Origin: a virus
Length of the DNA: 25,549 nucleotides
Direction: 5' to 3' (one strand)
Virus record (IMG/VR): IMGVR_UViG_3300044644_001414
Span: 1-25,549 of that record
Shown piece after piece: positions 1-25,549 of the stretch. The position numbers and the translations under genes are program-made. Every line of letters begins with the position of its first letter. Position 1 is the first letter of the stretch. Under the pieces are notes generated by a model, which was not told the DNA's origin, did no database searches, and saw only the letters and a program-made list of their open reading frames with translations.

Positions 1-1
1 C

Positions 2-148
2 GCGGGGTTTGGCCCGACGCCTGAGGATTGGCTGGAGGAATGCCAGACCTGCCAGCGGCGCACTGCTGCTGGTGGTGATGTGTTCATGCAGCCACCGCCA
101 ATTGTTACATTTTTCTGTGAGTTCAACATTCCTGGAGATGAATCATGA
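2..148 (+). CDS. Unknown phage protein, C-terminal 48 residues
   Basis: The reading frame is open from the window edge to TGA at 146-148, so only the C-terminus is visible. It carries a Cys-x2-Cys pair (ECQTC) near the start and ends PGDES. The next gene starts inside its stop (ATGA at 145-148), which supports a real translated end. Function is not recognisable from this fragment. Confidence 0.6.
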   Translation, partial: AGFGPTPEDWLEECQTCQRRTAAGGDVFMQPPPIVTFFCEFNIPGDES

Positions 149-306
149 CTGAAGCTCAATGGGCACTGGTGCTGCTGCTTGACGGCGTGCAGCGCCACGA
201 CCTGCCTAGCCAGACTGGTCTGCCTGATGACGAGATTGCTCGCATCTGGTCTGCCTACGAATCCGCCCGCTCCGCCATCGCCTCCGAACTGGAGGCCCAG
301 CCATGA
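145..306 (+). CDS. Small acidic unknown protein, 53 aa
   Basis: A 53-residue frame starting MTEAQWALVLLLDG and ending ASELEAQP. GGAG lies 8 nt before the ATG, and the gene overlaps both neighbours by ATGA (145-148 and 303-306), as expected for a translationally coupled phage operon. It is predicted mostly helical with Ala/Glu-rich ends. No family recognised. Confidence 0.65.
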   Translation: MTEAQWALVLLLDGVQRHDLPSQTGLPDDEIARIWSAYESARSAIASELEAQP

Positions 307-821
307 CCAAACCTACCTTGACTGACTGGAGAGCGCTGTGCGCGGAACTACTGGGGGCCCTTGAAAACGAAGGCCATGCTCACTGGCCTGGAGGGCCTGA
401 CGGTGACCTCTTGATCGAGCAGGCCCGTGCCGCCCTGGCCGAGCCCGAGCCAGCGGGGGAGGTGTCGGATGAGGATGCTGAAGTCGATTTTGACAAAATC
501 TTCTATCAACATGCACAGCGTCAAGACGAAAACTTCCAACCGTTGATGGATGTGCAGTCTTTCAGCGAAGCCTGCTCCGCCATCGCGCTCGACCGCAGCC
601 ACCCCGCGCCTGTGCCGGTGAGCGAGCGGCCAATTCTGAAGAGTAGCCCGTTTAACGATTCTCAAGGTCGCTGTTGGTGCGGAACTGGGGAGCTTATTGA
701 TCGAACTGGCGACATGCCAATCGAATATCCCGCATCTTGGGAGCTACGCGAGCCATCCCATGGCGACGACTGCTTGCTCCCAGCCCACGCACTGCCGCTG
801 CCTGACCGGGAGGTGGGGTGA
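303..821 (+). CDS. Unknown protein with DUF551-like C-terminal tail
   Basis: 172 residues. The ATG has GGAGG 7 nt upstream and overlaps the previous stop. The N-terminus (LTDWRALCAELLGALE) followed by an Ala/Glu/Pro-rich linker, and the C-terminus (VPVSERP ... CWCGT ... W ... LPAHALPLP), resemble a modular family I recall from picocyanobacterial genomes and phages. Its tail resembles DUF551, the 'WLPLP' ending common in phage proteins. Role unknown. The resemblance is from memory, not a search. Confidence 0.75.
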   Translation: MTKPTLTDWRALCAELLGALENEGHAHWPGGPDGDLLIEQARAALAEPEPAGEVSDEDAEVDFDKIFYQHAQRQDENFQPLMDVQSFSEACSAIALDRSHPAPVPVSERPILKSSPFNDSQGRCWCGTGELIDRTGDMPIEYPASWELREPSHGDDCLLPAHALPLPDREVG

Positions 822-1114
822 TGATAAATTTAGATCAATGGCTGCACGAACCACTCAAAAACGGCACTCCACGATGGAAGCGCATTGCCTTTCTTGTTTA
901 CGCCAATGGCGGCTTTACAGTTCGCCGGTGGGGCATTGTTTCACACGGTCCCGACCTTCATCAGCGAGGACTTGAACAAAATGATGCGCTTGAACTGCTT
1001 CAGTGTGAATCCTTTATAGACGGACTTCAGGCGGCTGGCGTCAACTTTTACGATGCTTTCTTTCCTTTATACACTGGCTACGAATCGGCTTTTACTGATT
1101 CGGGGGTGGGGTGA
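821..1114 (+). CDS. Unknown small protein, 97 aa
   Basis: Starts at the ATG in TGATG, overlapping the previous stop by one base, with GGGAGG 7 nt upstream. A GTG three bases earlier is also possible but less well placed. The protein is aromatic-rich (DQWLHEPLKNGTPRWKR, FYDAFFPLYTGYES), suggesting a small globular domain. No family recognised. The next gene starts in its stop in the same TGATG fashion. Confidence 0.7.
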   Translation: MINLDQWLHEPLKNGTPRWKRIAFLVYANGGFTVRRWGIVSHGPDLHQRGLEQNDALELLQCESFIDGLQAAGVNFYDAFFPLYTGYESAFTDSGVG

Positions 1115-1518
1115 TGACCTACACCCTCGAACAACAGCTGTCCACCACTATTTTCCCTGAAATGAATCACCCCCACTTTCAACAAATCACGCTTGAGCAG
1201 GCACAAGGTAAAAGCTTTGATCGACTATTGATCTCGACAGATGAAGATCAAATTCTGATACTATTCAAGGATCGGACATTCGCTGCCTTAAATGTTAAAG
1301 ACGAGTGCGGTGACATATCAGAACAGCTTGATCCAGTAAGCAAGCAAAGCATTGCGAAAAACTACAATGAGCACAAGTTGATCGAGGTCGGATTTGTGAC
1401 AAAAGAAGAGATTGAGCAGTGGAAAGCGGAACGTCGAAGAGAGTGGACAGAAGGTCGCAGGGCAACTGATATTGCAACACTGAGAAAGCTGCAAACCCTC
1501 TACCCCGAGGTACGCTGA
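1114..1518 (+). CDS. Unknown charged protein, 134 aa
   Basis: ATG at 1114 overlaps the preceding TGA, with a G-rich stretch upstream that can serve as ribosome site. The C-terminal third is a highly charged predicted helix (KEEIEQWKAERRREWTEGRR). No motif I recognise. This gene closes the compact GC-rich left block; 1519-1584 has no convincing gene. Confidence 0.7.
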   Translation: MTYTLEQQLSTTIFPEMNHPHFQQITLEQAQGKSFDRLLISTDEDQILILFKDRTFAALNVKDECGDISEQLDPVSKQSIAKNYNEHKLIEVGFVTKEEIEQWKAERRREWTEGRRATDIATLRKLQTLYPEVR

Positions 1519-1584
1519 AATGCGGGAACGGCTGAAACGAGTTGCGACTGAACGGGTTATCTTCTTTATTTGAGCTAGAGCCTG

Positions 1585-2349
1585 ATGTCAGACGACCGCG
1601 AGTTTTACGAAAAAGACGGCATTGAGTACGCCAGGGTTTCTACGATCCTTGGTAAGACAATGCCGCTCTTTCATCCAGAGAAGCACAGAGGTCTGCTTTG
1701 GTGGGCTGAAAATGAGCCAAATTCAGCCGAGATCCTTGCAAGAGGCCAGCGCCGTGGAACACTGATCCACTCGCAGATTGAGCATTATTTGCTGGATGGA
1801 TACCAGAAACACGCCGAAAAGCCACCTTCGCTTGAGGAGCTGATGTTTCACAACATCCCGGCGTACATGCACTATGTCACTCCATTGTTAGAGTTGATAA
1901 AGGATCAAAATGGACCAGGCAGTTTGTGGCCTGGGCTACTAGAAAGCAGCTTTCTGATTGAAGAACAACTGTTTTGTCACCACGGTTTTGCTGGCACTCC
2001 CGATAATAGATGTTGGTTCGAGGGAAAGTACACAGGTTTTGACTGGAAATCCGCAAGGTCTATCCTTGAGGAGGGCGTCAAAAAGAAGCCTCGCACAATG
2101 TCAAGGTACTCCGAGGCCAAGGTCCAGGTTGGCACTTACTCACTTGGTCACAACATTGAGGCTAAGAAGACTGGCGATTATCCGCCCATTGAGCAAGGTG
2201 CTATTGTGATCTTGTATGACTGGAGGGAGCCTCACTTGCACCTTATACCAATCGAGGAGCTGAAAGAGGCAGCTGCCGAGTTTATTGAAAGGTTCAAGGT
2301 CTACCAAGAGCTTGAAAATGCCGTTTTTCCACGCCCTGTCAAGAAATGA
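1585..2349 (+). CDS. PD-(D/E)XK exonuclease, RecB/Cas4/MGME1-like
   Basis: 254 residues. The order of motifs matches the PD-(D/E)XK exonuclease fold: RGTLIHSQIEHYL with the upstream His at 62, GFAGTPD with Asp140, the catalytic DWK at 153-155 after a short hydrophobic strand, and KVQVGTYSL with Gln181 and Tyr185. Phage members of this family degrade DNA ends for recombination, repair or host-DNA recycling. The gene is followed immediately (ATGA overlap at 2346-2349) by two single-strand-binding proteins, which fits a recombination or replication module. The family call is secure; the substrate is not. Confidence 0.85.
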   Translation: MSDDREFYEKDGIEYARVSTILGKTMPLFHPEKHRGLLWWAENEPNSAEILARGQRRGTLIHSQIEHYLLDGYQKHAEKPPSLEELMFHNIPAYMHYVTPLLELIKDQNGPGSLWPGLLESSFLIEEQLFCHHGFAGTPDNRCWFEGKYTGFDWKSARSILEEGVKKKPRTMSRYSEAKVQVGTYSLGHNIEAKKTGDYPPIEQGAIVILYDWREPHLHLIPIEELKEAAAEFIERFKVYQELENAVFPRPVKK

Positions 2350-2747
2350 TTTCAGTTACAGCAGATGGCTACGTGGTCAAAGAGCCAGTCGTAGAGGACG
2401 GTGACTACGGAAGATACATTGAACTCACAATTCGCGTTGCAACAACTGGCAGGGAAGTCCACTATGTAACAGGCAGGTTCTACGGCAGAAAGATAAAACC
2501 AATTGAAGACTTTATACACAATGGTGACTACATCACCATGTCAGGTGCTATAACTAATATGTATTCAAAAGACAAGCAAGAAAGCGGAGGGGGAAGGCAT
2601 GTGCAAGTTTACCTTAAAGATTGCTATTACACCTTGCCACCTAAGATTGTTGGCCAAGCCAGTTTCCGCCGCTCCTTGACTGATCGGGACTCCAGCCCAC
2701 AGCTTGACGATTCGGACGCGGAGGAGTATGATGAACCAGACTTCTAA
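2346..2747 (+). CDS. Single-stranded DNA-binding protein, short OB-fold form
   Basis: 133 residues with alternating short strands typical of an OB fold (YIELTIRVATTGREVHYVTGRFYGRKI ... GDYITMSGAITNMYS) and an acidic C-terminus ending DEPDF. That tip resembles SSB tails that recruit partner proteins. It overlaps the exonuclease upstream and the second SSB downstream (17 bases). Sequence conservation is weaker than in the next gene, so it may be a diverged SSB specialised for recombination. Confidence 0.75.
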   Translation: MISVTADGYVVKEPVVEDGDYGRYIELTIRVATTGREVHYVTGRFYGRKIKPIEDFIHNGDYITMSGAITNMYSKDKQESGGGRHVQVYLKDCYYTLPPKIVGQASFRRSLTDRDSSPQLDDSDAEEYDEPDF

Positions 2748-3192
2748 CCCCGTCACACCACTTCAACTTCAGATGGAATCCTTCAATAGCTGCACCTTCA
2801 CTGGTTACGTCGGAAGAGACCCCGAGTGCAAATACTTTGAAAGTGGCACCGCAGTTGCCGAGTTCACCATTGCAATCTCCTACCCCAAGCGCAGAAACGC
2901 AGAAGAGAAGGAGGCGCTTTGGCTCAGCGTCAAAGTTTGGGGCAAGCAAGTTGACAACGTGGCAAACCTGATCAAGAAAGGTTCGCACGTTCTTTTGCAA
3001 GGCGAACTGGAGCAGGAAACCTGGGAGAAGGATGGAGACAAGCGCAGCAAGCTTGTGCTGAGTTGCCGTAGCTTCCAGCTTCTTGACAGCAAGGCTCAGG
3101 CTGGTGGCGGCAATGCCAGTAGCGGCGGCGCCAAATCTTCCAGTAAGCCTAAGGGCAGGCCTGCACCGGACGAGGAGGAGATTCCCTTCTGA
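2731..3192 (+). CDS. ssb: Single-stranded DNA-binding protein (SSB)
   Basis: 153 residues. Canonical SSB: NSCTFTGYVGRDPE at 19-32, SVKVWGKQVDNVANLIKKGSHVLLQGEL at about 66-93, then a Gly/Ser/Lys-rich disordered linker and the classic tail DEEEIPF (147-153). I chose the second of two adjacent ATGs because GGAGG at 2720-2724 is 6 nt away from it and only 3 nt from the first. It coats single-stranded DNA during phage replication and recruits partners through its tail. Confidence 0.92.
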   Translation: MNQTSNPVTPLQLQMESFNSCTFTGYVGRDPECKYFESGTAVAEFTIAISYPKRRNAEEKEALWLSVKVWGKQVDNVANLIKKGSHVLLQGELEQETWEKDGDKRSKLVLSCRSFQLLDSKAQAGGGNASSGGAKSSSKPKGRPAPDEEEIPF

Positions 3193-3221
3193 TAGGTTGG
3201 CGGATCTGCGACTAAATCAAA

Positions 3222-4001
3222 ATGAGGAAGAGTGATCCCCACTACGCCGCTCTCCTTGTAGAAGAAGCAAGGCTCCATCTTGGCACTGTTATGGCAGGCC
3301 AGGATTCGGAGCCATTTTTTTCGGCAATGCTTCAGATCATTGAAGACAAGATTTACCTGGGTTACACGGATCTGCGCAACAAGGAGGTGAAGCTAAAGGG
3401 AATCAAGGACTTTTTGCAAAGCGTCTACTTTGGCCTTGGCATCAAGGACATGGAGAATTTCTTGTGCAATGTTGTCAAGTCTTCGCTGAAGGAGAGATCA
3501 AGAAATAAATACGCTCATGCTTTTATCCAATGGCTGAAAGACCAAGATCCCGCATTTCAGTTCCCGCAGTCATACTTTGAATATCGGCGGGTCTTGAGGA
3601 TGATATTCTACACCAAGACCATAAGCAAGCAGCGAAAGCTGCTATCTTACAAGACTGCTAGATTCCTCTACAACATTACCCCGGAGATTATTGAGCATAT
3701 AGGTCCTGGGCGAAAGTACAAAACCGTAGAAGCTTGTTATTACGGCGAAGGGCACGCTGAGAAGAAGCAAGCCTTTAAGAGCCTGAGAAGCTACAAGACA
3801 CCAACCATACATCAGCTTGAGAGTGTTGCGGACGATCTGTTTACCCGGTTTGGCATTTTTAAGTCCAAGCAGCTAGCATCTATGTTGCTTGAGCGTTGTG
3901 AACGTGAGACTGAAACCAGGGCAGGGGATCGAGAACCTGTTGATGGTCCTGTTGCAGCCGGGGCCGGATGGGACATCGGACTGGATGACACTGCGGCTTG
4001 A
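3222..4001 (+). CDS. Unknown protein between SSB and resolvase, 259 aa
   Basis: Starts MRKSDPHYAALL. It is a largely helical, charged protein with a Lys/Arg-rich centre (residues about 130-175) and an acidic Gly/Ala/Asp-rich end (GWDIGLDDTAA). No catalytic motif is recognisable. Its place between SSB and a RusA-type resolvase suggests a part in DNA replication or recombination, but this is only context. Its last 17 bases overlap the resolvase start, and its GC content rises sharply there. Confidence 0.8.
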   Translation: MRKSDPHYAALLVEEARLHLGTVMAGQDSEPFFSAMLQIIEDKIYLGYTDLRNKEVKLKGIKDFLQSVYFGLGIKDMENFLCNVVKSSLKERSRNKYAHAFIQWLKDQDPAFQFPQSYFEYRRVLRMIFYTKTISKQRKLLSYKTARFLYNITPEIIEHIGPGRKYKTVEACYYGEGHAEKKQAFKSLRSYKTPTIHQLESVADDLFTRFGIFKSKQLASMLLERCERETETRAGDREPVDGPVAAGAGWDIGLDDTAA

Positions 4002-4350
4002 CGGCCCGCTGCAGCCCAAGGAGCGCCCCCGTCAGGGCAAGGGCCACTCATTCACCTCACCCAAGTGCCGGGCCTGGCTGGAGGCCTCCAAGGCGTCTCT
4101 CGCTGAGCAGGGGCAGGGGCAGCCACCGCTGGAGCACGCCCTGGTCGGGTTTGAGTTTCACGGCCACGGCAGGTCGGATGTTGACAACCTGCAAGGCGCC
4201 GTGCTTGATGCCGCTGTGAAGGCTGGCGTTCTTGTGGACGACAGGTGCTCAAGACTCCCTGGCGGCATTCAGTGGTGGCAGTCGGCGCCAACGGACCAAC
4301 AGGTCTCGTTCCTATACCTCCGTCCGTGGTGGCCTCCCCAAAAAAGGTAG
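3985..4350 (+). CDS. rusA: RusA-type Holliday junction resolvase
   Basis: From ATG 3985 the protein is 121 residues, almost exactly the length of E. coli RusA (120). It opens with the family pattern GPLQPKERPR, then RSDVDNLQGAVLDA (Asp65, Asp67, Asn68, Asp75) and VLVDDRC (Asp85-Asp86), which carry the metal-binding acidic residues. The Lys usually found just after DNL is replaced by Gln-Gly, a departure worth noting. Longer TTG or GTG starts from 3889 exist but would add residues not found in the family. RusA cuts four-way junctions in recombination intermediates. Confidence 0.85.
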   Translation: MTLRLDGPLQPKERPRQGKGHSFTSPKCRAWLEASKASLAEQGQGQPPLEHALVGFEFHGHGRSDVDNLQGAVLDAAVKAGVLVDDRCSRLPGGIQWWQSAPTDQQVSFLYLRPWWPPQKR

Positions 4351-4360
4351 GTGCCGAGCC

Positions 4361-4389
4361 TTGCGCCTTGGCGATCTTGAAGCTATGAT
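4361..4389 (+). promoter_or_regulatory. Sigma-70 promoter for the cyAbrB-like gene
   Basis: TTGCGC (4361-4366), a 17-nt spacer and TATGAT (4384-4389). Expected start near 4396, about 20 nt before the TTG start of the next gene. No Shine-Dalgarno is seen in the leader. Confidence 0.7.
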
Positions 4390-4415
4390 TCCTTGGTCGT
4401 CAACGATTTTCCACG

Positions 4416-4991
4416 TTGCCCCGCCAAAAAAAGGCAGCTACTGAAGCTGCTGAAACCCAAGCCCCCATCGAAACAACCGCTCCAATGACCGAAGCTCCTA
4501 CCGAGAAGAAGACCACCAGCAAGAAAGGCACCCCCGTGGAACCCGCACAGGTTCTGCGGATTGCCTCTGAAATGGCGGGTCAGCCCGCTGACGTGGTAGC
4601 CAAGGAGTGCGGCTACTACACCGAGATCACCAATAACGCAACTGGCGAGACCGAAGTTCGTGTCACCGCCACTGACACCTCGGCCTTCCTTGCTGCCCTG
4701 CTGGCTGCCAAGGGTGTGAACCTGGCTCCCCCGGCTCGTGCTGCCCGTCGCAGCAACCGTTCCCCCATCGTGAAGATCGGCAAGAACGGCAACATCGTGG
4801 TTGGTGGTCGCCACACCACCATTGCCGGGTTCCTCTTCGGTGAGGAAGTGGACAGCCGCGTTCGCATCGAAGCCGAGAAGGGCAAGATCACCATCTTCGC
4901 TGCTTCGCCCGACGAGTACGCCAGCGACGAGACCGAGATGGAGCCCGAGCCGGACGGCCTCGACACCGAGGGAGACGATCTGGATCTTTGA
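4416..4991 (+). CDS. cyAbrB-like transcriptional regulator
   Basis: 191 residues. Ala/Thr/Lys-rich N-terminus, then PAQVLRIASEMAGQPADVVAKECGYY (43-68), FLAALLAAKGVNL (91-103), and a basic-to-beta segment IVKIGKNGNIVVGGRHTTIAG (118-138). An acidic tail follows. This resembles cyanobacterial AbrB proteins, which carry a conserved CGYY segment and an AbrB-like C-terminal domain and bind DNA to regulate carbon and nitrogen genes. An in-frame stop at 4386-4388 and lack of other starts leave TTG 4416 as the likely start; ATG at residue 24 is the alternative. It has its own promoter and terminator, so it is expressed as a single unit. Confidence 0.72.
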   Translation: MPRQKKAATEAAETQAPIETTAPMTEAPTEKKTTSKKGTPVEPAQVLRIASEMAGQPADVVAKECGYYTEITNNATGETEVRVTATDTSAFLAALLAAKGVNLAPPARAARRSNRSPIVKIGKNGNIVVGGRHTTIAGFLFGEEVDSRVRIEAEKGKITIFAASPDEYASDETEMEPEPDGLDTEGDDLDL

Positions 4992-5019
4992 TCCTTTGAC
5001 CCCAGCTCAGAAACACAAT

Positions 5020-5042
5020 GCCCTGGGAAACCGGGGCTTTTT
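5020..5042 (+). terminator. Rho-independent terminator
   Basis: GCCCTGG (5020-5026), GAAA tetraloop, CCGGGGC (5031-5037), then TTTTT. Seven-pair stem with one G-U pair. It closes the cyAbrB-like transcript. Confidence 0.88.
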
Positions 5043-5050
5043 AATTTTAA

Positions 5051-5479
5051 ATGAACCACATTCAACAAGCAGCAGAGTTTCGCACAGTATTTGGCCACAA
5101 GAATCTTCCCGGAAGGCAAAGGCGTTTTCCTGTCAGCTTGAGCGATAAACTAAAGATGCAGCTCTCTTTGATTAAGGAAAAGGGTGACGAATTCAATGAA
5201 GCGCTTGAGGAATGGGTTGCGCTCTCTGGGAGGCTCTCCACGCCAGATGATGCGCTGACCTTTACGAAAAAGCATGTTCTCAAGGAGCTTGCTGACCTTG
5301 TGTATGTCTGCTATCAGATGGCGGCATTTCTTGGTGTTGACCTTGATATTGCTCTTGATCGAATTCACCAATCAAACATGAGCAAGCTTGATGACGCTGG
5401 CAAGCCTACTTACAGGCAGGATGGCAAGGTACTGAAAGGCCCTAACTACAAGGAGCCCCACCTTTCCGACTTGGTGTGA
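5051..5479 (+). CDS. MazG-like nucleotide pyrophosphohydrolase
   Basis: 142 residues of the all-alpha NTP pyrophosphatase superfamily. Metal-binding residues are visible in EKGDEFNEALEE (Glu43, Glu47, Glu50) and KELADLVY (Glu79, Asp82). The C-terminus SNMSKL (108-113) and GKVLKGPNY (125-133) are typical of phage and bacterial members related to phosphoribosyl-ATP pyrophosphohydrolase. It probably hydrolyses NTPs or dNTPs to monophosphates, balancing precursors for phage DNA synthesis. It starts 8 nt after the upstream terminator without a clear promoter and ends at a strong terminator (5488-5540). Confidence 0.85.
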   Translation: MNHIQQAAEFRTVFGHKNLPGRQRRFPVSLSDKLKMQLSLIKEKGDEFNEALEEWVALSGRLSTPDDALTFTKKHVLKELADLVYVCYQMAAFLGVDLDIALDRIHQSNMSKLDDAGKPTYRQDGKVLKGPNYKEPHLSDLV

Positions 5480-5482
5480 AAA

Positions 5483-5761
5483 TTACTCGGGCTGGACTTG
5501 CTCTGGGATGAACTCCCTGCCTTCCAGCCCGGTATTTTTTATCTTGACCGCTTGCACTCTGATCTCGAATGCAGCTCCATCCACTCTCTCTAGTTCCTTA
5601 ATGATTTCTGCGTGGGCTGCTTTGTCAATACTGGCGGTTGCTTGCTCAAGTATTTTCAGTAGCAGCTCCATGTATTTAGCGCACACCGCAGCCGATTTCT
5701 TGGCCTTTTGATACGCTTCTGAGATTGCGATAGTTTCGGTTTCGCTGAGTGGTAGCTTCAT
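5483..5761 (-). CDS. Small helical protein on the minus strand, 92 aa
   Basis: Starts MKLPLSETETIAIS with AGGA just upstream of the ATG (minus strand). The sequence is almost all predicted helix (YQKAKKSAAVCAKYMELLLKIL) and ends EQVQPE. A 16-residue longer start is open but has no ribosome site. Function unknown. It runs against the flow of the window and ends 3 nt from the MazG-like gene. Confidence 0.65.
   Translation of the reverse strand: MKLPLSETETIAISEAYQKAKKSAAVCAKYMELLLKILEQATASIDKAAHAEIIKELERVDGAAFEIRVQAVKIKNTGLEGREFIPEQVQPE
5488..5540 (+). terminator. Terminator for the MazG-like gene, inside an opposing gene
   Basis: CGGGCTGGA (5488-5496) pairs perfectly with TCCAGCCCG (5523-5531). 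An inner GGG/CCC stem lies in the 26-nt loop, and TTTTTT follows (5535-5540). On the + strand this ends the MazG-like transcript. On the minus strand the same bases encode the C-terminus of the convergent gene. Confidence 0.8.
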
Positions 5762-5915
5762 TGATCCTGTGAATGGTGATCTGGCTCCAGTCGGGGTACA
5801 GATTCTCAAGGTGCTTCAGCGCGGACGCATTGCCCCCAATCCACCCGCGCAGGGTGCCGATGGCCGGGAAGTCCGCATCCCGAGCAACCAAGAATCGGTA
5901 GGAGACTGGTTCCAT
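5676..5915 (-). CDS. Possible minus-strand protein, 79 aa
   Basis: Starts MEPVSYRFLVARDADFPAIG. The first 50 residues look like a genuine folded domain (TLRGWIGGNASALKHLENLYPDW). The last 28 overlap the start of the other minus-strand gene in another frame and are low in quality (TTQRNRNYRNLR). The overlap of 86 bases is unusually long, so the original 3' end may have been lost to rearrangement. An in-frame TAG lies just upstream of the ATG. No family recognised. Confidence 0.45.
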   Translation of the reverse strand: MEPVSYRFLVARDADFPAIGTLRGWIGGNASALKHLENLYPDWSQITIHRINEATTQRNRNYRNLRSVSKGQEIGCGVR

Positions 5916-6077
5916 TACGCTAATCTATCAACCAGCGAGTATTTCGGCAAGGTGGCGAGAACGAGAAAGGGGGCAACTCGATTCCCGTTCAAGGTGGTAT
6001 TGGTGCCAAGGGACAGGCCAGCACCAAAGCCACCCTGGGTCGGCACCCATCAATGGAAGCATCGAGCAATCTATAAC

Positions 6078-6446
6078 ATGAAAATGAAGCTATCCATACA
6101 GATAGAGAAAGCCTCTAATCGTGCAAAATGGAAGTGGTACAAGTTTTACTCTGTTAGGGGCTATGGAGCACCTGGAAGACTTGAATTCATCTGTCCGTAC
6201 TCTGGGATGACGGCTAAAACTATTCAGCAGGAAGAGGCCGCATCATTCAGGAGGTATTGGTCAAGCTGCGCAAGAAAGTCGCAGGAGATTCTTGATTGGC
6301 TTAAATTGTTGAACCCGGATAGATACACGGCTGAACTGAACTCTTATCTGCTTAGAACGATTGTCACTGTCTATAACATCAGAGAGATAGAGGAGTACGA
6401 GCGCGAAAACCCCTTTATTCAGCCGAGACCATGGCAAAAGGTATAA
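6078..6446 (+). CDS. Unknown protein, 122 aa
   Basis: Starts MKMKLSIQIEKASNRAKWKWY. A second ATG is at 6084. The frame is open upstream to 5769, but that part lies opposite a minus-strand gene and looks non-coding. The protein is basic and aromatic, with a helical C-terminal half (RYTAELNSYLLRTIVTVYNIREIEEY). TATAAC at 6071-6076 could be a -10 box, leaving a very short leader. 5916-6077 holds no other gene I can support. Confidence 0.6.
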   Translation: MKMKLSIQIEKASNRAKWKWYKFYSVRGYGAPGRLEFICPYSGMTAKTIQQEEAASFRRYWSSCARKSQEILDWLKLLNPDRYTAELNSYLLRTIVTVYNIREIEEYERENPFIQPRPWQKV

Positions 6447-6970
6447 AGTTTCACGAGCGCAAGAACAAAGATGGTTGGCCGGTCTTCACTGCTAATCAGA
6501 CTGACATCAGGATTGCGCTGTGCAGGAAAGCCCTATGTCCAGACAAGAAGATGGTGCTCAGGTTCAAGGACTGCTATCAGTCTGATGCCGAAGCCCAGAA
6601 ACTCTGTAAAACGGGGTTCCTGTCAGAAGAATACTTTGACTTTGTGGCAAAAGACTTGCGAGCCTTGGCTTGGGGCGGGAAGTGCAAAACTCCAGAGTGC
6701 GCCCTGGAGGGTGGGTTCTACCCCTTTATAAGGTGTGTAAAGCGGGTCAGACCAATTGATGTTGGGATCATTTGGATTGGAACTCGCCACGAGTATCCAA
6801 GGATTTGGGTTGACAACATGGTTGCAACATGGCTTTGTCCATACTCTAAGGGTGGCCATGTCATGGTTGAGCCGTTTGAGCCTTTGCATCAAGTGCTGGA
6901 TAACTGGGCGCGGCTGTCAGATCGCCGCTTTTTCCCGTTTCTGGATTTGCCGCCCGTGCCGGAGTTTTAA
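6431..6970 (+). CDS. Unknown protein, 179 aa
   Basis: MAKGIKFHERKNKDGWPVF start, overlapping the previous gene by 16 bases. It has six Cys, including a CKTPEC pair at about residues 84-89 that could bind metal. The C-terminus is Pro/Phe-rich (FFPFLDLPPVPEF). Co-transcribed with the preceding gene. No family recognised. Confidence 0.7.
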   Translation: MAKGIKFHERKNKDGWPVFTANQTDIRIALCRKALCPDKKMVLRFKDCYQSDAEAQKLCKTGFLSEEYFDFVAKDLRALAWGGKCKTPECALEGGFYPFIRCVKRVRPIDVGIIWIGTRHEYPRIWVDNMVATWLCPYSKGGHVMVEPFEPLHQVLDNWARLSDRRFFPFLDLPPVPEF

Positions 6971-6989
6971 GATCAATTTTCTTGACGGT

Positions 6990-7031
6990 AGCGCTGGGCA
7001 CAGCTCTTGCAGCCAGCCGCTCTGGTATGAT
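6990..7031 (+). promoter_or_regulatory. Extended -10 promoter with overlapping inverted repeat
   Basis: TGG-TATGAT (-10 at 7026-7031) gives an extended -10 promoter; the -35 region is poor. Just upstream, AGCGCTGG (6990-6997) pairs with CCAG-C-CGCT (7013-7021, one bulged base). Its position over the -35 region fits an operator. Expected start is near 7038, so the in-frame ATG at 7034 would not be in the transcript. Confidence 0.55.
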
Positions 7032-7117
7032 AGATGGGTCATGCACGCAATCACCACCACACCATGGCCCACCGGAGCCCATCCGGCACCATCCACCACC
7101 TACACTCATATCCTTTA

Positions 7118-7732
7118 ATGACACCAACCACAATTGAAGAACTCCTTGATTACTGGCCTGGCCACATTCCTTTCAAGGGAAGTCTTGTAAACGAAGACGG
7201 CTCCTGCATGTGCGCCCAAGGCCAAGCGTTGCATTTCCTGAGCGGGCTAACCGCTGATGAATTGCGAGACCTTGATCAAGAAATGGCCGACAAGCGGGTA
7301 GCTGAACTGTTTGGAATTAGCTTTGCTCATTCAGTATTGCTAAGGATTGTGAACGACGGGCAAGAAGGTGCGCCTTCTAGCGTGATTCGCAATCCCGAAC
7401 ACGTTTTAGGAGATCAAGCGCAAACCGTGCTTGCTTTTTGGCGACACCTTGATCGCATGACACCAGCGGCCGTGGCAGCGGCCTGGGAAGCGGCCAGGGT
7501 AGCGGCCAGGGTAGCGGCCTGGGAAGCGGCCAGGGAAGCGGCCAGGGTAGCGGCCTGGGAAGCGGCCAGGGAAGCGGCCTGGGTGGCGGCCGGGGCCACC
7601 AATGAGATTCAAGGTGCCACTGTTATGCGAGCCAAAAATCAGCCGTTTTTCTTCCTGCCGCTTTTTGGTTTTGCAGATCCTGAAGCAGTTATGCGGCTGG
7701 ATGCGGCTGGGGAGGGGGAGGTGCAGGCATGA
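7118..7732 (+). CDS. Ala/Trp tetrapeptide-repeat protein, 204 aa
   Basis: N-terminal domain (TIEELLDYWPGHIPFKG ... CMCAQGQALHFLSGLT ... FGISFAHSVLLRIVND), then eleven AAxx tetrapeptides (residues 117-160, pattern AAWE, AARV, AARE), then a conserved-looking tail IQGATVMRAKNQPFFFLPLFGF. I recall phage and bacterial proteins that join Ala/Trp repeats to such a PFFFLPLFGF tail; their function is unknown. Start at ATG 7118 is chosen because it follows the predicted transcript start and a CACCTACACTCATATCC leader. The repeats would form a long amphipathic helix. Confidence 0.75.
   Translation: MTPTTIEELLDYWPGHIPFKGSLVNEDGSCMCAQGQALHFLSGLTADELRDLDQEMADKRVAELFGISFAHSVLLRIVNDGQEGAPSSVIRNPEHVLGDQAQTVLAFWRHLDRMTPAAVAAAWEAARVAARVAAWEAAREAARVAAWEAAREAAWVAAGATNEIQGATVMRAKNQPFFFLPLFGFADPEAVMRLDAAGEGEVQA
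7466..7597 (+). repeat. Eleven 12-nt tandem repeats in coding sequence
   Basis: Units follow GCGGCC(T/A)GGG(A/T)A, with a divergent first unit (GCGGCCGTGGCA) and last unit (GCGGCCGGGGCC). Each encodes Ala-Ala-x-x in the host gene. Being in frame and nearly identical, copy number could vary by slippage without breaking the gene. Confidence 0.9.
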
Positions 7733-8142
7733 GCATTAAACCAAGATTCACGCCATACGATCCCACAGGCGATTGCACGCCAAGAGATGGAGCTAGTAAT
7801 TGTCAGCATTATGCAGATTCTGACAGCGAAGCCGGTAGGCTTTATCTTTACAACATTGATGACAGCTATTATTGTCAGGTTTTTTGCAATCGAGATGAAT
7901 TGCAGAGATTTGTGGATTATCTCTGGGCCGTGGCTGACAAGGCCTGGCTCCCCGTGGACCATAAAAAGCTGTTTTTCGATGCTCTCGTTGAGTATATCGA
8001 CCGACGCATTGAACAAAAACTTAACGAAAGGCATGAAAACAATGAAGATGTGGTGCGGGCTGCTCGTGTTCATGCAAACGCGGCTAAAAATGACTTAAAA
8101 ACCTCTTTCAACGATCTATGTAACACCCTTTTTATGGGCTAA
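7729..8142 (+). CDS. Unknown protein, 137 aa
   Basis: ATGA overlap with the repeat-protein gene. N-terminus is polar (MSIKPRFTPYDPTGDCTPRDG); the middle is aromatic (GRLYLYNIDDSYYCQVFCNRDELQRFVDYLW); the C-terminal half is a long charged helix (YIDRRIEQKLNERHENNEDVV). No family recognised. Confidence 0.7.
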   Translation: MSIKPRFTPYDPTGDCTPRDGASNCQHYADSDSEAGRLYLYNIDDSYYCQVFCNRDELQRFVDYLWAVADKAWLPVDHKKLFFDALVEYIDRRIEQKLNERHENNEDVVRAARVHANAAKNDLKTSFNDLCNTLFMG

Positions 8143-8167
8143 TTTTACCAAAATCACTAACACACGA

Positions 8168-8671
8168 ATGGATCAAGAAAAGCCCCTTGGCAAGCTGTTC
8201 TGCGTACACGAGCTTGCAAGAGTCGCCCGCCCAGCCAGAAGCTTGCACGAGCGGATGTTACTGGAAGCCGAACCGTATGTCAAACACAACTGGACAGACG
8301 TTGCCATTCACGACAGGGACAGGCTCAGGGTTACACCTGTTAACCATGCTCTTGCGTGGATGATTGGCGAAACCGGCTCTTACCTTACACCGTTGTATTG
8401 CAAGTTGTCGGATAAAAGCAAGTGGCAGGTAAGTCCACTTGCATCACTAGCGCCAATTCAGATTTACATTACAGCATTGCACGAGCAAATGCTTCTTCTC
8501 AGGGGTGCCCAACTTGCCAAGTTCCAAAGGAGGCAGGCTTACATCATCGTCAAGAGAGACAGCCCGTCTGGTGGCGACATCATTCCTGTTGGCTTTGACG
8601 AGCTTGCGTCAATGTGCTGCACCAACCCTAAACACAAATGGACTCCAGAAGGACTGATCCAATGCGAGTAG
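8168..8671 (+). CDS. Unknown protein, 167 aa
   Basis: MDQEKPLGKLFCVHELARVARPARS start. No Shine-Dalgarno; the leader AAAATC-ACTAACACACGA is related to the leaders at 11081, 11575 and 12064. The C-terminus holds CC and a final Cys (ASMCCTNPKHKW ... IQCE). The next gene overlaps it by 10 bases. No family recognised. Confidence 0.7.
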   Translation: MDQEKPLGKLFCVHELARVARPARSLHERMLLEAEPYVKHNWTDVAIHDRDRLRVTPVNHALAWMIGETGSYLTPLYCKLSDKSKWQVSPLASLAPIQIYITALHEQMLLLRGAQLAKFQRRQAYIIVKRDSPSGGDIIPVGFDELASMCCTNPKHKWTPEGLIQCE

Positions 8672-9000
8672 ATGAGCTTCACCCGGCCGAAATTGCAACT
8701 TGTGTAACACTTGTATGCAATGCTTTCGCCAAAGATCACAAGCGCATTCGTTGCTACTGGTTGATCATAGATGCCTTTGCATTCCTGTATCTGCCGGTTC
8801 CGAGTTTTATCAGGCGCAGCTACGAAAACCTAATGCAGGATCAGGCTGTTAAGCGCAACCTGATCACCCACATGCTGAGCGCAACACAGAACGGCGCCAG
8901 CGGTCAAACTTTCACGCTTGACGACTACTTTACGAAAGACTCGTCAATTATCACGCTCAAAAAAGGTTGGCTATCCAGGATCTCCATCGAACAACTATGA
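8662..9000 (+). CDS. Unknown protein, 112 aa
   Basis: Start at ATG 8662 is preferred over ATG 8638 because AGAAGGA lies about 8 nt upstream. The sequence contains a hydrophobic stretch (IRCYWLIIDAFAFLYLPVPSFI) that could be buried or membrane-associated, then a polar C-terminal half. The stop overlaps the start of the secreted-protein gene (ATGA at 8997). Function unknown. Confidence 0.65.
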   Translation: MRVDELHPAEIATCVTLVCNAFAKDHKRIRCYWLIIDAFAFLYLPVPSFIRRSYENLMQDQAVKRNLITHMLSATQNGASGQTFTLDDYFTKDSSIITLKKGWLSRISIEQL

Positions 9001-9281
9001 AACGGCTTCTCCTTCCTTCTGCTATTTGCGCTACCTTACTTGCTTTCGGCACACCTGTTAGCGCTTCACAACTCATTCCCTCGATCTTCGCTTCCGCTTT
9101 CTGTGCTGCAATGGAGTTCGGTGTAAACCGACAGGACGCAATTCGCTTCGCTGTCAGAATATCGCTTGACACCACGAAACCACCGGCCCAGAGGGTTGGT
9201 GGCACCGACCTCGACGTTCGTGCATCGGTGTATGCAGCTCAGATGAAATGCCCCCAATACTTCAATGGGGACTGGCAATGA
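8997..9281 (+). CDS. Small secreted protein with CPQYF motif
   Basis: 94 residues. A clear Sec signal peptide: MKRLLLP, hydrophobic core AICATLLAFG, cleavage expected after VSA (residue 23). The mature part has two Cys (AFCAAM and KCPQYF), probably one disulfide. The ending YAAQMKCPQYF resembles a family of small secreted proteins that I recall from Synechococcus/Cyanobium, which supports a picocyanobacterial host. The protein should act in the periplasm or outside the cell. ATGA overlaps at both ends. Confidence 0.78.
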   Translation: MKRLLLPSAICATLLAFGTPVSASQLIPSIFASAFCAAMEFGVNRQDAIRFAVRISLDTTKPPAQRVGGTDLDVRASVYAAQMKCPQYFNGDWQ

Positions 9282-9460
9282 AGTTTCCACCAGCATCAGA
9301 GCAGAGCTGTGGCAACTGCTACTACCAGCGCGGCGTCTGTGAAAATGGCTGCACTGTTGAGATCTGCTGCCGTTATGCGCCAAGACCTGGAGAGATGTAC
9401 GCAGCTCGCTGCCCAGCAGTGCAGTGGTGTGGCGAGTGGTCTCCGAGGACTCCTGCTTGA
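9278..9460 (+). CDS. Cys-rich small protein, WCGEW family, 60 aa
   Basis: MKFPPASEQSCGNCYYQRG... with CGNC (Cys-x2-Cys), C-x3-C, a CC pair and the ending CPAVQWCGEWSP. Small phage and bacterial proteins with CGNC ... CRR.P ... WCGEW spacing are common and probably bind zinc or iron; function is unsettled. Its last bases overlap the -35 box of the next promoter. Confidence 0.75.
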   Translation: MKFPPASEQSCGNCYYQRGVCENGCTVEICCRYAPRPGEMYAARCPAVQWCGEWSPRTPA

Positions 9461-9485
9461 CAGGGGCGTGACCCTCCTGTAAGAT
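9457..9485 (+). promoter_or_regulatory. Consensus sigma-70 promoter with 5' hairpin
   Basis: Perfect TTGACA (9457-9462), 17-nt spacer, TAAGAT (9480-9485). Expected start near 9492 is exactly where GCTGC-AAGT-GCAGC (9492-9505) begins, so the transcript would start in a hairpin. Shares TTGACAGGGG with the promoter at 13097. Confidence 0.85.
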
Positions 9486-9526
9486 CAGATAGCTGCAAGT
9501 GCAGCCCGCTCACTAGCTTTTGTTCC

Positions 9527-9700
9527 ATGACACCACGAAAGTTTCCGATGGTTGACAACATGCGAGCGCATGGTGGCAACTTTGTCAGCAAGCTTGCAGG
9601 CGCAATGGTTGCAGCCGATCCCGTCAACTTTGACAGGTTATGCGCTGCATTCCCAGAGGTTGTCGAAAAGTACAGCACCATTGAGGATCGGCGTCAGTGA
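9527..9700 (+). CDS. Small phage protein, 57 aa
   Basis: MTPRKFPMVDNMRAHG start; contains FVSKLAGAMVAADPVNFDRLCAAF and PEVVEKY. Many phages carry short proteins with this 'adenine/Asp-x-x-N ... F-P-E ... Y' helix pattern, function unknown. It is the first gene after a strong promoter, so probably well expressed. No Shine-Dalgarno. Confidence 0.65.
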   Translation: MTPRKFPMVDNMRAHGGNFVSKLAGAMVAADPVNFDRLCAAFPEVVEKYSTIEDRRQ

Positions 9701-9804
9701 TGTTTGACACCGTGAAAGTGTTTCGACGAGGCCCTGTGCCCGAACCACCCCCTTTAGCAGAGCTGATCCTTGGCGCAGTGCGTCGAGACGGAAATCGTGC
9801 TTGA
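9700..9804 (+). CDS. Possible 34-aa peptide
   Basis: ATG overlaps the preceding TGA (TGATG). Sequence begins MFDTVKVFRRGP and has a PEPPPL stretch. Support is only the overlap and open frame. An antisense frame also covers this stretch. Confidence 0.35.
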   Translation: MFDTVKVFRRGPVPEPPPLAELILGAVRRDGNRA

Positions 9805-10010
9805 TGGGTCTATCCCGTTTTAGTTCATCAACCCACTCAGGTTTTATCACAAAATTAATCTCATGGCCATTTTTCAGCAAGTATTTGATGATTCGCTGCC
9901 CTACCTGCAAACATTTTTCTACATTACGTCCAATGGCGGTCAAATTGGCAACATCAAACGAAGCAACTCAACCTCTCTTTGATCTAACCTATTCACTCAT
10001 TCACAGTATC
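9805..10010. other. 206-nt gap before the variable-protein gene
   Basis: No + strand gene is convincing here. A minus-strand open frame (9638-9943, extendable without a Met to about 9975) has protein-like composition (RIIKYLLKNGHEINFVIKPEW) but no ATG or ribosome site, so it may be a gene remnant. Near the end, TATTCACTCATTCACAGTATC leads into the ATG at 10011 and resembles the G-poor leaders seen elsewhere. Confidence 0.4.
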
Positions 10011-10919
10011 ATGACAAATACTGAAATCAAAATGGTTTCCATCCCGGCGGGCTCTTTCCTGATGGGCTCACCTGACAATGAAATCGGGCGATTTGCCGAT
10101 GAAGGCCCGCAGCGTCAGGTGACCTTGGCTGGTTTTCAGATGAGTCAAACGCCAATTACTCAGGCCCAGTGGCAATCGGTGATGGGCGGCAACCCTTCAT
10201 GGTCTGATGATCAAGCCGACAGCGATCAAAGGCCAGTCGAGTGTGTTAGCTGGTACGACGCCATCGAGTTTTGCAGGCTTTTGAGTGAACGCACTGGCTG
10301 TCTTTACACGCTGCCAAGTGAAGCGCAATGGGAATACGCCTGTCGGGCGGGAACTGTAACACGATATGCCTTTGGTGACGAAATCACTACCGATCAGGCC
10401 AATTACAACTACTGCTTTGAACGGACCACTCCGGTTGGGAAATTTCCCGCCAACGCCTGGGGACTGTGCGATATGCACGGAAATGTGTGGGAATGGTGCT
10501 TGGACGACTGGCACAGCAGTTACGAGGGAGCGCCAACGGATGGCAGCGCATGGACGGAGGATGACAGTGCAAAAAAGTCCTGCGCGGCGGCTCGTGGAGC
10601 GACCACCCCAGGTGCTGCCGCTCGGCCTGCCACAACCTCCGCCACCCGGACTCCCGCAACAACGACTTCGGTTTCCGCGTCTGTTGCTAATCGCTTGAAG
10701 CTGCTGCGCGGCGGCTCGTGGGCCTACCACCCCGGGCTCTGCCGCTCGGCCGCCCGCTACCACCGCCCCCCGGACGCCCGCGGCAACATCATCGGTTTCC
10801 GCGTCTGTTGCCTCCCCCAGGACCCTGCCGTCAACTCTCAATCCATCAATCCCTCGGCTTGGGTATGCCTGTCTCAGGCAGCCCTGCGAACTATCCAAAG
10901 TCTTTTTCTGAAACGATGA
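10011..10919 (+). CDS. FGE-fold DGR variable protein, unshifted 302-aa form
   Basis: The N-terminal 189 residues are a formylglycine-generating-enzyme/SUMF1-type domain (C-type-lectin-like fold): MVSIPAGSFLMGS, CVSWYDAIEFC, LPSEAQWEYACRAGT and WGLCDMHGNVWEWC. This fold is the usual scaffold for DGR targets in cyanobacteria. In the unshifted frame it continues through a 42-residue Ala/Thr/Ser/Pro-rich linker (190-231), a variable module LRGGSW...GFRVCC (232-267) and a 35-residue tail. A -1 shift at 10571-10577 instead gives 226 residues ending in the first variable module, stop TAA 10688-10690. No signal peptide. Probably a ligand-binding display protein; the partner is unknown. A lost A in the run is the simple alternative. 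Confidence 0.85.
   Translation: MTNTEIKMVSIPAGSFLMGSPDNEIGRFADEGPQRQVTLAGFQMSQTPITQAQWQSVMGGNPSWSDDQADSDQRPVECVSWYDAIEFCRLLSERTGCLYTLPSEAQWEYACRAGTVTRYAFGDEITTDQANYNYCFERTTPVGKFPANAWGLCDMHGNVWEWCLDDWHSSYEGAPTDGSAWTEDDSAKKSCAAARGATTPGAAARPATTSATRTPATTTSVSASVANRLKLLRGGSWAYHPGLCRSAARYHRPPDARGNIIGFRVCCLPQDPAVNSQSINPSAWVCLSQAALRTIQSLFLKR
10556..10577 (+). promoter_or_regulatory. Candidate -1 ribosomal frameshift signal
   Basis: Slippery heptamer A AAA AAG (10571-10577), read GCA AAA AAG in the zero frame, with GGAGG (10556-10560) 10 nt upstream: the same heptamer and spacing as E. coli dnaX. Six nt downstream GCGGC (10584-10588) can pair with GCCGC (10617-10621), enclosing a small GTGG/CCAC hairpin. 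The downstream structure is only moderately convincing. Confidence 0.6.
10580..10687 (+). repeat. Variable repeat 1 of a DGR target
   Basis: 108 nt encoding LRGGSWSDHPRCCRSA...GFRVCC in the -1 frame, followed directly by TAA. Compared with the second copy it has 18 substitutions in 13 codons, none at a third position, with constant blocks at both ends. This matches adenine-directed mutagenesis from a template whose variable codons are AAC. Confidence 0.85.
10704..10811 (+). repeat. Variable repeat 2 of a DGR target
   Basis: 108 nt, 124 nt downstream of copy 1, hence in another frame; here in the zero frame, encoding LRGGSWAYHPGLCRSA...GFRVCC. It has only one AAC codon, so it is a second variable copy and not the template. 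A six-pair hairpin (10866-10880, TCT loop) lies 54 nt downstream, possibly related to the homing signal of DGRs. Confidence 0.85.
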
Positions 10920-11077
10920 AGCCCGATCTTCAATCTCCACGCGCATACAGCAGTATTCGCGTCAGCATCACACTTCCAGAGTTTGTTGCCCGCAAGCTGA
11001 GTGAACGCTCCTTTGAGGAGGGTCGCTCCACCTCAAATCTTGCGGCATTCTTGATCGAAAAGTCGCTGGAAGATTAA
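10916..11077 (+). CDS. Ribbon-helix-helix DNA-binding protein, 53 aa
   Basis: Pattern SIRVSITLPEFVARKLSERSFEEGRSTSNL fits the CopG/Arc-type fold: a short beta strand (RVSITL) then two helices with the conserved Gly-Arg-Ser turn. Small regulators with this turn are frequent in cyanobacteria. The ATG lies inside the stop of the 302-aa form (ATGA 10916-10919), so its translation may depend on ribosomes that do not shift to the -1 frame. Probably binds DNA as a dimer, perhaps its own operon. Confidence 0.78.
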   Translation: MKPDLQSPRAYSSIRVSITLPEFVARKLSERSFEEGRSTSNLAAFLIEKSLED

Positions 11078-11102
11078 AGCAAAATCGTTATTCATTACAC
11101 GC

Positions 11103-11552
11103 ATGGACCAAATCAACTGCTTTCGTACTACAGATGGACAGCTTTTTGAGGGCAAGAATGATGCGCTGAAGCATCAAGCGAGTCTTGATTTCGTGGAATG
11201 GTATCAGCGAAACCAGCTCTATGGTATGCGTGGAGCTGTTGACCTTAAGGATCTAGGGGACTGGCTTAGGGAGAATGCCTCAAAGCCCATCTTTCGGTCA
11301 TACCTAAATGTGATAAGGGGTGGGTCGGTGAAATCGTCGGCATGGGATCCCCTACTTTTTGATTTGCTGATTGAGGAGTGCCATCACTACATTGGTAATT
11401 CAGAGGACATCGGCAATGGAGATGTTCGCTATTGGCTTGAGCCTGGCCAGCTTAAGCAGTTTGCTGAAGATGCGGTGCTTTTTTATGTCAAGCACCGAAG
11501 CCAGATAGACCCAGGTTTCGCAGAGCGGCAGTGCTTGCCGATTTTTCGCTGA
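11103..11552 (+). CDS. Unknown phage protein, 149 aa
   Basis: Start MDQINCFRTTDGQLFEGKNDALKHQ: the FRTTDG.lFe....A..H pattern is recurrent in cyanophage and T4-like phage proteins of unknown function. The centre is a DLGDWLRENA helix. No Shine-Dalgarno; the start follows a leader (11081-11102) also found before the next two genes. Confidence 0.75.
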   Translation: MDQINCFRTTDGQLFEGKNDALKHQASLDFVEWYQRNQLYGMRGAVDLKDLGDWLRENASKPIFRSYLNVIRGGSVKSSAWDPLLFDLLIEECHHYIGNSEDIGNGDVRYWLEPGQLKQFAEDAVLFYVKHRSQIDPGFAERQCLPIFR

Positions 11553-11603
11553 CATGTTAGATTCTATTTTGGCGAAAATCGCCATTCATCACACGCTAGG
11601 CAA

Positions 11604-12059
11604 ATGACCGAATACGATTCCTGGCTCGACAGCCTAATACCTGATCCACTGCCAGACCCGAAGATTGTTGAGCTTGCTGTTCCCTGTGAGTTTGGTGCAT
11701 TCAACTGGCAAGTGTTTACCAAGCGCTACAGTCAGAGCAATGTGCAAGACTGGGCCTGGCAAACCTGCAAGAAAGGGCCATTCACTACACCCTACGCGAA
11801 GCTTGGTTTTGCCATTCATCTCGCATGTGCAAGGATCAGGTTGCTGTTCGTTGAACGTCCAGCCCGCTGGCATCCACTGGTTCTTGCGAGCCACACCGCA
11901 CGCTACTTCATGGATGAAGACTACGTGGAGGCTACGACCGAGGTGGAACTTACTTGGTCTGACAACTTCACTCCCTGGGCTGTCAGAGCAGAAGAGGAGG
12001 ATAATGGCAGCATCACTATCTACGGCAAAGATTGCGATGATTACTCGCTTGACTTCTAA
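11604..12059 (+). CDS. Unknown acidic protein, 151 aa
   Basis: Starts MTEYDSWLDSLIPDPLPDP; middle HPLVLASHTARYFMDEDYVEA; C-terminus strongly acidic (EEEDNGS ... DCDDYSLDF). The ATG overlaps the TGA of a 17-codon open frame (11554-11607). No family recognised. Confidence 0.7.
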   Translation: MTEYDSWLDSLIPDPLPDPKIVELAVPCEFGAFNWQVFTKRYSQSNVQDWAWQTCKKGPFTTPYAKLGFAIHLACARIRLLFVERPARWHPLVLASHTARYFMDEDYVEATTEVELTWSDNFTPWAVRAEEEDNGSITIYGKDCDDYSLDF

Positions 12060-12085
12060 CCTTAAAAAACGCCATTCATCACGCT

Positions 12086-12649
12086 ATGTTCCCACCTAAG
12101 TTTGCATTCTACTCGTCAACACCACAGCAGGGCAAGTCCACAGCTTGCGAGATACTTGAGCGGCGCTATTTCTGCCAGCGTCTTTCATTCGCGGCACCAC
12201 TTAAGGACATGCTGAGGATATTGCTGGAACATTGTTTGCTGTCAGAAGAGGAGGTTGAACACTATTTCCATCAATCAAAGGAAGATGCAATCCCGCTGCT
12301 ACATAAAAGTTACAGATACCTTGCAAGAACACTTGGCACAGAATGGGGAAGAGAAGCGGTCAGCTCGACGATGTGGGTTGACATCATGGAGAACAAGATC
12401 AAGTCTTACTCCAAGTGGCCTGGAGGCATCTGTATTGACGACATGAGGTTCCAGAATGAACTTGAGATGCTACAGCAAAACGGTTTCAAGATCATTCAGG
12501 TTATTTGTGATGTTGATCGAGGTCCCAATCAAGACCAGCACGCTTCAGATACTGCACTGAGAGGCTTTGCGGATTTCGACCATGTAATTCACAACAACGG
12601 AGGCTTACTGGATCTACGCAAACAGCTTGAGTTGCTCGTTGAGGGCTGA
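12086..12649 (+). CDS. Deoxynucleoside monophosphate kinase
   Basis: 187 residues resembling phage dNMP kinases (T4 gp1 type). A slightly degenerate P-loop, STPQQGKST (11-19), where the first Gly is Ser; LSFAAPLKDML (33-43); RTLGTEWGRE (81-90), the family's hallmark; and DDMRFQNE (118-125) for the lid/Mg region. The enzyme phosphorylates dNMPs to dNDPs using ATP, feeding phage DNA synthesis together with the MazG-like enzyme. Same leader as the two upstream genes. Confidence 0.82.
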   Translation: MFPPKFAFYSSTPQQGKSTACEILERRYFCQRLSFAAPLKDMLRILLEHCLLSEEEVEHYFHQSKEDAIPLLHKSYRYLARTLGTEWGREAVSSTMWVDIMENKIKSYSKWPGGICIDDMRFQNELEMLQQNGFKIIQVICDVDRGPNQDQHASDTALRGFADFDHVIHNNGGLLDLRKQLELLVEG

Positions 12650-12652
12650 CAG

Positions 12653-12895
12653 ATGGAACTCTCAAACCTTGAAAGAAGAATCTTGCTGGTGTGCATCAAG
12701 TTTCTTTACAAGGCCGGTCCACACTTTGTTTCAATGCTGTGGGAAGGTGATAGTCCGCCCAAGCAACAAGACTGGGAAGACCTTAAAAAGCACATGAAAC
12801 GACTTTACAAGCAAATCAAGGAGGGTATTGATGACGGCGAAATCCCAGAGCCTAAGGCTTGCAGAGATCACTTCATTAAGCAACGACAGCTTTAG
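12653..12895 (+). CDS. Unknown charged helical protein, 80 aa
   Basis: Starts 3 nt after the kinase stop. MELSNLERRILLVCIKFLYKAG then a Lys-rich helix (LKKHMKRLYKQIKEG). Its 3' end overlaps the next gene by 65 nt. No family recognised. Confidence 0.68.
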   Translation: MELSNLERRILLVCIKFLYKAGPHFVSMLWEGDSPPKQQDWEDLKKHMKRLYKQIKEGIDDGEIPEPKACRDHFIKQRQL

Positions 12896-13076
12896 GTATG
12901 TCTACACGAACGGAAGGCTAAAGCTCTGCAGCCGGTGCTGCACCCTACACAGAAACCGATTTGCACTTGATCCCGACTGGATTATCAAGGCTGACTGCGT
13001 GAACAATACACCTTACAATCTGCGCTGCGATCATTGCAGCGGAATCATTGCCCCGAGATCACAGAAAGCTCTGTAA
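12831..13076 (+). CDS. Zinc-ribbon-like protein, 81 aa
   Basis: The ATG at 12831 has a perfect AAGGAGG (12818-12824) 6 nt upstream, rare in this half of the window, which supports the long overlap with the previous gene. CSRC and CDHC pairs about 33 residues apart form a likely four-Cys zinc site. No other start lies in frame before the first Cys pair. Function unknown. Confidence 0.7.
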   Translation: MTAKSQSLRLAEITSLSNDSFRYVYTNGRLKLCSRCCTLHRNRFALDPDWIIKADCVNNTPYNLRCDHCSGIIAPRSQKAL

Positions 13077-13096
13077 AGTTCACAGGCTTGCAGGGG

Positions 13097-13155
13097 TTGA
13101 CAGGGGGAAACCTTGCGTTTATGATCGGCAGCGAGCACCGATTCTCGGCGCTTTT
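13097..13155 (+). promoter_or_regulatory. Consensus promoter followed by hairpin and T run
   Basis: TTGACA (13097-13102), 17-nt spacer, TATGAT (13120-13125). From the expected start near 13132 the leader folds: AGCG/CGCT (13130-13133, 13149-13152) and CCGA/TCGG with a TTC loop, then TTTT. This could protect the 5' end or attenuate transcription. Confidence 0.8.
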
Positions 13156-13174
13156 CCTTTATGTATGCGTAGCC

Positions 13175-13516
13175 ATGTCCCAGACATGCCAGCAAGATCA
13201 CACCTTGCTCGATCAAAAGTTACACGCTCTCGTGATTACCTTGGAGAATCACGACGGCATAGCTTGGAACTCTCTGATGTCAGACCTTGAGGCTATCTAC
13301 AAGGCTGCAACTTCAGAGCACGACTTTCTCGTCAAAGGTTCTGCTCGATGCTCAGACCTTGCGGCCAAGTTTTTCTGGGCTGCTTTTCCACAGGTTGGAC
13401 GTTCACCCCAAGAAACCAACTTCCTAACGAACAACCGTACAGGATTGATCGCTGGAGCTTCCACGGCAATCGCCATCAGCGCAATGCAAGAGTTTCAACT
13501 TGGTAACTTCCAATGA
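13175..13516 (+). CDS. Unknown protein, 113 aa
   Basis: Start MSQTCQQDHTLLDQKLHALV at ATG 13175, 43 nt after the predicted transcript start; the frame is open further upstream but would include the promoter. The C-terminus is Ala-rich (LIAGASTAIAISAMQEF), possibly one membrane-associated or buried helix. ATGA overlap with the next gene. Confidence 0.7.
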   Translation: MSQTCQQDHTLLDQKLHALVITLENHDGIAWNSLMSDLEAIYKAATSEHDFLVKGSARCSDLAAKFFWAAFPQVGRSPQETNFLTNNRTGLIAGASTAIAISAMQEFQLGNFQ

Positions 13517-13905
13517 CAGCAACCATGACCAGAGCTGACAAGCTGACCCAGCAACTTCCCAGTCTGCGCAAAGAGCTTTGTAACCTGCTCCTCCAAGTCA
13601 AGAAGAATCAGGATTGGCGCAGCCTCCGCAAAGACTTTGCAAGTTACATAGCGGATGGCCCAGCCTACATCGACATCACCATTGGCTGCACCTTCGACTG
13701 GGAGGATGGCGAGATCACCTGGAACTATCAGACAGGTGATAACAGTTACACAGGTGGAGCCTATGGGCACCCGGAATGGTTTACAGCTTCTATCTTGAGC
13801 CGTAGCAACTGCAAGGAAATCGCGGATGACCTTATCAGTGACATCTCAAACCGTATAGCAGAACTTTCGTCTGGTTTCTTTCCATTTGGAGCTAACGATG
13901 CTTAA
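13513..13905 (+). CDS. Unknown phage protein, 130 aa
   Basis: N-terminal basic helix (ADKLTQQLPSLRKELCNLLLQVKKN), then a beta-rich domain, YIDITIGCTFDWEDGEITWNYQTGDN...GHPEWF. Proteins with this GxxxYIDxxIG...W.YQTGDN pattern occur in phages; I know no function. An 18-codon open frame (13898-13954) sits between it and the clamp gene. Confidence 0.72.
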   Translation: MTATMTRADKLTQQLPSLRKELCNLLLQVKKNQDWRSLRKDFASYIADGPAYIDITIGCTFDWEDGEITWNYQTGDNSYTGGAYGHPEWFTASILSRSNCKEIADDLISDISNRIAELSSGFFPFGANDA

Positions 13906-13950
13906 TCTTACTGTCACTGTGGCAACAGAAACCAACAACGGAGATGACCA

Positions 13951-14574
13951 ATGACCTTAGCTTCTTTGCCAGCGCAAATGCTGTATGTTGCAGCACAATT
14001 CGCCAGCGTTGATCCTGCTAAGCAAGTGCTTACAGGCATACTCGTCAGATCCGCAAAAGATGGTGGGATTCGGATTGACTCTACAGACGGACACAGAGCT
14101 TTCAATGTTACATGCCCAGACCCTGTTTTTCACTGCCGCAAGCCATTACTGCTAAACTCTAAGTCATTTATTAAAAGGATTCCTGATGCAAAAATAGTTG
14201 AAATTTGCAGCAAGAAGAATACCAACACAGCTACAATTCTTGGAGGAAAAAGTCCAGAGTCTACCTATATGATGTCTATTTTTTGGAGGTGGGAGCTTGA
14301 AGGGTTTGTGGGTGATCCAGCCACTAAATACCCTGACATTGACAAGTTGTGGCCTGACAGTTTCCACAATTCACCTAGTCAGTGCATTGGCTTCAATGCA
14401 GCTTTTATGATTGATTTCTGTTCGCAGGTTAAACGTTACTCATGGAACCAAGTTGTTAGAATGGAGTTCAATGGAGCAACAAATCCAATAGTGCTGACTT
14501 CAGCCATACATGATGACATGTTGAATGATGTAGTAATGCGTTACCTGCTTATGCCTGTGCAAATTCGGACATGA
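13951..14574 (+). CDS. DNA sliding-clamp (DnaN-like) protein, short form
   Basis: 207 residues. AAQFASVDPAKQVLTGILVR then IRIDSTDGHRAFNV (41-53) matches the first-domain signature of bacterial beta clamps (TGI ... TDGHRL). TKYPDIDKLWP (126-135) matches their Y/F-P-x-Y/I-x-x-L-x-P turn, and VVMRYLLMPVQIR (194-206) matches their C-terminal ending. DnaN has about 366 residues in three domains, so this clamp has room for two and may trimerise. It would tether a polymerase or other DNA enzyme. Confidence 0.68.
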   Translation: MTLASLPAQMLYVAAQFASVDPAKQVLTGILVRSAKDGGIRIDSTDGHRAFNVTCPDPVFHCRKPLLLNSKSFIKRIPDAKIVEICSKKNTNTATILGGKSPESTYMMSIFWRWELEGFVGDPATKYPDIDKLWPDSFHNSPSQCIGFNAAFMIDFCSQVKRYSWNQVVRMEFNGATNPIVLTSAIHDDMLNDVVMRYLLMPVQIRT

Positions 14575-14735
14575 AAACATCAAACGGCAAGAGTTACTGG
14601 CCCGACCAGCGAGACGTTCCTGACAGCAGGTACGGCAAATCGCCAAAGCCTGCAACTTGCACATGCACCCACAGCTTCACTTGTCGGGTTTGCCTGTCAA
14701 ATGCTCCAGCCTATTTCTTTACACCAAACAAATGA
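14571..14735 (+). CDS. Small Cys-rich protein, 54 aa
   Basis: MKTSNGKSYWPDQRDVPDSR..., with C-x-C and C-x2-C (TCTCTHSFTCRVC) that could bind one zinc ion. ATGA overlaps at both ends (14571-14574 and 14732-14735) tie it firmly into the operon despite its length. Confidence 0.68.
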   Translation: MKTSNGKSYWPDQRDVPDSRYGKSPKPATCTCTHSFTCRVCLSNAPAYFFTPNK

Positions 14736-14971
14736 GCCTGCCATTTATTTCACGTTGGACAAGACCTTGCTATGGTGTCTCTCACTTGAAGCAACCAAGT
14801 CGAAGGTATCATTTTACGATTCTGGAAAATACTGATGGCTCCGCTTATGGCTACATGGTTGACCGTGAATCTGACAAAGCTTTTACAGCGACAAGAGAGT
14901 GTTATGCTGTCAGCGTTGAAGTAGCCAAGAAGCAGCTTGAAGCCTGGGCTAAGCAACTTATTGCATTTTGA
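14732..14971 (+). CDS. Unknown protein, 79 aa
   Basis: Starts MSLPFISRWTRPCYGVSH at the ATGA overlap. YHFTILENTDGSAYGYMVDRE looks like a beta hairpin, followed by a helix EVAKKQLEAWAKQL. An upstream start at 14657 would overlap the Cys-rich gene in another frame and is not favoured. Confidence 0.68.
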   Translation: MSLPFISRWTRPCYGVSHLKQPSRRYHFTILENTDGSAYGYMVDRESDKAFTATRECYAVSVEVAKKQLEAWAKQLIAF

Positions 14972-14981
14972 GTTCAGAACC

Positions 14982-15413
14982 ATGAATCCATCACTTCAAC
15001 AGCTTGCAGATACTCTGCTTTGGTCGTCATCTGACATAGATACGCCGGATGATGACACTTCGCTTGATCAGTATTCAGTTCACGACATTGACACTGAATC
15101 ATTAAACAAACTGCACCAGAACTTCCAGGCATTTGTCACCAAGGCAGAGGCTGAGATCACCAAGATCAAAGGCTCTGATTGGAGTTCGATTGACGACTTC
15201 TATACAGGTTCCGCGTCTGGTGGCTTCTACCTTGAACATGATTACATCTTGACTGTCAACGGTCATGGTTGTGGCTTTTGGGAGAAGTCTGACTGGGAGC
15301 CTGAAGTTGGCAAGATTCTCACAGACCTTGCGCGTCAAGAGAAGGAGATTCACTGTTTCACCGACCATATAGATCATGGTCGGAATGGCAAAGTTTACGT
15401 CGAGTTCGGCTGA
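14982..15413 (+). CDS. Conserved phage protein, 143 aa
   Basis: Acidic N-terminal half, then a domain with GGFYLEHDYILTVNGHGCGFWEKSDW and KILTDLARQEKEIHCF. This HDxxLTxNGHGxGFW pattern is widespread in phage and plasmid proteins; function is unknown to me. Start at ATG 14982 rather than 14937, which would overlap the previous gene. TGATG overlap with the next gene. Confidence 0.75.
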   Translation: MNPSLQQLADTLLWSSSDIDTPDDDTSLDQYSVHDIDTESLNKLHQNFQAFVTKAEAEITKIKGSDWSSIDDFYTGSASGGFYLEHDYILTVNGHGCGFWEKSDWEPEVGKILTDLARQEKEIHCFTDHIDHGRNGKVYVEFG

Positions 15414-15697
15414 TGACAGTTTGCAAACTTAGCGATGCTGGACGTGCAATGCTCTGGCGAGACTATCAAGCCTATGGCTATGGCCTGTCAGACCTTGCAC
15501 GATGGAGCCTGTCCAAGGTGTTTGGTCCAATCGCTCATTGGCCTTCAGACCTTACACTTGGCCAGATAGAAGATGCTCACGCTGCAACAGGCAGGGAGAT
15601 TGCTGATAACTTCACCACAATACTAAGCCTTCCAGAGCTTGCGGCCCCTTACACATTCAACGAAAGCGCAGTCCCCGACGCTACAGGTTTCTACTGA
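15413..15697 (+). CDS. Unknown protein, 94 aa
   Basis: Starts MTVCKLSDAGRAMLWRDYQAYGYGLSDLARWSLSK; mostly helical with aromatic residues. ATG overlaps the previous TGA. No family recognised. Confidence 0.7.
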   Translation: MTVCKLSDAGRAMLWRDYQAYGYGLSDLARWSLSKVFGPIAHWPSDLTLGQIEDAHAATGREIADNFTTILSLPELAAPYTFNESAVPDATGFY

Positions 15698-15698
15698 A

Positions 15699-16100
15699 AT
15701 GCACAAGCATAGACTTTCGGCTGAACGCTTTAGCGAAGTTCCCGGAGAACCAAGTGAGACCTATGTAACGACATCTGATGATTCATCGCACTTGCATGGA
15801 CTCGCTCTGGGCCTCCATGCAAAAGGCTACAAGAGTATTATGATTGAACTTAATCACATGCCTTACGAACCCAACACGCTGCCTCATCCAGATTGGCGCT
15901 GGGAAGGTGCAATGGCTGGACCTGACGGCTTCAATGGTCGAGCTTACATCGCAAACGTTGCACAAGATCCGCGGGGTCAGCTATGGGTGTTCACCCGAGC
16001 TGGACGTTACAGAGTCCACCGTGAAGAGTTTGCACGCAAGACGATCAGCAGCATGTTCCTGCAGGGACTGCCGCTCACACTCCTGCCGGCAGACAACTGA
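15699..16100 (+). CDS. Unknown protein, 133 aa
   Basis: ATG one base after the previous stop. MHKHRLSAERFSEVPGEPS start, then GLHAKGYKSIMIELNHM and a beta-rich C-terminal half (QLWVFTRAGRYRVHREEF). No family recognised. Last gene before a GC-rich gap. Confidence 0.7.
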   Translation: MHKHRLSAERFSEVPGEPSETYVTTSDDSSHLHGLALGLHAKGYKSIMIELNHMPYEPNTLPHPDWRWEGAMAGPDGFNGRAYIANVAQDPRGQLWVFTRAGRYRVHREEFARKTISSMFLQGLPLTLLPADN

Positions 16101-16252
16101 CCCTGGACCCTGCAGGGCCGCCAGTGCCACCCAGGAGCCTCGTGCTGGCCCGCTCGGACCTTGAATGGTCAATGGCAGGCTCTGCACCCTGCAGGCCCCT
16201 TCCAGCCGATCTTGCTCTTTAGGGTATTCATGTCCTGAACCTTACACTTATC
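16101..16252 (+). other. GC-rich intergenic region with CCTGCAGG palindromes
   Basis: No gene. CCTGCAGG at 16109-16116 and 16188-16195, with a third inside the previous gene (16058-16065). GGGCC and GGCCC, and GCCAG and CTGGC, can pair around 16115-16152. The stretch is much richer in G and C than its flanks. The end (16240-16252) is the CCTTACACTTATC leader of the next gene. Confidence 0.5.
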
Positions 16253-16765
16253 ATGCCAAAACCCAGAGATCCAAGACAGCTCACAAAAAAAGAGACAGTC
16301 GAGAGGCTACAAGCTGCCAAGAACTACCTTTACAACAAAGATCGCATTGCTTACTTGAGGGCTAATGTTGTCTACACACCAAGTAACTACAATCCTGAAT
16401 GTGATAGCAGCTACTATGCTGCACCTAAGCTTGCTGCCGCTGACATGCACAGGTTGGCAGATGATGCCCTGTCACTTGTTGATTACAACTGGCGAGATGA
16501 TGCCAGATTCAAGAGGGCCAATGCTGCACAGTTTGTAGGCTGGTGCTTTGGACATGGCGCGGTTATTGGTGAGACTGTCCAGCTTGTCTTCTATGCTTGG
16601 AAGCGGCCAGATTGTGCGGTGATTGCACAGCCTAGAGCTACGAAGTTTGCAACGCTATGGCTTGGCACTTGGCACCATGCACCAGTCATTGCTTGGACTG
16701 CAAATAATCCCATTACCAAGCCTAGCGTCAACTTTCTCCCCCAATACTCTGATCTTATCAAGTGA
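16253..16765 (+). CDS. Unknown protein, 170 aa
   Basis: MPKPRDPRQLTKKETVERLQAA basic start; middle with FVGWCFGHGAVIGE and QLVFYAWKRPDC. No Shine-Dalgarno; CCTTACACTTATC immediately precedes the ATG. No family recognised. Confidence 0.7.
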   Translation: MPKPRDPRQLTKKETVERLQAAKNYLYNKDRIAYLRANVVYTPSNYNPECDSSYYAAPKLAAADMHRLADDALSLVDYNWRDDARFKRANAAQFVGWCFGHGAVIGETVQLVFYAWKRPDCAVIAQPRATKFATLWLGTWHHAPVIAWTANNPITKPSVNFLPQYSDLIK

Positions 16766-17292
16766 GAAATCTGCTTCTTGAAGTTCGCAATGTCCGTCGT
16801 TGTGAAGGTGGTCACACATGCAACCTTGTTGCCAATGGTCGCAAGGTTGCATTTATTGGACCTGACATCTTCGAGTGGTCAAGTCACTCGGTCAAGGTTG
16901 ACGTTATCGAGTGGTTCGCTGCAAAGAGGGGCATGAAGATTGAACCTCCCAAGCCAGAAAGGTTAAAGGATGGCTGGGAGTCCAAGGTTCCAGAATACAA
17001 GCATGATGAGAAAGAGCAGCAGGTGGAGAAAGCCATACTTAAGTGGACAGGCTTTTACGTTAAAGCTTATGAGATCAAGGAAAGATGCAAGAAGTTTGCA
17101 GTTGCCATTTCTTCACATGCTGAGATCTACCAGTGGCCAGTTTCAGTCAAGTCGCTTGAACGTTACGGGTTGACTGCTAACATGAAGAACGAAGGATTAC
17201 ACCTTGCCAATGATCTCTCAATGGAAGAGATTGCCAAGATGCTGGAAGCAAGCTTAAACAATGGAGCTTCCGCTAAGATTGTTGAACTTTAG
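16762..17292 (+). CDS. Unknown protein, 176 aa
   Basis: GTG start in a GTGA overlap with the previous stop. N-terminal beta part (LLLEVRNVRRCEGGHTCNLVANGRKVAFIG), then a Lys/Glu-rich middle and a helical end (DLSMEEIAKMLEASLNNG). No family recognised. Confidence 0.7.
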   Translation: MRNLLLEVRNVRRCEGGHTCNLVANGRKVAFIGPDIFEWSSHSVKVDVIEWFAAKRGMKIEPPKPERLKDGWESKVPEYKHDEKEQQVEKAILKWTGFYVKAYEIKERCKKFAVAISSHAEIYQWPVSVKSLERYGLTANMKNEGLHLANDLSMEEIAKMLEASLNNGASAKIVEL

Positions 17293-17473
17293 TCCAGGCT
17301 GGACATTACAGCCGGCCAGTGGGGTTAGTTTACAGGAAGCCGCAGAGTTCACTGTTACTTTTCGCTAACTTCGCAGCGGCTTTGACTTGCATACAGGAAG
17401 CCCGCGTGCTATAATCGGCACAGCTGGAGAGGTTGTATCTTCAGCTCATTCTACACTTTACACCCTACGTCTT
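17293..17473 (+). promoter_or_regulatory. Promoter and hairpin leader, copy 1
   Basis: Extended -10 TGC-TATAAT (17410-17415) preceded by ATACAGGAAG. Expected start near 17422, where AGCTGGAGA (17422-17430) pairs with TCTTCAGCT (17438-17446) around loop GGTTGTA: nine pairs, one G-U. Upstream, AAGCCGC/GCGGCTT flank about 32 nt, and GTCCA-GGC-TGGAC follows the previous gene, so transcription may end there. The leader then runs CTACACTTTACACCC to ATG 17474. Confidence 0.75.
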
Positions 17474-17617
17474 ATGGCTAGCGCACGTTGCAAGCTGGTT
17501 GAGCTTGTTGAAGAAGGCGCGTTGACTTGGGAGGTTGTCGCCCGAGAGTTCATAGCCTTCAACAGCGAAGACGACTGCCAAGACGTACTTGATACGTTGA
17601 CTGACAACGACAGCTAA
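17474..17617 (+). CDS. Small phage protein, 47 aa
   Basis: MASARCKLVELVEEGALTW start and FIAFNSEDDCQDVL end. It resembles a recurrent phage/bacterial family of about 45-60 residues with a 'LVEEG ... SEDD...' pattern; role unknown. First gene after promoter copy 1. Confidence 0.7.
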   Translation: MASARCKLVELVEEGALTWEVVAREFIAFNSEDDCQDVLDTLTDNDS

Positions 17618-17639
17618 TTCAATTACACACTTTACACTT

Positions 17640-17924
17640 ATGGCTACCCGACTCACATCGGACTACATCGGCATCTGCGTTCAAGTAAGTTTCAAGCTTG
17701 ACCGCAATGGCAACACCAAAGCCACTGCAAAGTACAAGCGTGACAGCAGCACAACTTACGGGCTGTCGCTTCAGACCAAAGATCCACTGGAAATACTTGC
17801 AGCTTGGATGACCAAGTTTACTGGCAGGGACTCCCAAGGCTTCACCGCTGACTTCAAGGTTGTAGCTCGTGGTGGCGACCACCAAGGTTACTACTACGTT
17901 CTTGTTCCTACACACTACAACTAG
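17640..17924 (+). CDS. Unknown beta-rich protein, 94 aa
   Basis: MATRLTSDYIGICVQVSFKLDRNG..., with paired strands and an ending GYYYVLVPTHYN. The start follows ACACACTTTACACTT directly, without a Shine-Dalgarno. No family recognised. Confidence 0.68.
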   Translation: MATRLTSDYIGICVQVSFKLDRNGNTKATAKYKRDSSTTYGLSLQTKDPLEILAAWMTKFTGRDSQGFTADFKVVARGGDHQGYYYVLVPTHYN

Positions 17925-17926
17925 CC

Positions 17927-18106
17927 ATGTTCATTCGTGCATTTTCTGCAGCTTGCAGTGCAATCGCTATAGGCTGCCTTGTTGGAGGTTCTATTGTATT
18001 TTTTACGGTTGACCTTCAGAACAAAACAACTACTTGCGAACATCCAGCCGTAGAGTCTTCATTTAGGACCCTGTTTGGTAATGTCAAAACTTGCCGGAGG
18101 CCGTGA
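17927..18106 (+). CDS. Small membrane protein, 59 aa
   Basis: MFIRAFSAACSAIAIGCLVG..., one hydrophobic segment from about residue 5 to 28 (AIAIGCLVGGSIVFFTV), then a polar tail with two Cys. Likely a single-pass inner-membrane protein, or a signal anchor. It starts 2 nt after the previous stop and its stop overlaps the next ATG (TGATG). Function unknown. Confidence 0.65.
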   Translation: MFIRAFSAACSAIAIGCLVGGSIVFFTVDLQNKTTTCEHPAVESSFRTLFGNVKTCRRP

Positions 18107-18273
18107 TGACATTCCAGACAGCTAAGAAGTTATTTGATGAACGTTTCAGGTTTGACCCAGACGATAAACCTGAAGCCTGTCAAGCATGGTGCGTCTTCAT
18201 TGACAGCTTGCACCGTGAAGGCAGGATCACAGACCAGCAAGTTCGATCTTGGCACAATCCATTTCACACCTGA
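18106..18273 (+). CDS. Small phage protein, 55 aa
   Basis: MTFQTAKKLFDERFRFDPDD ... WCVFIDSLHREGRITDQQVRSW. The pattern 'F...F...DK.A...A(W/F)..F.D.L...G.IT..Q...W' is common in small phage proteins; function unknown. GGAGG lies 5 nt before ATG 18106, one of the few ribosome sites here. Confidence 0.72.
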   Translation: MTFQTAKKLFDERFRFDPDDKPEACQAWCVFIDSLHREGRITDQQVRSWHNPFHT

Positions 18274-18278
18274 AAGTC

Positions 18279-18872
18279 ATGTCTGAAACATTTGAGATTG
18301 ATGGTTACACCATCAAAATTGAGCAAGACCACGACCCTGTTAATCCAAGAACTGAATACGACAATGTTGGCAAGATGGTTTGCTGGCACAGTCACTACAG
18401 CCTTGGAGATGAGCAGCCTACACGCTCTCCTGACGAGTATCTGCATTACATGATGTGGGAGCGAGAGCACAGGTTACGTGGTAAGTGGGTTCCCGACGAC
18501 ATCAAAGAAAAAGACTTACAGGCTTACATTGACAAGCACTTTGTCGTTCTACCACTTTACTTGTACGACCATAGTGGTCTGTCAATGAGCACTGGACCTT
18601 TTGGTTGTCCATGGGACAGTGGACAGGTTGGATTCATATACGTTGAAAGTGAAAGCAAGGAGTATGACGATCTTGAGGCTGGGTTAAAAGGCGAAGTTGA
18701 AACTTACAATCAATACCTACAGGGAGATGTTTGGGGATACATCATCGAAGCATCAGATGGTGAGGTTCTTGACTCTTGTTGGGGGTTTTATGGATTCAAC
18801 TATTGCAAGTCAGAAGCAAAGCACATTGTTTCTGGCTACCCCAAACAGCTTATACTTTGCGCTGTGGCTTAA
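18279..18872 (+). CDS. Conserved phage protein, 197 aa
   Basis: Contains VNPRTEYDNVGKMVCWHSHYSLGD..., then VLPLYLYDHSGLSMSTGPFG, CPWDSGQVGFIYV and GDVWGYII. This arrangement (NPR..DN.G.MVCWH, LYLYDHSG, CPWDSGQVG, GDV.G) is widely conserved in phages and plasmids, with no known function to my knowledge. Start ATG 18279 follows the previous stop by 5 nt. Confidence 0.82.
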   Translation: MSETFEIDGYTIKIEQDHDPVNPRTEYDNVGKMVCWHSHYSLGDEQPTRSPDEYLHYMMWEREHRLRGKWVPDDIKEKDLQAYIDKHFVVLPLYLYDHSGLSMSTGPFGCPWDSGQVGFIYVESESKEYDDLEAGLKGEVETYNQYLQGDVWGYIIEASDGEVLDSCWGFYGFNYCKSEAKHIVSGYPKQLILCAVA

Positions 18873-18875
18873 ACC

Positions 18876-19415
18876 ATGAAAACAAAACAACCAAGTTACT
18901 GGTGTGTTGCCAACATTGGTGACGCTGACCCATTAGAGCATGGAGGCAATTTCGTGCTAGTTGACAGGACAGGAGTTTACAATCCTGTACTGCTGATCCT
19001 AGGCGTTCACGAGCAGTACGTTGCACCTGAGTGCAAGCATACGCTGCACCATGTTGAGCTGGAACCTTGCATTAGGGCGACAAAGGCTGAGCCTTCCAGC
19101 CAGAAACTTGTCGGTCTATCAACAAACAAGTTTCATCCTTACAGCCTGGAGTGGTTTGGTGATCCCGAGAGCTTAAAAGCAATTGCCAGCTACGTTGGCA
19201 GGCCAGTTGACAGCTTGATAGATAGCTTTCTTGCATCTTGTCCAGTGGAGCGTGCATTTGCATACGATGCAGTTGCAAGCTACCATGGACTGGAAAACTT
19301 TGATGGATCACCTCAAGCCTTGAACCCTGAAAAGGCAAAGCTGCTCGCTTACACCATGCAGGCTCAGATCGAGGAGTCTGCAACTTGGCATCAGGGTTAC
19401 GGAGTTACTCAATGA
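18876..19415 (+). CDS. Conserved phage protein, 179 aa
   Basis: C-terminal half WFGDPESLKAIASYVGRPVDSLID ... PVERAFAYDAVASYHGLENFDGSP fits a family repeatedly found in phages near the preceding gene's family; function unknown. N-terminal half is beta-rich (NFVLVDRTGVYNPVLLIL). ATGA overlap with the next gene. Confidence 0.75.
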   Translation: MKTKQPSYWCVANIGDADPLEHGGNFVLVDRTGVYNPVLLILGVHEQYVAPECKHTLHHVELEPCIRATKAEPSSQKLVGLSTNKFHPYSLEWFGDPESLKAIASYVGRPVDSLIDSFLASCPVERAFAYDAVASYHGLENFDGSPQALNPEKAKLLAYTMQAQIEESATWHQGYGVTQ

Positions 19416-19663
19416 GCTACCCTAAAGACTTCAAGTGGCTGCGTGCCCTTCACAGGGCAACGTTCTACGACAAACGAACCGATCTTAAATTTGAGATCAT
19501 AAACAATCCGGCCAAGTCCAGCACAGATGACAAGTTCATCTACAAGTGCTTTGACAGCAGCGGTAGGCTGCTGTTTGATCGAAGGATCAACTTTGCTATT
19601 GCAATGGTTGCAGTTAATAGCTGGAATGGCGAACCTGAAGTCCAGGAGGTTGCGCCGAGATAG
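19412..19663 (+). CDS. Unknown small protein, 83 aa
   Basis: MSYPKDFKWLRALHRATFYD; beta-rich centre (KFIYKCFDSSGRLLFDRRI) then a helix (FAIAMVAVNSW). Start at the ATGA overlap rather than 19385. Last gene before promoter copy 2; GCCGG/CCGGC (19684-19712) downstream could be a weak terminator. Confidence 0.68.
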   Translation: MSYPKDFKWLRALHRATFYDKRTDLKFEIINNPAKSSTDDKFIYKCFDSSGRLLFDRRINFAIAMVAVNSWNGEPEVQEVAPR

Positions 19664-19741
19664 ATCAAGCTTTGCAGGTTATGGCCGGTCGGAGTCCACA
19701 GCTTTGGCCGGCTTCTTACTGGCAGATCAGCAGCAACTTCA

Positions 19742-19859
19742 CTGTTAAGCATTGTTTATCTTACAGGATTTTCACTGGCTTACAGGAAACGTGTGTGCTA
19801 TAATACGGGTGCTGGAGAGGTTGTAGCCAAACCAGCGTTTTACCTTACAGGTTACAGCT
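19742..19859 (+). promoter_or_regulatory. Promoter and hairpin leader, copy 2
   Basis: 85 nt (19742-19826) match 23467-23551 at 72 positions without gaps. Extended -10 TGC-TATAAT (19799-19804) with CTTACAGG upstream. GCTGG (19811-19815) pairs with CCAGC (19832-19836) from the expected start. Then TTACCTTACAGGTTACAGCT leads to ATG 19860. Confidence 0.78.
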
Positions 19860-20219
19860 ATGCAATGCTACACTGACTACTCTGATCTCAAGAAACAGGA
19901 CCACGCAACTTACAAGTTGATTGTCAGACTTGGCAACTCCGGCACATACGCTGGAGGTGACATGCGACAGGGTAACTGGTTCATCGCAAACAATCCATAC
20001 TTTGTAACCGAAGCTCAGTGGCGCATCATTGCACTTCGCATGTTGTCCTATGACAACCTCAAAGGCAAGACGCTGCCGCAAGTGATCGAGAGCTTCTACT
20101 ACGAACAGCGGACCATCAAGATTGGCGACGAGACCCTGCAAGTTCCCAGTGGCAGCATCTTTGGCTACATGCAGGGAATGTTCATGCGTATTGATGCAGA
20201 AGGCAACATCAACACTTGA
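19860..20219 (+). CDS. Unknown protein, 119 aa
   Basis: MQCYTDYSDLKKQDHATYKL...; contains GGDMRQGNWFIANNPYFVTEAQW. First gene of a new transcript from promoter copy 2. No family recognised. Confidence 0.7.
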   Translation: MQCYTDYSDLKKQDHATYKLIVRLGNSGTYAGGDMRQGNWFIANNPYFVTEAQWRIIALRMLSYDNLKGKTLPQVIESFYYEQRTIKIGDETLQVPSGSIFGYMQGMFMRIDAEGNINT

Positions 20220-20256
20220 GCTTTGACCGCACTCTTTCAACCTACCACTTCACACC

Positions 20257-20454
20257 ATGGCAACTTACAAGACTGTACTCTTTAAGTTCAACGGCAACAA
20301 CCGTACACTTGAACGAGGCCTGACCCTAGAGGAAGCTCAGGCAATCTGCAAGCACAGTGATTCCAGTCAGTCAACCTGCACCGACAGGGCAAGACTTGAC
20401 AGGTGGGGACGCAACAAGAACAACCCGTGGTTCATTGGTTACACGGAGGAGTGA
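20257..20454 (+). CDS. Small conserved phage protein, 65 aa
   Basis: RGLTLEEAQAICKHSDSSQSTC and a C-terminus PWFIGYTEE: the pattern 'GLTLEEAQ..C.....SS.T' with a WF.GYTE end is familiar from small phage proteins; function unknown. Leader ACCTACCACTTCACACC precedes the ATG. Confidence 0.75.
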   Translation: MATYKTVLFKFNGNNRTLERGLTLEEAQAICKHSDSSQSTCTDRARLDRWGRNKNNPWFIGYTEE

Positions 20455-20648
20455 TGGCTTACACCTTAACCCCTGACGAGCTGGAAGCTACGTGGGGCAG
20501 TCGTGAAAATGGCCACCCACTTTTTACACGTTCAGTCCACTACGCTGCAATGCTACGCGACAACTCTACACCTAAAGACTATTGGGTGTGGTTGTCTATA
20601 CGTTCAGGCTATGCGGTCTGGACACCGGAGACTGGCTGGCTTATTTGA
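20454..20648 (+). CDS. Unknown small protein, 64 aa
   Basis: MAYTLTPDELEATWGSRENG...; ends WTPETGWLI. ATG overlaps the previous TGA (TGATG). No family recognised. Confidence 0.68.
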   Translation: MAYTLTPDELEATWGSRENGHPLFTRSVHYAAMLRDNSTPKDYWVWLSIRSGYAVWTPETGWLI

Positions 20649-20654
20649 TTAAAG

Positions 20655-20688
20655 CTTGTATGTTTGCAAGAGTGCTGGAAACTTGCAA
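20655..20688 (+). ncRNA. Structured leader element, copy B
   Basis: AGCTTGTATG, then TTGCAAG (20664-20670), loop AGTGCTGGAAA, CTTGCAA (20682-20688): seven perfect pairs. It lies 22 nt before ATG 20711. Copy A at 21078-21102 has the same type of loop but a different, still perfect, stem. Probably a cis-acting mRNA element. Confidence 0.62.
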
Positions 20689-20710
20689 CCCTAAACTTAC
20701 TGAGGCTGTC

Positions 20711-21061
20711 ATGTTCAGAGTCCTTGCAAACAAAGGCTTCCAGATTACTTTTTCCAACGGATACGAAATAAGCTGTATGTTCGGAGCTGACAACTACGCT
20801 TCCAACAGAGACAGGTTTGGGCTTTTGGGTGGTAACACTCACAACGGTTCGGACTTGCAATCTAAAGATTGTGAGATTGCAATTTACAATCCTCAAGGCC
20901 GATGTCTTGAAGGTTGGCCCGACTGTCATTACGGTGTTGCAGGTTGGCAGACACCGGATCAGTTCGCAAACCTTGTAGCTTGGGTCATGCAACAGCGGCC
21001 CTCCCAGGCTGAAGTCTACAGCTTAATCGCTGCGGCATCTTCACCGGAAGATCACTTCTGA
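20711..21061 (+). CDS. Conserved small phage protein, 116 aa
   Basis: MFRVLANKGFQITFSNGYEISCMFGADNY: the KGFxIxFxNG(W/Y)xxSxxxGxxNY opening is common in phage proteins, followed by CEIAIYNPQGRCLEG and GWQTPDQFANLVAWV (helix). Function unknown. ATG 20711 is preferred over 20660, because 20660 lies inside the structured leader element. Confidence 0.75.
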   Translation: MFRVLANKGFQITFSNGYEISCMFGADNYASNRDRFGLLGGNTHNGSDLQSKDCEIAIYNPQGRCLEGWPDCHYGVAGWQTPDQFANLVAWVMQQRPSQAEVYSLIAAASSPEDHF

Positions 21062-21070
21062 CTTTATAGC

Positions 21071-21125
21071 CTGTAGTTTGACGGAGTACCGGAAACCGTC
21101 AATCATCCACCTTACACTTACTGCT
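21071..21125 (+). ncRNA. Structured leader element, copy A
   Basis: CCTGTAGT, TTGACGG (21078-21084), loop AGTACCGGAAA, CCGTCAA (21096-21102): seven perfect pairs. It is followed by CCACCTTACACTTACTGCT and ATG 21126. TTGACG could also serve as a -35 box, but the matching -10 (AATCAT) is poor. Confidence 0.65.
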
Positions 21126-21449
21126 ATGGCAATCGCTGAACGTTGGAGGGAGCTGTTTCCAGTCTCCACCGAGCTGTCTTACTTCTTAGACCATACCATC
21201 GCACAGATGGAAAGCCTAAAGCAACACGGCCACATATCTGACAGGATATACGGTCACTATTGCTTCCTGTGGCTGTGGAGCGCACAGCGTTACGACTTCA
21301 GACATGAGGAGTTCTACCGCAAGTTTGGAGCTGAACGTTACTGGCGCCGAATTGACAGGATCAAGGCTCTGGTCGAGAGGATCAGACCACTCAGGACACA
21401 GGTTCACTTCAAAGACGTTCCCTTTGCACTTGGGAGGTTGAACCGATGA
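21126..21449 (+). CDS. Unknown basic protein, 107 aa
   Basis: MAIAERWRELFPVSTELSYF...; Arg- and aromatic-rich helices (YDFRHEEFYRKFGAERYWRRIDRIKALVERI). Could bind nucleic acid, but no motif is recognised. ATGA overlap with the next gene. Confidence 0.7.
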   Translation: MAIAERWRELFPVSTELSYFLDHTIAQMESLKQHGHISDRIYGHYCFLWLWSAQRYDFRHEEFYRKFGAERYWRRIDRIKALVERIRPLRTQVHFKDVPFALGRLNR

Positions 21450-21616
21450 GAGGTTGGAGGCCAGCAACAGGAGTTGATCTTGTTGGCCTAGAGGATCGTC
21501 TTCCACCTAGCAAGAAGGTTGTTACAGCTTGGCTCCCAGACCGTGGAGCTTGCTACATGATCGTTGACAGCTGCAGAAAGCGTAACTTCAAGCGTAAACC
21601 ACCAATCATCTACTGA
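21446..21616 (+). CDS. Small basic protein, 56 aa
   Basis: MRGWRPATGVDLVGLEDRLP... ending with a Lys/Arg-rich stretch (CRKRNFKRKPP). GGGAGG is 8 nt before the ATG and the start overlaps the preceding stop. No family recognised. Confidence 0.65.
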   Translation: MRGWRPATGVDLVGLEDRLPPSKKVVTAWLPDRGACYMIVDSCRKRNFKRKPPIIY

Positions 21617-21617
21617 C

Positions 21618-22259
21618 ATGGAAACCGCAACAGCACAGACCTTTGATCTTGTTGTCTTGGACGATGAAGGCAACTGGAAAGTCATAGCATCCAAGTTGAC
21701 CTACGAGGATGCAGACAACAAGCTTGAGCGTTGGACCGATGTTTACCCCAACGCCATAGCTGACATCATCGAGACTGGCAAGCATCAAGCCAGAAGGCTT
21801 ACACTTTGCATCTTTGATCCCAAGCCGGAGGAGTACGGCACCGGGGTCTACACCTCACTGGTTCCATCGTCGGACGATCCAACAGTGATGGTGTGCTGCT
21901 ACGAAGGCCACACCTTGGAGGCTCTCAAGGCACAGGGCAAAGTCTCACAGGGGGCCTTCCAATGCTCCTGGGAGGAGGCTGGAGGCTACGCACGGGACCT
22001 CGCACGCCAGAGGCTGTGCAAAGGCCCTCAGAGGGTCACACGGGAACGTTGGTGGGAGCTGCTTGAGGTGCTGTTCCCTGCACGTTGGGAGCAACAGGTT
22101 GGAGGCAACAGCGACCATGAGATCTTCATGGTGCCTGAATGTATCACCAGCACGCTTTACACGTTCGGAGTTCGGATTGGCGAGGAATACTTCACCATCA
22201 CGGAAGATTACGACATTCCAGCCTCCAAGTTGATTGAAGCTTGCATGGAGTTGAAATGA
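21618..22259 (+). CDS. Unknown protein, 213 aa
   Basis: N-terminal FDLVVLDDEGNWKVIASKLTYEDADNKLERW, a pattern like small 'decorating' phage proteins; C-terminal half has helix ERWWELLEVLFP and strands YTFGVRIGEEYFTITEDYDI. Part of the middle (about 21880-22100) is more GC-rich. ATG 21618 is one base after the previous stop. No family recognised. Confidence 0.7.
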   Translation: METATAQTFDLVVLDDEGNWKVIASKLTYEDADNKLERWTDVYPNAIADIIETGKHQARRLTLCIFDPKPEEYGTGVYTSLVPSSDDPTVMVCCYEGHTLEALKAQGKVSQGAFQCSWEEAGGYARDLARQRLCKGPQRVTRERWWELLEVLFPARWEQQVGGNSDHEIFMVPECITSTLYTFGVRIGEEYFTITEDYDIPASKLIEACMELK

Positions 22260-22630
22260 AGAAGGTTGATCTTTCGACCATGATAGGTGTTGAGTCGTTC
22301 TGCAAGATGTTCGACCTTGTTCCCAAGAATCAGGCACTTGTCAACCGAATCAATCAGGATCTTGGCTGGAACATTGCAGGCAGGGGTTCACAGGCATTCG
22401 CTTGCAGCTTAGTTGGAATAGCGGGCAACATTAAAACCTTGAAGTGGTGTGTTGACGATGTAGCTCGCTCAATTTACAGAATGAGCGCAGCCCATGCCTA
22501 TCAAGGCATACGAGACACCGAACACTACAGCCGACACCTTGATTTAATCAAGCTCCCAGCTTGGATCTACAAACCAATCGACAAAGTAAGAGCTTACAGC
22601 CATGAACCAAACAGCACGAGACTACCTTAG
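22256..22630 (+). CDS. Unknown helical protein, 124 aa
   Basis: MKKVDLSTMIGVESFCKMFD... starting at an ATGA overlap; ends EPNSTRLP and overlaps the next gene by 29 nt. No family recognised. Confidence 0.68.
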   Translation: MKKVDLSTMIGVESFCKMFDLVPKNQALVNRINQDLGWNIAGRGSQAFACSLVGIAGNIKTLKWCVDDVARSIYRMSAAHAYQGIRDTEHYSRHLDLIKLPAWIYKPIDKVRAYSHEPNSTRLP

Positions 22631-22904
22631 AGAAGTTCATCGTTCTACTGATGACTTTACAACTAGGTGGGTCATTGATGGAATCTTCTGGGCTGATGAA
22701 TCTTGCAGGATCAGCGGAACCTTGAGTCTTGCACTCAGGGACGCTGATGCTACAGCAGGTAAGAAGCTACTTCAACACTTGCGGGAATCAGGCGTGACCA
22801 CACAGGCTCAAGTTCCCAGGTTCTTGAACCAATACTTTCATACTTGCCTGAAGATACTCAGACCACACGAAGAATACAGGGACCACCCTAAAACTTGGGC
22901 CTGA
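22602..22904 (+). CDS. Unknown protein, 100 aa
   Basis: MNQTARDYLREVHRSTDDFTTRWVIDG...; helical, three Cys, ends HPKTWA. It overlaps the preceding gene by 29 nt; TTACAGCC precedes the ATG. No family recognised. Confidence 0.68.
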   Translation: MNQTARDYLREVHRSTDDFTTRWVIDGIFWADESCRISGTLSLALRDADATAGKKLLQHLRESGVTTQAQVPRFLNQYFHTCLKILRPHEEYRDHPKTWA

Positions 22905-22977
22905 TTCTTGCACTCTGCCATCTTACATGATGGCTTCCTGCAGGATTCAATCCTGTACTAATTCCACACCTTTGACC
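22905..22977 (+). other. Gap with two short hairpins
   Basis: GCCATC (22917-22922) pairs with GATGGC (22929-22934), and CAGGAT (22941-22946) with ATCCTG (22950-22955, TCA loop). Neither has a T run. The leader TTCCACACCTTTGACC precedes ATG 22978. ATG 22927 is an in-frame alternative start. Confidence 0.5.
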
Positions 22978-23382
22978 ATGGCACTTGATTTCAAAAAGTT
23001 TACGGTTGTCAGCACTGATGGCAGTTCACTTGGAGTTGACACCGCCTATCTTGTCAGCTCTGATCTTGTCATTGGCAAGACACACGCTGAACGCAGCCAG
23101 CTTGCAGTTGACAATGGCCTGAGACTACTTGACTTCCTGCAAAATGATAAGCCACCGTTTGTCAGCAAGTGTGTGATGTACAAGATCGAAGGCTGGACTT
23201 ACGATGATGACAGGCCGGAGTTTCAATACTTGATTCCCATGCACTCCGGTAACTTCTGGGTGGTTGATTGCTGGATCGTAGACGAAGAAGGTAACGTGCA
23301 TCCAGGTTACAACGTTGCTGGTGTGCCAGTTGCAACCAGCAACTTTGTTGCTGTTGACGATAGCCCAAGGATTATGGACTAA
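22978..23382 (+). CDS. Unknown protein, 134 aa
   Basis: MALDFKKFTVVSTDGSSLGV; VDNGLRLLDFL helix; C-terminal beta part (FWVVDCWIVDEEGNVHPGY). Start preferred at 22978 because of its CU/A-rich leader. No family recognised. Confidence 0.7.
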   Translation: MALDFKKFTVVSTDGSSLGVDTAYLVSSDLVIGKTHAERSQLAVDNGLRLLDFLQNDKPPFVSKCVMYKIEGWTYDDDRPEFQYLIPMHSGNFWVVDCWIVDEEGNVHPGYNVAGVPVATSNFVAVDDSPRIMD

Positions 23383-23584
23383 AGGTTGCACTTTATACGT
23401 TGTAACTATCACGCACCTTGCGGCGTGGTGGCGGCAAGTTTGATGGCAAAAGCGGCCCAGAGCTAACTGTTAAGCGTTGTTTATCTTACAGCGTTTTCGG
23501 TAGCTTACAGGCAAGTTGCGTGCTATAATACGGGAGTCGGAGAGGTTGTAGGCTTCTCCGCCGCCCACCTTACACTTTACAGTC
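23383..23584 (+). promoter_or_regulatory. Promoter and hairpin leader, copy 3
   Basis: 85-nt cassette (23467-23551) shared with 19742-19826. Extended -10 TGC-TATAAT (23524-23529). CGGAGAG (23538-23544) pairs with TTCTCCG (23554-23560), seven pairs with one G-U, loop GTTGTAGGC. Then CCACCTTACACTTTACAGTC runs to an ATG at 23585 that is followed at once by TAG. 23383-23466 has only small imperfect hairpins. Confidence 0.78.
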
Positions 23585-23667
23585 ATGTAGTTCGCAGCTT
23601 CTGAGGTTACAGCTTGTAGTTTGCGAGAGTACCAGAAACCCGCCGCCCACCTTGCATCTTAAATGCT
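23585..23667 (+). promoter_or_regulatory. Start-stop codon pair and leader element copy C
   Basis: ATG-TAG (23585-23590) after a full leader motif, then AGCTTGTAGT, TTGCGAG (23621-23627), loop AGTACCAGAAA, CCCGCCG. The loop and 5' flank match copies A and B, but the stem has two mismatches. A second leader motif (CCACCTTGCATCTTAAATGCT) then precedes ATG 23668. Confidence 0.55.
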
Positions 23668-24075
23668 ATGACCACCCTTGCTGACATCGTTGCAGATTGC
23701 ACCCCACAGCTTGAGTGGAGAGACTCAAGCCAGTGGAACACACCTCACCCCAACGATCTCTACACGTCAGAGGTCAAGGGCTACCACAGCACAGAACTTA
23801 CCGAGTACCTGAGCTTCCATGTTAGTGGGATGAAGCTCATACTCTGCAAAAAGACTTGCTACATTGATGGCACAGTTGAGACTGTGTACTACGACATGGG
23901 AGAGTTCACAGAACCCGTTGTCAGCAGCTTATCACAGCTTGAGGATACCTGCAACAGGATCAAGGAGTATGCAGCTTACGTGGTTGCAAGTTACAGGAAA
24001 CACGCTGACTTGAGAAGCTGCCCATCTTACGAGATTGTAGATTGGGTGGATGGCAGCTTCAACCCTATCTACTGA
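23668..24075 (+). CDS. Unknown protein, 135 aa
   Basis: MTTLADIVADCTPQLEWRDS...; beta-rich centre (YLSFHVSGMKLILCKKTCYI), then a helix with Tyr/Arg. No family recognised. First real gene after promoter copy 3. Confidence 0.7.
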   Translation: MTTLADIVADCTPQLEWRDSSQWNTPHPNDLYTSEVKGYHSTELTEYLSFHVSGMKLILCKKTCYIDGTVETVYYDMGEFTEPVVSSLSQLEDTCNRIKEYAAYVVASYRKHADLRSCPSYEIVDWVDGSFNPIY

Positions 24076-24106
24076 GCTTCAAGCGCAAACTCTACACCTT
24101 ACAGCT

Positions 24107-24487
24107 ATGACGACCAAGTTCAAGCCTGTCACTCTGGACACTCCAGGGTACGCAATCAAGATGACAGCTCAAACCTTCAGGGAAATCTTTGGAGGTGAAC
24201 CAAGTGACAGGCCATTCCCTGCGCCATCTAGTTGGCACCCCAGTTGGTACACCTTGCAGCTTCCATGTATCAAGAGGCACTGGGAGGATGAAGGCTATAG
24301 CAACAATGTCGCAGGTGTGACCTTCTATGGTCGGCGCAGTCTTTACAGGCTCAGGGATGGAGGGGGTTACTGCCTTGAAGGAAGGTGCAAAGTTGAAGGC
24401 AAGGAAGTCAGTGGCTACACCTCCGACATCATGGTAGAGGTTGAAGGCAATCTTTACACAATCGCGGTTATCTCCATTAGAGGCTGA
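24107..24487 (+). CDS. Unknown protein, 126 aa
   Basis: MTTKFKPVTLDTPGYAIKMTAQTFREIFGG; Trp/Pro-rich PAPSSWHPSWYTLQLP; C-terminal beta hairpins (YTSDIMVEVEGNLYTIAVI). Leader CTACACCTTACAGCT precedes ATG 24107; the longer start at 24050 would overlap the previous gene. Confidence 0.7.
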   Translation: MTTKFKPVTLDTPGYAIKMTAQTFREIFGGEPSDRPFPAPSSWHPSWYTLQLPCIKRHWEDEGYSNNVAGVTFYGRRSLYRLRDGGGYCLEGRCKVEGKEVSGYTSDIMVEVEGNLYTIAVISIRG

Positions 24488-24490
24488 ATC

Positions 24491-24847
24491 ATGCAAGTTC
24501 TTGTTACATCCCCGAGGGTATTCTTTGTACCCAAGCCTTCGGATGTTGTTGAGACCCTGTTCAAGGGTCCAACCACCGCATCTGGAACTTTCCAGGTTAA
24601 ACGGAACGGGATTCTGTTCTTCGGCCTTAAAGGTGAACCTCGTGCGTTCTTGGCTGCCAACCAACACAGTCAACCTTTCCTTGTTACATGCTGGCGTGTA
24701 AAGGAGAAAGGTAAAAGCCGCCTACGTTACATGAGCGCCCTTTTGTATCACACCCAAGAGTTTCTGGGTATCACGAACTTTACCTACATGCAGGCGATGG
24801 ACCTTGCAGCCTCGCTGTGGGCACAGATACAACCTGTAGCTTGCTGA
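24491..24847 (+). CDS. Unknown basic protein, 118 aa
   Basis: MQVLVTSPRVFFVPKPSDVV...; beta strands then a Lys/Arg stretch (RVKEKGKSRLRYM) and a C-terminal helix (YMQAMDLAASLWAQI). Starts 3 nt after the previous stop. No family recognised. Confidence 0.7.
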   Translation: MQVLVTSPRVFFVPKPSDVVETLFKGPTTASGTFQVKRNGILFFGLKGEPRAFLAANQHSQPFLVTCWRVKEKGKSRLRYMSALLYHTQEFLGITNFTYMQAMDLAASLWAQIQPVAC

Positions 24848-24875
24848 TTGCTTTTGCACCTTGCAGATTATTGCC

Positions 24876-24926
24876 ATGACCAAACTGCCCCAAGTGTCTA
24901 CACTTACAGATCCCTACTCCACATGA
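24876..24926 (+). CDS. Possible 16-aa leader peptide
   Basis: ATG preceded by TTGCACCTTGCAGATTATTGCC, like the leaders of true genes; encodes MTKLPQVSTLTDPYST and stops inside the start of the next gene (ATGA 24923-24926). Could couple translation of that gene. Confidence 0.35.
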   Translation: MTKLPQVSTLTDPYST

Positions 24927-25090
24927 AACCCGCCGACTGGATCAACATTGCACGCTGCAACCAACACAGAATGATGCAGGATCTTACCTACACATTCTTC
25001 AACACAAGGCTACATGATCGCTGGCGAGAAGTTTACTCCACAACTGGAGCAGCTCTGAAGCTCGCAGTTAAAGCATCACAACAGGGCTGA
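24923..25090 (+). CDS. Unknown small protein, 55 aa
   Basis: MKPADWINIARCNQHRMMQD..., basic N-terminal helix, Arg/Trp-rich centre (TRLHDRWREVY) and an Ala/Lys-rich end. The frame is open upstream to 24848, but ATG 24923 overlaps the leader-peptide stop and is preferred. Confidence 0.6.
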   Translation: MKPADWINIARCNQHRMMQDLTYTFFNTRLHDRWREVYSTTGAALKLAVKASQQG

Positions 25091-25123
25091 ACCCCAACCA
25101 CAAACCCTCAACCTTGGCTAATC

Positions 25124-25354
25124 ATGTTTGCTCTCTACTTCTTTACGGGTGACAACCCAGATCTTGCTGTTGCTATTTGCGACTGTACACTTACTGGGTC
25201 GATTTATGTTCGAGAGGGTGAGTTTGACACTTTGCAGGACGCATTGCACAGGCTTGACAATATAGGCAGTAGGTGGGTTTTCTACCCTAATGCCTGTATT
25301 GTTCAAGATTGTGATGGCGAACGCAGTCTTGCAGGCATTTACATGCAAGACTAA
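25124..25354 (+). CDS. Unknown small protein, 76 aa
   Basis: MFALYFFTGDNPDLAVAICDCTLTG...; beta-alpha-beta pattern with FDTLQDALHRLDNIGS as the helix. No family recognised. Last gene before a strong terminator. Confidence 0.7.
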   Translation: MFALYFFTGDNPDLAVAICDCTLTGSIYVREGEFDTLQDALHRLDNIGSRWVFYPNACIVQDCDGERSLAGIYMQD

Positions 25355-25406
25355 CAGGCTAAATGCACGTCTTTGCACCTTATAGCTTGACAACGCACAC
25401 CTTCTC

Positions 25407-25435
25407 GCCGGTAGCCAATGGTTGCCGGCTTTTTT
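25407..25435 (+). terminator. Strong rho-independent terminator
   Basis: GCCGGTAGCC (25407-25416), AAT loop, GGTTGCCGGC (25420-25429), then TTTTTT. Ten pairs including two G-U. It ends the long right-hand transcript. Confidence 0.92.
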
Positions 25436-25483
25436 ATTGGTCGATAAACGTTACAGGTTACACCATCCACCAGCAACCCCGGA

Positions 25484-25492
25484 TGTTATAGT
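25484..25492 (+). promoter_or_regulatory. Extended -10 promoter
   Basis: TGT-TATAGT (25484-25492), without a good -35, about 25 nt before the ATG at 25517. Same architecture as the TGC-TATAAT promoters at 17410, 19799 and 23524. It follows a terminator, as expected for a new unit. Confidence 0.6.
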
Positions 25493-25516
25493 GTCCAGGC
25501 AGATGTTGAACTGTCA

Positions 25517-25549
25517 ATGAACCCAAGTGATTTCCAGGACATTGAAGAT
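25517..25549 (+). CDS. Start of an unknown gene, cut by the window edge
   Basis: MNPSDFQDIED, open to the edge. It follows a terminator and an extended -10 promoter, so it probably opens the next transcription unit. Too short to classify. Confidence 0.5.
   Translation, partial: MNPSDFQDIED

Follow-up and report, generated by a model that had tools for sequence, protein, structure and literature searches.

How does a single phage gene come to carry two hypervariable repeats that are read in different frames, and could both of them reach the protein? The question arises from IMG/VR record IMGVR_UViG_3300044644_001414, of which positions 1 to 25,549 (25,549 nt, referred to here as the window) were analyzed. 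The window contains phage-like DNA-metabolism genes, encoding SSB, a MazG-type pyrophosphohydrolase, a dNMP kinase, and an exonuclease, and the virus family possessing the type of gene described below appears to have freshwater cyanobacteria as hosts. In the related records, a terminase large subunit gene adjoins the variable repeat (VR) locus in contigs L001 and L019, terminase matches lie within the same record in L003, L016, and others, and genes for a minor tail protein and for helicases lie on the phage contig L011; such phage hallmarks were seen in part of the fragments, not in every one. Two further elements of the window were recorded in passing. Repeated elements with a common GTGCTATAAT core, which are probably phage promoters, occur at 17381-17415, 19741-19826, and 23466-23551, and ORF-internal 12-nt tandem repeats at 7453-7607 encode a helix-like W-E-A-A-R-E/V-A-A repeat.

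Two variable repeats behind one FGE-fold body

The gene and its repeats are located as follows.
10011..10919, plus strand: zero-frame ORF, starting with the ATG at 10011, 302 aa
10580..10687, plus strand: VR1, out of the body frame by -1, LRGGSWSDHPRCCRSACHNLRHPDSRNNDFGFRVCC
10704..10811, plus strand: VR2, in the same frame as the body, LRGGSWAYHPGLCRSAARYHRPPDARGNIIGFRVCC
10578..10703, plus strand: VR1 region in the zero frame, a stop-free linker, SCAAARGATTPGAAARPATTSATRTPATTTSVSASVANRLKL

The zero-frame ORF thus encodes, in this order, an FGE-fold body, a P/A/T/S-rich linker corresponding to VR1 read out of frame, and the in-frame VR2, an arrangement that can be aligned with nine related phages. 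The body matches Pfam FGE-sulfatase (PF03781, 9e-55), and profile and Foldseek matches assign it the fold of PvdO, of formylglycine-generating enzymes, and of the DGR protein TvpA (2y3c). A structure model of the zero-frame product reached a pLDDT of 36 and was uninformative, and that of a relative with an in-frame VR reached 66, enough only for confirming the FGE/TvpA fold. Because TvpA and other DGR targets have such a function, we infer by analogy that the products of this gene serve in binding.

A first-pass annotation, made from the sequence alone, had reported two 108-nt copies with 18 base differences over 13 codons and none at a third position, which is exact: 10 differences fall on first, 8 on second, and 0 on third codon positions. 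Likewise, both copies have a final C in 12 of the 13 differing codons, seven AAC codons result when every differing site is set to A, and the two copies do lie in different frames, the body being in frame with VR2 and VR1 in -1, with 124 nt from start to start. The differences between VR1 and VR2 coincide with inferred A sites in 16 of 18 cases, with 2 elsewhere. Chance does not account for this pattern: a set of 52 distinct related copies, all from phage contigs, varies in the same codons and nearly always where the template would have A. The variable codons in these 52 copies are of the types NNC, TNC, CNC, GNC, NGG, or NTC, the remainder being nearly fixed, and the template deduced from them has AAC codons. 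Most of these VRs end in a constant GGTTTCCGCGTCTGTTGC, a candidate IMH site. The 52-copy pattern, together with a host template repeat (TR) with which VR1 and VR2 agree at 77/80 non-A sites, supports the earlier reading of both copies as DGR variable repeats in an FGE-fold gene.

Comparisons between phages indicate that each VR can be rewritten independently. In L016, VR1 and VR2 are identical at 78/78 non-A sites and different at 21/27 A sites. Between L009 and L025, the upstream bodies are about 97% identical and VR1 is the same, and the VR2 copies share only 30% identity at A sites vs 97% at non-A sites. Judged by this phage-vs-phage comparison, diversification of the VRs appears to be ongoing.

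A candidate -1 frameshift signal ahead of VR1

The region between the body and the end of VR1 holds the following features.
10556..10560, plus strand: GGAGG, Shine-Dalgarno (SD)-like, exactly 10 nt 5′ of the slippery heptamer
10571..10577, plus strand: slippery heptamer A_AAA_AAG, in zero-frame phase
10580..10625, plus strand: predicted RNA stem-loop (RNAfold, -25.9 kcal/mol)
10688..10690, plus strand: TAA, -1 frame stop directly 3′ of VR1, read from the sequence

In the body frame the junction reads GC A AAA AAG TCC, and a -1 slip on A_AAA_AAG would bring the ribosome into GTC CTG CGC GGC (VLRGGSW). The window therefore combines a zero-frame heptamer with both an SD-like element upstream and a predicted stem downstream. 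The pairing energy of GGAGG with the anti-SD sequence is -9.5 kcal/mol. The predicted stem-loop begins 2-6 nt 3′ of the heptamer, with constant VR segments pairing and variable codons in the loop; in the window it is only mildly better than shuffled sequences (z of -0.9; the 20 sites have a mean z of -1.5), and it is not independent evidence, because the TR dictates its segments anyway.

On these grounds we consider it likely that a programmed -1 frameshift selects which DGR-hypervariable C terminus is joined to the one body. A slip at A_AAA_AAG (10571-10577) would connect the FGE-fold body directly to VR1 and end translation at the TAA at 10688, giving a predicted product of 226 aa, whereas without a slip VR1 would be read in its +1 frame as the P/A/T/S-rich linker and the protein would end in VR2. 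The internal SD 10 nt upstream and the stem-loop, formed by constant, non-mutable parts of VR1, would act as stimulators. The model supposes that the shift does take place, at whatever rate, and that both products fold. Nearly all mutable template codons have C in the third position, and NNC codons of VR1 become NCN in the body frame and CNN in the remaining frame, neither of which can be a stop. Hypermutation of VR1 hence cannot terminate the read-through product; an NNC-type TR would keep that frame stop-free whatever the adenines become, leaving the other product unbroken. Since both alternative frames are stop-free, avoidance of stops does not explain a strict preference for -1, which points to frameshifting.

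That preference was evaluated across relatives. The out-of-frame set comprised all such VRs that the related contigs hold, 20 in number and distributed over 16 genes and 15 contigs, and the in-frame set 38 VRs, namely VR2 copies, VRs of single-VR phage genes, and those of host genes. All 20 out-of-frame VRs lie in -1 and none in +1, and a heptamer in zero-frame phase is found 12-27 nt 5′ of the VR in 20/20 out-of-frame vs 0/38 in-frame cases. The nominal Fisher p of about 5e-16 for the association between heptamer and frame would hold for independent loci; because these loci share ancestry, both this value and the counts overstate its strength. The heptamers are G_GGA_AAG at 13 sites, G_GGG_GAG at 6, and A_AAA_AAG at 1; 14/20 are thus classical, and the other 6/20, G_GGG_GAG, do not conform to the classical X_XXY_YYZ but allow a G_GGG tetramer slip, which is probably weaker. 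GGA makes up 9% of the Gly codons elsewhere in the bodies yet is present at 13/13 G_GGA_AAG sites, and 2372 body codons contain just one further heptamer in zero phase; this codon choice supports selection at the slip sites. Of the 19 sites outside the window, 14 have an SD-like element at a distance of about 9-10 nt on the 5′ side; at the remaining five, those of L024, it is weak (AGGA) or absent. In the related genes, too, the -1 frame holds a VR module that would complete the FGE domain and is followed by a nearby stop, 0-4 codons past the C-terminal motif. A conserved -1 frameshift signal would thus explain the arrangement of VR1 and VR2 in two frames, which the first-pass annotation had noted without recognizing the signal. 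Searches of IMG/VR for additional loci gave five matches to the slip-site pattern (L225-L229), which were rejected as chance matches, and no further loci with the AAAAAAG pattern; L210 was likewise dismissed as a chance match to a VR 3′ end.

The same comparison bears on two other sources of a frame change. An error of sequencing or assembly, or a pseudogene, might be suspected from the six-A homopolymer at the junction of a single metagenome contig, but the -1 relation recurs in 16 genes on 15 contigs with differing junctions and with spacings in two-copy genes of 124, 127, or 130 nt, all 1 mod 3, so that we regard this explanation as scarcely credible. Slippage of RNA polymerase rather than of the ribosome would draw on homopolymers such as the run of six A in the window or the run of five G in six relatives; the longest run at 13/20 sites, GGGAAAG, is three, however, and an SD at about 10 nt suits a ribosomal mechanism, which makes polymerase slippage highly improbable.

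A more serious alternative is that VR1 is an untranslated leftover of a tandem duplication, tolerated as a linker or as a reserve for recombination, with VR2 as the sole expressed surface. The duplication is real and copy number does change, as L014 and L015 show 100% identity along 6.2 kb of downstream sequence and L015 has one extra 127-nt unit (a unit may have been gained or lost, or the assembly may be at fault). Moreover, retrohoming alone could keep VR1 intact without translation. A leftover, though, fails to predict an in-phase heptamer at every out-of-frame VR, its absence at in-frame VRs, and the -1 stop. It also conflicts with L019, whose single VR lies in -1 behind a slip site and would then never be made; the tail of this gene is that found 3′ of VR2 elsewhere, as though the two repeats had recombined and left a gene with a VR that needs the frameshift. 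We therefore judge the leftover explanation distinctly unlikely and retain the programmed frameshift, for which the sequence evidence is strong, as the preferred reading.

Two other relatives illustrate the range of architectures. L012 has one in-frame VR and a slip site decayed to CTG AGA AAG. In L024, five out-of-frame VRs follow one another. Every one of them has a CTGGGAAAG and a -1 stop of its own, and CTG GGA AAG, read in the body frame, stands before each. The body frame stays open across all five and leads into a final in-frame VR without a slip site. If slipping takes place at each junction, genes with 2-6 modules would yield a graded mixture of independently evolving surfaces, diversified by the RT and template of a host DGR, an extension for which we see about even chances.

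Several further arrangements were observed. At L024:7560-7600, a seventh VR starts at a stop-start overlap (TGATATG) past the in-frame VR, perhaps through reinitiation. The order is reversed in L020 (5827-7017), L021, L034, and L038, where two to four in-frame VRs are N-terminal to an FGE body that has no C-terminal VR; these VR units often have their own ATG and might provide alternative starts. L082:469-1700 encodes one N-terminal VR joined to a body, then four VR units in two frames with no evident slip site.

Source of the diversifying machinery

The search for a template and a reverse transcriptase (RT), by which the first-pass annotation would have its DGR reading judged, came out differently for phages and hosts. 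The window and 40 related virus records, ranging up to 277 kb, gave no match to RT (RVT_1), and a strict TR pattern had no match in IMG/VR. A looser pattern, applied to 17 records, matched L202 only and detected no TR in the phage records with a VR pair. Cyanobium-family genomes, by contrast, possess RT, Avd, and TR, and the template pattern deduced above is common in cyanobacteria. In Cyanobium sp. Cruz CV13-4-11 the order is FGE target, Avd, RT, TR, and second FGE target, with Avd scoring above the cut-off of NF033474. A close TR pattern occurs in 5/400 Cyanobium-family genomes. On the contig G289 (3,046 bases), an FGE target, TR, RT, and Avd lie together, identified from gene order and from their resemblance to the Cyanobium locus. 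The TR of this contig is the closest found: of 80 non-A sites, 77 are shared with the window VRs (3 mismatches) and all 80 with the VR of phage L011.

Because picocyanobacteria have complete DGRs, and one of their TRs shows this close match to phage VRs, host DGRs probably act in trans on the phage genes. A-specific mutagenic retrohoming would then rewrite VR1 and VR2, the TR being most likely that of the cyanobacterial host. Trans action of a DGR inside one genome has been proposed earlier (PMC10907252). As an alternative, compatible with the frameshift, RT and TR could reside in missing parts of the phage genome: none of the records is known to be complete, many being fragments, and the phage contig L202 carries a TR-like copy. 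We consider this unlikely, given the absence of RVT_1 matches from the 40 additional virus records (up to 277 kb) and the agreement of a picocyanobacterial TR with a phage VR at all 80 non-A sites.

The host VRs that were read are single, and the exact pattern found no tandem VRs in the chromosomes of 400 Cyanobium-family genomes. Three individual loci deserve mention in their own right. At L202:348-887, a single ORF lacking an FGE body contains both a TR-like, Asn-rich copy and a VR-like one, in a record without RT; the phage may here carry a template on which the host enzyme could act. L123:994-1563, minus strand, is a host FGE target gene whose VR is frame-disrupted partway, near a shortened TR. 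L009:2142-3110 encodes a RecT-like annealing protein in the same phage as a VR locus, which, speculatively, might aid cDNA insertion.

Relation to known systems

A survey from 2020 reported DGRs to be absent from Synechococcus and Prochlorococcus genomes (PMC7517822); the loci described here bring picocyanobacteria into the DGR field and make phage exploitation of a host-encoded DGR testable. If the proposed frameshift holds true, it links two recoding strategies known apart, targeted DNA hypermutation and programmed mRNA frameshifting, and one gene could keep a tested variant while exploring a new one, in a ratio set by the ribosome.

FGE-type DGR targets, such as Treponema TvpA and those of cyanobacteria, share with the present gene the FGE fold, A-specific C-terminal variation within RGGSW...GFR, NNC template codons, and a host RT, Avd, and TR. 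Unlike them, the genes described here have two to six VRs per body, all but one out of frame and each of these preceded by a slip signal, and RT and TR were not found in the phage records. The first-pass annotation had called two VRs per gene unusual. They are indeed rare, but not unprecedented: one DGR serves several VRs, sometimes in one ORF, among the multi-VR DGRs known from the DiGReF survey, from a Marichromatium ORF with three tandem FGE-VR paralogs, and from the triple CLec targets of Thiohalocapsa (PMC3521204, PMC10907252). In those cases the repeats span whole FGE or CLec domains, and their descriptions mention neither a change of frame nor a frameshift site. Our search, largely without subscription journals and preprints, found no published frameshift that chooses among VRs. 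The Quimbyvirus DGR likewise pairs a DGR with predicted programmed frameshifts (PMC8008677), but there the RT is frameshifted, and neither the target nor the choice of VR is affected.

Parallels to the proposed junction come from frameshifting in E. coli and phage lambda. The dnaX gene of E. coli has the same combination of an internal SD upstream, A_AAA_AAG, a downstream stem-loop, and a shorter frameshift product (PMC6787027, PMC4066793), and A_AAA_AAG is among the three most efficient heptamers in this organism (PMC4066793). Lambda G/GT is likewise a phage -1 frameshift that yields two products in a set ratio (PMC5009743). However, the shift in dnaX only truncates the protein and that in lambda G/GT adds a constant assembly domain, whereas the shift proposed here would choose between variable domains, swapping one hypervariable C-terminal module for another.
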